Shown here: positions 1 through 64,000 of the stretch, piece by piece
How the letters are laid out: each line of letters opens with the position of its first letter
How positions within the stretch are numbered: position 1 is the first letter of the stretch
Source: Lachnoanaerobaculum orale
GTDB lineage: Bacteria > Bacillota > Clostridia > Lachnospirales > Lachnospiraceae
DNA: 64,000 bases
Direction: 5' to 3'
Assembly (NCBI RefSeq): GCF_003862485.1
Contig: NZ_RRCM01000001.1
Location: forward strand, 1,359,374-1,423,373
The notes under the pieces: model-generated
Database searches by the model: none
Told to the model about the DNA's origin: nothing
The model's input: only the letters and a program-made list of their open reading frames with translations
Made by a program: the position numbers and the translations under genes

Positions 1-1149
1 ATCTATTGACTTTTCTATCTTCTTTGTATCTACACAAAAAGAAAGTCTGACATATTCTTTCATTCCGAATCCTTCGCCCGGAACCAAAAGCATATGATAT
101 TTCTTTGCTCTCTCACAAAATTCATTTCCGTCATCACTTGGAGACTTTATAAACAGATAGAAAGCTCCTCCCGGATTTGCTACGGTATATCCTATCTTCG
201 GCAGTGATTCAAATAAAATATTTCTGTTGGTTCTGTATACTTCAATATTCGGCTGTGCGTCCACACAATTTTTTATTACATACTGAAACATGGAAGGCGC
301 ACAGACATATCCAAGCACTCTGGCGGCACCGCCTACCGCCGCAAACACTTCTCCATGATCTTTTACTTTATTCGGAACCAGAATATATCCTATTCTCTCA
401 CCCGGAAGTGAAAGTGATTTTGACCATGAATAAGCCACCAAAGTATTGTCATATATATTAGGCAAAAACTCAGGTTTTTCATTTGTAAACACAAGCTCTC
501 TGTACGGCTCGTCGCTTATTAAAAATATAGGATGCGAGTACTCTTTTTGTTTTTGTTTTAACAGTTCTGCCAGTGCTTCCAAATTCTCCTTAGGATATAT
601 CACACCTGAAGGATTGTTCGGAGAGTTTATAAGTACGGCCTTTGTATTTTCATTTATCTTGCTTTCAATTTCGTCTATATCAAGATAAAGATTTTCACTG
701 CATTTTGCAAATACAGGCTTACCTCCCTGTCCCTCTATAAATACCTTATATTCAGGAAAGTAAGGAATATTTACTATTATCTCATCACCCGACTCTATAA
801 TCGCCTTAAATATAATATTAAGTGAAGCTGCTGCACCACAGGTCATAAAAATATTTTGCTCATTATAGTCTGTAGAAAAACGCTGATTCAGGTTTTTTGC
901 AACCGCAAGCCTTGTATCGGTATCACCTGCTGATGAAGTATAGCTGTTGTACTCCCTAGGTGAAAGCTCCTCCACCATATACCTTATAGTATTTGCCACC
1001 TCTCTCGGAGCCGGAGTACTCGGATTGCCAAGGCTGAAATCAAGTACATTTTCCGCCCCTATCTCCTTTGCAAGCTTGCTTCCATACTCAAATATATCTC
1101 TAATAACCGACCTCTTTGTACCGAGGTCAAGCATCTTTTTTGAAACCAT
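1..1149 (-). CDS. PLP-dependent class I/II aminotransferase (3' end cut by window)
   Basis: Fold type I aminotransferase, transferring an amino group through pyridoxal phosphate in the cytoplasm. Reading the minus strand from ATG at 1149, the translation opens MVSKKMLDLGTKRSVIRDIF and contains the family features LGNPSTPAP near the N-terminus, NSPNNPSGV in the middle and SWSKSLSLPGERIGY, whose Lys should form the PLP Schiff base. AGGAG lies just before the start. About 380 codons are present and the frame is still open at base 1, so the C-terminus is missing. It directly follows the NusG-II domain gene and is probably last or near-last in the YfhO-argH unit. The substrate is not determinable; aspartate/aromatic-type subgroups are the nearest fit. 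Confidence 0.9.
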   Translation of the reverse strand, partial: MVSKKMLDLGTKRSVIRDIFEYGSKLAKEIGAENVLDFSLGNPSTPAPREVANTIRYMVEELSPREYNSYTSSAGDTDTRLAVAKNLNQRFSTDYNEQNIFMTCGAAASLNIIFKAIIESGDEIIVNIPYFPEYKVFIEGQGGKPVFAKCSENLYLDIDEIESKINENTKAVLINSPNNPSGVIYPKENLEALAELLKQKQKEYSHPIFLISDEPYRELVFTNEKPEFLPNIYDNTLVAYSWSKSLSLPGERIGYILVPNKVKDHGEVFAAVGGAARVLGYVCAPSMFQYVIKNCVDAQPNIEVYRTNRNILFESLPKIGYTVANPGGAFYLFIKSPSDDGNEFCERAKKYHMLLVPGEGFGMKEYVRLSFCVDTKKIEKSID

Positions 1150-1157
1150 TTTTTCTC

Positions 1158-1493
1158 CTACTTTACTATAGTAACCGATGCCTGTGCCGGCAGGCAAATA
1201 GCCGACTCACCTACATTTTTTATATAACCGAATCTTTCGCAGATATGATCGGGACATTCACTGTGTATAAATGCAATCGCACCGTTTTTAATATCCAAAT
1301 GTATTTTGATGCCGTTGCTCTCCAAATCTATTTCCCTGTCCTTTGACAAATCAATATCCAGACTTAGATTATTGCCATACTTTAAAACCGCCTTTCCGCC
1401 TGATTTTTTATTTAATAAAATATAAAGTCCCGCTGCTATGCCTATAATAAGTACAACAATAATCAAAATGATATCATTTTTCTTTAACTTCAT
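1158..1493 (-). CDS. NusG domain II-containing membrane-anchored protein
   Basis: A small protein (111 aa) with an N-terminal hydrophobic helix (about residues 9-27) followed by a beta-rich domain. The domain carries the features DGD-like turn, SECPDHICERFGYI and a terminal ICLPAQASVTIV typical of the NusG domain II/DUF1312 family of Firmicutes. Two cysteines in CPDHIC and a third in ICLP are positioned as in that family. It is expected to be anchored in the membrane with the domain outside. Function is not established; it is not the transcription factor NusG, which lacks the anchor. Its ATG overlaps the argH stop by one base, so the two are translationally coupled. Confidence 0.8.
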   Translation of the reverse strand: MKLKKNDIILIIVVLIIGIAAGLYILLNKKSGGKAVLKYGNNLSLDIDLSKDREIDLESNGIKIHLDIKNGAIAFIHSECPDHICERFGYIKNVGESAICLPAQASVTIVK

Positions 1494-2872
1494 TATTTCA
1501 GACTCTCCAAAAGCTTTCTTGAAGCCTCTATCTCATCATTTATAGCTTTAAGTCCCGGAGCACCCTTTGTATTTCTCTTTTCAACACAGGTCTTTAGAGA
1601 AATTGCATCATAAATATCATTATCAAAGACCTCTGAGATATTCTTAAACTCTTCCAAAGAAAAGTCATCAAGCGCCTTATTATTTTCAATACCGTAGAGT
1701 ACAAGCCTGCCTACTATCTCATGTGCATCTCTGAAGGCAACATTTTTCTTAACCAGATAATCTGCCGCATCGGTAGCATTTGTAAAGCCGCCTCTTGCAC
1801 TTTTTGCCATTCTTTCATTATTGAATTTCATGCTTGAAAGCATTCCGCTCATAAGCTTTATCAGACTTTTTACAGTATCTATGGCATCAAAAGACATCTC
1901 CTTGTCTTCCTGCATATCTTTGTTATATGCAAGCGGCAATCCCTTCATTGTTGTAAGAAGAGATATCAGACTTCCGTATACTCTTCCGCTTTTACCTCTT
2001 ATAAGCTCGGCAATATCCGGATTTTTCTTTTGCGGCATTATAGATGAACCTGTAGAGTAGGTATCATCCATCTCTACAAATCTGTACTCATCCGTATTCC
2101 ATATGATGATTTCCTCTGAAAGGCGACTTAAATGCATTGATATTATGGCAAGGTCTGATAACAGCTCCAAAAGATAATCTCTGTCACTTACGGAATCCAT
2201 ACTGTTTCTTGTAGCCGTATCAAAATCAAGAATGCTTGCTACATAATCTCTGTCAAGATCATATGTTGTTCCTGCAAAAGCTCCTGAACCCAAAGGTGAA
2301 AGATTCATTCTCTTTCTTGTGGAAACCAGTCTGTCAAAGTCTCTTATAAACATCTCAAAATATGCACCGAAATGATGTGCCAATGTGGTCGGCTGTGCTT
2401 TTTGTAAATGTGTAAATCCCGGCATATATGTAGACTTGTTCTCTTCCATTATATTAAGGACTTCACTAAGCAGTTCATATAAGAGATCCTTAAGCTCATC
2501 AATCTCATCTCTTACATAGAGCTTCATATCAAGTGCCACCTGATCGTTTCTGCTTCTTCCGGTATGAAGCTTCTTACCGGTATCACCTATTCTCTCTATA
2601 AGATGTGCTTCTACAAATGAATGGATATCCTCAGACCCGTCATCGAATTTTAATTTTCCGGCGTCTATATCCGCTTCTATTGAATTAAGTCCCTCAATGA
2701 TTTTATCTCTCTCATTATCTGTAAGTATATTTTGTTTTGCAAGCATCTTTACATGAGCAATACTGCCTCTTATATCCTGCTTATAAAATCTGTGGTCAAA
2801 TGAAAGTGACTCATTGAAGTTTTCAACAAGTTTATTTGTCTCCTTTGTAAATCTTCCACCCCAAAGTTTCAT
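1493..2872 (-). CDS. argH: Argininosuccinate lyase
   Basis: Cleaves argininosuccinate to arginine and fumarate, the last step of arginine synthesis. The protein has the usual family length (459 aa), begins MKLWGGRF as most bacterial ArgH do, and carries the fumarase/aspartase superfamily signature GSSIMPQKKNPD near residue 280, with the catalytic Ser in the SS pair. HTGRSRNDQVA near residue 105 and GFTHLQKAQPT near 155 are two further conserved substrate-binding segments. It lies 15 bases behind the YfhO gene and overlaps the next gene. argG is not in the window. Confidence 0.97.
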   Translation of the reverse strand: MKLWGGRFTKETNKLVENFNESLSFDHRFYKQDIRGSIAHVKMLAKQNILTDNERDKIIEGLNSIEADIDAGKLKFDDGSEDIHSFVEAHLIERIGDTGKKLHTGRSRNDQVALDMKLYVRDEIDELKDLLYELLSEVLNIMEENKSTYMPGFTHLQKAQPTTLAHHFGAYFEMFIRDFDRLVSTRKRMNLSPLGSGAFAGTTYDLDRDYVASILDFDTATRNSMDSVSDRDYLLELLSDLAIISMHLSRLSEEIIIWNTDEYRFVEMDDTYSTGSSIMPQKKNPDIAELIRGKSGRVYGSLISLLTTMKGLPLAYNKDMQEDKEMSFDAIDTVKSLIKLMSGMLSSMKFNNERMAKSARGGFTNATDAADYLVKKNVAFRDAHEIVGRLVLYGIENNKALDDFSLEEFKNISEVFDNDIYDAISLKTCVEKRNTKGAPGLKAINDEIEASRKLLESLK

Positions 2873-2887
2873 ATTTTCTCCAAATCT

Positions 2888-5734
2888 CTATTCTTTATCA
2901 TCGCCATCACCATTTGTATCGGCTTCTTTATTACTTTCCTCATTTGTATTGGCGGATGCGATATGCATCATAACATCCACTATCTTCGGGTCTCTTGATG
3001 TGTCTTTAGTGTTTATATTTTTAAATTCCTCAGTTTCGGATAACACCTCATCACCTGACTTTGCTACAGTATCCGACTCTTCATGTAAGTCTTTATCTGT
3101 GTTTTCATTATCCAAGTCATCATTATCGGCTTCTTCATCATCGTCTTCGTCATCTTCATCCGACTCGTCGTCATCGTCCAAATCTATCTCTTCTATTTCG
3201 TCTTCTCTAAGTCCAAGTTCTTCTTTTCTGAACTTAAAGCCGTTATTTTTAAAGAGTATAAATAAGTACATCAAAATAAGTATCGCTATTGAAGCGCCGC
3301 TTATTATTGCACCCTCTATAAAACCGACAGTCTGATACTTAAACTCTATCTGATGTTGACCTTTTTCAAGCTTGAGACCGATAAATGCGTCCAAAAGCTT
3401 TATCTTCTCAACCTTTTTCCCGTCTACATACACATTCCAACCCTCATCATAAGGAATGGATGTGAAAAGCGTTGTACTCTCCACCGAATGAACATTTCCG
3501 ACAAGATTTGTATCCGATATCTTACTGAGGGTAAGCGGATTTGTGTTCAAAATATAATAAAGCTTCTTTAATGAATCGTAGTTTACTCTGTAGACTCTGA
3601 CATCAAGATTTTCATCCTTATTCTTATCGTCACTATTTACAAAGTGTCCGTTCTTTTCGGCATCCAAGGTACCAAGTTCCATTAAATAATGTCTTTTCAG
3701 ATTTTTGAAAGTTTTCTTGCTTTCACCGTCACCAAAACTGAAATCCACCTCATCAATACTTGGATTTGTAACATAGGCATAGTATTCACCGTCCTCATCT
3801 GTAGTAAAGTTTACAGAATTTGATTCATTAAATGTCTCAACCTGTTCAAATATATCAGGTAAATCATATACGGCTGCAAGGTCGTTTTGCACCTCTATCG
3901 GGTCACCTAAGTTTATATTCCACTCATCACTGAATCTTTCATCCACCATAAAGCCAAGCGGCAATGTATAAGGATTTTCATACAGATAGCTGTTACCCGA
4001 CACATCAAGCAGTGAAATATTTGCATTTCTTGTCTCACCTGTATATATTGCATACTTCACGCTAAAGAGCATATCAAGTAAAGGCGTCTCTCCTGTGATG
4101 GAATATGCGTTTGTAGACGCTTCATTTCCAAGCTTCTCAAACAGATCCGAGAGTGACGCATTGGCGGTTGATGAAAATATGGATACCGACCTGAAGTTCA
4201 TCCATGCTCCGTCATCCTTTGTCTTTCTGTCCACCTTGTCAATACGATAAAATTCATCCTTAGAGAGCTTGGCTACAAGTGCTCTTACATCCTTGTTGTC
4301 GTTTATATAATTGCTTCTGTTTATTGTGGTTACACTGGTGACAGACATATTTATACTTGACTCTATCACCACCAAAGCAAGCGCACATAAAAATAAGCTT
4401 GTAGTTGAAAATCTCTTCTTTATATACATATATGTAAGTATCGCATACACAGAGATAAAAATCATCGCTACATAGAATACCGCAAAATGGAAATCTTCGT
4501 TGTTCACTATCTTTTGCGCCAAAAGTATATAACCCATACTTATACCAAAAGAGGTAAAGAGGTCTCTTGCCGTATTTTCCTCAAGCCTGTCATATGCTTT
4601 TGCACACATAAAAAGCACAAGGAAAATATATATAAAGCTCTGTCTGGCAGGGAGTGAGTTAGGATAATGAAGTCCGTGCCAGATATAATTAAGTACATTT
4701 ATGGAAAATCCTGCAAGGAAGAATACAAGCAATGTAGTATACACTGCCTTTTCCTTTTTGCCGATTTTTTTGTTCAACAAATAAAGTATTACAAACAAAA
4801 ATATTCCGACTCCACAATAAATATTCGGCCAATGGTCAAGTCCTATTTCTATCTGAACATTACCCATATGTCTTGCAATCATATCAAATATGGAGAAATA
4901 TGATTCAAATGTTGTAGGGAAGTTGAAATCTCCTGATGCGGTAAGCTTCAGCGCATATATCTCAGGTAAAAGCACCAAGGCGCTTAATCCTCCTGCAAGC
5001 AATGAAAATACCGCAAACTGTACTGATGTTATGATAAATTTTTTTAAATTATTTTCAGGCTTAAGTATCTGTAAGAATATAAAGTATATCACCATAAACA
5101 GACATATCATTATGGAAATATAGTAGTTTGAAAGTATACATATGCCGAGGCTTACAGCGTATAAAAATCCCTTGTTTTTCTTTACAAGGCTTTCAAGGCC
5201 TAAGCATACTAAAGGGAACAATACTATACAATCAAGCCACATGATATTCCAACTGTATGCGGCTATATATCCTGAAAGTGCATAGAATATTCCAAAAAAG
5301 ACTATTCCAGATTTTTTCTTTGTGGAATGCTTTGATAAATAATATGTAAAACTGAGACCGCAAAGACCTATCTTTACCACAATCATATATGTCATAAACT
5401 CTATAACATACGCCTGTGGGCAAAGTACAATCAGCCAATTGAGCGGACTTGCCAGATAGTATGCATACAGTGCCGAAAAGTTGATACCCATACCAAGGTC
5501 CCAGCTGTATAAAAGTGAACCGCCGTGGCTTAACTTATATTTAAATTCCGAGAAAAACGGAGCGTACTGATGATACATATCAGTTCTTAAAAAGCTCTCA
5601 TCTCCAAAGGGGAATATACCTCTTTGCACAAATATCAATACCATTATAAAAACCGGTATAAAAAAGGATAAAATAAATACCGCCCTCTTATCCAGTATAG
5701 TTTCTTCTCTCTGATTCAAATTCAAATCTTCCAT
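2888..5734 (-). CDS. YfhO family multi-pass membrane protein with acidic tail
   Basis: A large polytopic membrane protein of the YfhO family (GT-C-like fold). Family members are implicated in glycosylating cell-surface polymers such as lipoteichoic acid in Gram-positives. About a dozen hydrophobic helices fill residues 20-470, then comes an extracellular globular region, then one last helix near residue 845. The final 110 residues or so are very acidic (runs of Asp and Glu) and unusual for the family. I place the start at ATG 5734 with GGAGG six bases upstream. The GTG at 5755 lies before the predicted transcription start (about 5751), so it is unlikely to be used. The sugar and polymer acted on are unknown. 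Confidence 0.88.
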   Translation of the reverse strand: MEDLNLNQREETILDKRAVFILSFFIPVFIMVLIFVQRGIFPFGDESFLRTDMYHQYAPFFSEFKYKLSHGGSLLYSWDLGMGINFSALYAYYLASPLNWLIVLCPQAYVIEFMTYMIVVKIGLCGLSFTYYLSKHSTKKKSGIVFFGIFYALSGYIAAYSWNIMWLDCIVLFPLVCLGLESLVKKNKGFLYAVSLGICILSNYYISIMICLFMVIYFIFLQILKPENNLKKFIITSVQFAVFSLLAGGLSALVLLPEIYALKLTASGDFNFPTTFESYFSIFDMIARHMGNVQIEIGLDHWPNIYCGVGIFLFVILYLLNKKIGKKEKAVYTTLLVFFLAGFSINVLNYIWHGLHYPNSLPARQSFIYIFLVLFMCAKAYDRLEENTARDLFTSFGISMGYILLAQKIVNNEDFHFAVFYVAMIFISVYAILTYMYIKKRFSTTSLFLCALALVVIESSINMSVTSVTTINRSNYINDNKDVRALVAKLSKDEFYRIDKVDRKTKDDGAWMNFRSVSIFSSTANASLSDLFEKLGNEASTNAYSITGETPLLDMLFSVKYAIYTGETRNANISLLDVSGNSYLYENPYTLPLGFMVDERFSDEWNINLGDPIEVQNDLAAVYDLPDIFEQVETFNESNSVNFTTDEDGEYYAYVTNPSIDEVDFSFGDGESKKTFKNLKRHYLMELGTLDAEKNGHFVNSDDKNKDENLDVRVYRVNYDSLKKLYYILNTNPLTLSKISDTNLVGNVHSVESTTLFTSIPYDEGWNVYVDGKKVEKIKLLDAFIGLKLEKGQHQIEFKYQTVGFIEGAIISGASIAILILMYLFILFKNNGFKFRKEELGLREDEIEEIDLDDDDESDEDDEDDDEEADNDDLDNENTDKDLHEESDTVAKSGDEVLSETEEFKNINTKDTSRDPKIVDVMMHIASANTNEESNKEADTNGDGDDKE

Positions 5735-5757
5735 CTTCTTCCTCCGTCTTCCCACTA

Positions 5758-5786
5758 ATTATAGTAGAGGTTATTTTTTAAATCAA
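5758..5786 (-). promoter_or_regulatory. Predicted sigma-A promoter for the YfhO-argH unit
   Basis: On the minus strand a TTGATT -35 box (5786-5781), a 17-base spacer and a perfect TATAAT -10 box (5763-5758). Transcription should start near 5751, leaving a very short leader before the ATG at 5734. This also decides the start codon of the YfhO gene. Confidence 0.65.
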
Positions 5787-5859
5787 TCAAAATCATAATA
5801 TTTATATACAATACTAAAAAAAAATGCTATACTTCTACCTAAAAGTCGTTAGGAGATAT

Positions 5860-6654
5860 ATGAAAAAGAAAATTTTATTACCTATTTTGGCATTCGCCGT
5901 ATTGCTTATCGTGATTGCCGTCATATTTTCAAATAAAAAAAATAAAAAGGAGCCCGAAACTACAACGGAGGCTGCCACCACGGTAGAGGAAACTACCACT
6001 ATGCCGCCTACAAAAACATATGAAACGGATGAAAACTATAAAAGAAAGATAGATTTTGATTCGCTTAAGGCTACAAACCCTGATGTTATAGCCTGGGTAT
6101 ATATCCCCGGTACAGTTATTGATTATCCTATACTATGGAAGGAATACGATATTGAGTACTATCTGCACCACGATATAAACCATAAGGAATCTTACTACTC
6201 CGTATATATGGACGGATACAGCAATTCGGATTTTTCAACACTCAACAATATCATCTACGGACACCATATGAAGGACGGCAAGATGTTCACGGATATAACA
6301 AAGTTTAAGGATGAAAACTTTTTCAAAGAACATAGGATGATATATATTTATACACCTAATAAGACATACAGGCTTAAGACTTTTGCGGCGCTTTATTCAG
6401 ACTCCGCTCCTGAGAGAAGACAGACATATTTTGACGATATGGACTATTTCCATAAATATGTTGACCGGATGACCGAAAAGTGTAAGTTCAGAGATATTCC
6501 TGCAAGCGGAATTGATAAGATATGGTCCTTTATTACCTGCTCATATGAAGGTGATGATACCAGAACCATTCTGTATGCTTATGAGTTAAATGATGATGAC
6601 GAGCCGCAAAGATACGATTTATCCGGTATTGATTTCGGTGCGGACCACAGGTAA
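5860..6654 (+). CDS. srtB: Class B sortase
   Basis: A membrane-anchored cysteine transpeptidase that cleaves a sorting signal and attaches the protein to peptidoglycan or a pilin. It has an N-terminal signal anchor (about residues 4-24), a Thr/Glu-rich linker, and the sortase barrel. NNIIYGHHMKDGKMF holds the catalytic His, SFITCSYEG the catalytic Cys, and DDTRTILYA the catalytic Arg. The long helix after the His strand is typical of class B. ATG 5860 is chosen because AGGAG lies five bases upstream; an in-frame ATG at 5824 has no ribosome site. No LPXTG-like substrate is encoded nearby, so its target lies elsewhere in the genome. It is divergent from YfhO. Confidence 0.9.
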   Translation: MKKKILLPILAFAVLLIVIAVIFSNKKNKKEPETTTEAATTVEETTTMPPTKTYETDENYKRKIDFDSLKATNPDVIAWVYIPGTVIDYPILWKEYDIEYYLHHDINHKESYYSVYMDGYSNSDFSTLNNIIYGHHMKDGKMFTDITKFKDENFFKEHRMIYIYTPNKTYRLKTFAALYSDSAPERRQTYFDDMDYFHKYVDRMTEKCKFRDIPASGIDKIWSFITCSYEGDDTRTILYAYELNDDDEPQRYDLSGIDFGADHR

Positions 6655-6714
6655 AATTATAGCTGTTGTCAAATGCTATAACTTATAGTTATATGTATTA
6701 TATTATATAATAAA

Positions 6715-6742
6715 TTGACATTTATAATAATGGTGCTATAGT
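6715..6742 (+). promoter_or_regulatory. Predicted sigma-A promoter for ilvN-ilvC
   Basis: A perfect TTGACA (6715-6720), a 16-base spacer and TATAGT (6737-6742). Transcription should begin near 6749, giving a leader of about 64 bases before ilvN. The leader is too short for a T-box and shows no strong hairpin. Confidence 0.7.
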
Positions 6743-6812
6743 AAAGGGCGAACCAATTTATTTTATTGTTTTGTCAAAACTGTTATTATACTTTAAAATA
6801 TTTGGAGGTAAA

Positions 6813-7310
6813 ATGAGACGAGTATTTTCACTTATCGTAGATAATTCTTCAGGTGTTCTGAGCCGTGTGGCAGGTCTTTTCTCAAGAAGAGGCTATAATA
6901 TCGACTCACTCACTGTAGGCGAAACAGCCGACCCGCGTTTTTCAAGAATGACCGTGGTCTCTATAGGAGATGAGGACACACTTGATCAGATAGTAAAACA
7001 GCTGCGAAAACTTGAAGATGTAAGAGATATCAAGGTTTTGGAGGAAGGCAAGAGTGTTTTCCGTGAAATCATTATGATAAAAGTTAAGGCAAACGCTTCA
7101 CAAAGACAGGATATTGCGGCACTTTGTGACATATTCAGAGCCACTATTGTCGATGTGGCAAAAGATTGTCTGACTGTTATGCTTACAGGCGATAATTCAA
7201 AACTTGAAGCACTTTCAAATCTTCTTTCAGATTATGAAGTTTTGGAACTTGCAAGAACAGGACTTACCGCTCTTTCAAGAGGCAGTGAGGACGTAGTTGT
7301 TTTAAATTAG
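6813..7310 (+). CDS. ilvN: Acetolactate synthase small (regulatory) subunit
   Basis: Regulatory chain of acetohydroxyacid synthase, which starts valine and isoleucine synthesis; it binds valine and activates the large subunit. An N-terminal ACT domain (about residues 1-80) opens MRRVFSLIVDNSSGVLSRVA and includes RRGYNIDSLTVG, both hallmarks of IlvN/IlvH. The C-terminal half is the ALS small-subunit domain. At 165 aa the size is normal. The start is set at ATG 6813 with GGAGG five bases upstream; a longer frame from 6771 lacks a ribosome site. The catalytic subunit IlvB is not in the window, so only the regulatory half is linked to ilvC. Confidence 0.95.
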   Translation: MRRVFSLIVDNSSGVLSRVAGLFSRRGYNIDSLTVGETADPRFSRMTVVSIGDEDTLDQIVKQLRKLEDVRDIKVLEEGKSVFREIIMIKVKANASQRQDIAALCDIFRATIVDVAKDCLTVMLTGDNSKLEALSNLLSDYEVLELARTGLTALSRGSEDVVVLN

Positions 7311-8387
<1,077 letters not shown>

Positions 8388-8397
8388 AACAAAAACA

Positions 8398-8424
8398 GGG
8401 GTAGCAAGCGCTACCCCGTTTTTT
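8398..8424. terminator. Bidirectional terminator between ilvC and ppk
   Basis: Perfect 8-bp stem GGGGTAGC/GCTACCCC around an AAGC loop, followed by a T-run on the plus strand. An A-rich stretch before it makes a T-run on the minus strand, so it can end both ilvC and the convergent ppk unit. Confidence 0.88.
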
Positions 8425-8439
8425 ATTTTTAAATTATGT

Positions 8440-10605
8440 CTATTCCCCCTTTAAAGGTGTAAAAGTTCTGTCATCCTCAGCCTTGCCGGCTTTTACGGCA
8501 TTTTCATAGGCCGCCTTTGCCTCTTTTACAAAGATTTCCTGTGAGTTTTTCTTTGCTTCATTGTTTTTCTTTACCTTTTCATAGCTGTCGTCAGGCAAGA
8601 GTATTGAAGCCTTTACATTATCTTCAAGCTCAACCTCAAGGTAGTGCTTGATACTCCTTATGATATCCTCATCTGCTACCGGGAATACTATCTCCACTCT
8701 CTTTTCAAGATTTCTATTCATCCAGTCTGCACTTCCAAGGAAAATTTCCTCTTCACTGTCTATACGGAAATCAAATATTCTGGCGTGTTCAAGGAATGTG
8801 CCCACTATCGATCTTACCGTAATATTTTCAGATACTCCCTTTATTCCTACTCTGAGGCAGCATATACCTCTGACTATAAGTTCTATCTTTACGCCTGCAC
8901 AGCTTGCGGCATAAAGCGCTTCTATAATATCCTTATCTGAAAGTGAATTCATCTTCGCGATTATATGAGCATCACTGCCGTTTTTTGCAGCCTGTGTACA
9001 TTGATTTATCTTATTTAAGAATATATCCTTCATCCAAAGCGGTGCTACAACATATCTCTTCCAAAACGGAGGCTCGGAGTATCCGCTGAGCATGTTAAAG
9101 ACTGCCGTAGCGTCCTCGCCGTAACTTTCTCTTGCGGTAAACATACCTAGGTCAGTATACAATTTGGCAGTGGAATCATTATAGTTTCCAGTTCCAAGGT
9201 GTACATATCTTCTGATACCGTCCTCTTCTCTTCTCACTACAAGAGTTATCTTTGAGTGGGTCTTAAGCCCTACAAGTCCGTAGATTACATGACATCCCGC
9301 CTTTTCAAGCATCCTTGCCCAGTTGATATTGTTCTCCTCATCAAACCTTGCTTTAAGCTCCACCAAAACTGTAACCTGCTTACCGTTATCCGCCGCATTT
9401 GCAAGCGCCTTTATAATAGGAGAATTTCCGCTGACTCGATAAAGTGTCTGTTTGATAGCAAGTACATTCTTGTCTGCAGCCGCCTTTGATACAAAATCTA
9501 TTACAGGGTCAAAGCTCTCATACGGATGTGAAAGTAATATATCTTTTTTCTTTATTTCCTCAAAAATATCTTCACAGTCCAAAAGTCTTGCATTGGCTAC
9601 AGGGATATGCTTTTTATCCTTCAGATTGTCAAAGCCGTCAAGAGAGTATATCTTCATAAGAACTGTAAGATCCAGCGGTCCGTCTATTCTGAATACATCC
9701 TCTTCGTCAACATTCAGCTCGTTTTTTAAAAAGTTTAAAAGGCTTGCATCCATCCTCTCTTCCACTTCAAGTCTGATTGCCTCTCCCCACTGTCTTTTCT
9801 TCAACTTTTTCTTGATTTCCTCTAAAAGGTCAAGTGCCTCGTCCTCATCAAGCTTAAACTCCGCATTTCTCATTACTCTGAAGGTTGCAGCCGAGATTAC
9901 CTCATAGTTTAAGAAAAGTTTATCAATATTTTTTTCGATAATATCTTCAAGATAGATTATCTTTCTTTCTTCAGAATCTGTAGGAATCTCTACAATTCTT
10001 GGAAGTACTGACGGTACCTGTACCATTGCAAAGTCCATATCTCCATCCACATTTCCAAGGTAGACATCCTTTTTCTTCTTCTTTGAGTTTTCATCCTTTC
10101 TCTTTCTGATAAGAGCCGCAATATTAAGTGTCTTATTTCTTACAAGCGGAAACGGTCTTGACGCATCCACAGCCATAGGTGTAAGCACAGGATATACAAA
10201 CTCGTCGAAGTATTCATTTATAAACTTCTTCTCACTATGTGAAAGTTCATCGCCATGACCTAATATATGCAAATGATTCTCTTTTAGAAGCGGAAGCAGT
10301 GAACTGTAGATTTCATACTGTTTTCTTACAAAATCATGTGTCTCTTTTGCAAGTACATTAAGCTGCTTGTCCGCACTCATTCCCGCAATATCTTTTTTCT
10401 TATAGTCCGCATCCACCATATCCTTAAGTGATGCAATCCTTACCATGAAAAATTCATCTAAGTTTGATGATGTGATACTTAAAAATTTCAGCCTCTCAAA
10501 AAGCTTTACATCATCATCTTTAGCTTCATGTAAGACTCTTTTATTGAACTTAAGCCAAGACAGCTCTCTGTTGGTAAAATATTCCACATTGTCAAACTTT
10601 TCCAT
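8440..10605 (-). CDS. ppk1: Polyphosphate kinase 1
   Basis: Reversibly polymerises the gamma-phosphate of ATP into inorganic polyphosphate. The domain order is N-terminal helical (YFTNRELSWLKFNKRVL, TSSNLDEFFMVR), middle, then two phospholipase-D-like C-terminal domains. VYGL-type segment VIYGLVGLKTHSKITLVV carries the His expected to be autophosphorylated, and FLEHARIFDF carries the second conserved His. The 721 aa length is normal for PPK1. It is 18 bases downstream of the Ppx/GppA gene, so synthesis and breakdown of polyphosphate are encoded in one unit. AAGGAG precedes the ATG. Confidence 0.97.
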   Translation of the reverse strand: MEKFDNVEYFTNRELSWLKFNKRVLHEAKDDDVKLFERLKFLSITSSNLDEFFMVRIASLKDMVDADYKKKDIAGMSADKQLNVLAKETHDFVRKQYEIYSSLLPLLKENHLHILGHGDELSHSEKKFINEYFDEFVYPVLTPMAVDASRPFPLVRNKTLNIAALIRKRKDENSKKKKKDVYLGNVDGDMDFAMVQVPSVLPRIVEIPTDSEERKIIYLEDIIEKNIDKLFLNYEVISAATFRVMRNAEFKLDEDEALDLLEEIKKKLKKRQWGEAIRLEVEERMDASLLNFLKNELNVDEEDVFRIDGPLDLTVLMKIYSLDGFDNLKDKKHIPVANARLLDCEDIFEEIKKKDILLSHPYESFDPVIDFVSKAAADKNVLAIKQTLYRVSGNSPIIKALANAADNGKQVTVLVELKARFDEENNINWARMLEKAGCHVIYGLVGLKTHSKITLVVRREEDGIRRYVHLGTGNYNDSTAKLYTDLGMFTARESYGEDATAVFNMLSGYSEPPFWKRYVVAPLWMKDIFLNKINQCTQAAKNGSDAHIIAKMNSLSDKDIIEALYAASCAGVKIELIVRGICCLRVGIKGVSENITVRSIVGTFLEHARIFDFRIDSEEEIFLGSADWMNRNLEKRVEIVFPVADEDIIRSIKHYLEVELEDNVKASILLPDDSYEKVKKNNEAKKNSQEIFVKEAKAAYENAVKAGKAEDDRTFTPLKGE

Positions 10606-10623
10606 AAAGCCAACTCCTTTCTA

Positions 10624-12141
10624 TCAAAAAGTCCTTATCTGTTTTAAAACAAACTCTATTCCAAAAATTTCTCTAAAAAAGTCTCTATGTGAATTAAAGC
10701 TCAGCATCTCAAGGCTCAAATCTCCCATATACCTTATCTCTAAAATCAGTTTATTATCGTCAAGTTTCAAACTGTAGTCCTTTATCTTTTGCTTATGTGA
10801 CCTGTCAAGCGCATTTGCCATCTGTAATATAGCACTTAACTTCGCCAATCTGATATCTCTTTTATTGTAGATACTTTCTTCAGTGTCAATATTTGACATC
10901 TCGGCAACCAACATTCTCTCATCATGTGATATACCTATAATCTCACTTGACGAAATAATATTGTAGGTGGCCACATCACTGTTTTTCATATTGATAAACT
11001 TACCGATATTATGTAAGATTGCCGCTATCTGCACAAGTAGTCTGTCTCTTTCACTTAGACCGCTTAGACTCTTTATTGCATCAAATATCATCAGGGCATT
11101 CTTTTCCACCACTGTAGTGTGCTTACTGTTACCTCTGTATCTTTTTGCAAGACTCTTTGACGACGCAATAATATCCGCTCTGAAGTCATGTCCTGTATTT
11201 ACTATATTACTTTTCTTGGCATACTCCGCCGCAATGCCGTCTATAAGCAAAGTTCCCGGCAACCATATTTCCTTGGCATTGAAAAGATCAAAGATTCTTT
11301 GGAAAATAAGTACACTCGGTATTATCATCTTTGCGTAGTTTTTGCCTACTCTGAGTATATTTTCTATTTCCTCCACACTCTTATCCCTTATTTTATCAAA
11401 GAGCGCTATAAACTCCTCGTAATTTACTATCATATCATCGGCGTCGCGATTCATATATTTGAACATATACATCAGCGGCTCTCCGACGCCTATAATAGTC
11501 TTTACCTTTTTATCTTTAAGATATATCTTTTTGAAAGTATTCAAATCGTTATCTATCAGCTCTGTGAGTACATTGTGCTTTTTTTCGGTGATATTGTCTA
11601 TCTCTTCCACCATCTCTCTAAGCCTTAGAACTCCCAGTGAAAGATTTTGAGTACTCTGTATCGCGCCGTTATCATACAATGTAAGCTGCATACTTCCAAA
11701 ACCTACATCCGCAACCGCAGTGCCGCTTCTTATATACTTTTCAAAAAGCTCCCCCTTTGCATCAATAGACATATAGTTGATAAATCTTTGCTCAGAGTTT
11801 GATATGATAGATATATCTATACCCGCTCTTACCTTTATCTGGTCAAGCACCTGCATATTGTTGGAGGCTTCTCTCATAGCACTGGTAGCATATGCCTTAT
11901 AATCGTCCACTCTGTATGATTTCATTATTTTTTTGAAATCGGATAATACATCACAAAGCTCGTCAATCATTTCATAGCTTATCTTTCCGTACTTATATGT
12001 ATCACTGCCAAGTGCAATGGTGTGCTTTATATAATCAACTCTCTTTATACCGGTCTTTGCCGATATTTCATAAATTCCAAGTTCAAGTTCAAACGAACCT
12101 ACATCAATAGCCGCAAAATATCTTATGTCTCCCTTTTCCAT
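10624..12141 (-). CDS. ppx: Ppx/GppA family phosphatase
   Basis: Actin/hsp70-fold phosphatase that removes terminal phosphates from polyphosphate or converts pppGpp to ppGpp. The N-terminal phosphate loop FAAIDVGSFELELGIYEI and a second loop VADVGFGSMQLTLY define the two ATPase-like lobes. The C-terminal third is an HD-like helical domain with AAILHNIGKFI. At 505 aa it resembles exopolyphosphatase (Ppx) more than the shorter forms. Linkage to ppk favours a polyphosphate role, but sequence alone cannot separate Ppx from GppA activity. In the first loop the usual Gly-Ser-Asn-Ser is Gly-Ser-Phe-Glu, so substrate preference may differ. Confidence 0.88.
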   Translation of the reverse strand: MEKGDIRYFAAIDVGSFELELGIYEISAKTGIKRVDYIKHTIALGSDTYKYGKISYEMIDELCDVLSDFKKIMKSYRVDDYKAYATSAMREASNNMQVLDQIKVRAGIDISIISNSEQRFINYMSIDAKGELFEKYIRSGTAVADVGFGSMQLTLYDNGAIQSTQNLSLGVLRLREMVEEIDNITEKKHNVLTELIDNDLNTFKKIYLKDKKVKTIIGVGEPLMYMFKYMNRDADDMIVNYEEFIALFDKIRDKSVEEIENILRVGKNYAKMIIPSVLIFQRIFDLFNAKEIWLPGTLLIDGIAAEYAKKSNIVNTGHDFRADIIASSKSLAKRYRGNSKHTTVVEKNALMIFDAIKSLSGLSERDRLLVQIAAILHNIGKFINMKNSDVATYNIISSSEIIGISHDERMLVAEMSNIDTEESIYNKRDIRLAKLSAILQMANALDRSHKQKIKDYSLKLDDNKLILEIRYMGDLSLEMLSFNSHRDFFREIFGIEFVLKQIRTF

Positions 12142-12153
12142 ACGCTCTCCATA

Positions 12154-13407
12154 TTATTTTTGACCCTGTAAATAAGTTATAAACTGTGTTGCGCTTCTTC
12201 CTGACATACCTCCGTGTGAGAGTTCCCACATATTTGCCTTTGCAAGTATTTCCTTCTCGTCCATATCAATACCGTGCTTTTTAGCAAGTGAAAGTACAAT
12301 GCCGTTAAACTCCTTCTTATCAGGTGAACCGTAGTAGATCTTTTCACCGAATCTGGCTGAGAGTGAAAGTTTTTCTTCCACTGTATCGCGGCTGTGAAGC
12401 TCTTCATCAGTCTCAGTCTTATCTCTGAAGCTCTCTCTTATAAGATGTCTTCTGTTGCTTGTAGCATAGATAAGTATATTCTCAGGTCTCTTTCCGAAAC
12501 CTCCTTCAAGTATAGCTTTGAGATATTTATATTCAAGCTCAGACTCCTCAAAACTTAAATCATCCATATATATTATAAACTTATAGTTTCTGTCTTTTAA
12601 CTGCTCAAGTATATCCGACAGATATCTGAACTGATGCTTATAAATCTCTATAATTCTAAGCCCCTTATCATAGTACTCATTTACAATCGCCTTGACACTT
12701 GATGACTTTCCGGTTCCGGCATCACCATATAGCAGGCAGTTGTTTGCCGGCTTACCGTTTATAAAACTCTCCGTATTGTGTGTGAGTTTTTTCTTTTGAA
12801 TATCATAGCCTATTATATCCTCCAGATATACATGCTCAACTCTTGTAATCGGTATAATATTTGCAGAATTAAGATCGTTGCTCTCTTCTATACGAAATGC
12901 CTTATTAAGACCGAACTTACCTACACCGTACTCCTTATAAAACTCTGTAACGATATTTTTAAACTCCTCATCCGACTTTGCGCTTGAAAGCTGCTTTGAC
13001 AATCTTAAAATTCTGTCTCTGACTCTTGTATTTACAAGCTTTGAATCTCTTCCGTTACCTACATAGTGTGATATTGCATCCAAAAGTTCATCATCTATAT
13101 CAGGTACAAAGTGAAATAAATCTTTAAAAATTTTAAAGTCATGAAGTGCAAAGGTATTTATACTGCCTTTAGTCTCACCTATAATTTCTGTAGCTTTTGA
13201 ATATACATTTTCATTGTACGCAAGCGCAAGTGCAAGGACATTTTCCCAAAGGTTACCGTCAAGTCCGTACTCTCCCGCAACCTCAAGCAACTTAGCAATT
13301 GTCTTACTTGTATCTACACTGTCCTTATTTAAGGAACAAAATTCTCTTATCGTATCTTCAAATTTTAAATTTCTATATAAAATCAAATCATCAATTATAC
13401 TGTACAT
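12154..13407 (-). CDS. DUF815 family AAA+ ATPase
   Basis: Predicted cytoplasmic P-loop ATPase of the DUF815 family (417 aa). Walker A is GDAGTGKSSSVKAI near residue 230 and Walker B is KFIIYMDDLSFEESE near 280. Sensor-like ATSNRRHLI follows, and the C-terminus holds a lid-type helical region ending in GMSGRSATQFI. The N-terminal 200 residues are helical and family-specific. The role is unknown in bacteria. Here it sits between pheA and ppx with gaps of 9 and 12 bases, which ties it to the polyphosphate genes by position only. Confidence 0.85.
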   Translation of the reverse strand: MYSIIDDLILYRNLKFEDTIREFCSLNKDSVDTSKTIAKLLEVAGEYGLDGNLWENVLALALAYNENVYSKATEIIGETKGSINTFALHDFKIFKDLFHFVPDIDDELLDAISHYVGNGRDSKLVNTRVRDRILRLSKQLSSAKSDEEFKNIVTEFYKEYGVGKFGLNKAFRIEESNDLNSANIIPITRVEHVYLEDIIGYDIQKKKLTHNTESFINGKPANNCLLYGDAGTGKSSSVKAIVNEYYDKGLRIIEIYKHQFRYLSDILEQLKDRNYKFIIYMDDLSFEESELEYKYLKAILEGGFGKRPENILIYATSNRRHLIRESFRDKTETDEELHSRDTVEEKLSLSARFGEKIYYGSPDKKEFNGIVLSLAKKHGIDMDEKEILAKANMWELSHGGMSGRSATQFITYLQGQK

Positions 13408-13416
13408 AAATACTCC

Positions 13417-14391
13417 TTACTTTACTGAACAATAATTCCCTAAAATTTTTAAAAAAGTGACTTCTTTTTTCAGTATCTCAAGCACATTTGAGACATTGGA
13501 CAAACTCAAATTCCCCTCAATATCAATAAAAAACCTGTACTCAAAGGTCTTTTCAGGTATCGGTCTTGACTCCACCTTTACAAGGTTTAATCCGTTTAGT
13601 ACAAATATTCCGAGAATATTGTAAAGCATACCTTTTTCATGCGGCAACTCCAAAATAAGGCTGAGCTTATTTGACTTTTTTGAGAAAATCTTCTCCTTGC
13701 TGAGTACTACAAATCTTGTAGTGTTGTTTGCATTTCTGTTAATTCCTTCATCCAAAACATCAAGATCATATAAATCACCTGAAAGTCTTGAAGCTATGGC
13801 GGCCTGTGATATGTCTTTATCATCCCTTACCTTTTTTGCCGAAACAGCCGTATTTAAAAGGCTTATTTGACTCCAGCCCGGATGCTCCTTAAGATAAGCG
13901 CTACATTGCATCAATGCCTGAGGATGAGAATACACAGTCCTTATATCATCAGGCTTTGCACCTCTTACCCCCAAAAGACAGTGACTGATATGAAGGTCAT
14001 ACTCCGCCACAATAACAACATCCTTTTTTAAAAGTAAATCGTATACATCACTTACTATTCCGGCTGACGAGTTTTCTATAGGTATTATACAATACTTTGC
14101 ATTTCCGTTTAATACCTCATTTATCGCATCTTCAAAAGTATTTACATTCTCAGTCTCCACATCAGGAAAAAGTTTTTTTGTAACTATATGTGAATAAGCA
14201 CCCTCTACGCCCTGATACACAACTCTTTTTATATCAAAGTCCATATATTCCTTACAAATAAACTCGGCTGTGATTTCTTTATATTTTGCCTTTGATATCA
14301 GCTTTATGAGCTCTCTTTTTTTATCTATCAGTTCTATTATCTTTTCATCCGTCTTATCAAGCTTTGCTTTTATCTCTTCAAGTCCTTGCAT
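13417..14391 (-). CDS. pheA: Prephenate dehydratase with shortened chorismate mutase region
   Basis: Converts prephenate to phenylpyruvate in phenylalanine synthesis. The dehydratase domain starts near residue 57 (VVYQGVEGAYSH) and includes IPIENSSAGIV and the catalytic NNTTRFVVL. The C-terminal ACT domain has the phenylalanine-sensing KVESRPIP. Ahead of it are only about 55 residues that match the first helix of AroQ chorismate mutase (LDKTDEKIIELIDKKRELI); the later helices are absent. The protein is 324 aa against roughly 360-390 for bifunctional PheA. Dehydratase and feedback inhibition look intact; mutase activity is doubtful. It is packed between plsC and the DUF815 gene. Confidence 0.92.
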   Translation of the reverse strand: MQGLEEIKAKLDKTDEKIIELIDKKRELIKLISKAKYKEITAEFICKEYMDFDIKRVVYQGVEGAYSHIVTKKLFPDVETENVNTFEDAINEVLNGNAKYCIIPIENSSAGIVSDVYDLLLKKDVVIVAEYDLHISHCLLGVRGAKPDDIRTVYSHPQALMQCSAYLKEHPGWSQISLLNTAVSAKKVRDDKDISQAAIASRLSGDLYDLDVLDEGINRNANNTTRFVVLSKEKIFSKKSNKLSLILELPHEKGMLYNILGIFVLNGLNLVKVESRPIPEKTFEYRFFIDIEGNLSLSNVSNVLEILKKEVTFLKILGNYCSVK

Positions 14392-14398
14392 ACCACTC

Positions 14399-15145
14399 CT
14401 AAGCCTTATTTTGTGCTACCATATTTTCAAGCATCTCTACTATCTTGCTTCTGGTATAGGCTCCAAGCTTTTTCTTTTCAGCATCAGGCAACTCATCTAT
14501 AACAATCGGCTTTCCGTACTCTATTATTACTTTACTCTTTCTCATATATGGCAGGTGCTCTTCCCATATCTCATATGTACCGTATATTGCTACAGGAACT
14601 ACAGGAACTTTTCCTTTTTCCGCAATCTTTAATGAACCTTCTTTGAACTCTTTCACATTCGTTACATCCGGGTTCATATTTCTGCCGCCCTCAGGACAAA
14701 TCCACACGGAAACGCCTGATTTTACCTGATCTATGCCCTTTATAATAGTCTTTAATCCCTGCTTTATATCCTGCCTGTTCAAAAACAAGCAGTTTACAAG
14801 CTCCATCCACTGCTTAAGAAGTGGTGCATGGATCATCTCATACTTTGCGACAAACCCCAGCGGCTTTTTTGTGTATCCGAAACCTGTAAGAATATCAAAA
14901 TAACTCCTATGGTTACTTACAAACAGCACACCGCCGTCCTTAGGTATATTCTCACTTCCTCTCACCTCCACTTTCGAGCCTGTAATAAAAATCATAAGCC
15001 TGAATACCGCACTTACCATACCTTGTGCAACAGATGTCGAAACATCAGGTCTGAACTTCCTTACAATAAGCAAAATAAGCATTACCGGTATAAAAAGTAC
15101 CAAATACAAAAACAGTCCAAGTGCTACCAATATAAATTTTATCAT
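14399..15145 (-). CDS. plsC: 1-acyl-sn-glycerol-3-phosphate acyltransferase
   Basis: Acylates lysophosphatidic acid to phosphatidic acid at the membrane. An N-terminal membrane helix (residues 3-25) is followed by the acyltransferase block: motif I VSNHRSYFD with the catalytic His and Asp, and motif III CPEGGRN. The 248 aa length fits. It lies 16 bases after cls and 7 bases before pheA, pairing phosphatidate and cardiolipin synthesis in one unit. The EGGRN form (rather than EGTRS) is a common clostridial variant. Confidence 0.93.
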   Translation of the reverse strand: MIKFILVALGLFLYLVLFIPVMLILLIVRKFRPDVSTSVAQGMVSAVFRLMIFITGSKVEVRGSENIPKDGGVLFVSNHRSYFDILTGFGYTKKPLGFVAKYEMIHAPLLKQWMELVNCLFLNRQDIKQGLKTIIKGIDQVKSGVSVWICPEGGRNMNPDVTNVKEFKEGSLKIAEKGKVPVVPVAIYGTYEIWEEHLPYMRKSKVIIEYGKPIVIDELPDAEKKKLGAYTRSKIVEMLENMVAQNKA

Positions 15146-15161
15146 ATAAAAAATCCTCTCA

Positions 15162-16640
15162 TTATAATAACGGGCTTAGGAGTCTGCTGACCTGCTCTTT
15201 TATTCTTTGCAGAAGTGAGCGATTCTTATACATATCAAATGTATACTCCTCAGAATCATAAATATCTCTCATAAAATTATCTTCAAGTTCCGTAGTGACT
15301 TCCTCGTCATAGATCATAGCGTTTACTTCAAAATTCAACTCAAAGCTTCTTATATCCATATTTGCGGTTCCTACACATGCCACCTTACCGTCGGCCATTA
15401 CAGACTTGGCATGCAAAAATCCCCTCTCATATGTGTAGACCTTGCCTCCGGCCTCAAGCAGTGTGCCTGCCCAGCTTAACGTGGCTGAATATACAAAAGG
15501 GTGATCCGGCATACATGGTATCATAAGCCTTACATCCACACCCGATCTTGCCGCTACATTAAGTGCGCTCATAAATGCTTCATCAGGTATGAAATAAGGC
15601 GTGTGAATATACACATGGTCCTTCGCATTATTTATAATCTCTATATAATTATCTCTGATAAGCTTTGTTTCAGAATCCGGACCGCTTGATATTATTTGCA
15701 TTCTGAGAACATCGTCACCGTTTTTAGGCAAAATGTTCATTTCCTCAAGCGGCTTAAAATATTTGTCACTGTTAAAGATGTCTTCTTTTGTGGCATAATT
15801 CCAGTCCAGACCGAATCTAAGTTCAAGCCCGTTGACCGCCTCACCCACTATTCTAAGATGTGTGTCTCTCCAGTGTCCGAATTTTTTTGAGCCGTCCACA
15901 TATTCTTTTCCTATATTAAAACCTCCGACATAGCCTATTTTACCGTCAATAACCGCTATCTTTCTGTGATTTCTGTAGTTTATACGGAAATTTATCTTGC
16001 CGAGTGCGGCAGGAAAGAATACACCTATTTTTATCTTATGGGCTTTCATATTGTCTAAGAGCTTCTTTGACATAAATCTGCCGCCCATTCCGTCAAACAG
16101 TACTCTTACTTCCACTCCATCATCAGCCTTTTTTATAAGCTCTCTTGATATATTCCTAAAGAGGTAATCATTTTTTATTATATAATACTGTAAATGAATA
16201 TACTCCTTTGCATTTTTTATATCCTCAATCAGTGCATCAAACTTGTCGTTTCCGTCGTTGAATATTTTTAATGTATTCTTCATTGTCATAAGCGACCCGC
16301 CGGATATCAGATTATACTGCATCTGCCTTTGGTATTTTTTTGTATAAGGGTCATTTAACACCCTGTCATTGTTTGCAAAAAACTTTTCCTGCTTTATTGC
16401 CGCCTTACTTATACTGTCTTCAACATTTTTTATCTTAAACATCTTGGACTTTCTGTAATCCTGACCTATAAGCAGGTAAAGTATAATGCCTACCACAGGC
16501 AAAAAATTGAGTGCCAAAAGCCATGTCCACACGGCTCTCGGCTCTCTTCTTTGAAAGAACACAATCACAATGGACAATACTAAGTTGATGTAGAATAAAT
16601 GAACAAATGCTATATGGCCTGTTCTAAAAAAATCAAACAT
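15162..16640 (-). CDS. cls: Cardiolipin synthase
   Basis: Phospholipase-D superfamily enzyme that joins two phosphatidylglycerols to make cardiolipin. Two N-terminal membrane helices (about residues 10-60) precede two HKD motifs: HRKIAVIDGKIGYVGG near residue 226 and HAKSVMADGKVACVGTAN near 405. The 492 aa length fits bacterial Cls. It is the first gene of the cls-plsC-pheA-DUF815-ppx-ppk run. The ORF starts about 65 bases after a predicted extended -10 promoter. Confidence 0.96.
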   Translation of the reverse strand: MFDFFRTGHIAFVHLFYINLVLSIVIVFFQRREPRAVWTWLLALNFLPVVGIILYLLIGQDYRKSKMFKIKNVEDSISKAAIKQEKFFANNDRVLNDPYTKKYQRQMQYNLISGGSLMTMKNTLKIFNDGNDKFDALIEDIKNAKEYIHLQYYIIKNDYLFRNISRELIKKADDGVEVRVLFDGMGGRFMSKKLLDNMKAHKIKIGVFFPAALGKINFRINYRNHRKIAVIDGKIGYVGGFNIGKEYVDGSKKFGHWRDTHLRIVGEAVNGLELRFGLDWNYATKEDIFNSDKYFKPLEEMNILPKNGDDVLRMQIISSGPDSETKLIRDNYIEIINNAKDHVYIHTPYFIPDEAFMSALNVAARSGVDVRLMIPCMPDHPFVYSATLSWAGTLLEAGGKVYTYERGFLHAKSVMADGKVACVGTANMDIRSFELNFEVNAMIYDEEVTTELEDNFMRDIYDSEEYTFDMYKNRSLLQRIKEQVSRLLSPLL

Positions 16641-16711
16641 AAAACTCCTAAATGTTCATACTGTTAGGCTTATAAACTTGCCTTACAATCTGAAATTATA
16701 TAATCCGATTC

Positions 16712-16720
16712 ATTATACCA
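16712..16720 (-). promoter_or_regulatory. Predicted extended -10 promoter for the cls-ppk run
   Basis: On the minus strand TGG directly precedes a perfect TATAAT (TG at 16720-16719, box at 16717-16712). The -35 region is poor, as is usual for extended -10 promoters. Expected start near 16705. Confidence 0.5.
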
Positions 16721-16741
16721 CAAATGTCTAATTTTGGCATA

Positions 16742-16767
16742 GAAAAAAGAGCCGGTCGCCCGACTCT
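16742..16767 (-). terminator. Rho-independent terminator after clpB
   Basis: Minus-strand stem AGAGTCGG/CCGGCTCT with a GCGA loop and one G-T pair, followed by six Ts. It lies 13 bases past the clpB stop. Confidence 0.85.
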
Positions 16768-16779
16768 TTAAATCATATC

Positions 16780-19371
16780 TTATTTTTTTACGGTTGCACT
16801 AAGTTCATTATAAGGATCAAGATCTATATAAATGATATCCTTTGCACTAAGGTCTCCGTCTGAAAGTATCAATCTGGCAACCATAGTCTCCACATTCTTT
16901 TGCAGATATCTCTTTAACGGTCTTGCACCGTATGCAGGGTCATAACCGTTGTCGATGATATAGCTCTTTGCAGCATCACTTAATTCTACTGTAAGTTCCT
17001 TATCCTTAAGTCTTAAATTAAGTTCGTCAATAAGCAGGTTGATAATACCGCCGATATTGTCCTTTGTAAGAGGCTTGAACATTATAATCTCATCAAGTCT
17101 GTTAAGGAACTCAGGCCTGAAGCTGTTTCTAAGCTCGTTCATAACCTTTCCTCTGGCGTCTTCACTTATATCACCGTAGGTATTGATACCGTCAAGCAAA
17201 TATGCGGAACCGATATTTGATGTCATAATTATGATGGTGTTTTTAAAGTCTACTGTCTTACCCAGAGAATCTGTAACTCTACCGTCATCCAATACCTGTA
17301 AAAGTACATTGAATACATCAGGATGTGCCTTCTCAATCTCGTCAAATAGTACTACGGAATAAGGTTTTCTTCTTACAGCCTCTGTAAGCTGTCCGCCCTC
17401 ATCATATCCTACATATCCCGGAGGAGCTCCTATAAGTCTGCTCACGGAGAATTTCTCCATGTACTCGCTCATATCGATTCTTATCATGTTGTTCTCATCG
17501 TCAAAGAGTGCCTTTGCAAGTGATTTTGCAAGCTCCGTCTTACCTACACCTGTAGGTCCGAGGAACAGAAATGATCCTATAGGCTTTGAAGGGTCCTTTA
17601 TACCTGCTCTTGAACGAATGATAGCGTCCGTAACCTTATCTACAGCCTCATCCTGTCCTATTACTCTCTCATGCAATGTATCTGCAAGGTGAAGTGTCTT
17701 CTCTCTTTCACTCTCATTAAGCTTTGAAACAGGGATATTTGTCCATCTTGAGATAATTCTTGCAATCTCATCATCTGTAACAGCCTCACGAAGCAGACTT
17801 AGATCTTCTTTCTTTACCTTCTCTTCTTCAGCCTGTAACTGCTTTTTAAGTTCAGGTAACTTACCGTACTGCAACTCTGCTGCCTTGTTAAGGTCATAGC
17901 TTTGTTTTGCGGCACTTATCTGCCTGTTAACCTCATCTATCTCACCTCTAAGCTTTGCAAGTCCCTCAACACTTTTCTTTTCATTTTCCCACTTTGACTT
18001 CGCTTCGTTAAGCTCGTCATTGACTTCAGCCAACTCTTTTTGAAGTGCTTCAAGCCTTTCTTTTGAAAGATTGTCGTCCTCTTTTTTAAGTGCGGTCTCT
18101 TCTATTTGAAGTTGCATCTGCTTTCTGTTTAACTCGTCAATCTCTGTAGGAACAGAGTTAAGCTCCGTCTTTATAAGGGCACATGCCTCATCTACAAGGT
18201 CAATAGCCTTATCAGGTAAAAACCTGTCGCTGATATATCTGTCTGAAAGTACTGCCGCACTTACCAGTGCACCGTCAGTTATCTTAACACCGTGATAACT
18301 CTCATATCTTTCCTTAAGTCCACGTAGAATAGATATTGTATCCTCTACAGAAGGCTCTTCTACAAGTACAGGCTGGAATCTTCTCTCAAGTGCAGGATCC
18401 TTTTCAATGTACTTTCTATACTCGTCAAGTGTAGTCGCACCTATACAATGCAACTCACCTCTTGCAAGCATAGGCTTTAACATATTTCCGGCATCCATGC
18501 TTCCTTCAGTCTTACCTGCGCCTACTATAGTGTGAAGCTCATCAATGAAAAGTATTATCTCTCCGTTTGATTTCTTCACTTCATCAAGTACCGCCTTAAG
18601 TCTTTCCTCAAACTCACCTCTGTACTTGGCACCTGCTATAAGTGCACCCATATCAAGTGCAAAAAGTCTCTTATCCTTTAAGTTGTTCGGAACATCACCG
18701 GCTACTATTCTGCCTGCAAGTCCTTCAACTACCGCAGTCTTACCTACACCGGGTTCACCGATAAGTACAGGGTTGTTCTTTGTCTTACGGCTAAGTATTC
18801 TTACCACATTTCTTATCTCGCTGTCTCTTCCTATTACAGGGTCAAGCTTTTGCTGCCTTGCACGCTCAACCAAGTCATAACCGTACTTATTGAGTGTATC
18901 ATATGTAGCTTCAGGATTGTCTGAAACAACTCTTTGATTACCTCTGACCTCTGAAAGCACCTTTAAGAACTTATCCTTATCAATGCCGTACATTCTGAAA
19001 ATCTGTGCTACATTTGATGAAGGATTCTCAAGTATATTAAGGAAAATATGCTCTACGGAAACATATTCATCTCCCATACTCTTTGCAACATCTTCAGCTG
19101 TTATCAGTATTTTATTTAAATCATTACTTATATAGCTTTGACCGCCGCTAACCTTTGGAAGCTTTTCAATGGCAGCCTCAACTTCATTTCTAAATTCAAT
19201 TTCATTGATACCCATTTTCTTAATAAGATTGACTATCAATGAGCCCTCTATATCTAACAGTGATGCCAACAGATGTATCTGTTCGATTTGCTGATTACCA
19301 TGAGTAGCAGCAACCTTTTCCATATTCTGAACGGCCTCAATGGACTTTTGCGTAAATTTGCTAATGTTCAT
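16780..19371 (-). CDS. clpB: ATP-dependent disaggregase ClpB
   Basis: Hexameric AAA+ chaperone that pulls proteins out of aggregates with DnaK. It has an N-terminal Clp repeat domain (residues 1-145), AAA1 with Walker [14 protein letters not shown], the ClpB-specific coiled-coil middle domain (about 400-525), AAA2 with Walker [13 protein letters not shown], and the D2-small domain. The 863 aa length and the middle domain separate it from ClpC and ClpA. A strong promoter and its own terminator make it a single-gene unit. No CIRCE element or clear CtsR box was seen upstream, so heat control is not evident. Confidence 0.98.
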
Positions 19372-19408
19372 TAACTCACCACCTCTATTCTTTATTTGTT
19401 ATATATGT

Positions 19409-19437
19409 ACTATAACAGAGTACTTATAAGTTGTCAA
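19409..19437 (-). promoter_or_regulatory. Predicted strong sigma-A promoter for clpB
   Basis: Minus-strand TTGACA (19437-19432), exact 17-base spacer, TATAGT (19414-19409). Expected start near 19402. It is one of the best matches to consensus in the window. Confidence 0.75.
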
Positions 19438-19468
19438 GCATTTTTTGAAAATATTTTCATAAAAATAT

Positions 19469-19509
19469 AAAAAAGCGCCATCATATGGATAATCCACATA
19501 TGATAACGC
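19469..19509 (-). terminator. Hairpin terminator after the MMPL gene
   Basis: A long inverted repeat (19475-19509), with GCG/CGC at the base and ATCATATG/CATATGAT in the stem, followed on the minus strand by a T-run. It ends the MMPL transcript just before the clpB promoter. Confidence 0.75.
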
Positions 19510-19529
19510 CTTATAAATTTTATAATTAT

Positions 19530-21629
19530 CTACTTTCTTCCAATTTTTTGCTTTATAGCAGCCAACATCTTATTTTCTTTTACCAACAGACCGTCAAATA
19601 TCATAAGCAGTGCAGGCAGCAAAAAGATAACAAATGCCATAGACACTATCGCACCTCTGCCTATCAGATGTCCAAGCTGACCTATTGCCGGAAGCTTTGA
19701 AATAAAACTTACCACATAACCGCAAATAACAAGTATTGTACCTGAAGTAAGTATCGAATGCATACTGAACTTAGTCATCTTTATTGCCGATTCTTTCTTA
19801 TTAAGTCTCTTTCTAAGCTCTCTATAGTTTGAAATTGAAAGTATGGCATAGTCTACAGTCGCACCCAGCTGAATACTGCTTACTACTATATATCCTATAA
19901 AAGCCAGCTTCGTTCCATATATATATGAAAAACTCATATTTACAAAAATAGCCATTTCAATAGGTATCATAGCAAGCAGTGCAAGAAGTACAGATTTAAA
20001 CGAGAATGCAACTACCAAAAATACTCCAAGTAATGATAAATTATTTACCTTATTATAGTCTTCCTTAAGTATCTTTTCCATATCCATAGTGGCGTAGGTA
20101 TTACCTGTAATATAGTTCTCATTCGGATAATACTCATTCACTATCTGCTTTATCTCATTTGCCGAACTGTACGCAAGCTTACTCTCACCCTTGGTCTTTG
20201 TGAATACAAGTATTCTGGCATATCCGTCCTTATGTAATAAGCTTACGGTATCACTTGGAATAATCTTTTCAGGTATACCGTCAGGCAGTGTATCAGCCAA
20301 TGATGTGACACTCTTTACATAATCAAGAGATTTTAACTTCTCCGCCAGTGCCTTCTCCGTGACATTGCTTGTAGAAGGTACCAATATAACATTGAGATTT
20401 GACCTGCCGAATACCTTGTTTATCTCCTCACTGTGTTCATACAAAGAGGTTCCCTCTCCTGCACCTACAGCGTCATTTCCATACATAAAGTTGGTCATTC
20501 CCTGTGCCATATATGAAGGAATCAGTATAACAAGTGCAAATATAAAAAATCCCTTTGAGATCTTATTTACAAACTTTGAAGTTTTGTCAAATTCAGGTAA
20601 AAACTCTCTATGTCTTGTCTTTTCAATTATAGGCATCCAGCTGAGTATAAGCGAAGGCATAAAGAACACTATCGAAAATATTGAACATACTATTCCCTTT
20701 GCAAGTACAATACCCAGGTCAAAGCCCATTGAGAATTTCATTATTACAAATACTATAAATCCTACAAATGTGGTAAGTGAGCTTGCCGAAATAGTCTTTA
20801 TAGATGTTCTTAGCGCATTCTTTAGAGCAATTGTCTTATCCGCTTCCTTTTTTTGTTCCACCTTATATGCATTCAATAGGAATATTGAATAATCCATAGA
20901 CACCGCAAGCTGTAATACCGCCGACACATTGTTTGTAATAAACGAAATACTGTTTAAGAATATATTTGTACCCCTGTTTATAAATATCGCAGTTCCGATA
21001 ACACTTAAGAAAAGCACAGGCTCAAACCATGAGGAAGTTGTTACCAAAAGTACCAAAAATACAAATATTACACCTATTGCAAGTATAAGATTCATCTGAG
21101 ATGAAACTTCTTCTTCGGTAAACTTATTCTGTGGCGCGCTTCCTACCAGATAGCCCCTGTCGCCTATTATCTTTTCCATCTTATCAATTGCCTTATGTGT
21201 AAGCTTACTTGAATCACCTTTTACAAAAGTTATATCCATTACAGCCTTATTATCCTTATAATAATCCGATACGTCATCATATTTCATAAAGCTGTTTGAC
21301 TCATAGACATTCTCGGTAGTGTCAAGCCAAAGTATCCTGTCCACGCCTTCGACCTTTTCAAGCTGCTGCTTAATGGCGTTGGCCTCGTATATTGTGACAT
21401 CCTTAAGCATAAGTCTGGCGGTTCCCGGATATCCGAATGTCTTTTCCATCTTATTTATTGCGGCCTTTGAAGGCGCGCTTGCAGGTAAATACTTAGTCAA
21501 ATCATAGTTTATATTTACAAACGGTGTAAAAAGAAGTGAAATAAAGAGCAAAATCAAAAAAACTCTTCTTATTCCTTTATTATGATCTACAATAAACCCT
21601 GCAAAATCCTTTTGGTTTGTTTCCTTCAT
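19530..21629 (-). CDS. MMPL/RND family transporter
   Basis: Predicted proton-driven exporter of the RND superfamily, MMPL branch (699 aa). It has a first membrane helix (about residues 25-45), a large outside loop, five helices, a duplicate loop and five more helices. LQLAVSMDYSIFLLNAY in the first half and IQLGATVDYAILSISNY in the second are the paired signature segments with the Asp-Tyr dyad. The substrate (lipid, drug or peptide) is unknown. Start set at ATG 21629 with GAGG nine bases upstream; the longer frame from 21689 lacks a site. A palindrome lies about 90 bases upstream between it and pyrB. Confidence 0.88.
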   Translation of the reverse strand: MKETNQKDFAGFIVDHNKGIRRVFLILLFISLLFTPFVNINYDLTKYLPASAPSKAAINKMEKTFGYPGTARLMLKDVTIYEANAIKQQLEKVEGVDRILWLDTTENVYESNSFMKYDDVSDYYKDNKAVMDITFVKGDSSKLTHKAIDKMEKIIGDRGYLVGSAPQNKFTEEEVSSQMNLILAIGVIFVFLVLLVTTSSWFEPVLFLSVIGTAIFINRGTNIFLNSISFITNNVSAVLQLAVSMDYSIFLLNAYKVEQKKEADKTIALKNALRTSIKTISASSLTTFVGFIVFVIMKFSMGFDLGIVLAKGIVCSIFSIVFFMPSLILSWMPIIEKTRHREFLPEFDKTSKFVNKISKGFFIFALVILIPSYMAQGMTNFMYGNDAVGAGEGTSLYEHSEEINKVFGRSNLNVILVPSTSNVTEKALAEKLKSLDYVKSVTSLADTLPDGIPEKIIPSDTVSLLHKDGYARILVFTKTKGESKLAYSSANEIKQIVNEYYPNENYITGNTYATMDMEKILKEDYNKVNNLSLLGVFLVVAFSFKSVLLALLAMIPIEMAIFVNMSFSYIYGTKLAFIGYIVVSSIQLGATVDYAILSISNYRELRKRLNKKESAIKMTKFSMHSILTSGTILVICGYVVSFISKLPAIGQLGHLIGRGAIVSMAFVIFLLPALLMIFDGLLVKENKMLAAIKQKIGRK

Positions 21630-21716
21630 ATCATCCAACCTCTCTAAAACTTCATTAACAGGATGTAAGTATATTGCAAATCGACACATTTGTAAATATC
21701 AACATCAGAACTTTAA

Positions 21717-21730
21717 TAGACACTTGTCTA
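21717..21730. promoter_or_regulatory. Palindromic operator-like site between MMPL gene and pyrB
   Basis: Perfect arms TAGACA and TGTCTA around a two-base centre. It resembles short palindromes bound by TetR-type repressors, which often control MMPL exporters. No regulator gene is adjacent. Confidence 0.4.
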
Positions 21731-21755
21731 TAAAATTGTTTTTATATTTTTAATC

Positions 21756-21784
21756 TTGTAAAAGTATAAAATATGGACTATAAT
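21756..21784 (+). promoter_or_regulatory. Predicted sigma-A promoter for pyrB-pyrI
   Basis: TTGTAA (21756-21761), 17-base spacer, perfect TATAAT (21779-21784). The start should be near 21791, only about 23 bases before the pyrB ATG. There is no room for a PyrR attenuator. Confidence 0.7.
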
Positions 21785-21813
21785 ACGAAAAATGATTTTT
21801 GTAAAGGAGAAGT

Positions 21814-22728
21814 ATGAGACATCTTTTAAACCCGTTGGATTTTTCTGTTGAAGAAACTAATAAGCTTTTGGAGCTTGCTATTGATATTGAAAACAACAGG
21901 GATAAGTATTCCAAAATTTGTGAAGGAAAAAAATTAGCAACTTTGTTCTATGAGCCAAGCACACGAACCAGACTTTCATTTGAAGCTGCTATGCTTAATT
22001 TGGGAGGTAGCGTACTTGGCTTTCATTCTGCCGACTCGTCATCTGCGGCAAAGGGCGAAAGTGTTGCAGATACTATCAGAGTCATCTCATCATATGCCGA
22101 TATAGCGGCTATGCGTCACCCAAAAGAAGGTGCACCGCTGGTTGCAAGCAAGTTTTCTTCCATCCCGGTAATCAATGCAGGAGACGGCGGACATCAGCAT
22201 CCTACACAGACACTTACAGACCTTCTTACAATCAAGCGACTTAAAGGAGATATAGCAAATCTTACTGTAGGACTTTGCGGCGATCTTAAGTTCGGCAGAA
22301 CGGTGCATTCTCTTATCAACGCTCTTATCAGATATCCGAATATCAAATTTGTTCTTATTTCTCCGGAAGAGCTGAAAGTTCCCGACTATATCAGAGACGA
22401 TGTACTCAAGGCCAACAATATAGAGTTTGCCGAGGTGACAAACCTTGACGAGGCTATACCTGAACTTGATATACTCTATATGACCAGAGTCCAAAGAGAG
22501 CGTTTCTTCAATGAAGAGGATTATATCCGTTTGAAAGATACCTATATACTTGACAAGAAAAAACTCTCACATGCAAAGAAAGATATGTACATACTTCATC
22601 CGCTTCCAAGAGTAAATGAAATCAGTGTTGAGGTGGATAACGACCCGAGAGCCGCATACTTTAGACAGGCACAGTTTGGCGTATATGTAAGAATGGCTTT
22701 GATTCTCACTCTTTTGGAGGTAATATAA
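21814..22728 (+). CDS. pyrB: Aspartate carbamoyltransferase catalytic chain
   Basis: Condenses carbamoyl phosphate with aspartate in pyrimidine synthesis. The carbamoyl-phosphate motif is [12 protein letters not shown], the 80s-loop contributes SSSAAKGES, and [11 protein letters not shown] and the aspartate-binding HPLPRVNEI follow. The 304 aa length is normal. AAGGAG lies six bases before the ATG. Its stop overlaps the pyrI ATG by one base, giving stoichiometric expression of catalytic and regulatory chains. The allosteric holoenzyme type, known from enterobacteria and many clostridia, is implied. Confidence 0.98.
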
Positions 22729-23162
22729 TGTTAAATATAAGCGGATTAAATGAAGGCGTGGTACTTGACCATATAGAGGCAGGTAAGAGCCTTGATATAT
22801 ACTACAATTTAGGACTTGACAAGCTGGATATCCCTGTTGCTATCATAAAGAATGCCAAGTCAAAAAAAATGGGTAAAAAAGATATCATAAAGATAGAGGG
22901 TGATGTGCTTGATTTGATTGATTTTGATGTAATCGGATATATCGACCACAATATCACAATCAATGTTATAAAAAATAATGCTATAGTTGAGAAAAAGACT
23001 GTTTCATTACCTGAGAAGATAACCAATATCATCAAGTGTAAGAACCCAAGATGTATCACCTCTATAGAGCAGGAGCTTCCTCATATCTTCTACCTTTCAG
23101 ATAAGGAAAACGAGGTATATCGCTGTATCTACTGTGAAGAAAAGAGAAAAAAGAAAAAATAA
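22728..23162 (+). CDS. pyrI: Aspartate carbamoyltransferase regulatory chain
   Basis: Binds CTP/ATP and adjusts the activity of PyrB. The N-terminal allosteric domain (about residues 1-95) is followed by a zinc domain with four Cys: CKNPRC and, after a spacer, CIYC. At 144 aa it is slightly shorter than the enterobacterial chain. A Lys-rich C-terminal tail (EKRKKKK) is present. A GGAGG site lies inside the end of pyrB, and the unit ends at a terminator nine bases later. Confidence 0.95.
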   Translation: MLNISGLNEGVVLDHIEAGKSLDIYYNLGLDKLDIPVAIIKNAKSKKMGKKDIIKIEGDVLDLIDFDVIGYIDHNITINVIKNNAIVEKKTVSLPEKITNIIKCKNPRCITSIEQELPHIFYLSDKENEVYRCIYCEEKRKKKK

Positions 23163-23171
23163 GATTATAAA

Positions 23172-23197
23172 AAGCTTTGCATATGCGAAGCTTTTTT
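23172..23197 (+). terminator. Rho-independent terminator after pyrI
   Basis: Stem AAGCTTTGC/GCGAAGCTT with one G-T pair and an ATAT loop, followed by a T-run. It lies nine bases past the pyrI stop. Confidence 0.85.
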
Positions 23198-23216
23198 GTT
23201 TCCTGAAGTATGACGC

Positions 23217-23247
23217 AAAAATGCCGAATCCATAAACAGGATTCGAC
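23217..23247 (-). terminator. Rho-independent terminator after ftsH
   Basis: Minus-strand stem GTCGAATCC/GGATTCGGC with a seven-base loop and a short T-run. It ends the convergent ftsH transcript. Confidence 0.8.
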
Positions 23248-23255
23248 ATCAATCA

Positions 23256-25130
23256 CTATACCAATATAGCCTTTTTTATTTCCACTTTTTCCGGAAGTCC
23301 CTTTATCTCTCTTAGAATCTGCATGAACTCTTTGCCTGTTATTGTTTCCTTTGTTATAAGGAATTCAGCCAGCTTATCCATTACCTCTCTGTTTTCACTG
23401 AGTATTCTGATAGCTTCATCATAGCTGTTTTTAAGGATTCTCATTACCTCATTGTCTATCTCGGTAGCTGTAGTATCACCACAGTCAAGCACCGCTCTGC
23501 CTGAGAGATACTGATTTTCAACCTTTGCAAGACCTATGAGACCGAATCGCTCACTCATACCGTACTGAGTAACCATGGCTCTGGCAATAGAAGTGGCCTT
23601 TTCAATATCATTTGAAGCACCTGTTGTCACAGAATCAAATACTATCTGCTCCGCCGCTCTACCTCCGAGAGTACTTACAAGCATATCCTCAAGTTCTTTT
23701 TTAGACTTCAGATATGTCTCCTCCTCAGGTACATACATTACATAGCCCAAGGCTCCCATAGTTCTCGGCACAATGGTAATCTTTTGGACAGGTTCCGAGT
23801 TCTTTTGAAGAGCCGATATAAGAGCATGTCCCACCTCATGGTATGACACAATCCTTCTCTCTTCCTGATTAAGTACTCTGTCTTTTTTCTCCTTGCCGAC
23901 AAGTACCACCTCTACAGCTTCAAAAAGGTCTTTTTGCTTTACAGCCTTTCTCCCCTTCTTTACAGCCAATATGGCGGCCTCATTTATCATATTTGCAAGG
24001 TCGGAACCCACCGCACCTGATGTTGCAAGTCCGATAGCCTCAAGGTCTACAGAGTCATCCATCAACACATCTTTTGAATGCACTTTAAGGATTGCAACTC
24101 TACCCTTAAGGTCCGGCCTTTCTACAATCACTCTTCTGTCAAATCTGCCCGGACGAAGCAGTGCAGGGTCAAGTATCTCAGGTCTGTTTGTAGCTCCGAG
24201 TACTATAAGTCCCTTGGAAGAGTCAAAGCCGTCCATCTCTGAAAGAAGCTGATTGAGAGTCTGTTCTCTCTCATCATTTCCTCCTCCCATCCTTGAATCT
24301 CTGCTCTTACCTATGGCATCTATCTCGTCTATAAAAATGATAGCGGGTGCCGCTTCCTGTGCCTGTTTGAATAGGTCTCTTACTCTTGAAGCACCTACAC
24401 CGACAAACATCTCAACGAAGTCTGAACCTGAGAGTGAAAAGAAAGGCACATCCGCTTCTCCGGCTACAGCCTTTGCAAGCAGGGTCTTTCCGGTTCCGGG
24501 AGGTCCTACCAAAAGAGCGCCCTTTGGAAGCTTGGCTCCAATCTTGGTATATTTCTCAGGGTTGTGCAAAAAGTCGACTATTTCCGTCAAAGACTCCTTT
24601 GCCTCATCCTCACCGGCTACATCCTTGAATGTTATACCGGTTTCTTTTTGAACATATACCTTGGCATTGCTCTTTCCGACTCCCATGAATCCACCGCCGC
24701 CCATTCTCTTCATCAGGAAATTCATCATGAGTACAAAGAATATAAACGGCAGAATAAAGCTTAAAAACGACAATATCGCGGAGGTTGTCTCAAACCTTTC
24801 CATAGTAGCCGGTACATTGGCGGCATAAAGTCTGTCAACCAATGTATCATCCTCTATTCTGACAGTCTTATAAACCGTCATTGATGAGTAATCTGAAAGA
24901 TTAGGCTTAACCTTGATTTCAATAGAATTTGCCATCACCTTCACAGATTCCACCTTACCGTCATTTACCATTTTCATAAACTCGGTATAGGGTACTTCCT
25001 TTGTGGTAGCACTCTTTAATCTGCTTGAGAGCAGACTTACCGCAAAAAATGCAATGGCGGCCGCAATTATAAGTATTATTATCGTCCTGTTATTAAGGCC
25101 ATTGGATTCATTTTTGTTTTTTTTATCCAT
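23256..25130 (-). CDS. ftsH: ATP-dependent zinc metalloprotease FtsH
   Basis: Membrane-bound AAA+ protease that degrades membrane and short-lived cytoplasmic proteins. Two membrane helices (about residues 15-34 and 108-128) flank a short outside domain. Then come the AAA module (Walker [11 protein letters not shown], Walker [12 protein letters not shown], second region of homology [20 protein letters not shown]) and the zinc protease site HEVGHAL near residue 430. The 624 aa length is normal. It lies 11 bases before the ATG side of its upstream neighbour, an aconitase-family gene, so the two may be co-transcribed. Confidence 0.98.
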
Positions 25131-25141
25131 ACACTTCCTTT

Positions 25142-27436
25142 CTATTTTATTTTGCTCTTATTATAATTTATAAGAGAACCTGCCTCTACGATGGATTTTT
25201 CGGCATCAGTCATTTCAGCGATGTTTAAACTGATTTCTTTTATATCATTACCTATTATATAGGCAGGAATTTTTGACATATCACCCCTTAGATGAGACTT
25301 GATATTCGGTACGAAGATATAATCTCCCACTTCAAAATCAGGTTCGGCATCCAAAAGGAAAGGCAGCATACCCCAGTTCATAACATTTGAACGGTATCTC
25401 TTTGTGGCATACTCTTTAGCAATATTTGCAAGACCGCCTATTACTCTTTGGCAACTTGCAGCCTGCTCTCTGGCAGAACCGTCACCCGGCTTCTTTGCAT
25501 AAATCATGCTGCCTATCTCTGTATCGTTTGCAATTATATTTGAAAAGCCTTCAATTGTCTTTATCTTATCAAAGACATCGGCTAATTCAGCATTGTCCTT
25601 TAAAATGTCTGCTCCGCTTCTTCTTGCCTTCTCTATAACATCCACCTTCTTACTTCTACCTACATATTCAGGATCTCTTCTTGAAAGTGTAAACTCCGCA
25701 AGTCCGAGCGGATTTGATCTGTATGAAGATGTCTCACCTGAAGGTATGAGCTCGTCTGTAGTTGTCACATCGTCAAGTATCTTTGAGCAAACCTTTAAAA
25801 GTATATTGTCTGTAAGCGCAGTCATCTCAGGCCAGTCCTTGATATTAGGTCCGTATACCAGATCGCTCTCCTCATGTGCATTGCCGAATCCGTTATATAC
25901 TCTGTTTTTGTATATTGTATCATCGTAGTGATACTCAGGCACAACATAGTCGTCCGCATACTCTGTAGCAGGTGTTAAGATGCCCTTATTCCTTGCGGTT
26001 GCCGCTACAGACCTTGCGTCCATAAGCGCTACTGCAGACATCTGTCCTGAACCCGGCTTTGAACCCTCTCTGTTCGGGAAGTTTCTTGTGGTATGTCTTA
26101 TAGACAATCCGTTGTTTGCAGGTGTATCTCCGGCGCCGAAACAAGGACCGCAAAAAGCTGTCTTTACAACGGCACCGCTCTCCATAAGATCCGCAACCGC
26201 ACCGTTTCTTGTAGTCTCTATAAATACCGGCTGTGATGAAGGATATACATTTAAGTTAAACTCATCAAAACCTGTACTGTGTCCTTTAAGTATATGTGCG
26301 GCTTCCATTACATTTGAATATGTACCGCCTGCACAACCTGCTATGATACCCTGTGATACACGAAGCTTTCCGTTCTCGATTTTATCGACAAGCTTTAAGC
26401 CCTTTCCGGCCTCACCGCCAATCTTTATCGCCTCAACTTCTACCTCATGTAACAAATCTTCCAAGTTTTCATTAAGAGTATCTATCTCATAAACATTACT
26501 CGGATGGAAAGGCAGTGCAATCATAGGCTTTATTGTGGAAAGATCTACATATACCACTCCGTCATAGTATGTCACATCTGCAGGCTTTAACTGTTTGTAA
26601 TCGCCGACTCTTCCGTGTACACTTAAAAACTTCTTTGTATCCTCATCAGTCTCCCAAACGGATGACAAACAGGTGGTCTCTGTAGTCATTACATCCACAC
26701 CGTTTCTGTAATCTGTGGTCATGGACGCGATTCCCGGTCCTACAAATTCCATTATTTTATTCTTTACATAACCGTTTTTGAACACCGCACCAATAATTGC
26801 AAGCGCGATATCCTGCGGTCCTACACCTGCCTTCGGTGCTCCCTCCAGATAAATTGCAATTATTTCAGGTCTGTTTACATCGTATGTATCCTGTAAAAGC
26901 TGTTTTACAAGTTCTCCGCCACCTTCACCTATAGCCATTGTTCCAAGCGCCCCGTATCTGGTGTGTGAATCCGAACCAAGTATCATCTTGCCGCAACCTG
27001 CAAACGCCTCTCTCATATACTGATGAATTACCGCTATATGAGGAGGTACATATATTCCGCCATACTTTTTTGCAGCTGAAAGTCCGAACATATGGTCGTC
27101 CTCATTTATAGTTCCACCGACTGCACAAAGTGAATTGTGACAATTGGTCAAAACATAAGGCAACGGAAATTTTTCCATACCGCTTGCCTTGGCTGTCTGT
27201 ATTATTCCTACAAAGGTAATATCATGTGAAGCCATAGCATCAAACTTAAGTCTGAGCTTGTCCATATTTCCCGATGTATTGTGAGCCTTCAATATATTAT
27301 AAGCAATACTTCCCTTTCTTGCCTCTTCCTTATCTATCTCTTTTCCTGTAACCGCTTTTATTTTATCTTTATCATTTTCTTCAATAAGTGTATTACCGTT
27401 TATTAAGTATGCACCGCCATTGTATAATTTAACCAT
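25142..27436 (-). CDS. Aconitase-family hydratase (YbhJ-like)
   Basis: A [4Fe-4S] dehydratase-fold protein of 764 aa. It is about the length of the YbhJ-type hydratase subgroup and not of canonical AcnA (about 890 aa) or LeuC (about 460 aa). Cluster ligands fit Cys in [16 protein letters not shown] and the pair in [29 protein letters not shown] is the conserved substrate segment, and the swivelling C-terminal domain begins near residue 600 ([10 protein letters not shown] region). It probably interconverts a citrate-like tricarboxylic or related hydroxyacid; the true substrate is not fixed by sequence. No citrate synthase or isocitrate dehydrogenase is nearby. Confidence 0.82.
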
Positions 27437-27515
27437 ATTTCCTCCTAGTTTTCTACAATAGTATATCCTATCAAAAAGTTATTTTCAAGGCTGTTGATTT
27501 TATCTTAAAATCAAA

Positions 27516-27534
27516 ATGAGGGCATTGCCCTCAT
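27516..27534 (-). terminator. Hairpin overlapping the rlmH stop codon
   Basis: Minus-strand ATGAGGGC/GCCCTCAT with a three-base loop; the upstream arm contains the rlmH TGA. Only a short T-rich tail follows, so strength is uncertain. A second palindrome (GATTTTA/TAAAATC at 27495-27511) lies just beyond. Confidence 0.6.
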
Positions 27535-28007
27535 TTATGATACGGTTCATTATTTCTTATTCTGTATGCTCTGTATATCTGCTCAAGCAATATAACCCTC
27601 ATCAGCTGATGTGGAAATGTCATATCAGAAAAACTCAGCCTCTCATCGGCTCTCTTAAGTACACTCTCATGAAGTCCTAAAGACCCTCCTATGACAAATG
27701 TGAGATTCCCCTTTGACAAGATGTCATAATTTTCCATCCTCTTTGCAAAACTTTCCGAGGTATACTTCTTACCGTCAATTGCAAGAGCCACCACATAGCT
27801 GTTATTAAACTTTGATAAGATACGCTCCGCTTCAATCTGCTTTATCTTATCTTCTTCAGATGCGCTTGCATTTGCAGGAGTCTTTTCATCCTTTACCTCT
27901 GTAATACTCATTTTTGCATACCTTGAGAGTCTCTTTGCATACTCTTCTATGGCATCACGATAAAATTTTTCCTTAATGCTCCCCACCACAACTATATTTA
28001 TATTCAT
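27531..28007 (-). CDS. rlmH: 23S rRNA pseudouridine-1915 N3-methyltransferase RlmH
   Basis: SPOUT methyltransferase that methylates pseudouridine 1915 in helix 69 of 23S rRNA using SAM. The trefoil-knot signature is LTFVIGGSLGLHESV, and the C-terminus HQLMRVILLEQIYRAYRI...EPYHK is diagnostic, including the last-residue YHK motif. Start set at ATG 28007 (MNINIVVVGSIKEKFYRDAI) with AAGGA upstream, giving 158 aa, the normal length. A longer frame from 28040 would run into the response-regulator gene. It follows that gene by two bases. Confidence 0.97.
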   Translation of the reverse strand: MNINIVVVGSIKEKFYRDAIEEYAKRLSRYAKMSITEVKDEKTPANASASEEDKIKQIEAERILSKFNNSYVVALAIDGKKYTSESFAKRMENYDILSKGNLTFVIGGSLGLHESVLKRADERLSFSDMTFPHQLMRVILLEQIYRAYRIRNNEPYHK

Positions 28008-28009
28008 AA

Positions 28010-28705
28010 CTATTCCTTGAAATAGTATCCCACACCCCATTTGGTATGGATATACTTAGGCTCGCTCGGATTCGGCTCAATCTTTTCTCTAAGCCTTCTC
28101 ACATGTACATCCACAGTCCTTACATCACCTGCCTCATGCAATTTATTGCCCCAAACAATATTTAAAAGCTGTTCCCTTGAATACACCTTGTCGGGATTTT
28201 GAGTAAGCAGCTCCAAGATATCAAACTCCTTTGCGGTAAGGTTTACTTCCTTGCCCTTTTCAAAGACTCTTCTGCTGTCAAGGTCAAGCTTTAAGTCGGA
28301 CACCTCTATTATTCTGTCGTTTTTATCTGCCGCCTTTGACTTTTTTGAATTTCTTCTTATTATAGCCTTTATCCTTGCCTTGACCTCAAGTATGTTGAAA
28401 GGCTTTGTGATATAGTCGTCGGCACCGTATTCAAGTCCAAGTATCTTGTCCATATCTGTGCCCTTTGCAGTCAACATAATAATAGGCATCTCTGAAAACT
28501 CTCTTATAGCCTGACAGACTTCCATACCGTCCATCTCAGGCAACATTACATCCAAAAGCACTATATCATATTCTTTTTCCTTAGCCATTCTTAGAGCTTC
28601 TTTACCGTCATAGGCCACATCCACCTCATAACCGTCCTGCTCCAAGCTGAACTTAATCCCTTTGACTATCAATTTTTCATCATCTACAACAAGTGCCTTA
28701 TTCAT
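28010..28705 (-). CDS. OmpR/PhoB-family response regulator (orphan)
   Basis: Two-domain DNA-binding response regulator. The receiver domain (about residues 1-118) has ALVVDDEKLI at the start, the phospho-acceptor Asp in YDIVLLDVMLPEMDG, and the conserved Thr and Lys in MLTAKG and YITKPF. The C-terminal winged helix (about 130-230) includes LTAKEFDILELL and VDVHVRRLREKIE. Two ATGs lie in tandem; the second (28705) is better spaced from AGGAG. No histidine kinase is adjacent; the neighbours are a ComEA-like gene and rlmH. The fold is close to WalR/YycF-type regulators but the name cannot be assigned. Confidence 0.9.
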   Translation of the reverse strand: MNKALVVDDEKLIVKGIKFSLEQDGYEVDVAYDGKEALRMAKEKEYDIVLLDVMLPEMDGMEVCQAIREFSEMPIIMLTAKGTDMDKILGLEYGADDYITKPFNILEVKARIKAIIRRNSKKSKAADKNDRIIEVSDLKLDLDSRRVFEKGKEVNLTAKEFDILELLTQNPDKVYSREQLLNIVWGNKLHEAGDVRTVDVHVRRLREKIEPNPSEPKYIHTKWGVGYYFKE

Positions 28706-28714
28706 CATTAACTC

Positions 28715-29308
28715 CTAATTTATGCAAATCTTATCTTTAATCTTATTAAATGCCGCCTCTTTTATTCCTGATATATTCATTATATCCTCAGTGGATGAAA
28801 AAGCTTTTGACTTTCTATATTCTATTATGGAATCGGCCTTTCTCTCTCCTATACCCGGCAAACACATAAGCTCTTCCTTGGTCGCGGTGTTGATATTTAC
28901 AAGTGCAACCCCCTGTGAATCTTTTGCTTCATCCACAGGCATTTGAAAGCTTGCACTCTCAACCTCATCCACGCTTGGAATAACTATATGTTCACCGCCT
29001 TCAAGCTTTTTTGCCAGGTTTACATAATCCTTACAGGCTCCCTCACTGAAACCGCCTGCCATCTTGACAGCTTCATTTATGATGGAACCCTTCTTTAATG
29101 TATACACATCCGGATTATTCACACAGCCCGAAACAAATACATCAATATACTCTTCTGTAGCGGCAGTCTCAAGCACACTCTCCTCTAAAGAAGCTTCACT
29201 GCTTTCTTCTGAGGTCTCAATATCCGCTTTTTCAAATTTGATATCGCTTTTATCTTTACAAGCCGTAAGCAAAAAGCATAAAAACATCAGCAAAAAAATC
29301 TTTTTCAC
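28715..29308 (-). CDS. ComEA-like helix-hairpin-helix lipoprotein
   Basis: Predicted exported DNA-binding protein related to the competence receptor ComEA (197 aa). The N-terminus is a lipoprotein signal (FLCFLLTACKD, lipidated Cys near 17), followed by a Ser/Glu-rich linker. An SLBB-type domain follows (about residues 53-110, DVFVSGCVNNPDVYTLK), then a C-terminal pair of helix-hairpin-helix motifs (VNINTATKEELMCLPGIGER). ComEA is usually anchored by a membrane helix; a lipid anchor is a variant. comEC is not in the window. It is 9 bases upstream of the response regulator. Confidence 0.87.
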   Translation of the reverse strand: MKKIFLLMFLCFLLTACKDKSDIKFEKADIETSEESSEASLEESVLETAATEEYIDVFVSGCVNNPDVYTLKKGSIINEAVKMAGGFSEGACKDYVNLAKKLEGGEHIVIPSVDEVESASFQMPVDEAKDSQGVALVNINTATKEELMCLPGIGERKADSIIEYRKSKAFSSTEDIMNISGIKEAAFNKIKDKICIN

Positions 29309-29384
29309 AGCTCTCCTTTCAGACAGCCATGTAAGTATAATTCTATTCTAGCAAATTAAAAGTTAAAAACAAGTATCTAAAATA

Positions 29385-29408
29385 TTAAGATATCTTTTCA
29401 TATCTTAA
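29385..29408 (-). terminator. Hairpin after folD
   Basis: Minus-strand TTAAGATAT/ATATCTTAA with a six-base loop. It is AT-rich with a short T-rich tail (TATTTT), so it is a weak to moderate terminator. Confidence 0.55.
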
Positions 29409-29418
29409 CTTGTTAATT

Positions 29419-30252
29419 TTAAGATTTATTTTTTGCCGCTATCACAAGATGCTCTGCCAGTACGGATGTCGTCACCGCTCCCACACCTTTCGGAACAGGT
29501 GTAGCCATAGCCGCATTGACTACATTGGATAAATCCACATCGCCACAGAGCTTACCGTCCACAAAGTTGATTCCCACATCAATGACAATTGCATTATCTC
29601 CTATATACTCTTCATTTATCATCTTTGCCCTACCTACAGCCACTATCAGTACATCGGCATTTTTACAGACTTCTTTCAGATTTTTTGTCTTTGAGTGGCA
29701 GATTGTAACCGTAGCATTTTTACTGAGTGCCATCATAGCCACAGGCTTACCTATAACCATGCTTCTACCCACTACAACAACATTTTTACCCTCAAGCTCT
29801 ATATTATTGCTCTCAATAATCTTCATTACAGCCTTAGCGGTACACGGTGCAAATCCTTCCTTCTCACCTGCAAAAATCTTTGCTATATTCTTGTATGAAA
29901 TACCGTCAAGGTCCTTTTTTTCATCCAGCGCGTCAATTACCTTTTTTTCATCTATATGCTTTGGAAGAGGTCTGAAAAGAAGTATTCCGTCAATATTTTT
30001 ATCGGCATTTATCTTTTTAAATTCATCCAAAAACTCATCCGATGAGATACTTTCATCAAACTCAAATACCTTGGTATTCAATGAGAGCGACTCCATCTTT
30101 TTGATTGCACCCTTCTCATATGAAAGGTCTGCAGGATTTGCTCCGATTCTTACTATGCCGAGAGTGGGAGTATATCCGTTTAAACTTTTTTTCATACTTT
30201 CAATCTCTTCTTTTATAACATTTGCAGTATCCGCTCCATATAGTAAAATCAT
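29419..30252 (-). CDS. folD: Methylenetetrahydrofolate dehydrogenase/cyclohydrolase
   Basis: Bifunctional one-carbon enzyme that oxidises methylene-THF to methenyl-THF and hydrolyses it to 10-formyl-THF. The substrate region has SYEKGAIKKM with the catalytic Lys. DGILLFRPLPKHI and the NADP-binding VVVGRSMVIGKPVAMM follow, and VGAVTTSVLAEH closes the protein. The 277 aa length is normal. QLPLP is replaced by FRPLP, a clostridial variant. Its ATG overlaps the end of fchA by four bases, and the pair forms a methenyl-THF-handling module. Confidence 0.96.
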   Translation of the reverse strand: MILLYGADTANVIKEEIESMKKSLNGYTPTLGIVRIGANPADLSYEKGAIKKMESLSLNTKVFEFDESISSDEFLDEFKKINADKNIDGILLFRPLPKHIDEKKVIDALDEKKDLDGISYKNIAKIFAGEKEGFAPCTAKAVMKIIESNNIELEGKNVVVVGRSMVIGKPVAMMALSKNATVTICHSKTKNLKEVCKNADVLIVAVGRAKMINEEYIGDNAIVIDVGINFVDGKLCGDVDLSNVVNAAMATPVPKGVGAVTTSVLAEHLVIAAKNKS

Positions 30253-30878
30253 AAAAGTACCTCCAAAACTGTTCTGTATATAATATCGGACTTTTCCATG
30301 GTGCTTTCAAGCAACTCGCTTGCCTCATCCAAAAGCTCTCCGGCAAGTTTTCTGTCTTTCATATATTTTAAGTTTATAATCACATTCATCATAGCTCCGC
30401 TTACTGCACTTCTAAGCAAACTTACAGCCACTCCGGCATCGGAAACTGCAAGCTTTGAGCCGTTTTTGGCCAAAAACTCAATGTCCGACAACATCTCTCC
30501 CGCTTCTTTCATAACCTCAAGCGGCGCCATGGCTGCATCGTATAAAAGCTTTTCCATGTTCTTTTCATGCTCCGCCCTCTCTATTTCATCCTTAGGCTTA
30601 AAACCGTAAGCTTGTGAAAGCGGATAAAAGACCTCTGCATCCTTATCGGCCAGCTTTATAAAGCTCTTTATATGAGAATTCATACTCTCAAGTATTTTCT
30701 TTACATCATCTTCCACTGCAATATAGCTTTTTTTTCCTACAGTCAGATTGCAGACCATACTTGACAGTGCGGCAGATAATGCACCTGCAACGGCACTTGC
30801 ACCGCCTCCACCGGGCACAGGTGCTTTTGACGCCAACTCTTTTAAATATTCATCTATCTTATAACTTCCTGTATTCAT
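30249..30878 (-). CDS. fchA: Cyclodeaminase/cyclohydrolase family protein
   Basis: All-helical enzyme of the formiminotransferase-cyclodeaminase family (209 aa). It converts formimino- or methenyl-THF in one-carbon metabolism. The PVPGGGGASAVAGALSAALS segment near residue 20 is the family signature for folate binding. The start is ATG 30878, whose AAAGG lies nine bases upstream and which overlaps the preceding stop as TAATG. Alternative in-frame starts at 30896 (GTG) and 30887 fit the ribosome site less well. The four-base overlap with folD supports joint function. Confidence 0.9.
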   Translation of the reverse strand: MNTGSYKIDEYLKELASKAPVPGGGGASAVAGALSAALSSMVCNLTVGKKSYIAVEDDVKKILESMNSHIKSFIKLADKDAEVFYPLSQAYGFKPKDEIERAEHEKNMEKLLYDAAMAPLEVMKEAGEMLSDIEFLAKNGSKLAVSDAGVAVSLLRSAVSGAMMNVIINLKYMKDRKLAGELLDEASELLESTMEKSDIIYRTVLEVLL

Positions 30879-31219
30879 TATGTCCATCCTTTCCACACAT
30901 CAGGTGTATACCCTACAGTCGCTTCTTTACCATTTCTTACTATAGGCAGTTTAAGTACCTGCTGATTCTCTAAAATCTTAGGGATTTTGTCTTCTTGTGA
31001 AAGATATTTTATCAGTGTCAAAGTCTCACTGTCTTTGCACTTTTCATCCAGCATATTTTCAAATCCGCCTACAGCCTGCATAACTGAATTAAACTCCCCT
31101 TTTGAAAGTCCCTTTTCCTTCATATCCACAAGCTGAAACTTTATATTTCTCTCTTTAAAAAATCTTACAGCCTTCTTCGTATCTGAAGACTTATTGGTAC
31201 CAAATATTTGTATGTTCAT
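30878..31219 (-). CDS. ArsC/Spx-family protein lacking the catalytic cysteine
   Basis: Small thioredoxin-fold protein of the ArsC/Spx/YffB family (113 aa). The fold is indicated by MNIQIFGTNKSSDTKKAVRF at the start, RNIKFQLVDMKEKGLSKGEF, and the cis-Pro region LKLPIVRNGKEATVGYTPDV near the end. The position that normally holds the redox Cys (Cys-x-x-Cys in Spx, one Cys in ArsC and YffB) reads KSSD, so no thiol is available there. It cannot act as a normal arsenate reductase. A binding or regulatory role is possible. It overlaps fchA. Confidence 0.82.
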   Translation of the reverse strand: MNIQIFGTNKSSDTKKAVRFFKERNIKFQLVDMKEKGLSKGEFNSVMQAVGGFENMLDEKCKDSETLTLIKYLSQEDKIPKILENQQVLKLPIVRNGKEATVGYTPDVWKGWT

Positions 31220-31250
31220 ATTTTCTCCAAAATACTAATAAGAAAGACCC

Positions 31251-32135
31251 TTATTTGGGTCTTGTCTTTATCTTTTTCTTATTTAACCATAAAAGCAGTC
31301 CTATATATGCTGCATAAACAATACGCAATCTGCCTTTAAATGAAATATCCACTTCTATAATCTCATCGTAAAACATCGGTATAATCTTAAAATCATCCTT
31401 ATAGAGCGGATAAAATACAGCCAAAATTTCAAGCACCTGACCTGTAACGGAAGGATCCTCAAATCCGAACTTAAAGTAACCTACTATTTTTTTAGGCAGT
31501 ACATGAACTATAATCTTTTTTGTCTTTTCAAGCATCTTCATAAAGATAAGCTTGTTTTCTTCATTTGTAATAATATAGTGAATATCTTTCACCTTTTCCA
31601 AAATTTTTTCAGGTAAATTCTTATTCTTATTATCCTTCTTTTTATCTTTGGCTTTTTTTACAGCCTTTGTGTGCTTTTTTTCCTGCTTGTTAAGCTCATC
31701 TGCTTTAACAGGCAGTATGTTTTCAGTATCTTTTTTATGTTTTTTTATATTATCGCCTTTTAAAGAAGCACTTTTCTCTTCACTGTTTTCTTTCTTTAAT
31801 AAACTTTTTTCTTCAGTTTCTTTTTCAAAAGTATCTTTATTATCAGATTTTACCTTTTGCTCATCCTTTGAATCTTCCTTGTTGGAAAATACTGTAAAAA
31901 ACCAAGCCACCTTGGCACTTATATCAAGCTCTTCCTTAAACTTAAGTGAGATATTCAGGAATTTGAAAAACCATGTAACACTCAAATCTATATCAGGTGT
32001 CTTTTTAAAATAAATCTTGCCCCTATATCTTACCGGGATAAAAAGCACCATCAAAACAATAAGCAGTGCGAGGGCAATCAGAGCGAGTATGATAATACCG
32101 ATAACTTTTAATATAGTAAGTAATACGCCTATCAT
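31251..32135 (-). CDS. DUF2953 membrane-anchored protein with Lys-rich linker
   Basis: A 294 aa protein of the DUF2953 family, which is widespread in spore-forming and related Firmicutes. One strong N-terminal helix (residues 5-31) is followed by VMFIPVRYRGKIYFKK-type beta region, then a long Lys/Glu-rich, low-complexity linker (about 85-165). The C-terminal part holds YFKFGFEDPSVTGQVLEIL and ends LLLWLNKKKIKTRPK. Function is not established. It overlaps the upstream 103-aa gene by four bases (ATGA). Confidence 0.75.
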   Translation of the reverse strand: MIGVLLTILKVIGIIILALIALALLIVLMVLFIPVRYRGKIYFKKTPDIDLSVTWFFKFLNISLKFKEELDISAKVAWFFTVFSNKEDSKDEQKVKSDNKDTFEKETEEKSLLKKENSEEKSASLKGDNIKKHKKDTENILPVKADELNKQEKKHTKAVKKAKDKKKDNKNKNLPEKILEKVKDIHYIITNEENKLIFMKMLEKTKKIIVHVLPKKIVGYFKFGFEDPSVTGQVLEILAVFYPLYKDDFKIIPMFYDEIIEVDISFKGRLRIVYAAYIGLLLWLNKKKIKTRPK

Positions 32136-32443
32136 CCTTCCTCCAATTTTAAAAAACTGTGATATTCAAAATCACCTCTTGTTTTATAGGTATCTTCAAC
32201 TATCTTTGAAATAAGCTCGATTCCGGATTTCTTGCCTAAAGCAAGACCGACTATATAAACATTTGTATCCTTATAGTTGTTTAAAAAAACGGCATTATGC
32301 ACCAGTGTAAGCTTGTCTTCTCCTTCAAGAAATACAACCAGATGTAATAAAAAAGAGGTTTTATTAAACTTTAAGGATCTCACATATTTTCTATAGTCAT
32401 TCTTTATATCCGAAGACAGATATAAATTTTTTGAAAATACCAT
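32132..32443 (-). CDS. Conserved-looking hypothetical protein, 103 aa
   Basis: Not recognised. The 103-residue protein is soluble by composition and has no signal peptide. The central segment LVHNAVFLNNYKDTNVYIVG is hydrophobic with strands, and a basic-acidic C-terminal half (GKKSGIELISKIVEDTYKT) looks helical. It is not obviously related to any family I know. The four-base overlap with the DUF2953 gene and the position after cinA suggest a real gene translated with its neighbours. A ribosome site is not strong. Confidence 0.5.
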   Translation of the reverse strand: MVFSKNLYLSSDIKNDYRKYVRSLKFNKTSFLLHLVVFLEGEDKLTLVHNAVFLNNYKDTNVYIVGLALGKKSGIELISKIVEDTYKTRGDFEYHSFLKLEEG

Positions 32444-32467
32444 ATATACCTCACTTAAATAAAGTCC

Positions 32468-33196
32468 CTAAGAAAAATACTCCAAAATGCACTTTCTAAG
32501 CAATCCCAGTGCAGAGATAACGGTCTGCTCCCTGACATTTGCTCTGTCGCCTGTGAATCTGAACTCTTCTACATGGACATTGTTCTTTACACATACTCCG
32601 ATATACACCAATCCTACAGGTTTTTGTGCAGTACCTCCGTCAGGTCCGGCAATGCCTGTTACCGATATACTTACATCACTGTCCGCTTCAAGAGCCGCAC
32701 CAAGTGCCATCTCTCTTGCAGTCTGAGCACTTACGGCACCGTATTTTTTCAGTGTTGCCTTATTTACTCCCAAAGTTTTTCTTTTGGCCTTGTTTGTATA
32801 TGTAATGAATCCCTCTTTGTATACATCAGACACTCCCGGAACATTTATTATCCTTCCTGCCAAAAGTCCGCCTGTACACGACTCGGCGGTAGATATGGTA
32901 AGTTCATTCTTTTCAAGCAAACTTACCACACTCATCTCAAGAGACTTTTTCTCCTTAGTAGAATAAATATAGTTTCGAAGTCTTTTCTTTATTTCTTTTG
33001 AAACAGGTCTTATAATGTCCTTTGCCTCATCTTCGGTATCGGCATCTGCTGTAAGTATTATATAAGTTTTAGAATCAAAAGGCTTTATTTCAATATCCAA
33101 ATCTTCATTGTCCATTAAGTCTGAAATATCGGCTCTTATTTCCTTTTCAGTTATTCCAATGAGTTTTATCGTTTTATTTCTTGTAATTGTATCCAT
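32468..33196 (-). CDS. CinA C-terminal-type amidohydrolase
   Basis: Nicotinamide-nucleotide amidohydrolase domain (PncC/CinA-C family) that deamidates NMN to nicotinate mononucleotide. STAESCTGGLLAGRIINVPG near residue 103, the SVTGIAGPDGGTAQKPVG segment and YIGVC are typical. The first 80 residues resemble the small linker domain found in full CinA, but the large N-terminal MoCF-like ADP-ribose pyrophosphatase domain is absent. At 242 aa it is between the short and full forms. It is next to pgsA, as in many Firmicutes (rimO-pgsA-cinA). Confidence 0.88.
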   Translation of the reverse strand: MDTITRNKTIKLIGITEKEIRADISDLMDNEDLDIEIKPFDSKTYIILTADADTEDEAKDIIRPVSKEIKKRLRNYIYSTKEKKSLEMSVVSLLEKNELTISTAESCTGGLLAGRIINVPGVSDVYKEGFITYTNKAKRKTLGVNKATLKKYGAVSAQTAREMALGAALEADSDVSISVTGIAGPDGGTAQKPVGLVYIGVCVKNNVHVEEFRFTGDRANVREQTVISALGLLRKCILEYFS

Positions 33197-33218
33197 TTTG
33201 TCTCCTTTATAAATACAT

Positions 33219-33758
33219 CTATTTACTGCTCATTATAACACTCTTATTCTTAATAATATACTCACATAGTGAAAATACTGTAAGGAAAAGCATCAGTACA
33301 ATAAAAATATTTGTTACAATACTTAGCTGCGGCAAATTGATAATAAGTAAAATAACGGTAATCATCTGCACAACAGTCTTTAACTTGCCTGACATTGCGG
33401 CCGCTATAACAACACCGTTATCCGATGCTACAAGCCTGATACCGCTTATAATAAACTCTCTTGCTATAACTATCAGCACTACTACAGAACTCAACTGTCT
33501 AAGTTCCACAAAGCAAATAAGTCCCGAACATACAAGTACCTTGTCCGCCAGAGGATCCATAAACTTACCGAAGTCTGTAATAAGATTATACTTTCTTGCA
33601 ATCATGCCGTCCAGAGTGTCTGTAATCGCCGCAACTGCAAATATAATCAAGGCGACAATCCTGAAGTTGTAATCCTCACCGCCTTTATATAACAGGCTTG
33701 CCACAAAAAACGGTATCAATAATACTCTCAAAACTGTCAGTTTGTTAGGCAAATTCAT
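33219..33758 (-). CDS. pgsA: CDP-diacylglycerol-glycerol-3-phosphate 3-phosphatidyltransferase
   Basis: Makes phosphatidylglycerol phosphate, the first committed step to phosphatidylglycerol and cardiolipin. Four to five membrane helices surround the CDP-alcohol phosphotransferase motif D-x2-DG-x2-AR-x8-G-x3-D-x3-D, seen as TLDGMIARK followed by TDFGKFMDPLADK. The 179 aa length is normal. It overlaps rimO by four bases. Confidence 0.95.
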   Translation of the reverse strand: MNLPNKLTVLRVLLIPFFVASLLYKGGEDYNFRIVALIIFAVAAITDTLDGMIARKYNLITDFGKFMDPLADKVLVCSGLICFVELRQLSSVVVLIVIAREFIISGIRLVASDNGVVIAAAMSGKLKTVVQMITVILLIINLPQLSIVTNIFIVLMLFLTVFSLCEYIIKNKSVIMSSK

Positions 33759-35077
33759 AATGCATCTCCTATCAAATCATACTCTGATGAGCCTGTGATA
33801 AGCACATCACAAAAATCTCCGGACATATACTCTCTGTCAGTGTTTACAAACACATATCCGTCCACTCCCGGCACATCCATATATGTTCTTCCTAAATATA
33901 CATTCTCTTCGGGAAGTTTGCCTTCAATAAGTACCTTGAATGTCTTTCCTATCTTTTCTTCAAGATTTTTTTGTGAGATTTCCTGCTGAACTCTCATTAT
34001 TCTGTCTCTTCTGGCTTCCTTTTCATCCTCATCTATCTGATTGTCAAACCCTGCCGCAACGGTATCTTCCTCTTCACTGTATGTAAAGACTCCCAGTCTT
34101 TCAAATTTCATCTGCTTTATAAAATCAACTACAGTATTGACATCTTCCTCAGTTTCACCCGGAAAACCTGCTATAATTGTGGTTCTAAGAGTAATATCCG
34201 GTATATTTTTTCTAAGCTTACCTATAATATTTACCAAGTCGTCATGTGTAGTTCTTCTTGCCATTCTTCTGAGTATATTGTCGGAAGCGTGCTGTATCGG
34301 AATATCCAGATATTTACATACCTTATCCTCTTTTGCTATCACATCTATCAGTTCATCTGTAATCTCTTCAGGATAGCAATAAAGTATTCTTATCCACTCG
34401 ATACCGTCTATCTTGTCAAGTTCCTTTAAAAGCTTCGGCAAAGTCTTCTCTTTGTAGAGGTCGACTCCATATAAAGTAGTCTCCTGTGCAACCAAAATAA
34501 GCTCCTTGATGCCTTGTGAAGCAAGATCCTTTGCCTGTGTTATAAGGTCCTCAAGCGGATAACTTCTGTAATTACCTCTAAGTGAAGGTATAATACAGTA
34601 GGTACAATTCTTATTACATCCTTCTGCAATCTTTAGATATGCATAGTATCCGCCTGTAGAATTTTTTCTCTTTTTTGAAATTGACGGCAATCTGTCAAGA
34701 TCCAAAAACTCATTCTTTATCTCACCGCCAAGCACATCTTCCACAGTTTCAACAATCTTATCAAAACTTGAAGTACCAAGCAGTGCGTCCACCTCAGGAA
34801 TCTCTTTTATTATCTCATCCTTATATCTTTGTGCGAGACATCCTGTAACTATAAGTGCCTTAAGATTACCTTCTTCTTTCAGTCTTGCGGCTTCAAGAAT
34901 AGCATTGATACTCTCTTCCTTTGCAGACTGTATAAAGCCGCAGGTATTTATTATCATTACCTCAGCTTCTTCGTCAATATCTGTATATTCAAAACCTTTT
35001 TCGTTCATCAGACCCAGCATCATCTCCGAGTCAACCGTATTTTTGTCACATCCAAGTGACACCATAGACATTTTCAT
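33755..35077 (-). CDS. rimO: Ribosomal protein S12 methylthiotransferase
   Basis: Radical SAM methylthiotransferase that adds a beta-methylthio group to Asp88 (E. coli number) of ribosomal protein S12. The N-terminal UPF0004 domain has MVSLGCDKNTVDSE and NTCGFIQSAKEES with cluster Cys. The radical SAM core has EGCNKNCTYCIIPSLRGNYR. The C-terminal TRAM domain includes IGKTFKVLIEG. The 440 aa length is normal. The RimO subgroup is favoured by SLGCDKN over the MiaB form. It starts the rimO-pgsA-cinA run. Confidence 0.96.
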   Translation of the reverse strand: MKMSMVSLGCDKNTVDSEMMLGLMNEKGFEYTDIDEEAEVMIINTCGFIQSAKEESINAILEAARLKEEGNLKALIVTGCLAQRYKDEIIKEIPEVDALLGTSSFDKIVETVEDVLGGEIKNEFLDLDRLPSISKKRKNSTGGYYAYLKIAEGCNKNCTYCIIPSLRGNYRSYPLEDLITQAKDLASQGIKELILVAQETTLYGVDLYKEKTLPKLLKELDKIDGIEWIRILYCYPEEITDELIDVIAKEDKVCKYLDIPIQHASDNILRRMARRTTHDDLVNIIGKLRKNIPDITLRTTIIAGFPGETEEDVNTVVDFIKQMKFERLGVFTYSEEEDTVAAGFDNQIDEDEKEARRDRIMRVQQEISQKNLEEKIGKTFKVLIEGKLPEENVYLGRTYMDVPGVDGYVFVNTDREYMSGDFCDVLITGSSEYDLIGDAL

Positions 35078-35098
35078 AAAAACCTTTCAAAAACTAAT

Positions 35099-35123
35099 AA
35101 AAAGCCATCATGAAAATGATGGC
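35099..35123 (-). terminator. Rho-independent terminator after rpoZ
   Basis: Minus-strand perfect stem GCCATCAT/ATGATGGC with a TTTC loop, followed by a T-run. It separates yicC-gmk-rpoZ from rimO. Confidence 0.85.
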
Positions 35124-35138
35124 ACATTAAAATGATTC

Positions 35139-35384
35139 TTAAGCTTCGTTATTAGGATCATCGTTTGTTATTCTGACTTTTTGCTCAAACAGCTCCTCAA
35201 CGGCAATAGAAAGAGGCTTCTTACCGTCAGCCTTCACCTCAGGTATCTCACCGTCAATGATTTGTCTGGCTCTCTTTGCACTGGCAATAACTATTGAATA
35301 TCTGCTCTGTACTACAGGTGCCTCTCCCGGATCTACATCTGAGTTTGCAACATTGATAAGTTCACTATATGATGGGTGTAACAT
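35139..35384 (-). CDS. rpoZ: RNA polymerase omega subunit
   Basis: Small subunit that helps assemble RNA polymerase by holding beta-prime (81 aa). It opens MLHPSYSELINVANSDVDPG and carries SRYSIVIASAKRARQII, the conserved omega core, followed by KPLSIAVEELFEQKVRI. It starts one base after the gmk stop, the usual gmk-rpoZ arrangement. Confidence 0.93.
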   Translation of the reverse strand: MLHPSYSELINVANSDVDPGEAPVVQSRYSIVIASAKRARQIIDGEIPEVKADGKKPLSIAVEELFEQKVRITNDDPNNEA

Positions 35385-36017
35385 TTATTTTTCCTCCAAA
35401 AACATTGTCTTTAAGTCTTTTTCTATCTTTTCTATAAAATCTTTGCTGTCCACTTTTAAGTTACCGTGGCTCTCAATGATATGATTTAATTCTCTAACCG
35501 CTCTTTCCAAGTCGTCATTTATAAGTATATAGTCATACTTACTCATACAACCCGCTTCCCAAGCGGCCTGCTTCAGTCTCGCCTTTATATCTTTCTCACA
35601 TTCGGTTCCGCGGTTAACAAGCCTGTCCTTTAGGGTATTTGCATCAGGCGGAGTTATAAAAATAAGCATTGCATCAGGATAGTTTTCCTTGACCTTCAGT
35701 GCTCCCTGCACCTCTATCTCAAGTATAACATTTTTTCCGCTCTTTCTTTGCTCTAAAACATAATCCCTCGGTGTTCCGTAGTAGTTATTACAAAACATTG
35801 CATACTCTATAAGCTCATCACCTGAAATAAGTTTTTCAAACTCTTCTTTGCTTCTAAAAAAATACTCTCTGCCTTCTTTTTCTCCTTTTCTGGGAGACCT
35901 TGTAGTGGCAGAAATCGACAAGGCATAATTATCATATTCTGACATAAGTTTTTTCATCAGAGTACCTTTCCCTGAACCTGAAAAACCTGATACAACAACT
36001 AATATTCCGTCAGCCAT
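35385..36017 (-). CDS. gmk: Guanylate kinase
   Basis: Phosphorylates GMP to GDP. The P-loop is VVSGFSGSGKGTLMKKL, the GMP-binding region is ISATTRSPRKGEKEGREYFF, and ILEIEVQGALKVKENYPDA and the RGTECEKDIKARL lid helix follow. The 210 aa length is normal. It is directly joined to rpoZ and follows yicC by seven bases. Confidence 0.97.
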   Translation of the reverse strand: MADGILVVVSGFSGSGKGTLMKKLMSEYDNYALSISATTRSPRKGEKEGREYFFRSKEEFEKLISGDELIEYAMFCNNYYGTPRDYVLEQRKSGKNVILEIEVQGALKVKENYPDAMLIFITPPDANTLKDRLVNRGTECEKDIKARLKQAAWEAGCMSKYDYILINDDLERAVRELNHIIESHGNLKVDSKDFIEKIEKDLKTMFLEEK

Positions 36018-36024
36018 ACTCCCT

Positions 36025-36903
36025 CTATTCTATGTTTTGAATTTGTTCTCTTATTTTCTCTATTTCTGTTTTAAGTATTATAGCATAGTTAGCTATATTT
36101 AGGTCTGTAGATTTAGAAAGAATGGTGTTGGCTTCTCTGTTCATCTCCTGAGCAAGGAAATCAAGTTTTCTACCTATACCGGTATCCAATTTCATTTCAT
36201 CATTCATAGCCTTTATATGGCTGAAAAGTCTTACAACTTCCTCATCTACACATATCTTATCTGCAAACAAAGTCACCTCCGTTGCGATTCTGTTCTCCTC
36301 AATACTTGCTCCGCTCAAAAGCTCATTTACCTTTAAGGTAAGCTTACTCTTATACTCTTCCAAAACTTGCGGATATCTTTCCTTGATATTATCTGCGGTA
36401 TCTGTCAAAAGCTCAAGCTTTGAATTTATATCTGTAAAGAGTTTCTCACCCTCCGACTCTCTGGTACCTAAGAACACTTTACAAGCCTCTTCCAATACTT
36501 TAAAGAGTTGACTCTTTACCTTGTCCTCATCAAGCTTAGGTTCATCAATACTGATAACATCGGGAAGATTTAAAAGATGTGACACTTTCAAATCATCAAC
36601 TATTTTATACTCTTTACAAAGTTCCAATCCTATATCAAGGTATTTCTTTACAATATTTTTATTCAGATATACTCCGCTTGCCTTGTCCTTAAAATCCAGA
36701 TAATTTATAAAAAGGTCCACTTTTCCCCTTGAGACATATTTTTTTATAATATTTCTTATCTCAGCTTCAAAGGGAAAAAATCTTCTCGGCATTTTTATAT
36801 TCAAATCCAGATATCTGTGGTTCACAGACTTAATCTCTACAGACAATTTATAATCATCAGTTATCTCTTCGGCTCTTCCAAAGCCTGTCATACTCTTTAT
36901 CAA
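36025..36903 (-). CDS. YicC/YloC family endoribonuclease
   Basis: Endoribonuclease family implicated in RNA turnover (292 aa). The N-terminus MIKSMTGFGRAE is diagnostic, and SVNHRYLDLNIKMPRRFFPF follows. The C-terminus has the DUF1732 segment KLDFLAQEMNREANTI...STDLN with EIEKIREQIQNIE. The order yicC-gmk-rpoZ is classical in Firmicutes, although the usual small extracellular-matrix regulator gene between yicC and gmk is missing here. Confidence 0.93.
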   Translation of the reverse strand: MIKSMTGFGRAEEITDDYKLSVEIKSVNHRYLDLNIKMPRRFFPFEAEIRNIIKKYVSRGKVDLFINYLDFKDKASGVYLNKNIVKKYLDIGLELCKEYKIVDDLKVSHLLNLPDVISIDEPKLDEDKVKSQLFKVLEEACKVFLGTRESEGEKLFTDINSKLELLTDTADNIKERYPQVLEEYKSKLTLKVNELLSGASIEENRIATEVTLFADKICVDEEVVRLFSHIKAMNDEMKLDTGIGRKLDFLAQEMNREANTILSKSTDLNIANYAIILKTEIEKIREQIQNIE

Positions 36904-37037
36904 TGTTTCATCTCCATTCAGTTTATGACATTTGCATTTGATTATACTTTTTTATTTCGGTCAAGTCAAGGAAGGGGGACAAACTTATTTATTTCATAGG
37001 GTGAAAAGTTTATTTCCGGTATTCATCATTGAAATAG

Positions 37038-37069
37038 AAAAAGACAGGATTTTTTCAAACCCTATCTTT
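37038..37069 (-). terminator. Hairpin terminator after the Rpn remnant
   Basis: Minus-strand AAAGATAGG/CCTGTCTTT with one G-T pair and a 12-base A-rich loop, followed by a T-run. Confidence 0.65.
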
Positions 37070-37120
37070 TTAAAAACAGATATAATTATTAAAGATTTTG
37101 CATATCACAAATTTAAGCAA

Positions 37121-37393
37121 CTATATAAGCTTATACTCTCTCAACAATACTTTTCTGTACTCCCTATCTTCGCTTGCCTTAAGAATCTTTTCTATATTTC
37201 CTTCTCTTGCCAAAATACCGCTTAGTTTAGACACTATATCTTCACCTTGCTCTACACCAAGTATCCTGCCTTCTTCTCTACCTTCTTCCCTACCGATCAA
37301 AATGCCCTTTTTAACTCCGATTTCCTCTATTTTATCCAATGCCTCACACATTGCCACATTCCTCCATAGAAACTTTATTCTTACCGCCCACAT
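37121..37393 (-). pseudogene. C-terminal remnant of an Rpn-family nuclease/transposase gene
   Basis: A 90-codon fragment matching only the C-terminus of Rpn (PD-(D/E)XK recombination-promoting nuclease) proteins. MCEALDKIEEIGVKKG leads into repeated (E)EGR units, GREEGREEGRILGVEQGE, and a helical end. The nuclease domain is absent. The first 14 residues after the in-frame ATG at 37393 (WAVRIKFLWRN) have no ribosome site. A GGAGG nine bases before the second ATG (MCEALD) could in theory allow expression of the tail. A fuller relative is at 49184-49981. Confidence 0.65.
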
Positions 37394-37450
37394 TGACGTC
37401 TCGAAGGAAAAGTATATATTGCAATAAACTGCCTCCTTTTACCGCAAATG

Positions 37451-38026
37451 TCATCTAAAGATAATATACATAAATCCGCAAATGAATACAGTGATGAACA
37501 CCGTAAACAGTACCGATAGAATTTTTTGATATGGGCGCTTTGCATTTTCTTCTATTTGCTTTAATTCATCTAATCTTTTGCCTTCTGTAAATGCCACAAT
37601 TTCCTTATAGCTTTGAATATTATGATTTTTCTTGATTTGCTCTATTTTGATTGCAAAAATCATTGCACTCAGCCACAAGCCAAAACAGGGAATAATGGCA
37701 TAAAACCCGATGAATTTAAGTAGTGGGAAAAGTGCTCCCACTGATAACAAGAATAAAATTAGCATCATTAGAGAATACAACTTCGTCTTCTTAACTTCTT
37801 CTGAATTAATTTCAACCTTCATCTGCTCAACATCTCCTTTAATTAAATTATCAACAGATACTTCCAAGACTTCACTCAATAAGATAATGCTGCTAATGTC
37901 CGGATAACTTTTGTCATTCTCCCAATTGGAAATAGTTTGTCTTGAAACAAATATTCTTTCCGCAAGATTATCCTGAGTGAGTGATTTCTCATTTCTTTAA
38001 TATTTAATTTTTTTACCAAGTTCCAA
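37451..38026 (-). pseudogene. XRE-family HTH regulator with membrane domain, broken by a stop codon
   Basis: From a TTG start at 38026 with GGAGG eight bases upstream, the frame reads L-E-L-G-K-K-I-K-Y, then TAA (37999-37997), then RNEKSLTQDNLAERIFVSRQ and TISNWENDKSYPDISSIILL. This is a clear Cro/CI-type HTH. After the HTH come a linker (DNLIKGDVEQMK) and three or so membrane helices (LMMLILFLLSVGALFPLL, then IGFYAIIPCFGLWLSAMIFA, and one near the C-terminus). A single T-to-A change (TTA Leu to TAA) would explain the break, since Leu is expected there. The rest of the frame is intact, so the damage is recent or a sequencing error. Confidence 0.75.
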
Positions 38027-38152
38027 AATTCATACCTCCTTTCATGAAAATAGTATTGGAGATGTTGTTTCTTTTCTATCAAATAGTCTTTACAATCTTA
38101 GGCATTTGCTTGTCAAAATCCTTTTACCTTGTTATGTTTTCGTTTTCTAAAC

Positions 38153-38173
38153 AGTGCAAGCGTAACTTGCACT
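38153..38173 (-). terminator. Inverted repeat after the YhcG-family gene
   Basis: Perfect 8-bp arms AGTGCAAG/CTTGCACT with a five-base loop, starting three bases beyond the stop. There is no proper T-run on the minus strand, so it may be a weak terminator or a processing signal. Confidence 0.45.
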
Positions 38174-38175
38174 AT

Positions 38176-39306
38176 TTACTTGATTCTCTTTAGAATATCT
38201 TCAACCGACGGCAACTGCTCTTCCAGGGCATCCGGTAGACTGCTGGTAACTTTATATTCACTTACGCCAATCGGCTTAGAAATGTCCTTTAGAGAGTATT
38301 CCGCAACCAAATTATTCTTGCTCTTGCAGAGCAGTAAGCCGATTGATGGATTATCTTCCGCTTTCTTTAGGATTCCATCTACTGCAGACAGGTAGAAGTT
38401 CAGCTGGCCGGCATATTCCGGTTTGAAATCTCCGGCCTTCAACTCGATAACTACATAACACCGCAGGTTCAGATTATAAAACAATAGGTCAATGTAAAAA
38501 TCATCTCCACCAACATTAAGATGGTACTGATTGCCTAAAAATGCAAATCCTGTTCCAAGTTCCAGCAAAAGCTTCGTAACATCGCGAACAAGCGCCTGCT
38601 CAATATCTCTTTCCAGCATCTCATCACGGAATGGGATAAAGTCGAACACATACGGATCTTTCATGGTCTGCGCTGCCAACTCACTTTGCGGTGATGGCAA
38701 GCGGCTCTCAAAATTAGAAACCTTATCGACCAGCACCTGCCGCTGATATAGTCCGCTTTCGATTTGATGAATCAAAACATTATGAGACCATCCATTTTCG
38801 GCTGTTTTTTGAATATACCATATGCGTTGCTCCGGATCTTTAACCTTTTCGATAATAGCAATATTATGAGACCATGGAATTTGTGCAGACACTGTCTGCA
38901 CAAATTCACGATTGGGATAGGTCTCGGCAAATTTTGCCATATACTTTAGATTGCGAACAGAATATCCCTTGCTCTCCGGAAAATCTATTCTTATATCGGT
39001 AGCCAGGTTATCAATGAATCTGTTTCCCCACAATTTATGCTCATTAATAACACAACCAATATCATGGTAAAGCAAGAGCATATCCACATTTGCATGAATC
39101 ACAGCACGATACTGTGCAGCTTTTATCTCTCGCTTGATATTTTCAACAATGGAGATATACTCCGACGAATTCATTAACACTCGTTTCACCTCGCTTTCAA
39201 TGCAATCTGTATTTTTTACAATAATGCGTTGATTTCCCGTATCCCTGCCCTTGGTATAGTCTCCTATCAAATTGCTGAACTTTTGCTCATCCAACGGTGG
39301 AAACAT
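38176..39306 (-). CDS. YhcG/DUF1016 family PD-(D/E)XK nuclease
   Basis: Family often found at type I restriction-modification loci (376 aa from ATG 39306). The N-terminal helical DUF1016 domain (about residues 47-215) includes QYRAVIHANVDMLLLYHDIG and PWSHNIAIIEKV. The C-terminal nuclease domain has Asp273 in DDFYIDLLFY and Glu288-x-Lys290 in VVIELKAGDF, the PD-(D/E)XK triad. Typical family members begin near Met45 (ATG 39174), which has a GAGGTG 12 bases upstream. The first 44 residues (MFPPLDEQKFSNLIG) look foreign. Base composition and codon use differ from neighbours, suggesting transfer. No restriction or methylase gene is nearby. Confidence 0.85.
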   Translation of the reverse strand: MFPPLDEQKFSNLIGDYTKGRDTGNQRIIVKNTDCIESEVKRVLMNSSEYISIVENIKREIKAAQYRAVIHANVDMLLLYHDIGCVINEHKLWGNRFIDNLATDIRIDFPESKGYSVRNLKYMAKFAETYPNREFVQTVSAQIPWSHNIAIIEKVKDPEQRIWYIQKTAENGWSHNVLIHQIESGLYQRQVLVDKVSNFESRLPSPQSELAAQTMKDPYVFDFIPFRDEMLERDIEQALVRDVTKLLLELGTGFAFLGNQYHLNVGGDDFYIDLLFYNLNLRCYVVIELKAGDFKPEYAGQLNFYLSAVDGILKKAEDNPSIGLLLCKSKNNLVAEYSLKDISKPIGVSEYKVTSSLPDALEEQLPSVEDILKRIK

Positions 39307-39527
39307 CGTCGGCTTTCATTAAGCTGCTTTTTTGCCTTCTTGCCGCATGAACTAACAAAATAGCAGCAACTATACATATTACTTTGGATACTTTTGATTC
39401 TTGGATTTCATACTCACCTCTTTATTATATCATACACTGTTAACAACCTGAAAAACCGATACATAGAATACTAAAAAACTTTTATTTGAAAAACGTCCCC
39501 ATTGTCTTCTATTATACTATACTACTC
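39307..39527. other. Intergenic region upstream of the YhcG-family gene
   Basis: No supported gene. On the minus strand a GAGGTG-led ATG near 39400 opens a 10-codon frame that stops at once; another frame runs about 45 codons with a hydrophobic stretch (ICIVAAILLVHAA) but has no start codon before it. A TATAAT lies just upstream without a good -35. It may be a decayed gene end. Confidence 0.4.
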
Positions 39528-40256
39528 CTACCCCTTCAATATCCTGTTTGCATTCTCCACTCTTTCCTTTGTAGGCGGGTCAATACCCTCAAGCTTATAC
39601 AAAATTCCAAGATTATCCCACTTATGCTTACCGAGAGTATGATAAGGTAATACCTCCACCTTTTCTACATTTTTTAATGTATCAATAAACTCTCTCAGTT
39701 TTTTAAGGTCCTCATCATAATCACTTCTCTCCGGCACCAATACATGACGTATCCACATCTTTTTTCCCATTTCATCCATAGTCTTTGCCATTTCCAAGAT
39801 ATGGTCATTTTTCAAACCTGTAAGCACCTCATGTCTCTCTTTGTTTATTTCCTTTATATCAAGCATAATAAGATCTGTATATTGCATCAATATTTTAAAC
39901 TTTTCAAAAAAATTATAATCCTTGCTAAACGGTCCTCCGGCAGTATCAAGGCAGGTATTCACACCGTTTTCCTTACAAAGCTTAAAAAGTTCCGTCACAA
40001 AATCTATCTGCAAAAGCGGTTCACCGCCGCTTACAGTAATTCCGCCGTTATCCTTCCAGTACGGCCTGTACCTTATGGCCTTGTCAAAGACCTCTTTTGC
40101 ACTGAAACTTTGATTTTCCTTGGTAGACCAAGTATCCGGATTGTGACAGAACTGACATCTCATAGGGCAACCCTGTACAAATACTACAAATCTTACTCCC
40201 GGTCCGTCCACAAGTCCGAATGTTTCAAATGAATGTATATTTCCTCTTACTTCCAT
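39528..40256 (-). CDS. pflA: Pyruvate formate-lyase-activating enzyme
   Basis: Radical SAM glycyl-radical activase that makes the Gly radical on PflB under anaerobic conditions. The cluster motif is CX3CX2C in QGCPMRCQFCHNPDTW. GGITVSGGEPLLQ, the SAM-binding GGE motif, and TCLDTAGGP follow. The 242 aa length is normal. It is downstream of pflB with an 83-base gap that holds a terminator hairpin overlapping its leader. Read-through would give less activase than lyase. GGAGG precedes the ATG. Confidence 0.97.
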   Translation of the reverse strand: MEVRGNIHSFETFGLVDGPGVRFVVFVQGCPMRCQFCHNPDTWSTKENQSFSAKEVFDKAIRYRPYWKDNGGITVSGGEPLLQIDFVTELFKLCKENGVNTCLDTAGGPFSKDYNFFEKFKILMQYTDLIMLDIKEINKERHEVLTGLKNDHILEMAKTMDEMGKKMWIRHVLVPERSDYDEDLKKLREFIDTLKNVEKVEVLPYHTLGKHKWDNLGILYKLEGIDPPTKERVENANRILKG

Positions 40257-40265
40257 AATTCCTCC

Positions 40266-40306
40266 AAAAACAAACGGCTATGTAAAGAAACTTCACATAG
40301 CCGTTT
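40266..40306 (-). terminator. Terminator/attenuator between pflB and pflA
   Basis: Minus-strand perfect 12-bp stem AAACGGCTATGT/ACATAGCCGTTT with an 11-base loop and a T-run that abuts the pflA GGAGG site. Partial termination would set the pflB:pflA ratio. Confidence 0.8.
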
Positions 40307-40339
40307 ATCACTGTAAAAGCAATATTATCAGTTTATATC

Positions 40340-42580
40340 TTACAGCCTGTCATGGCATGTTCTGGCAATAACATCAAGCTGCTGTTCTCTTGTAAGGTCA
40401 ATAAACTTAACAGCATATCCTGAAACTCTGATTGTGAAGTTTGCATACTCCTCCTTCTCAGGATGTTCCATAGCATCTATAAGTTTTTCAGTACCGAATA
40501 CATTTACATTGAGGTGATGTGCACCCTGATCAAAATATCCGTCCATTACCTGAGTAAGGTTTTTCTTTTGTTCATCCTCACCATGTCCGAGAGCTGACGG
40601 GTTGATAGTCTGAGTATTTGAAATACCGTCAAGTGCATACTCATACGGCAACTTTGTAAGTGAATTAAGTGAAGCCAAAAGGCCGTTTTTTTCTGCACCG
40701 TAGCTTGGATTTGCTCCGGGAGCCAGAGGCTCTCCCGCCTTTCTTCCGTCAGGCATGCTTCCTGTTGCCTTACCGTATACTACATTTGAAGTAATTGTAA
40801 GTATGGATGTTGTCGCTTCCGAATTTCTGTATGTATGTCTTTTCTTAACCTTTTTGAGGAAAGTCTTTAAAAGCCATACCGCAATATCATCGGCTCTGTC
40901 ATCATCATTTCCGTATCTTGGGAAATCACCTGTTGTCTCATAGTCAACCACTATTCCGTTTTCATCACGTATTGTCTTTACCTTGGCATATTTGATTGCA
41001 CAAAGTGAATCTACTACATGTGAAAATCCTGCAATACCTGTTGCAAAAGTTCTTCTGACATCAGTATCTATAAGCGCCATCTCGGCAGCCTCATAATAAT
41101 ACTTATCATGCATATACTGTATAAGGTTCAATGTATTTACATAAAGTCCTGCAAGCCAGTCCATCATCACATCATACTTTTCCATTACCTCATCATAGTC
41201 AAGATACTCGGATGTTATAGGTCTGTATGCAGGTCCGACCTGCTCTTTTGTCTTTGCATCCACACCTCCGTTGACAGCATATAAAAGGCACTTTGCAAGG
41301 TTTGCTCTGGCTCCGAAGAACTGCATTTCCTTACCTGTCTCTGTAGCCGATACACAGCAGCATATAGAATAGTCGTCACCCCATACAGGACGCATTACAT
41401 CATCATTTTCATACTGTACCGAACTTGTCCTTATAGAAATAGCCGATGCATACTCCTTAAATGATTTCGGAAGTCTGCTTGAATAAAGCACTGTAAGGTT
41501 CGGCTCAGGTGAAGGTCCCATATTTTCAAGTGTATGTAAGAATCTGAAATCATTCTTTGTGACCATTGATCTGCCGTCTATACCTATACCTGCCACCTCA
41601 AGTGTCGCCCAAACAGGATCACCTGAGAAAAGCTGATTATATGAAGGTATTCTTGCAAACTTTACCATCCTAAACTTCATTACAAGGTGGTCTATAAGCT
41701 CCTGTGCTTCACTCTCAGTAAGCTTTCCCGCCTTCAAATCCCTTTCAATATAAATATCAAGAAATGTTGATATTCTTCCGACACTCATTGCGGCACCGTT
41801 TTGTGTCTTTATCGCGGCAAGGTATCCGAAGTATAACCACTGCACAGCCTCTTTCGCATCCTTTGCAGGCTTTGAAATATCATATCCGTAAGCCGACGCC
41901 ATTTCCTTCATCTCTTTAAGTGCATTTATCTGCATTCCAAGTTCGTCTCTTTGGCGGATTACCTCGTCAAGCATTGTACCGTCACCGCAATTAGCTAGGT
42001 CTTCCTGCTTTTTTGCTATAAGAAAATCTATTCCGTAGAGTGCAACTCTTCTGTAGTCTCCTACTATTCTTCCTCTACCGTAGGTATCAGGAAGCCCTGT
42101 GATTATTTTATTATGTCTGGCAGCATGCATTTCAGGTGTATAAGCCTCAAACACAGCCTGATTATGTGTTCTGTGATACTCAGTAAATATCTTATGAAAT
42201 TTCTCGTTAGTCTGATATCCGTAGGTACTTGCCGCCTGCTCAGCCATCTTGATTCCGCCAAAAGGCATAAACGCTCTCTTTAAAGGCTTATCTGTCTGAA
42301 GTCCGACCACCTTTTCAAGATCCTTCATACTCTCATTTATATATCCCGGACCGTATGATGTAATGGTGGAAACCACTTCGGTCTCCATATCCAAAACTCC
42401 GCCCTTGGCCCTCTCTTCCTTTTGAAGCTTTGAAAGTTCAGCCCAAAGCTTATTTGTAGCATCTGTAGGACCTGCAAGGAAACTTTCGTCTCCATCGTAT
42501 ATTGTATAATTATTTTGTATAAAATCACGGACATCTACATCGTCACGCCATTTTCTTCCTTTAAAACCTTCCCAGCACAT
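40340..42580 (-). CDS. pflB: Formate C-acetyltransferase (pyruvate formate-lyase)
   Basis: Glycyl-radical enzyme that splits pyruvate with CoA to acetyl-CoA and formate, the main anaerobic pyruvate route. The active-site cysteine pair is in [15 protein letters not shown] near residue 417, and the glycyl radical loop is in [12 protein letters not shown] close to the C-terminus. N-terminal [10 protein letters not shown] and [17 protein letters not shown] are typical. The 746 aa length is normal. GGAGG precedes the ATG. It is driven by its own promoter and followed by the activase gene. Confidence 0.98.
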
Positions 42581-42639
42581 AAGTACCTCCTTTTAAATAA
42601 AAACAATTAGTTAGGCTTTACTAACCTCGCTATGCCCTG

Positions 42640-42668
42640 ATAATATCACCAATCAATTTCAAATTCAA
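42640..42668 (-). promoter_or_regulatory. Predicted sigma-A promoter for pflB
   Basis: Minus-strand TTGAAT (42668-42663), 17-base spacer, TATTAT (42645-42640). The start should be near 42633, leaving a leader of about 52 bases with a short inverted repeat (GTTAG/CTAAC). Confidence 0.6.
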
Positions 42669-42701
42669 GTGATATTTGTTAAAATTTTCTCATGTTCACA
42701 A

Positions 42702-42737
42702 TAAAAAACAATTCATACTGTAATGGTATGAATTGTT
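42702..42737 (-). terminator. Rho-independent terminator after the acyltransferase gene
   Basis: Minus-strand perfect 12-bp stem AACAATTCATAC/GTATGAATTGTT with a seven-base loop and a T-run. It lies about 35 bases beyond the stop. Confidence 0.85.
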
Positions 42738-42771
42738 CTCATATATATACATTATTACATACATTCAATTA

Positions 42772-43911
42772 TTAAAAAGGCCTGCATACCCTGTCTGTAA
42801 ATCTGTTTCCCAATACGTAGCAACAGACAAATGAGAGTATAGCCATTATAATAATCAGTATCTCTTCTTCAAATCTTCCAAAGCTTACTTTATTCAATAC
42901 ATAGTAAGAAAAAGCATCTCTTATCGGTCTATGAAAAACATATATCGGCAAGCTGTATACTCCGAATTTTTTCAAAAAAGGTGTCAAAAAGAATTCCTTT
43001 TTGTTTATCAAAACAAAGAAAAAATATGCAATACATAGTGCATATGGAATGAATACTACTCTAAGCGGATTTAAAACACCCTTAAATATACTTGCCATAT
43101 TTTCATATACCAATATATATCCCCACGTTCCGTAAAACATTCTGGTATACGGTCCTATAATAGAAAAAAATATAATAAATGTTCCGACAAAAACCGCACC
43201 TGTAATGAAAAGAGGTTTATTTGTCTTTTCAAATACCGAAACTCTTCCGGATGAAAGGTACTTTTTATAAAGCATTCCCATATAAAAGAAGGGTGCAAAA
43301 GATACCACCCTGTCCAAAGCCAAAAAGTCTCCTACTTTCTCCTGCCAAGGCATATTTAACATTGAAAGGCAGGCACTTAATACAATTAAAAACATTAAAT
43401 ATATGCTTATACCGTCACTAAAAAGCTCTTTTGGCATATCTGCCTTACCTTTCATAATATTTTGATTATTCGTTTCAGTATCTTTTTTATTTATCTTTTG
43501 AATAAATTCTATCGGCAGCAGCAACAATTTGAAAATAATCATTACCAAAATATACCAAGGTGCATATGACTCATGTAAAAAGTTCGGTATAAGCTTTTTC
43601 TCACCGTAAAATAATATATCACTGCAATTAAGCATCAGCTTCATTACACAATAAAGTACTATCCAAGAACAAATCGACTTAAATACTATACCTCTTTTCT
43701 TCCACGAACCGTAATAAAAATAACCCGACAGGAATATAAACGCCGGCATATGAAAACTGTAAATAAGCAAAAACAGCCTTCTTGCCACCGGATATTCCCT
43801 GTCTATTAAAGGCATCATAAAATGCCCCCACACTACAAGGAATATAAGCAAACCTTTGTATATATCAAGGGTTTCTATTCTACTATTGTAACTGTTACCA
43901 TTAGTACACAT
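42772..43911 (-). CDS. Acyltransferase family 3 membrane protein
   Basis: Polytopic acyltransferase (379 aa, about ten helices) of the type that O-acetylates cell-surface sugars and polymers. RIETLDIYKGLLIFLVVWGH near residue 12 is the family motif with the catalytic His, and FHMPAFIFLSGYFY is the next conserved block. FGVYSLPIYVFHRPIRD near residue 320 is also typical. The target polymer is unknown. It starts after a terminator and ends at one, so it is probably a single-gene unit. AAGGA lies eight bases before the ATG. Confidence 0.85.
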   Translation of the reverse strand: MCTNGNSYNSRIETLDIYKGLLIFLVVWGHFMMPLIDREYPVARRLFLLIYSFHMPAFIFLSGYFYYGSWKKRGIVFKSICSWIVLYCVMKLMLNCSDILFYGEKKLIPNFLHESYAPWYILVMIIFKLLLLPIEFIQKINKKDTETNNQNIMKGKADMPKELFSDGISIYLMFLIVLSACLSMLNMPWQEKVGDFLALDRVVSFAPFFYMGMLYKKYLSSGRVSVFEKTNKPLFITGAVFVGTFIIFFSIIGPYTRMFYGTWGYILVYENMASIFKGVLNPLRVVFIPYALCIAYFFFVLINKKEFFLTPFLKKFGVYSLPIYVFHRPIRDAFSYYVLNKVSFGRFEEEILIIIMAILSFVCCYVLGNRFTDRVCRPF

Positions 43912-43970
43912 AAACAGCTTCCTTTTCTACAATCAACTACCTTAAGTAGCTATATTACTACATAATGATA

Positions 43971-44001
43971 AAAAAGCGCAAGCTTATCATGCTTACGCTT
44001 T
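43971..44001 (-). terminator. Terminator ending the five-gene HTH-PIN-Ank unit
   Basis: Minus-strand AAAGCGTAAGC/GCTTGCGCTTT with one mismatch or wobble and a seven-base loop, followed by a T-run. The upstream arm includes the ADP-ribosylglycohydrolase stop codon. Confidence 0.8.
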
Positions 44002-44934
44002 TAACAAGCTGTCAATCCAATCCTTTTTTTGCACCTTGGCTTTCCAACTTGCAGGTATTTTATCATAAGTATAGTATAGTCCTGCAAGCCCACCTGTTAC
44101 GGCTGCTACAGTGTCTGTATCATCCCCTAAGTTTACAGCTTTTAAAACAGCATCCTTATAAGATGAGGTATTTATCAGACACCATATGGCTGCTTCAAGT
44201 GTGTATACAACATATCCGGTACTCTTTATCAGTTCTTTCGGTATATTTTTAAATTGTGAGAGTGAAATAAGTCTGTTATAGCTTCCAAGCTCGTTTTCAT
44301 TATTTTTACCGTAATACTCAAATGCATTATCTATTCCTATCTGCAGTCTTTCTGTCAATTCTCCACATTCTCCCAAAACAGACCTTACCAAAAAATAATA
44401 TATACCACAGGCTAATTGGCTTCTTATATGTGCATGTGTCAAAGCTGAACAATTATGTGCAATATCTATAACTTCATCATCCGATATATTTAAGCTTTTT
44501 TGCTGTTCAAAAAGATATAAGCATACCGGCAATATTCTCATAAGCGAACCGTTACCGTTATCCCACTCCGTTTTTCCTCCCGACTCTAAAGGCCCTGCCC
44601 CGTTACTGTATTTCATTACAGCTCTTGAAGTCGCTATTCCTATATCAAAGACTTCACCAAAAGGTGTGTATTCTCCGTACATACACCAATCATGAAATCT
44701 GTCCATAATATCCTTATAATCAATCTTTCCTTTATCCTTAATACTTGCAAGAGTTGCAAGTGCCATACTGCTGTCATCAGACCATGTGCCTTCAGGCTGA
44801 TTATATGTTCCGTATCCTGTCATATCTTTTATAGGGTTTTTCTCTCTTTCCTCTCTTGTGCCGAATTCAACAGGTACTCCCATCGCGTCTCCGATAATAA
44901 GACCGTATATTCCCGATTTCCGAATATTATTCAT
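43993..44934 (-). CDS. ADP-ribosylglycohydrolase family protein
   Basis: DraG/ARH-like fold that removes ADP-ribose from proteins or small molecules using two metal ions (313 aa). The metal-binding acids are in IIGDAMGVPVEF (N-terminal), GTWSDDSSMALATL near residue 50 and GDDTDTVAAVTGGLAGLYY near 272; all are present, so it should be active. It is last in the unit starting at 48630, 20 bases after the phosphoribosyltransferase gene. Its target could be a nucleotide-like or NAD-derived product of the upstream enzymes, which is inferred from position only. Confidence 0.9.
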   Translation of the reverse strand: MNNIRKSGIYGLIIGDAMGVPVEFGTREEREKNPIKDMTGYGTYNQPEGTWSDDSSMALATLASIKDKGKIDYKDIMDRFHDWCMYGEYTPFGEVFDIGIATSRAVMKYSNGAGPLESGGKTEWDNGNGSLMRILPVCLYLFEQQKSLNISDDEVIDIAHNCSALTHAHIRSQLACGIYYFLVRSVLGECGELTERLQIGIDNAFEYYGKNNENELGSYNRLISLSQFKNIPKELIKSTGYVVYTLEAAIWCLINTSSYKDAVLKAVNLGDDTDTVAAVTGGLAGLYYTYDKIPASWKAKVQKKDWIDSLLKA

Positions 44935-44954
44935 TTATCCCCCTAGTCTCTATA

Positions 44955-45458
44955 CTATATCTGATTAAAAAGTCTCATAGTAGTATCAGGCCCTCTGTTA
45001 CCCTTTTGTACCTTGGTATTACTGCCTACATATGAGTTTTTTGATACACGTACAGTATAAAGCCTGTCTTTAAACTTTTCCACCGCATTTTCATTGATTA
45101 CACAACAAGCCACACTGATGTCCGGACCGTATATCTCTTCTATAGTTTTACCTGTATTTATTACTGAATCCACCAGTATTATATTCTTTGTCTTCGGGCG
45201 GATAAACTTATCCTTCTTAGGATCATAAACATCAAACCTGCACCCTAAAGCGTAATATAATCCCATAGCCATAAATATACCGCCTCTAAGTATCGCCACG
45301 ACCGTAGTATCATGTGAAAACTGCTCCTTTATTTGTTCTCCAAGCGCCATACCCAATTCTACATGAGCCTTTGCAAGTTCCGGTCCGCTTATACCCGAAT
45401 CCGACTTTGTAATTGCAATAAGCTTCTCTATTCTCTCATCCCTTTTTATTTCAAACAA
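44955..45458 (-). CDS. UPRTase-like phosphoribosyltransferase
   Basis: Type I phosphoribosyltransferase fold (167 aa). The PRPP loop is NIILVDSVINTGKTIEEI, and ending GNRGPDTTMRLFNQI resembles the uracil phosphoribosyltransferase C-terminus. AILRGGIFMAMGLYYALG is the expected second strand region. The base that it joins to ribose phosphate is not fixed by sequence. The start is TTG at 45458, with GGAGGG eight bases upstream. It overlaps the stop of the kinase-HAD gene by eight bases, which indicates translational coupling. Housekeeping upp is usually longer (about 209 aa) and not in such a setting. Confidence 0.78.
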   Translation of the reverse strand: MFEIKRDERIEKLIAITKSDSGISGPELAKAHVELGMALGEQIKEQFSHDTTVVAILRGGIFMAMGLYYALGCRFDVYDPKKDKFIRPKTKNIILVDSVINTGKTIEEIYGPDISVACCVINENAVEKFKDRLYTVRVSKNSYVGSNTKVQKGNRGPDTTMRLFNQI

Positions 45459-46500
45459 TCTGTATTCCCTCCAAATTTCTGTTTTTTAAGGAGCTGCTAA
45501 TCTCCCCTGTCGGTTTGGCTATAAGAAATGCCTCGTCAGCCCTCTTTAACATAAAGTAATCATTCATACTGTCTCCGAAAGCTCTCACTTTTCTATTACC
45601 TTGTAAAAATTTTGCAATAAAAAACTTTGTGTCTGCCGACATTTGATTTCCAAAAAATACCGGTCTTTTTATTTTTTCCGAAATATTTTTCCATATATCA
45701 GGCTGTCCGGACGTCAATATAAATCCGTTATCCATATATTTAAGTACAAATTCATTATATGTAATATCTGGTATTTCCGTTTTCTTAGAAGTGTTTATAT
45801 ATTTAATCATATTTTTATGATGTAAAAAGCTTTGAAAACCTGTATAAAAATTTCCGTCAAATATATGTGTTTTATATCCGATCAAAGAACTTGAATCTTC
45901 TCTTATCAATGTCCTGTCACCGTCTGTAAGTGTAATATCTGTAACGTCCGACATTGATAAAATATCATTTGCCACCTCTTTTGCAAAATTTACACAGCTG
46001 AACCCTTTTGAAACAGCGTATACAAACTTTAATACTGTATTTATATCATCAAAATATCCCAAATCCTGATTGTCAATGACATAAAAATCCTTATTATGCT
46101 CATGGCAATACTCTCTTAAGTTTTCTATTTCAGTATTCTGCCATTTTTTTATATCAAATTTCAGATACTTACCGTTTTTGGAAGATTTCTCCATTCTTGA
46201 CCTTAATACTTTCGGTTCAATATATAAATATAAAAATGCATCATAAAGCTTACCGTCTTCTTTTGTAAATACCACATTGTCTCCGAATGAATAATGCCCG
46301 TCCATAATGAAATTGTCTTCTTTAAGCAAAATATTTGCCAATTCTTTTCTTACAGCTTTTTTACACTTCTCATCCATATGATGAAAATCTTTGTTAATAT
46401 CAAAAAGCATCTCGCTTCCGTGAAGGACTTTAATCCCCTTTATTCTGTCTAAAATATAGGTCTTACCTGCAGCAGGCAGCCCGTATAAGCCTAATCGCAT
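45451..46500 (-). CDS. P-loop kinase-HAD phosphatase fusion
   Basis: Two enzymes in one chain (349 aa). Residues 1-160 form a nucleoside-kinase-like P-loop domain with Walker A GLPAAGKT at 7-14 and lid-like NFIMDGHYSFGD at 63-74. Residues 170-349 form a HAD phosphatase with motif I TDGDRTL at 192-198, motif II FILTSGQP near 260 and motif IV GDSMNDYFML near 309. Motif I Asp-x-Asp is intact. The pairing of kinase with phosphatase suggests making and finishing a nucleotide-like molecule. It overlaps the radical SAM gene by ten bases and the PRTase by eight. AAGGAG precedes the ATG. Confidence 0.82.
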   Translation of the reverse strand: MRLGLYGLPAAGKTYILDRIKGIKVLHGSEMLFDINKDFHHMDEKCKKAVRKELANILLKEDNFIMDGHYSFGDNVVFTKEDGKLYDAFLYLYIEPKVLRSRMEKSSKNGKYLKFDIKKWQNTEIENLREYCHEHNKDFYVIDNQDLGYFDDINTVLKFVYAVSKGFSCVNFAKEVANDILSMSDVTDITLTDGDRTLIREDSSSLIGYKTHIFDGNFYTGFQSFLHHKNMIKYINTSKKTEIPDITYNEFVLKYMDNGFILTSGQPDIWKNISEKIKRPVFFGNQMSADTKFFIAKFLQGNRKVRAFGDSMNDYFMLKRADEAFLIAKPTGEISSSLKNRNLEGIQIV

Positions 46501-47327
46501 ATCATCTCCTTATAACATTTTTCTCTGTCAAAGTCCAAATGTATTTTTTCAAGTTCATTTATTTTAATATCACTTTTTGCTACAGGTTCCAAATCAACAC
46601 AGTTTCCACATAGAAATACCTTGCCGTTTGCAAAGAAGAAATTGTTGATTCCGGCTCCGCACATGCCTCCATACATTGTACAGTCATAGCCCCCTCTGCG
46701 CACATTCAAGCTTTTCTGTGCATTATCTAAAAAGCGGTTGAACTCTTCTAAAGAAATACCGTATTTCCCGATCATCCTTGAAAATGTGATTCTGTTATCA
46801 AACTTTTCAAAGAATTTTATAGTGGCATCCTCTTCTTTTATAACTTCCTTTCCTACGGTACAGTTCATACTCGGATAATTTCCTGTAATCCGCTTATAAA
46901 GTTCTATCTTCTCAAGAACCTTTCCATGTGTATTACAGCGATACATATCATGTATTTTTTCTGTTCCGTCTATCGAAAAGCCGAGATTTACATTGTTTTT
47001 AGCAAAGAACCTTATCATATCTTCATTTAACAAAAGTCCGTTTGTAATAGAATATGCCATAATTTTTCCCCGCTTTATATAACCGGAAATATGTAATATA
47101 TATTCTTTAAGATCATTATATTCAAGCAGCGGCTCCCCGTTGCCTACAAATCCGATTTTAAACAGTTTAATATCCTTACTTTCAATATATGTGATTATAT
47201 TGTCTAAAATTTCAAACACATCCATTGTGTCGTTTTTAATAACATCTTTTTTCTCATGAAAATGACAATATTTGCAGCTTAAATTGCATCTGTTATTTAT
47301 TGAAATACATACTCTGTCTATTTGCAT
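46491..47327 (-). CDS. Radical SAM enzyme with SPASM-like C-terminus
   Basis: Radical SAM protein (278 aa). The SAM cluster motif is CNLSCKYC at residues 14-21 (CX3CX2C). GNGEPLLEY gives the SAM-binding GGE-like motif and LGFSIDGTEKIHDMYR is typical of anSME and SPASM relatives. Additional Cys at 216, 223, 240, 243, 271 and 277 could hold an auxiliary cluster, as in SPASM/twitch enzymes. Substrate unknown; no small peptide gene was found beside it, which weakens a peptide-modification role. It overlaps the upstream HTH-PIN-Ank gene by 35 bases and the downstream kinase-HAD gene by 10. Confidence 0.82.
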   Translation of the reverse strand: MQIDRVCISINNRCNLSCKYCHFHEKKDVIKNDTMDVFEILDNIITYIESKDIKLFKIGFVGNGEPLLEYNDLKEYILHISGYIKRGKIMAYSITNGLLLNEDMIRFFAKNNVNLGFSIDGTEKIHDMYRCNTHGKVLEKIELYKRITGNYPSMNCTVGKEVIKEEDATIKFFEKFDNRITFSRMIGKYGISLEEFNRFLDNAQKSLNVRRGGYDCTMYGGMCGAGINNFFFANGKVFLCGNCVDLEPVAKSDIKINELEKIHLDFDREKCYKEMICD

Positions 47328-48630
47328 TATACCTTTTGCTCTTTCCGTAATCTTTTAACATAGGTCCGTTTTTCCTGTATTCATTCATCCAATCAATATA
47401 GGACCTGCCGCTCATATCTACAAGCTTTGTATCTGCACCTGCTTCAAGCAAAACTTTTCTTATATCTTTACCGTCTCTAAAGTATCCGTTCATACAGGCT
47501 TTCATCAATGCACTAAATCCGTTTGCATCCTGTTGATTAAGGCTTGTTCTCTCATCTTCACATAATAATTTTACAAATTCCGTCATTCCATGCCATGCCG
47601 CTATCATCAAAGGCATATTTCCTTCATTCTTTTGCCTTAGTTTCTCGCCGCTATATGGATTTTTGCTGCCTACATTCGGATTTGCTCTACATTCAACCAA
47701 CAGAAATCCAAACATCTCATAGTCTTTTACCTGTATTGCATGTGAAAGCGGAGGGAAGTATCTCCGTGCATTATCTCTTTTATTTACATCACCTCCCAAT
47801 GATATCAACCACCTTATTTTTTCCTTTCTTTGATTCATAGGTTTTGATGTTGCTCTTACAGTAGAAATAATCAATGTATTTCCGTCACTCATATAGGCAT
47901 TTACTTCATCTTTGCCAATCCTTTCAAGGCTTTCATAAGTATCCGCAAAAAAATCTTTTATATTGTCAAGCCTTCCCGTATCTCTTATCGGTTGTTTTGT
48001 TGCTATATATTTACCCAAATGTAATGCCGCTATATTCTCATTATTCTTTAAGTATACCGAATAATCAATGTCATCCGTTATAATGTCAACTTTTGTATGA
48101 TACTTTTTTGAAGCCTCGTTTGCGATATATATAATCTTTTCATCATTTTTAATATTTTTATTTTTACCCGTATACTCCATTGACACAATCTTGTCTCCGT
48201 AACTTATACCTCTAAGTACCTCCCAAGCCTTTTTACATAATGATGATTTATAATCCTTTATACTGTTCAATTCATTTACCACAACTTTAGGTATAATAAC
48301 CTTGTCATATTCCTCATTCAGTTCATCTATCAGTTGAATATTCTTAAGTATTGCCGAGGTGTCCACTACAACCGTCTTTTCTCCCCTTAAGAACTGCTTT
48401 ATCTGTTCATCCGACATACAAAAAGCCTTACAATATCTTATTGCATAATCTTTTAAGGTATTTTCACGTGTTTTGCCGTTTTCCGCACGGGATAAAGAAG
48501 ATTTTTCTACTAATGTACCTTCATAGTTTTGTATCTTTTTTACCATATCATCCAAGCTGCATTTATATTCTTCTCTGAGTTCTTTCATCCTCAAGCATAA
48601 AAAAGGGATTTCTTTTTTCTTCTCTGTCAT
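47293..48630 (-). CDS. HTH-PIN-ankyrin three-domain protein
   Basis: A rare-looking fusion of 445 aa. Residues 10-80 form an XRE-type HTH (MKELREEYKCSLDDMVKKIQ, then SSLSRAENGKTRENTLKDYA). Residues 86-210 form a PIN nuclease with Asp90 in VVVDTSAIL, Glu120 in VVNELNSIKD, Asp163/Glu164 and Asp186/187/189 in IITDDIDYS, so the acidic active site is complete. Residues 265-425 hold ankyrin repeats (IRWLISLGGDVNKRD, PLMIAAWHGMTEFVKLL, ALMKACMNGYF, KVLLEAGADTKLVD). The HTH should bind DNA or the own promoter, the PIN domain should cut RNA, and ankyrin repeats should contact a partner. It is first in the five-gene unit. AGGAG precedes the ATG. Confidence 0.87.
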   Translation of the reverse strand: MTEKKKEIPFLCLRMKELREEYKCSLDDMVKKIQNYEGTLVEKSSLSRAENGKTRENTLKDYAIRYCKAFCMSDEQIKQFLRGEKTVVVDTSAILKNIQLIDELNEEYDKVIIPKVVVNELNSIKDYKSSLCKKAWEVLRGISYGDKIVSMEYTGKNKNIKNDEKIIYIANEASKKYHTKVDIITDDIDYSVYLKNNENIAALHLGKYIATKQPIRDTGRLDNIKDFFADTYESLERIGKDEVNAYMSDGNTLIISTVRATSKPMNQRKEKIRWLISLGGDVNKRDNARRYFPPLSHAIQVKDYEMFGFLLVECRANPNVGSKNPYSGEKLRQKNEGNMPLMIAAWHGMTEFVKLLCEDERTSLNQQDANGFSALMKACMNGYFRDGKDIRKVLLEAGADTKLVDMSGRSYIDWMNEYRKNGPMLKDYGKSKRYNANRQSMYFNK

Positions 48631-48654
48631 TTATACTCCTTTCTTTATATCGTT

Positions 48655-48682
48655 ATTATATTATTTCTCAGTATGTCTTCAA
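48655..48682 (-). promoter_or_regulatory. Predicted promoter of the HTH-PIN-Ank unit
   Basis: Minus-strand TTGAAG (48682-48677), 16-base spacer, perfect TATAAT (48660-48655). The leader to the ATG at 48630 is about 18 bases. Confidence 0.6.
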
Positions 48683-48695
48683 TATTCTTAAGCGA

Positions 48696-48724
48696 TAATG
48701 CAACAAATCAGAGTATATTGCAAC
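48696..48724. repeat. Two direct repeats upstream of the HTH-PIN-Ank promoter
   Basis: TAATGCAAC (48696-48704) and TATTGCAAC (48716-48724) are direct repeats starting exactly 20 bases apart, about two helical turns. They lie just upstream of the -35 box, where an activator or the HTH protein itself could bind. Confidence 0.4.
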
Positions 48725-48756
48725 GACACAAGACTCTTATACAGACTTTTCCCATT

Positions 48757-48802
48757 AAAAAAGCCGTTAAAACCAATCTTTTCATTGATTCCAACGGCTT
48801 TT
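48757..48802 (-). terminator. Terminator after the 115-aa cysteine-motif gene
   Basis: Minus-strand AAAAGCCGTT/AACGGCTTTT with an inner paired region and a T-run. It separates this gene from the HTH-PIN-Ank promoter. Confidence 0.75.
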
Positions 48803-48816
48803 ACTATGCCTTTAAT

Positions 48817-49164
48817 CTAATTATACATTTCACTCTCATGTTCCGTTATAAACTTTGCACCTGCACAGGCACCGCAGTCACAGTACTCTCCGCCTGCCGC
48901 TTTTACCTCTTTTGCATGTTCTGCAAGCTCATTTGCCTTTTCTTCACCGAACGCCTTCTTACCTTCATCGGATACAAAAAAGTTATACACGCTGTCTATT
49001 GTACATATATCCATCTTTGCTTCCGCTATCAATGCCTTTGTAGCGGCTTCCTGTGCATCCGTACCGAGTGACTCAAGCCAGATTTCACCTGCTGTTTCAA
49101 GCTCCGGACAACAGCTTGGTGCCTCTATCATTTCCTTTACCGCCTTTACTATACTTTCGTTCAT
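48817..49164 (-). CDS. Small cysteine-motif protein of unknown function
   Basis: A 115 aa acidic, mostly helical soluble protein. Cysteines are clustered: Cys18-Cys19 in APSCCPELE near the N-terminus, and CDCGACAG (Cys95, 97, 100) near the C-terminus, with a further Cys at 54. Such a layout could bind a metal or a cluster, or be redox-active. Homologues exist in Lachnospiraceae, from memory, often under the label of an Hsp90-like chaperone, but nothing in the sequence supports a chaperone function. AGGAGG precedes the ATG. It lies 19 bases after the Rpn-family gene stop on the map but is transcribed before HTH-PIN-Ank. Confidence 0.6.
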   Translation of the reverse strand: MNESIVKAVKEMIEAPSCCPELETAGEIWLESLGTDAQEAATKALIAEAKMDICTIDSVYNFFVSDEGKKAFGEEKANELAEHAKEVKAAGGEYCDCGACAGAKFITEHESEMYN

Positions 49165-49183
49165 ATATTCCTCCTTATAATTT

Positions 49184-49981
49184 CTATTTCATGCTTCGCA
49201 TATACTTTTCAAAGCTTTCCACACTCATATTTGCCCTGCTTGCCGCATCGGCTATACTTAGTATACCGTCCTTTACTAAAGATATTAAGGCACTGATAAA
49301 TCCCTTTTGTATACCTTGCTTTCTGCCTTCTTCTCTACCTTCTTCTCTGCCTTCTTCATATAATTGCTTCAGTACTTCTGACATATCTTCTCCCTCCTCT
49401 GAATACTTCAATCTATACTTTATATCAGATACTATCGGAAAATTCCTGCTATAGCTGTCATCTTCTGTAAAAACTCTCATTAGTTCCGATAAACTGCTTC
49501 CATCTCTTATATTAGCACAAATATATATTTCTCTTAATCCGTTGTCAAGTTCTATATCAAAACCGTCTACAACCCTTTTTATTTCATATTTTACTCTATT
49601 TTTATTAAAGATATCAAAGTTACATACATATATTATGCATATATCCGGTAATTCATTAAAACTGACACCTTTTTCAATCATGTTAGTAGTGAGCATACTG
49701 CTGTAATATCTCACTCTCTTTTGATGGTTCACATTATCATCATTTTGTATCTCTACATTTATAACCCTACCGTCTTTTAGCCTACATAAAGCATCAAGAA
49801 TTACCGATCTTCTTTCGATACTTGTTATTGAGTGTTGTGCATGATTTTCTAATACTTCAAGTCCGGGATCTTCTAAAAACTCTCTAAGTATCTCCTCACA
49901 AAAGCTTTTATTTTCTGCCATTTTCCTAAAAAATATATCATCAATAGGGTTTAGTTTCTCTATGACTCTCCTATAATCCAT
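49184..49981 (-). CDS. rpn: Rpn family recombination-promoting nuclease
   Basis: PD-(D/E)XK nuclease of the Rpn/transposase_31 family, which stimulates RecA-independent recombination and DNA breakage (265 aa). The N-terminus NPIDDIFFRKMAEN is typical. The active site is RRSVILDALCRLKDGRVINV with VEIQNDDN (Asp...Glu-x-Gln). The C-terminus has EEGREEGREEGR repeats and a helical tail. Start set at ATG 49981 with AGGAG four bases upstream; a longer frame to 50035 would overlap fbp. Whether it still moves is unknown. It sits 31 bases after fbp. Confidence 0.87.
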   Translation of the reverse strand: MDYRRVIEKLNPIDDIFFRKMAENKSFCEEILREFLEDPGLEVLENHAQHSITSIERRSVILDALCRLKDGRVINVEIQNDDNVNHQKRVRYYSSMLTTNMIEKGVSFNELPDICIIYVCNFDIFNKNRVKYEIKRVVDGFDIELDNGLREIYICANIRDGSSLSELMRVFTEDDSYSRNFPIVSDIKYRLKYSEEGEDMSEVLKQLYEEGREEGREEGRKQGIQKGFISALISLVKDGILSIADAASRANMSVESFEKYMRSMK

Positions 49982-50012
49982 ATTTCTCCTTTTCTTCCCC
50001 ACAACCTGCATC

Positions 50013-51884
50013 TTACAGCGTCCTGTAATTTTCAAGCAGCATCTTAAGGTCGGCTATGTCCTCAAGGATTTGTTTACCGATGTCCGTATCCTTTACAAAC
50101 ATACGATATGTCTCCTTTTCTATCACCTCTGACTCCGACCTTATATCCGTGTTGTTTATCAGTGCATCTTCTACAGATGTGAAAGGAGTATGAGCCATCA
50201 ACCTAAGTCCGTGTGAGTTAAATATCAGAGTATAGCCTGCAATTCCCGTAGTCTTGTTCATAGCACGGCAAAATCCGCCGTCTATAACAAACAGCCTGCC
50301 GTTTGCTCTCACAGGGTTCTCACCGTCAACGGCATGAACAGGTGTATGACCGTTTATAATATGAGAATGTACATCATACAGACCGAACTCATGTAAGATT
50401 TGACTGCAAAAACTCTCATCATAGTACCTGCTGTAATACGGATTCGACGGTTCTTTCCAAAAGCTTTTATCTTCTACATAGTCTCTCTCAAAGGTCTTTA
50501 CCATTCTGCCACAAAGCGGTGATTTCTCACCACCCCATAAAAACCACATAAAGTCCACATCATCCATACTCGGATTGTCCGTATAAGCCGCTCTTGCCTT
50601 CTTATCACATATATCAAACAGCGCTTTACCGTGATAATACTTACCGTCTATAGAAAGCATATCAAATGTACCCTTCTCATCCACAGGCACACAACCGTGA
50701 TAAATCAGGTTTCTGTTGTAAACATTGTACATACTTCCTTTATCATATAAAAACTTTATATGTTTGTTAAGTCTTTGACCTGATACAAAACTTCTCCTCA
50801 ACTTCAAAAGAATCTCTTCCTCTTCATCAGTGAGTCTATACGGATCGTTCATATCAAGAGTTGGAAAAAGTGTTGTCTTCAGTGCAGTCTCCACACCGTC
50901 TATAGTCACGCTGCCTCTGTCAAGATTTATATGTTCTAAAAGCAATCTGCTGTCCATCTCATACTCCGGATGCCTTTTTATAAGCTGACCTTCCACCTTA
51001 AAAAGCATTACCTTGATTGCCGCAAGCGCAGCCTGTATTCCGTCCGATATACCGTACATATTCATCCCGAAAATAATAAGCGGCCTTAGGCTGATACCAT
51101 ATCCGTTTTCCAGGATTTCAACATTGCCGTACTTTAAATTATTTCTGATAACATTGCAGATACAGGCATCGTTACCGCATACCGCACCCATCCAAAGAAT
51201 ATCATGATTGCCCCATTCAATATCCATAGAATGATACTTCATAAGCAAATCCATTATCCTGTCAGCCTGTCCTCCTCTGTCAAATACATCTCCCACCAGA
51301 TGCAGATGGTCTACCGCAAGTCTTTTTATAAGTGCCGAAAGTGCAATGATAAACTCGTCAGCATCTTCCAAATCTATGATTGTTTGCAAAATATGCCTGT
51401 GATAGCTGACTTTATTGGTATCTTCATTCTTTTGTGCGTGTAAAAGCTCGTCGATAATATACGCGTAGTCCTCAGGCAATGCCTTTCTAACTTTTGACCT
51501 TGTGTACTTTTGTGAAAGCAGTCTTGCAAGCATTATAAGATAGTTTAAAGTCATAGAATACCATCCGGCATCTATCTTTCCGGTCTCGGCAAGCATGGTC
51601 ATTTTCTCCCTCGGATAATATATCAGAGTACAGAGTTCCTGCCTGTCAAACTCGGACAAAGTATCTGTAAATATAAGGTCGACCTTTTCCTTTATCACAC
51701 CTGAACAGTTATTCATAATATGTAAAAATGCCTCATATTCACCATGTATATCACTTAAGAAAAATTCGGTTCCCTTCGGCAGGTTTGTGATGGCGGACAG
51801 ATTGATAATCTCTCTGATTACCGACTGACTTGACGCGTAATTTTGCTTAAGTAACTTTAAATACTTTACATTCTCCCTATTCAT
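50013..51884 (-). CDS. fbp: Fructose-1,6-bisphosphatase class III
   Basis: Gluconeogenic enzyme that dephosphorylates fructose-1,6-bisphosphate, of the Firmicute class III, metal-dependent metallophosphatase type (623 aa). Metal ligands lie in FFLSDIHGEYEAF near residue 43, LVGDVFDRGGQADRIMD near 195 and EWGNHDILWMG near 215. The C-terminal NGHTPVHAVDGENPV and VIDGGFCRAMNKTTG are family hallmarks. It follows vanW by 17 bases. Confidence 0.97.
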   Translation of the reverse strand: MNRENVKYLKLLKQNYASSQSVIREIINLSAITNLPKGTEFFLSDIHGEYEAFLHIMNNCSGVIKEKVDLIFTDTLSEFDRQELCTLIYYPREKMTMLAETGKIDAGWYSMTLNYLIMLARLLSQKYTRSKVRKALPEDYAYIIDELLHAQKNEDTNKVSYHRHILQTIIDLEDADEFIIALSALIKRLAVDHLHLVGDVFDRGGQADRIMDLLMKYHSMDIEWGNHDILWMGAVCGNDACICNVIRNNLKYGNVEILENGYGISLRPLIIFGMNMYGISDGIQAALAAIKVMLFKVEGQLIKRHPEYEMDSRLLLEHINLDRGSVTIDGVETALKTTLFPTLDMNDPYRLTDEEEEILLKLRRSFVSGQRLNKHIKFLYDKGSMYNVYNRNLIYHGCVPVDEKGTFDMLSIDGKYYHGKALFDICDKKARAAYTDNPSMDDVDFMWFLWGGEKSPLCGRMVKTFERDYVEDKSFWKEPSNPYYSRYYDESFCSQILHEFGLYDVHSHIINGHTPVHAVDGENPVRANGRLFVIDGGFCRAMNKTTGIAGYTLIFNSHGLRLMAHTPFTSVEDALINNTDIRSESEVIEKETYRMFVKDTDIGKQILEDIADLKMLLENYRTL

Positions 51885-51901
51885 AATACCCCCTATAATA
51901 T

Positions 51902-53596
51902 TTAATCTTCAGGCTTTTGCACCGTCTCATCGACAGTATCCGCCTCTGTTGTCAGTTTTTCTACAGTTTCTTCAACACTTTCTTTTTGCTTAACGCTCTC
52001 TTCAGTCTTTGACACCTCATTTTTTGATACATCGCTTGTAGGTATCTTCTCAACGGTACTCTCTGCTGTAGTCTCCGTATTCTTTTTACTCAAACTCTCA
52101 TCCGATTTCACGCCCTTAGTACCTTCTATACTTGTTTCAACACTTGACTTTGGAGCACTTGTAGTCTCACTCTGTGAATTTACCTTTATCTTTGCAGGCT
52201 TACCTCTATAGGTGGAGTTGTGGAAAGGTTCTTCCTTTATTATGCTTCCGTTCTTTTTCACAATATAAGTGGTAGCCCACCTTGAACCTTTCTTTGCCTC
52301 ACTTATTACCACTTCTTTCCCTCTTTTAAGGCTCTTATCCTCAATATACTCAGGCGCGGGAGGGTCAAGATCCGCAATCTTTTTTGACTCCATCTCTATA
52401 CTCACACCGTCCTCCAAAATAGGAATACCTATGATTGAACAGGTAAGTGTCTGCCCTGTAAGCACTGCACGTATTGCTATCGCAGTGTCACAAGTATTTA
52501 CAAATTTCATATCAGGTCCGGCATATCCGTCATAGCTGACCATTGCGTCCTCTCCCGGAGTCACATAAGTCGGCTCATATGAATGTGCATGCCTCTCTGT
52601 AGTGGTAAGGCCTGCAAATATGACCGCATTATAAAGTGTAGATGATACCTGACATACTCCGCCTCCGGGTTCTTCAGACAGAACTCCGTTCACATAGGCA
52701 CCTGCCGGTCTGTAACCTCTTTCTTCCGTCCTGTTACCTGTAGTGTTATTAAAAGAAAATTCCTCTCCCGGCTTGATTATCAGTCCGTCAAGTGCTTCAC
52801 TTGCAAGTGAAATATTGGTATTTCTGTCCTTATTGTCTGTAGTCTTTGTGGTAAAAGTTCCTATTACCTTATACTTCTCCTTTGCACTTACCTCTGTAAC
52901 ACTCGGTTTTGCTTCATTTCTTACGACCAGGATGTCCGCCTGAAAATCCTTTCTGTCTGTAAATGATTTCAAATCACCTTTCAGTCTGTTCTCATCTATC
53001 AAAAAGCCGTCACTCTCATGTGTGTAGGTAAAGCTCTTTGTATCCTTGTTAAACCCCGATATAGAGCCGTTTTGAGGAGGAATATCCCACTTTTTCTTCG
53101 CCTCATTAACCATCTCTTCTATATCGCCGTCATCAAAACTTATATCATAATGCGTATTTGCCTTATCAATATCCGAATATATTTCACTCAAAAGCTTATC
53201 AAGCTTTTTATCAAGTATATTACTTAGCTCCAAGCTGTCATTATCATCTATATGCAACTTCATTTTCCAGGGATATACCCTTTTAATTGCGGATTTTGCC
53301 TCCGCCATCTTCATTCCCGTTATATCCACCTCATCAATACTTATATGCTTTTTCAGCTTTTCATTTGCGATATCAACAGTCGACTCTGTGTTTATCTCAC
53401 CTGCCGCATTTACAGGCCTTATTACCCTCTTTACACAAAGTATTAAGGTTGTAAGCAGCATAACAAAAACAGCTGTCAACAAAGCCACGCCCTTTATATT
53501 TATGTCCGCCGGATATATACCGCTTTGTGAGCGTCTTCTGGCTGCTCTTACTCTTTCCGAACCGGACATCTGCTCCTTTTTTCGTCTTTTAAACAT
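51902..53596 (-). CDS. VanW family cell-surface protein with Ser/Thr/Glu-rich tail
   Basis: Membrane-anchored, exported protein of the VanW family (564 aa), associated with cell-wall function. A basic N-terminus and one helix (about residues 29-50) anchor it. A peptidoglycan-binding type-4 region (about 85-215) precedes the VanW domain (about 260-400), which shows EEPGGGVCQVSSTLYNAVI and HSYEPTYVTPGEDA. A G5-like region (about 410-465) follows, then about 90 residues rich in Ser, Thr, Glu and Lys. The tail is probably disordered or wall-spanning. The exact role is unknown. Confidence 0.87.
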   Translation of the reverse strand: MFKRRKKEQMSGSERVRAARRRSQSGIYPADINIKGVALLTAVFVMLLTTLILCVKRVIRPVNAAGEINTESTVDIANEKLKKHISIDEVDITGMKMAEAKSAIKRVYPWKMKLHIDDNDSLELSNILDKKLDKLLSEIYSDIDKANTHYDISFDDGDIEEMVNEAKKKWDIPPQNGSISGFNKDTKSFTYTHESDGFLIDENRLKGDLKSFTDRKDFQADILVVRNEAKPSVTEVSAKEKYKVIGTFTTKTTDNKDRNTNISLASEALDGLIIKPGEEFSFNNTTGNRTEERGYRPAGAYVNGVLSEEPGGGVCQVSSTLYNAVIFAGLTTTERHAHSYEPTYVTPGEDAMVSYDGYAGPDMKFVNTCDTAIAIRAVLTGQTLTCSIIGIPILEDGVSIEMESKKIADLDPPAPEYIEDKSLKRGKEVVISEAKKGSRWATTYIVKKNGSIIKEEPFHNSTYRGKPAKIKVNSQSETTSAPKSSVETSIEGTKGVKSDESLSKKNTETTAESTVEKIPTSDVSKNEVSKTEESVKQKESVEETVEKLTTEADTVDETVQKPED

Positions 53597-53798
53597 TTTA
53601 TTTCCCTATGAATGTATTATTAAAATACCACTCAATAATATTTTATTTTTACAATAAAAGTAATATTCTTAAGTCAAATTATACCAAGAAAATGATTCCG
53701 GTACAACAATCAAGATTTGCTTTAAACAATTCATTGTGCTAGACTGTTTATGGTTTTTATTGACAAATATTAAAACAGAATAATTTTCAGAGGATAAT

Positions 53799-54662
53799 AT
53801 GAAATATATTGATTTACACACACATTCCACCGCTTCCGACGGAAGCTTTTCTCCCTCTATGGTAGCCACACTGGCAAAAAAAGCAAACCTTTGTGCAATA
53901 GCGCTTACAGACCATGATACCATGGCGGGAGTGGACGAATGTTTCAAAAAGGGGCTTGAACTTGATTTGCCTGTGATTGCCGGAGTAGAGATGAGTTGCG
54001 TATACAACTCAAAGGAAATACATATTTTGGGATATCTTTTGCCTGATACTTTTCCTCCGAAAAAGCTTCATATCAAAGAGGAAATATTATCCGACTTGGA
54101 TTTTTTTGCAAAGGAAAGGGCCGAGAGAAATAATGAAATACTGAAAAGGTTCAAAAAAGACGGAATTATAATCTCTATGGATGATTTGATCGGGGACAAT
54201 CCTAATACTCAGATAACAAGGGCACACTTTGCCGGCGCCCTTATAAAGATGGGAGTTGTTGCAGATAAATCCGAGGCTTTCTTTAAATATCTTGAATACG
54301 GCGGCAAGTATGTGCCTGTAAAGAAAATCACAACAAACAGATGTATGGAGTTTTTAAGCAAACATAATTTTTTTATTTCACTTGCACATCCGTTCCAGTA
54401 TAAATTTTCCGAAAGCGAACTTAAAAGTCTGCTTATTCATTTAAAAGATCTCGGTCTAAACGGTATAGAAGTTTATCACTCCACACATTCGGATGAAGAT
54501 ATTAAAAGACTTCACTCTTTGGCAACTAAATATAATCTGCTTCCGACAGGCGGAAGCGACTTTCACGGCGCACACAAGCCGGGACTTGATATAGGAAGTG
54601 GATACGGCAATTTAAAAGTGCCTTACTCACTGCTTGAAAACATTTTAAATCATATAAGATAA
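53799..54662 (+). CDS. PHP-domain phosphoesterase
   Basis: Metal-dependent phosphoesterase of the PHP family (287 aa), similar in size to the 3',5'-nucleoside bisphosphate phosphatase/RNase AM group. The N-terminal MKYIDLHTHSTASDGSFSP and ALTDHDT motifs hold the first metal ligands. GVEMSC, SLAHPF and the C-terminal GSDFHGAH hold the rest. It may recycle pAp or trim 5' RNA ends. It is the only plus-strand gene in this part; a possible promoter is TTGCTT (53717) with TAGACT (53740) at 17 bases, but it is not strong. Confidence 0.85.
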   Translation: MKYIDLHTHSTASDGSFSPSMVATLAKKANLCAIALTDHDTMAGVDECFKKGLELDLPVIAGVEMSCVYNSKEIHILGYLLPDTFPPKKLHIKEEILSDLDFFAKERAERNNEILKRFKKDGIIISMDDLIGDNPNTQITRAHFAGALIKMGVVADKSEAFFKYLEYGGKYVPVKKITTNRCMEFLSKHNFFISLAHPFQYKFSESELKSLLIHLKDLGLNGIEVYHSTHSDEDIKRLHSLATKYNLLPTGGSDFHGAHKPGLDIGSGYGNLKVPYSLLENILNHIR

Positions 54663-54667
54663 TCAAA

Positions 54668-54709
54668 AAAGGTCTGAAACCTCTGCAAACTGCAGCATTT
54701 CAGACCTTT
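54668..54709. terminator. Bidirectional terminator between two convergent genes
   Basis: AAAGGTCTGAAA/TTTCAGACCTTT with a central CTGCA/TGCAG pair and A/T-runs on both sides. It serves the PHP gene and the convergent beta-helix gene. Confidence 0.85.
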
Positions 54710-54715
54710 TGTATT

Positions 54716-55414
54716 TTATAATTTATTTACAACCGGCTTTTTCTTTGCCTTTGTTACTATATCATCTGCATTCTTATATATAGATGACTTGCTTACACAA
54801 CCTCTTACACTTGAAAGCGGATAGATGGTTGTGTTCTTTCCTATAACTGTACCCGGATTCAGAATGGAACCGCATCCTACTTCAGCCTCATCGCCTACTA
54901 TTGCACCAAGTTTTCTAAGACCTGTCTCAAGCTCGGCATCTTCCAAGTGAAGCACTACATCGGACTTGTCACTCTTAAGATTTGATGTGATTGCAGACGC
55001 ACCAAGATGTGCCTTGTATCCGATAATTGAATCACCAACATAGCTGAAATGCGGAACCTGCGCCTTGTTGAAAAGTATGGCATTCTTAAACTCACATGAG
55101 TTTCCCGCTACCGCGCCCTCGCCGATAATTACATTTCCTCTGAAGAATGCACATGAACGAATACTTGCGTCCTTTCCGATGATAAGCGGACCTGCAAGCG
55201 CTACAGTCGGCATTATCTTTACAGAACGATGTACCCATATGTTCTTTCCGATCTTCAGATACTCGGTATCAGGCAATGTAGCTCCTACTTCCTCTATGAA
55301 GCTTCCAAGCTCCTTGAATACTTCCCAAGGATATGTGTATCTCTCAAAAAGTTCTTTTGCAACAGTTTCCTCAAGATCAAAAAGTTTTTTTGTTTTTACA
55401 TCGATTTTCTTCAT
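54716..55414 (-). CDS. Left-handed beta-helix acyltransferase-like protein
   Basis: A 232 aa protein with hexapeptide-repeat turns (IGKNIWVHRSVKI, IGKDASIRSCAFF, IGEGAVAGNSCEF, VGCGSILNPGTVIGKNTTIY). This matches the left-handed beta-helix of nucleotidyltransferase-like acyltransferases such as the C-terminal half of GlmU. The first 45 residues are helical; no nucleotidyltransferase domain is present. A role in sugar or cell-wall acylation is possible but not proven. It lies three bases after topB stop on the map (upstream in transcription). Confidence 0.75.
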   Translation of the reverse strand: MKKIDVKTKKLFDLEETVAKELFERYTYPWEVFKELGSFIEEVGATLPDTEYLKIGKNIWVHRSVKIMPTVALAGPLIIGKDASIRSCAFFRGNVIIGEGAVAGNSCEFKNAILFNKAQVPHFSYVGDSIIGYKAHLGASAITSNLKSDKSDVVLHLEDAELETGLRKLGAIVGDEAEVGCGSILNPGTVIGKNTTIYPLSSVRGCVSKSSIYKNADDIVTKAKKKPVVNKL

Positions 55415-55417
55415 TTT

Positions 55418-57406
55418 TTATCCTTTCATGCCCTTATATTCTTTTGAAATCTTTTCAAATACGGCATTTAAACTATATTGATTATTAAGCTGCTTCACAT
55501 TTATGCATCTTATACCTACAAATCTTTCAAGCTTTGTCATATACTCTTGTGATGATATATCACCGTTTGACACCATTGTTAAGCCCTTTTCCCAACTTGC
55601 TGTGAGTTCGGGATTTAACAGCTGTGAAATGGAACAATTCACCACTTCATATACTATCTCACCGAAAAGTGTAGGTGTGATTATCTGCGTTTTTTTGTTG
55701 AGAGCCAGATACTTGATTGCAAACAACTTTTTCAAAATATCCGCTCTTGTAGCTGAAGTACCTATACCGCTTCCCTTTATCTGACTTCGAAGTTCTTCAT
55801 CTTCTATAAGCTGACCTGCATTTTCCATTGCAAGTATTATGGATCCGGATGAATACCTCTTTGGAGGTACAGTTTCTCCCTCCTTTATGCTTAAAGAATC
55901 AAGCCTTAACTTGGAACCCTTTCTAAGCGATGAAATCATATTTATATATTCGGGATTTTGTGAGTCTCCGTCATCATCGCCGTCTTCCTTTAGCGGACTT
56001 AATACATCCAAAAATCCTCTTTCAATACAAACCTTGGTATTTGTGATAAATATCTCATCTCCTATACCGAACTTGATGGCAAACTTCTGATATATGGCAG
56101 GAGGATAAAATATAGCAAGAAATCTCCTACATATCAGTTCATATATCAACATCTGCAATCTGCCTAAAGAATTCATATTTCCAAACCCGGTAGGTATTAT
56201 AGCATAATGGTCGGTGATTTGACTATCATTAACATACTTTGTTTTTGATATATTTTTGTATGTACCCTTATTAAGTATATCATTTGCGAAATCCGCAAGC
56301 AAAGGGAATTTACAAAGTCCTCTGATATTTTTATCTATTTCCTTGGCTACAGCGCTTGAGAGCACTCTGGCATCGGTTCTGGGATAGGTAACAAGCTTTT
56401 TTTCATAAAGCTCCTGTATAATCTTTAATGTTTCATCGGGGCTTATCTTAAATCTCTTTGAACATTCATTCTGTGCTTCGGCAAGATTAAATAAAAGCGG
56501 AGGATTTTTCACTTCCTTCTTTTTCTCATTTGAGAGTACCTCTGCTTCTCTGCCGTTTTCATTTGCGATTTCTTCCACATGTTCAATAAGCTTCTGTGCA
56601 TATATCTTTTCTCTAAAGCCGTTATCCTTATAAAGCACCGGAGAATTGAAGTACTTTGACTTTTCATTCACCTTCCACTCTCCGTCTATGAACATACCCT
56701 GATTCTCAAATTTTGCCAATACCTTATAAAAGGGAGTCTTTACAAAATTTCTTATCTCCCTTTCTCTGTTGACAACCATTCCTACAACACAGGTCATTAC
56801 TCTTCCCACGCTTAATACCGCTCTGTCAAGCTTTAGAAAATTTGCCACATTCCTGCTGTACTTAAGTGTAAGAATCCTTGAAAAGTTGATACCCATCAGA
56901 TAATCTTCTTTAGCTCTAAGGAATGCCGCCGCTGAAAGATTGTCATAGTATGACCAGTCTTTGGCATCTTTGATACCTCTGCGTATCTCCTCTTCAGTCT
57001 GTGAATCAATCCAGACTCTTTTTCTGACCTTATCTTTTACACCGGCCATCATATCCACAAGTCTGTAGATATACTCACCCTCTCTTCCCGAGTCGGTACA
57101 GATATATATGGTATCAACATCTTCTCTGTTAAGCAGTTTTGAGACTGTATCAAACTGAGTTTTCACTCCGTCAATCACTTCATACTTGAACTCTTTAGGT
57201 AAAAAAGGCAGAGTGTCAAGCGACCAGCGTTTGAACTTTTCATCATACTTTTCAGGATAACTCATAGTTATAAGATGTCCTACACACCATGTAACTATAA
57301 CACTGTCTCCTTCCAAATATCCGTTTTTTCTGCCTGTAGGTACTTTCAGAGCCTTTGCAAACTCGGCTGCAACACTGGGCTTTTCCGCAATAAAAAGTTT
57401 CTTCAT
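55418..57406 (-). CDS. topB: DNA topoisomerase III (type IA)
   Basis: Relaxes and decatenates DNA by single-strand passage (662 aa). The Toprim domain is KKLFIAEKPSVAAEFAKAL...CTDSGREGEYIYR, and the active-site Tyr is in KKLVTYPRTDARVLS near residue 338. The C-terminal GIGTSATRADILKKL is typical of the TopIII group. The start is ATG 57406, which overlaps the galM stop as TGATG; a TTG one codon earlier is less likely. No zinc-finger tail is visible, so it resembles the shorter topB-like proteins found in Firmicutes, which are often called topB in plasmid or conjugative elements, but no such element is evident here. Confidence 0.9.
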   Translation of the reverse strand: MKKLFIAEKPSVAAEFAKALKVPTGRKNGYLEGDSVIVTWCVGHLITMSYPEKYDEKFKRWSLDTLPFLPKEFKYEVIDGVKTQFDTVSKLLNREDVDTIYICTDSGREGEYIYRLVDMMAGVKDKVRKRVWIDSQTEEEIRRGIKDAKDWSYYDNLSAAAFLRAKEDYLMGINFSRILTLKYSRNVANFLKLDRAVLSVGRVMTCVVGMVVNREREIRNFVKTPFYKVLAKFENQGMFIDGEWKVNEKSKYFNSPVLYKDNGFREKIYAQKLIEHVEEIANENGREAEVLSNEKKKEVKNPPLLFNLAEAQNECSKRFKISPDETLKIIQELYEKKLVTYPRTDARVLSSAVAKEIDKNIRGLCKFPLLADFANDILNKGTYKNISKTKYVNDSQITDHYAIIPTGFGNMNSLGRLQMLIYELICRRFLAIFYPPAIYQKFAIKFGIGDEIFITNTKVCIERGFLDVLSPLKEDGDDDGDSQNPEYINMISSLRKGSKLRLDSLSIKEGETVPPKRYSSGSIILAMENAGQLIEDEELRSQIKGSGIGTSATRADILKKLFAIKYLALNKKTQIITPTLFGEIVYEVVNCSISQLLNPELTASWEKGLTMVSNGDISSQEYMTKLERFVGIRCINVKQLNNQYSLNAVFEKISKEYKGMKG

Positions 57407-58470
57407 CAATCTTTTTCTACACTGAACTTGTATACAGTCTCACTGATAAACTCTTCAAGCTCATTAACTACCGGCTGTATAAAGTCGGGATTGTTTACAG
57501 CATTCGGAAAAAACTGTGTCTCAAAGCAGTATCCGCTTCGTTTATTATAATGTACACCGTTTTTGCCTACAATCTCATCATTCAAAAAATTTCCTGTATA
57601 AAACTGTACTCCCGGCAAATCCGTATACACTTCCATAACTCTTTTACTTACATTATCTCTTGCTTTGGCTATCAGTCTTAGATTGCCGTCGTAATCTCTT
57701 ATAACCCAGTTATGATCATAACCTCCGCCTTGAACTGTCGCCTCATAATCGGAGTCTATACCGTCACCGATCTTTCTGTACTTTCTAAAGTCCATAGGAG
57801 TATTTTCAACTTTTCTTATCTCACCTGTAGGTATGGAATTCTCATCACATGGCAAAAAGCTGTCTGCGTATATCTCAACTTCCTGGTCATATATATTTTT
57901 CGCATCCTCACCTGCCAGGTTGAAATAATTGTGATTTGTCAGATTGACAGCTGTCTTTTTATCACAAACAAAACTGTATCCTATTGTAAGAGCATTGTCA
58001 TCCGAAAGCACATAACTTACACTTATTCTTGCTTCTCCGTCAAACCCTTGATCACCGTCAGGACTTATCAGCATAAATGTAACCATATCTCTGTCTTCAT
58101 CTTCAAATGTTCCGGCTTCCCATATCCTTTTATCCCAGTAATCGGGACCTGAATGCAGCGCATTGTTACCGTTATTTAGAGATAATTGAAATTCTTTTCC
58201 GTCAAGAACAAACCTGCCTCCTGCTATACGGTTGGCATATCTTCCTATTATAGCACCGAAATGCGGCTTATTGTCCTCATAGCCTGCCACACTGTCAAAA
58301 CCGAGGCATACATCTTTAAAGTTTCCGTCCTTATCAGGTACCAGCATACTCACCCATGTACCGCCCAAATCGGTAAATGACGCACTCAACCCGTTTTTAT
58401 TTGTAAGAGTATACAGATTCACTATCTTACCGTCTTTTGTTTTTCCAAATTCAGTTTTCTTAATACCCAT
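57406..58470 (-). CDS. galM: Aldose 1-epimerase (mutarotase)
   Basis: Interconverts alpha and beta anomers of galactose and glucose (354 aa). NNGNNALHSGPDYWDK and NLTNHNYFNLAGEDA hold the catalytic His residues, and SGYCFETQFFPNAVNNPDF the catalytic Glu. The ATG at 58470 is preceded by GAGAGGAA. Its stop overlaps the topB ATG. No other galactose genes are nearby. The leader contains a promoter and hairpin 50 bases upstream (see separate entries). Confidence 0.95.
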   Translation of the reverse strand: MGIKKTEFGKTKDGKIVNLYTLTNKNGLSASFTDLGGTWVSMLVPDKDGNFKDVCLGFDSVAGYEDNKPHFGAIIGRYANRIAGGRFVLDGKEFQLSLNNGNNALHSGPDYWDKRIWEAGTFEDEDRDMVTFMLISPDGDQGFDGEARISVSYVLSDDNALTIGYSFVCDKKTAVNLTNHNYFNLAGEDAKNIYDQEVEIYADSFLPCDENSIPTGEIRKVENTPMDFRKYRKIGDGIDSDYEATVQGGGYDHNWVIRDYDGNLRLIAKARDNVSKRVMEVYTDLPGVQFYTGNFLNDEIVGKNGVHYNKRSGYCFETQFFPNAVNNPDFIQPVVNELEEFISETVYKFSVEKD

Positions 58471-58491
58471 AACTTTCCTCTCTCTACAAAG

Positions 58492-58521
58492 AAAAAGCCG
58501 TCACAGCCTGATGTGACAGCT
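58492..58521 (-). terminator. Hairpin at the very start of the galM transcript
   Basis: Minus-strand AGCTGTCACA/TGTGACGGCT with a six-base loop and one G-T pair, followed by CTTTTTC. It begins a few bases after the predicted galM transcription start, so it may act as an attenuator or as a 5' stabilising stem. Confidence 0.6.
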
Positions 58522-58531
58522 ATTTCCATAC

Positions 58532-58560
58532 ATTATACAAATTTTTCTATTCCCTTGCAA
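58532..58560 (-). promoter_or_regulatory. Predicted sigma-A promoter for galM-topB
   Basis: Minus-strand TTGCAA (58560-58555), 17-base spacer, perfect TATAAT (58537-58532). Expected start near 58525, directly before the hairpin. Confidence 0.65.
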
Positions 58561-58595
58561 TACTTAGTGTAAATATTACTATGTGACTTGATAAT

Positions 58596-58625
58596 GAAAA
58601 AGGCATCTGCCATGCAAATGCCTTT
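58596..58625 (-). terminator. Rho-independent terminator after asd
   Basis: Minus-strand AAAGGCATTTGC/GCAGATGCCTTT (12 bp with one G-T pair, three-base loop) followed by a T-run. It ends the asd transcript. Confidence 0.88.
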
Positions 58626-58643
58626 GATAGAATATTCAAAAAA

Positions 58644-59729
58644 TTATTTTGCCTGTATAAAGTTCTTTGCTGTCAAGTACTCCGCACAAAGAAGGGCACC
58701 GCCTGCAGCACCTCTTAGAGTGTTGTGTGAAAGTCCGATGAACTTATAGTCATAGATTGTATCTTCTCTGAGTCTGCCAACAGAAACTCCCATACCGTTC
58801 TCAAAGTCCACATCAAGTGAAACCTGAGGTCTGTTATCCTCTGTAAGATACTGTATGAACTGCTTAGGTGCGGACGGAAGATTAAGCTCTTGCGGCTCAC
58901 CCTTATACTCTACAAGCTTCTTTATAAGCTCTTCTTTCGAAGGCTTATTTTTGAATCTTACAAATACCGCAGCTGTATGTCCGTTAAGTACAGGTACTCT
59001 GACACACTGGCAAGTAATCTTCGGTGAAGTTGCAGGAACAATCTCGTCACCTTCAATATGTCCCCATATTCTAAGAGGCTCTTTCTCACTCTTTTCTTCC
59101 TCACCACCGATAAAAGGAATGATATTTCCCTCCATCTCAGGCCAATCCTTGAAAGTCTTTCCGGCACCTGATATAGCCTGATATGTTGTAACAACAACCT
59201 CCTCAGGTTCAAACTCCTTCCATGCGTTAAGTACAGGAGCATAACTTTGTATAGAACAGTTAGGCTTAACTGCGATAAATCCTCTCTTGGTTCCAAGTCT
59301 CTTCTTTTGTGACTCGATAATTGCAAAATGCTCAGGATTTATCTCAGGTACAACCATCGGTACATCCTTTGTCCAACGGTGTGCGGAGTTGTTTGAAACT
59401 ACAGGAGTCTCAGTCTTTGCATATGCCTCCTCAATAGCCTTTATCTCATCCTTAGTCATATCTACAGCTGAGAATACAAAATCCACTTCCTTTGCTACAG
59501 CATCTACATCATTTACATTCATAACTATAAGGTCTTTGTAAGCCTCAGGCATAGGTGTAGTCATTTTCCAACGACCGCCTACAGCATCCTCATATCTCTT
59601 GCCGGCACTGTTCGGGCTGGCTGCAACAACTACCACCTCATACCAAGGGTGATTTTCAAGTAATGATAAAAATCTCTGTCCTACCATACCTGTAGCACCG
59701 AGAACACCTACTTTTAATTTTCTATCCAT
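58644..59729 (-). CDS. asd: Aspartate-semialdehyde dehydrogenase
   Basis: NADPH-dependent reduction of aspartyl phosphate to aspartate semialdehyde, the branch point for lysine, threonine, methionine and diaminopimelate. The Rossmann start is VGVLGATGMVGQRFLSLL, the catalytic Cys is in VKPNCSIQSY and the catalytic His in VLNGHTAAVFVRF. The 361 aa length and the MVGQRF opening place it with the archaeal/fungal-like group, which some clostridia carry instead of the E. coli type. It is alone, between a strong promoter and a terminator. Confidence 0.95.
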   Translation of the reverse strand: MDRKLKVGVLGATGMVGQRFLSLLENHPWYEVVVVAASPNSAGKRYEDAVGGRWKMTTPMPEAYKDLIVMNVNDVDAVAKEVDFVFSAVDMTKDEIKAIEEAYAKTETPVVSNNSAHRWTKDVPMVVPEINPEHFAIIESQKKRLGTKRGFIAVKPNCSIQSYAPVLNAWKEFEPEEVVVTTYQAISGAGKTFKDWPEMEGNIIPFIGGEEEKSEKEPLRIWGHIEGDEIVPATSPKITCQCVRVPVLNGHTAAVFVRFKNKPSKEELIKKLVEYKGEPQELNLPSAPKQFIQYLTEDNRPQVSLDVDFENGMGVSVGRLREDTIYDYKFIGLSHNTLRGAAGGALLCAEYLTAKNFIQAK

Positions 59730-59803
59730 AACATTTCTCCATATCTATCTGTATTTTGTAACAGCCATTCAAAACTTTTGAACAACTTTTTTAACTGCAT
59801 GCA

Positions 59804-59832
59804 ATCATAGTACAACACGAATAATATTTCAA
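59804..59832 (-). promoter_or_regulatory. Predicted sigma-A promoter for asd
   Basis: Minus-strand TTGAAA (59832-59827), 17-base spacer, TATGAT (59809-59804). Expected start near 59797, leaving a leader of about 68 bases that has no lysine riboswitch. Confidence 0.6.
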
Positions 59833-59897
59833 GCACTTTTTCGCAATACACGCACATTTGTACGTTACACAAAGACAATTGTTTTAAAATGTTTTAT

Positions 59898-62135
59898 TTA
59901 CTTGATTTTTTGTCCCTTATATCCCCTGTGACTGAGCCTTACTTTTGAAAGGTTTACTTCCTTTCCGTTCACATTTCCGATACCTGTTTCAGATAATATG
60001 TACAGATTTTCTACAAACTCATTGTAACCCAAAGTTATGGCCTTCTCTCCTCTTGTACTCTTTTTAAATTCATTGACCTCGGAGACATTAAACTTAAGTA
60101 TATAGCCTGCACTGCTTGATACACATATATCCGTCTTAATTCTTGCATCAAGGAGCTTTACACCCACCAAAATATCATCATCATTAAGCTTGGTGGAAGC
60201 CACCTGTTTGTTGTTTGTCTTAAATTCGCTTGATGACACCTTCTTTATATAGCCGTTTTTGGTAAGCATCAAAATATAAGATCCCTGCATACTGTCTTCA
60301 CTTAAAGCTAAAAGTATCTCTTCACTGCCGCTGTCAAACTTTGTCAGATTGTCAACAGGTACTCCCTTATCTCTAAGCTTTGACATAGGTAAATCCATTG
60401 CCTTTATTTTATATAAAATACCCTTATTTGAAAAAATACATACTTTATCTGTATTCATAATCGGGAATACGTACTTATTCTCAGTCTCTATATTCTCGGC
60501 ATTCTTATCAAATGTGCCCCTGTCCAAAAGCTTACAGTATCCGAACTTATCCATAACAAAGATCACTTCTTCACTGGCAACTTCCTCCTCAACATATACG
60601 GCTTCCTTGGCGTCTTCAATATGAGTTCTTCTCTTTAATGCAAACTCTTTTTTGATTTTTTCAAGGTCCTTTATAAAGAGTTTATCCATATTTTTGTGAT
60701 TTTTCAAAATATTCTCATATTCCGCTATATTCTTAAGAGTAGTCTCATTGTCCTTTAAAAGAGCTTCTATCTCGAGACCTATAAGCTTATAAAGCCTCAT
60801 ATCAAGTATTGCCTGTGCCTGTTTTTCAGTAAATGAGAGCTTCTTTGCATCTTTTTCAAGTGACTTTACCTTAAATGTGATACCTGTAGTATCACCGCTT
60901 GTCAGACATTTTTTTGCCTGAGCCAAATTTTTGGAACCACGAAGTATGGCAATTATCAAGTCAATTACATCTACAGCCTTTATAAGACCCTCTTGAATTT
61001 CCTTTTTCTCAAGCTCCTTATTAAGAAGAATGTTATACTTTTTTGTAGTAATCTCATACTGAAACTCAATATAATTTTTTAAGATATCTCTAAGTGATAA
61101 AATCTCAGGTCTGCCGTCGACTATTGCCAGCATATTTACACCGAAAGTATCTTCAAGCTTGGTCTTTTTGTAAAGAATATTTTTTATCTTTTCAATATCC
61201 GCATCTTTTTTCAGTTCCAAAACTATTCTGGTACCGTTCTTATCGGATTGGTTGCTGATATCCACCACATCACCAAGCTTCTTATTCTCCACCAGATTGG
61301 CTACATCCACCAAAAATTTATTTATTCCGCTGCCTATCATAGTATACGGAATCTCTGAGACTATAAGCTTGTCCTTGTCACTTTTTCTTCTTCCAAGCTC
61401 TACTTCTATCTTACCTCTAAGCTTTAACTTACCGTTTCCCGTATTGTATATTTCTGGCAAATCCTTTTTATTTGCAATAATACCGCCTGTAGGAAAATCC
61501 GGTCCGTGTAAGATATCAAGTAACTTTTTTGTGTCTATATCCCTGTTTTTTATATAGGCAATGCAGGTATCACAAACTTCGGCCAGATTGTGTGTGGGTA
61601 TGGATGTTGACATTCCGACGGCAATACCTTCCGCACCGTTTATCAAAAGATTCGGCACCCTGACAGGCAGTACTTGCGGCTCTTTTTCAGTCTCATCATA
61701 GTTTGAAACAAACTCCACAGTCTTATCAAGGTCTTTTAAATACACCTCTTCTGTAAACTTTGCAAGCTTTGCCTCGGTATATCTCATGGCCGCCGCACCG
61801 TCACCTTCAATAGAGCCGAAGTTTCCGTGTCCGTCAATCAAAGCCATGCCCTTTTTGAAGTCCTGACTGAGTACTACCAAGGTCTCGTATATTGAGCTGT
61901 CTCCATGCGGATGATATTTACCCATTGTATCTCCGACTATTCTGGCGGACTTACGATGAGGCCTGTCACTGAATATCCTAAGTTCACTCATATCATAGAG
62001 AACTCTTCTTTGTACAGGCTTTAACCCGTCTCTTGCATCAGGTATCGCCCTTGCAGTGATAACACTCATAGAATAATCCAAATAGGACTTTTGCATCTCC
62101 TCCGAATATTCCGTTCTCAATATTTTCTCAGCCAT
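59898..62135 (-). CDS. parC: Type II DNA topoisomerase subunit A (ParC/GyrA-like)
   Basis: DNA-cleaving subunit of topoisomerase IV or gyrase (745 aa). The N-terminus is LDYSMSVITARAIPDARDGL, with PVQRRVLY and the quinolone region GDTMGKYHPHGDSSIYETL. The active-site Tyr is in AAAMRYTEAKL. The C-terminal half is a beta-propeller domain. A canonical gyrase box (QRRGGKG) is absent; a related STRGEKA is present, so topoisomerase IV is favoured. It lies eight bases after the subunit B gene, which is transcribed first. Confidence 0.85.
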   Translation of the reverse strand: MAEKILRTEYSEEMQKSYLDYSMSVITARAIPDARDGLKPVQRRVLYDMSELRIFSDRPHRKSARIVGDTMGKYHPHGDSSIYETLVVLSQDFKKGMALIDGHGNFGSIEGDGAAAMRYTEAKLAKFTEEVYLKDLDKTVEFVSNYDETEKEPQVLPVRVPNLLINGAEGIAVGMSTSIPTHNLAEVCDTCIAYIKNRDIDTKKLLDILHGPDFPTGGIIANKKDLPEIYNTGNGKLKLRGKIEVELGRRKSDKDKLIVSEIPYTMIGSGINKFLVDVANLVENKKLGDVVDISNQSDKNGTRIVLELKKDADIEKIKNILYKKTKLEDTFGVNMLAIVDGRPEILSLRDILKNYIEFQYEITTKKYNILLNKELEKKEIQEGLIKAVDVIDLIIAILRGSKNLAQAKKCLTSGDTTGITFKVKSLEKDAKKLSFTEKQAQAILDMRLYKLIGLEIEALLKDNETTLKNIAEYENILKNHKNMDKLFIKDLEKIKKEFALKRRTHIEDAKEAVYVEEEVASEEVIFVMDKFGYCKLLDRGTFDKNAENIETENKYVFPIMNTDKVCIFSNKGILYKIKAMDLPMSKLRDKGVPVDNLTKFDSGSEEILLALSEDSMQGSYILMLTKNGYIKKVSSSEFKTNNKQVASTKLNDDDILVGVKLLDARIKTDICVSSSAGYILKFNVSEVNEFKKSTRGEKAITLGYNEFVENLYILSETGIGNVNGKEVNLSKVRLSHRGYKGQKIK

Positions 62136-62143
62136 ATACCCTC

Positions 62144-64000
62144 CTATGCATCAATCACGGCTTCTCTTGCGTGTTCATGTATAAAATTCCTTCTTGGGGC
62201 CACATCCGAGCCCATCAAAAGTTCCGTCACTTCACTTGCAAGCCTTGCATCTTCAATCTCCACCTTCTTTAACACCCTTCTTTCAGGGTCGAGCGTAGTC
62301 TCCCAAAGCTGTTCGGCATCCATCTCACCGAGACCTTTATACCTTTGCAGTGTAAAGTTTTCCTTGTGCTTTTTCCTATAGTCTTCAAGTGCCTTTTCAT
62401 CGTAGAGATAAATTCCCTCTCCTTTTTTCGGTACCACCTTAAAAAGCGGCGGCATTGCAATGTATACATGTCCGTCATATATAAGCTCAGGCATAAATCT
62501 GTACAGGAATGTCAAAAGCAGTGTATCAATATGACTTCCGTCCACATCAGCATCAGTCATAAGTATTATCTTGTCATAGCGAAGCTTTGATATATCAAAG
62601 TCATTTCCGTATCCTTCAGAAAATCCGCATCCGAAAGTATTTATCATGGTCTTAATCTCGGCATTTGCAAGTACTTTATCAATGGATGCCTTTTCCACAT
62701 TCAAAATCTTACCTCTGATAGGTAGGATAGCCTGAAAGTTTCTGTTTCTGGCAGTCTTTGCCGAACCTCCGGCGGAATCACCCTCTACAATAAATATCTC
62801 ACATTTACTCGGGTCCTTTGATTCACAGTTTGCAAGCTTACCGTTTGACTCAAAAGAAAATTTTGACTTTGTGAGCATATTTGTTTTGGCTCTTTCCTCG
62901 GCCTTTCTTATCTTTGCGGACTTCTCGGCACATGAAATAATAGCCTTTATAACATCCACATTTCTGTCAAAATATCTTGTAAGCTCATCTCCTGTCACGG
63001 TAAGTACGGCTCTGGTTGCGTCCGCCGAGGCCAGCTTGGTCTTTGTCTGTCCTTCAAACATAGGGTTCGGATGCTTGATACTTACTATTGCGGTCATACC
63101 GTTTCTTGTATCCGCTCCTGTAAAGTTGCTGTCCTTATCCTTAAGTATTCCAAGTTCTCTGGCATATGTATTTACAAGTCCTGTAAACTTGGTCTTAAAT
63201 CCGGCTATATGTGTTCCGCCCTCCTGAGTAAATATATTGTTACAAAATCCGAGTATATTCTCCTCAAAGGCATCCACAAACTGTATAGCCGCCTCAACCT
63301 CGATATTATCACATACACCCTTATATGATATAGGTGCATGCATCACCTCTTTACCCTTGTTTAGTTCCTTGACATATGCCACAATGCCCTCAGGCTCATG
63401 GTATGTCTTTTCCTCATGCTCATTTTCTCTGTTATTGACAAAATGCAGTATAAGTCCCGGGTTTAAATATGCACTCTCATGCATCCTTGACTTTAACCAG
63501 TCGGCTCTAAACCTTGTTACTTCAAATATAGTATCATCAGGTAAAAATGTTATCTCTGTACCGGTCTCTCTTGTTTTTCCTATAGTAGGCAAAAGACCGT
63601 TTTTTAACTCGATTACAGGTACACCCTTTTCATATCTGTCGTGATGTATATAACCGTCACGATATACCTTTATATCCAAAAAATTTGACAGTGCATTGAC
63701 TACAGATGAACCTACTCCATGCAATCCTCCGCTTGTCTTATAAGATTCATTGTCAAACTTTCCGCCTGCATGTAGTGTGGACAGTACAACTCGCTCTGCC
63801 GAAATACCCTTTTGATGCATCTCAACCGGTATTCCTCTACCGTCATCCTTTACAGTGCAGGAGCCGTCCGCATTCAAAGTCACCCATATATTTTTACAAT
63901 ATCCTGCCAAATGTTCATCAATGGAGTTGTCCATTATTTCATATATGAGATGATTGAGTCCCTTTACACCTACACCGCCAATATACATTCCCGGTCTTAC
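62144..64000 (-). CDS. parE: Type II DNA topoisomerase subunit B (ParE/GyrB-like), 5' end cut
   Basis: ATPase subunit paired with the downstream subunit A. The window begins inside its N-terminus: the frame is open to base 64000 and reads VRPGMYIGGVGVKGL, where full proteins have about 25 more residues. The GHKL ATPase has MDNSIDEH, KDDGRGIPV and GLHGVGSSVVNAL. The Toprim domain has IVEGDSAGGSAKTARNRNF and DADVDGSHI. About 618 codons are present. Confidence 0.92.
   Translation of the reverse strand, partial: VRPGMYIGGVGVKGLNHLIYEIMDNSIDEHLAGYCKNIWVTLNADGSCTVKDDGRGIPVEMHQKGISAERVVLSTLHAGGKFDNESYKTSGGLHGVGSSVVNALSNFLDIKVYRDGYIHHDRYEKGVPVIELKNGLLPTIGKTRETGTEITFLPDDTIFEVTRFRADWLKSRMHESAYLNPGLILHFVNNRENEHEEKTYHEPEGIVAYVKELNKGKEVMHAPISYKGVCDNIEVEAAIQFVDAFEENILGFCNNIFTQEGGTHIAGFKTKFTGLVNTYARELGILKDKDSNFTGADTRNGMTAIVSIKHPNPMFEGQTKTKLASADATRAVLTVTGDELTRYFDRNVDVIKAIISCAEKSAKIRKAEERAKTNMLTKSKFSFESNGKLANCESKDPSKCEIFIVEGDSAGGSAKTARNRNFQAILPIRGKILNVEKASIDKVLANAEIKTMINTFGCGFSEGYGNDFDISKLRYDKIILMTDADVDGSHIDTLLLTFLYRFMPELIYDGHVYIAMPPLFKVVPKKGEGIYLYDEKALEDYRKKHKENFTLQRYKGLGEMDAEQLWETTLDPERRVLKKVEIEDARLASEVTELLMGSDVAPRRNFIHEHAREAVIDA

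Follow-up and report, generated by a model that had tools for sequence, protein, structure and literature searches.

In the OAS-RNase L system, ankyrin repeats (Ank) and an RNase domain are joined in one chain, a nucleotide-type enzyme makes the signal, and the RNase is activated when the repeats bind a nucleotide. Prokaryotic viperins (pVips) are radical SAM enzymes that make ddhNTPs and have a nucleotide-kinase-type partner. For signals made by a phosphoribosyltransferase (PRTase) and a HAD enzyme, the nearest published idea is that of the Ter modules, in which a PRTase and a HAD phosphoesterase were proposed to make a nucleoside-like conflict signal (Anantharaman, Iyer and Aravind 2012, as described in PMC7824862). 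Among the systems found with DefensePredictor, as presented in PMC13092281, DS-3 and DS-5 have a PIN nuclease that is essential for phage protection, DS-9 contains a HAD phosphatase of unknown target, and a PRTase is named in the legend of Fig. 4.

We analysed a 64,000-nucleotide stretch of the genome of Lachnoanaerobaculum orale (the window), in which a sequence-only reading had proposed a unit of five genes, here called A to E (Table 1). Genes A to D have PRTase and HAD enzymes in common with Ter modules but differ from them in the radical SAM enzyme, the kinase of adenylate kinase fold and the PIN-Ank protein. No Ter genes had been recognised at the locus, and Pfam matched no domain of TerB/C/D, TerF or TelA in the five proteins and three neighbours of the window. 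With pVips, the locus shares a radical SAM enzyme of similar core fold and a nucleotide-kinase-type partner; however, B scores far below the viperin cut-off (56.3 vs 180 bits for NCBIfam NF038283) and has cysteines of the auxiliary-cluster type. The likeness to OAS-RNase L is one of architecture, an analogy only: Ank and an RNase-type domain share one chain, and nucleotide-type enzymes are possible signal makers, but A has a PIN domain in place of the RNase L domains and an added helix-turn-helix (HTH), and A-D include no nucleotidyltransferase. DS-3 and DS-5, as presented in PMC13092281, have one or two genes and include no enzymes of the B, C or D type. PADLOC (2023 copy) assigned A to PDC-M72A over Ank and to PDC-S70 over PIN, and B to pVip; C, D and E had no match, and no PADLOC system covers A-D. 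A literature search in which subscription papers were mostly outside the scope, so that a prior description is possible, found no system with the A-D gene set. A-D look like an undescribed phage-defence system.

A rare four-gene unit

Five minus-strand ORFs are present in the window in the order proposed, in a list from which ORFs of <80 aa were left out. The reported overlaps of 35, 10 and 8 bases between successive genes from A to D, and the single 20-base gap, before E, were reproduced from the ORF coordinates. Two strong hairpin terminators flank the A-E stretch, and the one proposed after E is sound. The promoter ascribed to the unit is less certain: a 10-of-12 match is indeed there, but such sites in the scanned region number 47 against 41.4 +/- 7.2 expected, and the match is therefore not above chance. 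The hairpin upstream of A is better evidence for a separate transcription unit than the promoter match. Further upstream, a 12/24-base tandem repeat (49312-49357) lies in the charged C-terminal part of a gene for an Rpn-type PD-(D/E)XK nuclease (49184-50035).

Table 1. Genes and transcription signals of the locus, in window coordinates
Feature	Position	Strand	Remark
Gene A, HTH-PIN-ankyrin protein, 445 aa	47293..48630	-	Candidate exchangeable sensor/regulator/nuclease
Gene B, radical SAM enzyme, 278 aa	46491..47327	-	CxxxCxxC and C-terminal cysteines of auxiliary-cluster type
Gene C, P-loop kinase joined to HAD phosphatase	45451..46500	-	Archaeal adenylate kinase fold and SerB fold
Gene D, type I phosphoribosyltransferase, 167 aa, TTG start	44955..45458	-	Fused to C in two relatives
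Gene E, ADP-ribosylglycohydrolase	43993..44934	-	Relocated genus gene, outside the recurrent unit
Intrinsic terminator after E, overlapping the E stop	43972..44002	-	12-bp stem, z -4.48
Strong terminator hairpin 3' of the preceding 115-aa gene, setting that gene apart from the unit	48752..48812	-	z -7.29
Possible sigma-70-type promoter, TTGAAG-16-TATAAT	48655..48682	-	10-of-12 match, site number not above chance

Searches with C and then with profiles of B, C and D yielded 15 loci, the window among them. The genes of A-D have the same order and strand in 14 of the 15; in the remaining one (L012) the contig ends just after C. B and C overlap at all 15 loci. Of the 14 loci with D, 12 have overlapping C and D genes, and in two (L010, L011) these genes are fused; A overlaps B in 13/15, with gaps of 344 bases (L009) and 47 bases (L010) in the others. 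Gene starts were taken from the longest ORF, so that the larger overlaps are possibly overstated. Thus, the expectation that the same order would recur in other genomes holds for four genes, with overlaps that recur or become fusions; E, the fifth member of the unit as first proposed, is a local gene that stands beside them in the window only.

The unit is rare. B was found in 6 of 397 family genomes (E<=1e-25), each of which also has C. Full-length C occurs in 5/299 genomes of the family, 4/392 of the order and 1/398 of the phylum (the L. orale genome itself), in draws that overlap in genomes. Many more genomes match the C profile at E<=1e-3 (96/392 in the order draw and 86/398 in the phylum draw), but just those four and one are full length; the matches that were dropped are short and cover the HAD part, with best E values of 3.3e-6 (order) and 2.0e-8 (phylum). 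Six of the 299 genomes in the family draw match C, of which G130 was dropped (33% identity over residues 30-101, E 4.5e-4, one stop inside). Separate profile scans of IMG/VR with C, B and D, which reach only stretches matching short back-translated patterns, confirm the same four contigs. Judged from these loci, A-B-C-D appear to be a horizontally moving unit of Lachnospiraceae, carried by gut bacteria and their prophages.

Origin of the ADP-ribosylglycohydrolase gene

E encodes a protein with an ADP_ribosyl_GH domain (Pfam). Among the 15 loci it lies beside A-D in the window alone (0/13 of the other loci with downstream sequence). All six genomes of the genus have E, and the B profile (E<=1e-20) matches in one of the six, that of L. 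orale. In the five sister species, two genes for R2K-clade ATP-grasp proteins enclose E, and in L091 further genes are inserted ahead of the second one. Four sisters (L092-L095) have the radical SAM gene of this cluster nearby, and L091, L092, L094 and L095 have a gene for RtcB; the domain scan covered L092, and the remaining four clusters were assigned by protein identity to it. The R2K.2-ADP-ribosylglycohydrolase-R2K.3 arrangement described in Firmicutes (PMC4431377) is the same as this home of E in the five sisters. It differs from our locus in that no A-D genes were noticed in the cluster and E is gone from it in the window species, where the R2K.2 part lacks E and the sole match to E is that in the window. 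The cluster is broken up in this species, with R2K.2 and the radical SAM gene together and R2K.3 and RtcB elsewhere (L119 G000:C1:2047500-2057500, L120 G000:C1:765500-775500); the gene homologous to the 326-aa one is in pieces (L119/L120).

At the insertion site, blastp (E<=1e-8) matched none of A to E in the FBPase stretches taken from the five sisters (L114-L118). In L116-L118, the gene immediately after FBPase encodes an acyltransferase, 50-51% identical to the one after E in the window; L114 has the 115-aa gene after the FBPase gene, and L115 has neither. Since the sisters lack A-E at the FBPase site and keep E in the R2K cluster, A-D arrived as an insertion in this lineage, and E was relocated to its downstream side. 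E would then have joined the A-D transcript in the window species only.

The position of E, 20 bases after D and ahead of one terminator, is what would be expected of the five-gene form, in which an ADP-ribosylglycohydrolase belongs to the system and the signal is ADP-ribose or derived from NAD. We rejected this form because of the single co-occurrence in 15 loci and the move from the R2K cluster. The wide presence of E in the genus also speaks against it, and we consider it highly improbable. The suggestion of an NAD-derived signal was built on E.

Four proteins with two histories

B has a Radical_SAM domain (Pfam), and nine of its cysteines are invariant in 15/15 proteins, including the core C14, C18 and C21 (CxxxCxxC). 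The C-terminal cysteines (C223-x11-G235-x4-C240-x2-C243...C271) resemble the shorter, one-cluster "twitch" type. B had been called a radical SAM/SPASM protein; the first part of this name is upheld, but SPASM is absent among the Pfam matches at E<=0.1. The nearest fold is that of anSME, followed by those of ChlB, SuiB, viperin and MoaA. Profile scores among the matches listed include 86.4 bits for HxsB and 81.6 bits for the anaerobic sulfatase maturase, and none of the 25 family models listed, of 80 matched, reached its own cut-off.

C combines AAA_17 and Hydrolase_3 domains (Pfam), with best fold matches to archaeal adenylate kinase for residues 1-166 and to the SerB-fold HAD proteins for residues 185-349, in agreement with its description as a P-loop kinase-HAD protein. 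The P-loop residues G12 and K13 and the HAD residues D193, D195, K292, D310 and D314 are conserved in 15/15. A chain in which a HAD phosphatase comes after a P-loop kinase, with an RNase-type domain nearby, would also be found if C healed RNA ends as kinase/phosphatases of the Pnkp kind do and the unit served to repair or recut RNA; we regard this as very unlikely. D is a PRTase (Pribosyltran, 35.0 vs a cut-off of 26.3); the term "UPRTase-like" is loose, as D scores 26.2 against the UPRTase model, short of the cut-off of 27.

A was described as an HTH-PIN-Ank protein. Pfam matches PIN_4 and Ank; the HTH has no match at E<=0.1 in the window protein, but HTH_3 is matched at the N-terminus of A in four relatives (L009, L074, L077 and the first copy of L080). 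The PIN acidic residues E120 and D187 are present in 16/16 A proteins and D90 in 14/16. Ank is the best conserved part of A (mean identity of 47.5%, vs 38.4% for PIN and 31.2% for HTH), and every A carries it. The VapBC-type pairing of a stand-alone PIN protein with a small antitoxin gene is not seen among the listed ORFs, which exclude those of <80 aa: the PIN domain shares its chain with HTH and Ank, and A is followed by an enzyme gene. Two tandem A genes occur in L080 (7477-9980). In one, the HTH is present and the position of the first PIN acid holds His; the other lacks the HTH and has Asp there. Small genes just upstream of A in L077 (13030-13332) and L078 (6833-7273) are alike by eye and have no family match above cut-off; both loci have the third A subtype.

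The pairwise identities of B, C and D correlate with each other (Spearman 0.42-0.69, permutation p 0.0005-0.013), whereas those of A correlate with none of the three (-0.04 to 0.05, p 0.38-0.57). The fused D part was kept in the C rows of L010 and L011, which matters for that pair only; here and in the trees, too, gene starts are those of the longest ORFs. Within A, the identities of HTH, PIN and Ank go together (0.55-0.72), which argues that A moves as a whole gene; there is one weak cross-link, of the A HTH with B (0.23, p 0.027). L012 and L014 are 80.8% identical in B and 87.2% in C, but 30.1% in A. DNA identity between them is ~92% over the tail region and 82% over the endolysin region; the similarity breaks off immediately behind the endolysin gene and picks up again where A ends. 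The trees of B (97/96) and C (100/100) place L012 and L014 as sisters, whereas for A, L012 groups with L081 (100/100) and L014 with L008 and L074 (100/99), in a tree for which the program warned of long branches. Together, these comparisons indicate that B, C and D have a common history and that A stands apart, having been exchanged as one whole gene between related prophages.

This difference bears on the possibility that B modifies a protein, perhaps A, with C and D supplying or recycling the modifying group and no free signal. The closest folds and profiles of B are indeed those of protein- or peptide-modifying enzymes; however, an enzyme and its dedicated substrate would be expected to share a history, and B, C and D do not share that of A. 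Furthermore, B, C and D overlap or are fused, which leaves no room between them for a precursor-peptide gene, in a search limited to gene gaps. We judge protein modification decidedly unlikely.

Mobile settings and possible function

Several copies of A-D lie in prophages, on a conjugative element or beside defence-like genes, in line with the suggestion of a defence-island context. Tail, holin and endolysin genes are upstream of the unit in L014; a tape-measure gene and a serine integrase gene are near it in L079, an endolysin gene in L080, a serine integrase gene in L081, and genes for RepA_N and a conjugative coupling protein in L077. An HKD-SNF2 gene and genes like those of DdmD (90.1 bits) and DdmE (34.5 bits) are present in L011; DrmD-like, AbiO/Nhi-like, mad2-like and TmtA-like genes are present in L078, and L074 has recombinase genes, judged by eye. 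L012 shares tail and endolysin DNA with L014. A mobile-element or defence-like setting was thus seen in 9/15 loci, or 5/11 without the four from the viral collection; PADLOC matches to helicase families are unspecific. No such neighbours were noticed around the window, L009, L010, L013 and L015, whose neighbours were scanned in part, and a NERD gene is the sole one on the short contig of L008.

A NERD-domain protein (PF08378) is encoded downstream of D in 7 of the 13 other loci with downstream sequence, with one ORF between in L081; in the window, E occupies this position. A NERD profile scan of IMG/VR was confirmed on the same four contigs only (four loci from 82 candidate stretches). We rejected NERD as a required fifth gene, since it is absent from five of the seven A-D genomes, and a single genome of 235 in the family (G201) carries it next to a gene for a PD-T4-6-like kinase. 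The 299-genome family draw, to which G201 is presumed to belong, gave no C match in it. For the same reasons, the NERD protein seems to be an accessory of such cassettes. In L128 (9106-15003), the NERD gene adjoins a gene for a 1143-aa PD-T4-6-like kinase and one of 396 aa that PADLOC does not match; these may form a further defence cassette. In several mobile copies (L014:11145-11796, L079:13693-14338, L074:6155-6583), small genes of ~65-76 aa, judged similar by eye, come after the NERD gene, and one of those in L014 is HNH-like.

The adjacent lysis and integrase genes, the HTH at the N-terminus of A and an exchange of A like that in immunity regions would also be expected if the unit served the mobile element itself, in lysogeny control or addiction, with A as a repressor-like HTH protein with a toxic PIN domain. 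However, the unit also occurs on chromosomes without noticed phage genes and also beside DdmDE-like and DrmD-like genes, and three metabolic-type enzymes are unusual for addiction. We consider service to the element quite unlikely; a defence role is likely.

What might the four proteins do? Our tentative best reading, favoured though short of even confidence, is that A-B-C-D are a horizontally moving conflict unit, most likely anti-phage, in which B, C and D set a nucleotide-like signal that A reads before cutting RNA. The fixed order with overlaps or fusion, the kept catalytic residues, the mobile or defence-like settings, the common history of B, C and D and the exchange of A all support a conflict unit. 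The steps from fold to compound to trigger we infer. D would join a base to PRPP, B would alter the base, sugar or nucleotide by radical chemistry, and the kinase half of C would charge the product, which its phosphatase half would remove; B-C-D would thereby set the level of one small nucleotide-like signal. A would repress the operon through its HTH and, on infection, its Ank repeats would bind the signal (or lose it), whereupon PIN would cut RNA and growth or the phage would be stopped. The joining of a kinase to a phosphatase, next to a PRTase or fused with it and, in these loci, never without a radical SAM enzyme, suggests that the level of one small compound is both raised and lowered. 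The earlier idea of a signal made and erased fits these folds. A genes would be exchangeable because all A variants would have to read the same signal, a role that suits the high conservation of Ank within A.

An alternative in which the roles of sensor and effector are reversed is that B, C and D produce a nucleotide analogue that is toxic or ends chains, in the manner of viperin, with A as a fast-changing infection sensor and repressor. We think this unlikely: B falls far short of the viperin cut-off and has extra cluster-type cysteines, the PIN catalytic residues are mostly kept although a pure sensor would not need them, and the HAD half of C would destroy the product.

A-D are of interest as a small, mobile set of four genes that together point to a nucleotide-type signal. 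Direct tests could start from the kinase-phosphatase protein, from the history common to B, C and D and from the exchanges of A seen in nature. It is possible, if doubtful, that the unit represents a new class of bacterial immune signalling, in which a radical-SAM-altered nucleotide is made by the PRTase and B, charged and erased by C, and read by Ank repeats that gate a PIN RNase. If confirmed, this would bring radical-SAM chemistry into the set of known immune signals; if true, it would be, in logic, a bacterial counterpart of OAS-RNase L whose sensors pass between phages one gene at a time.
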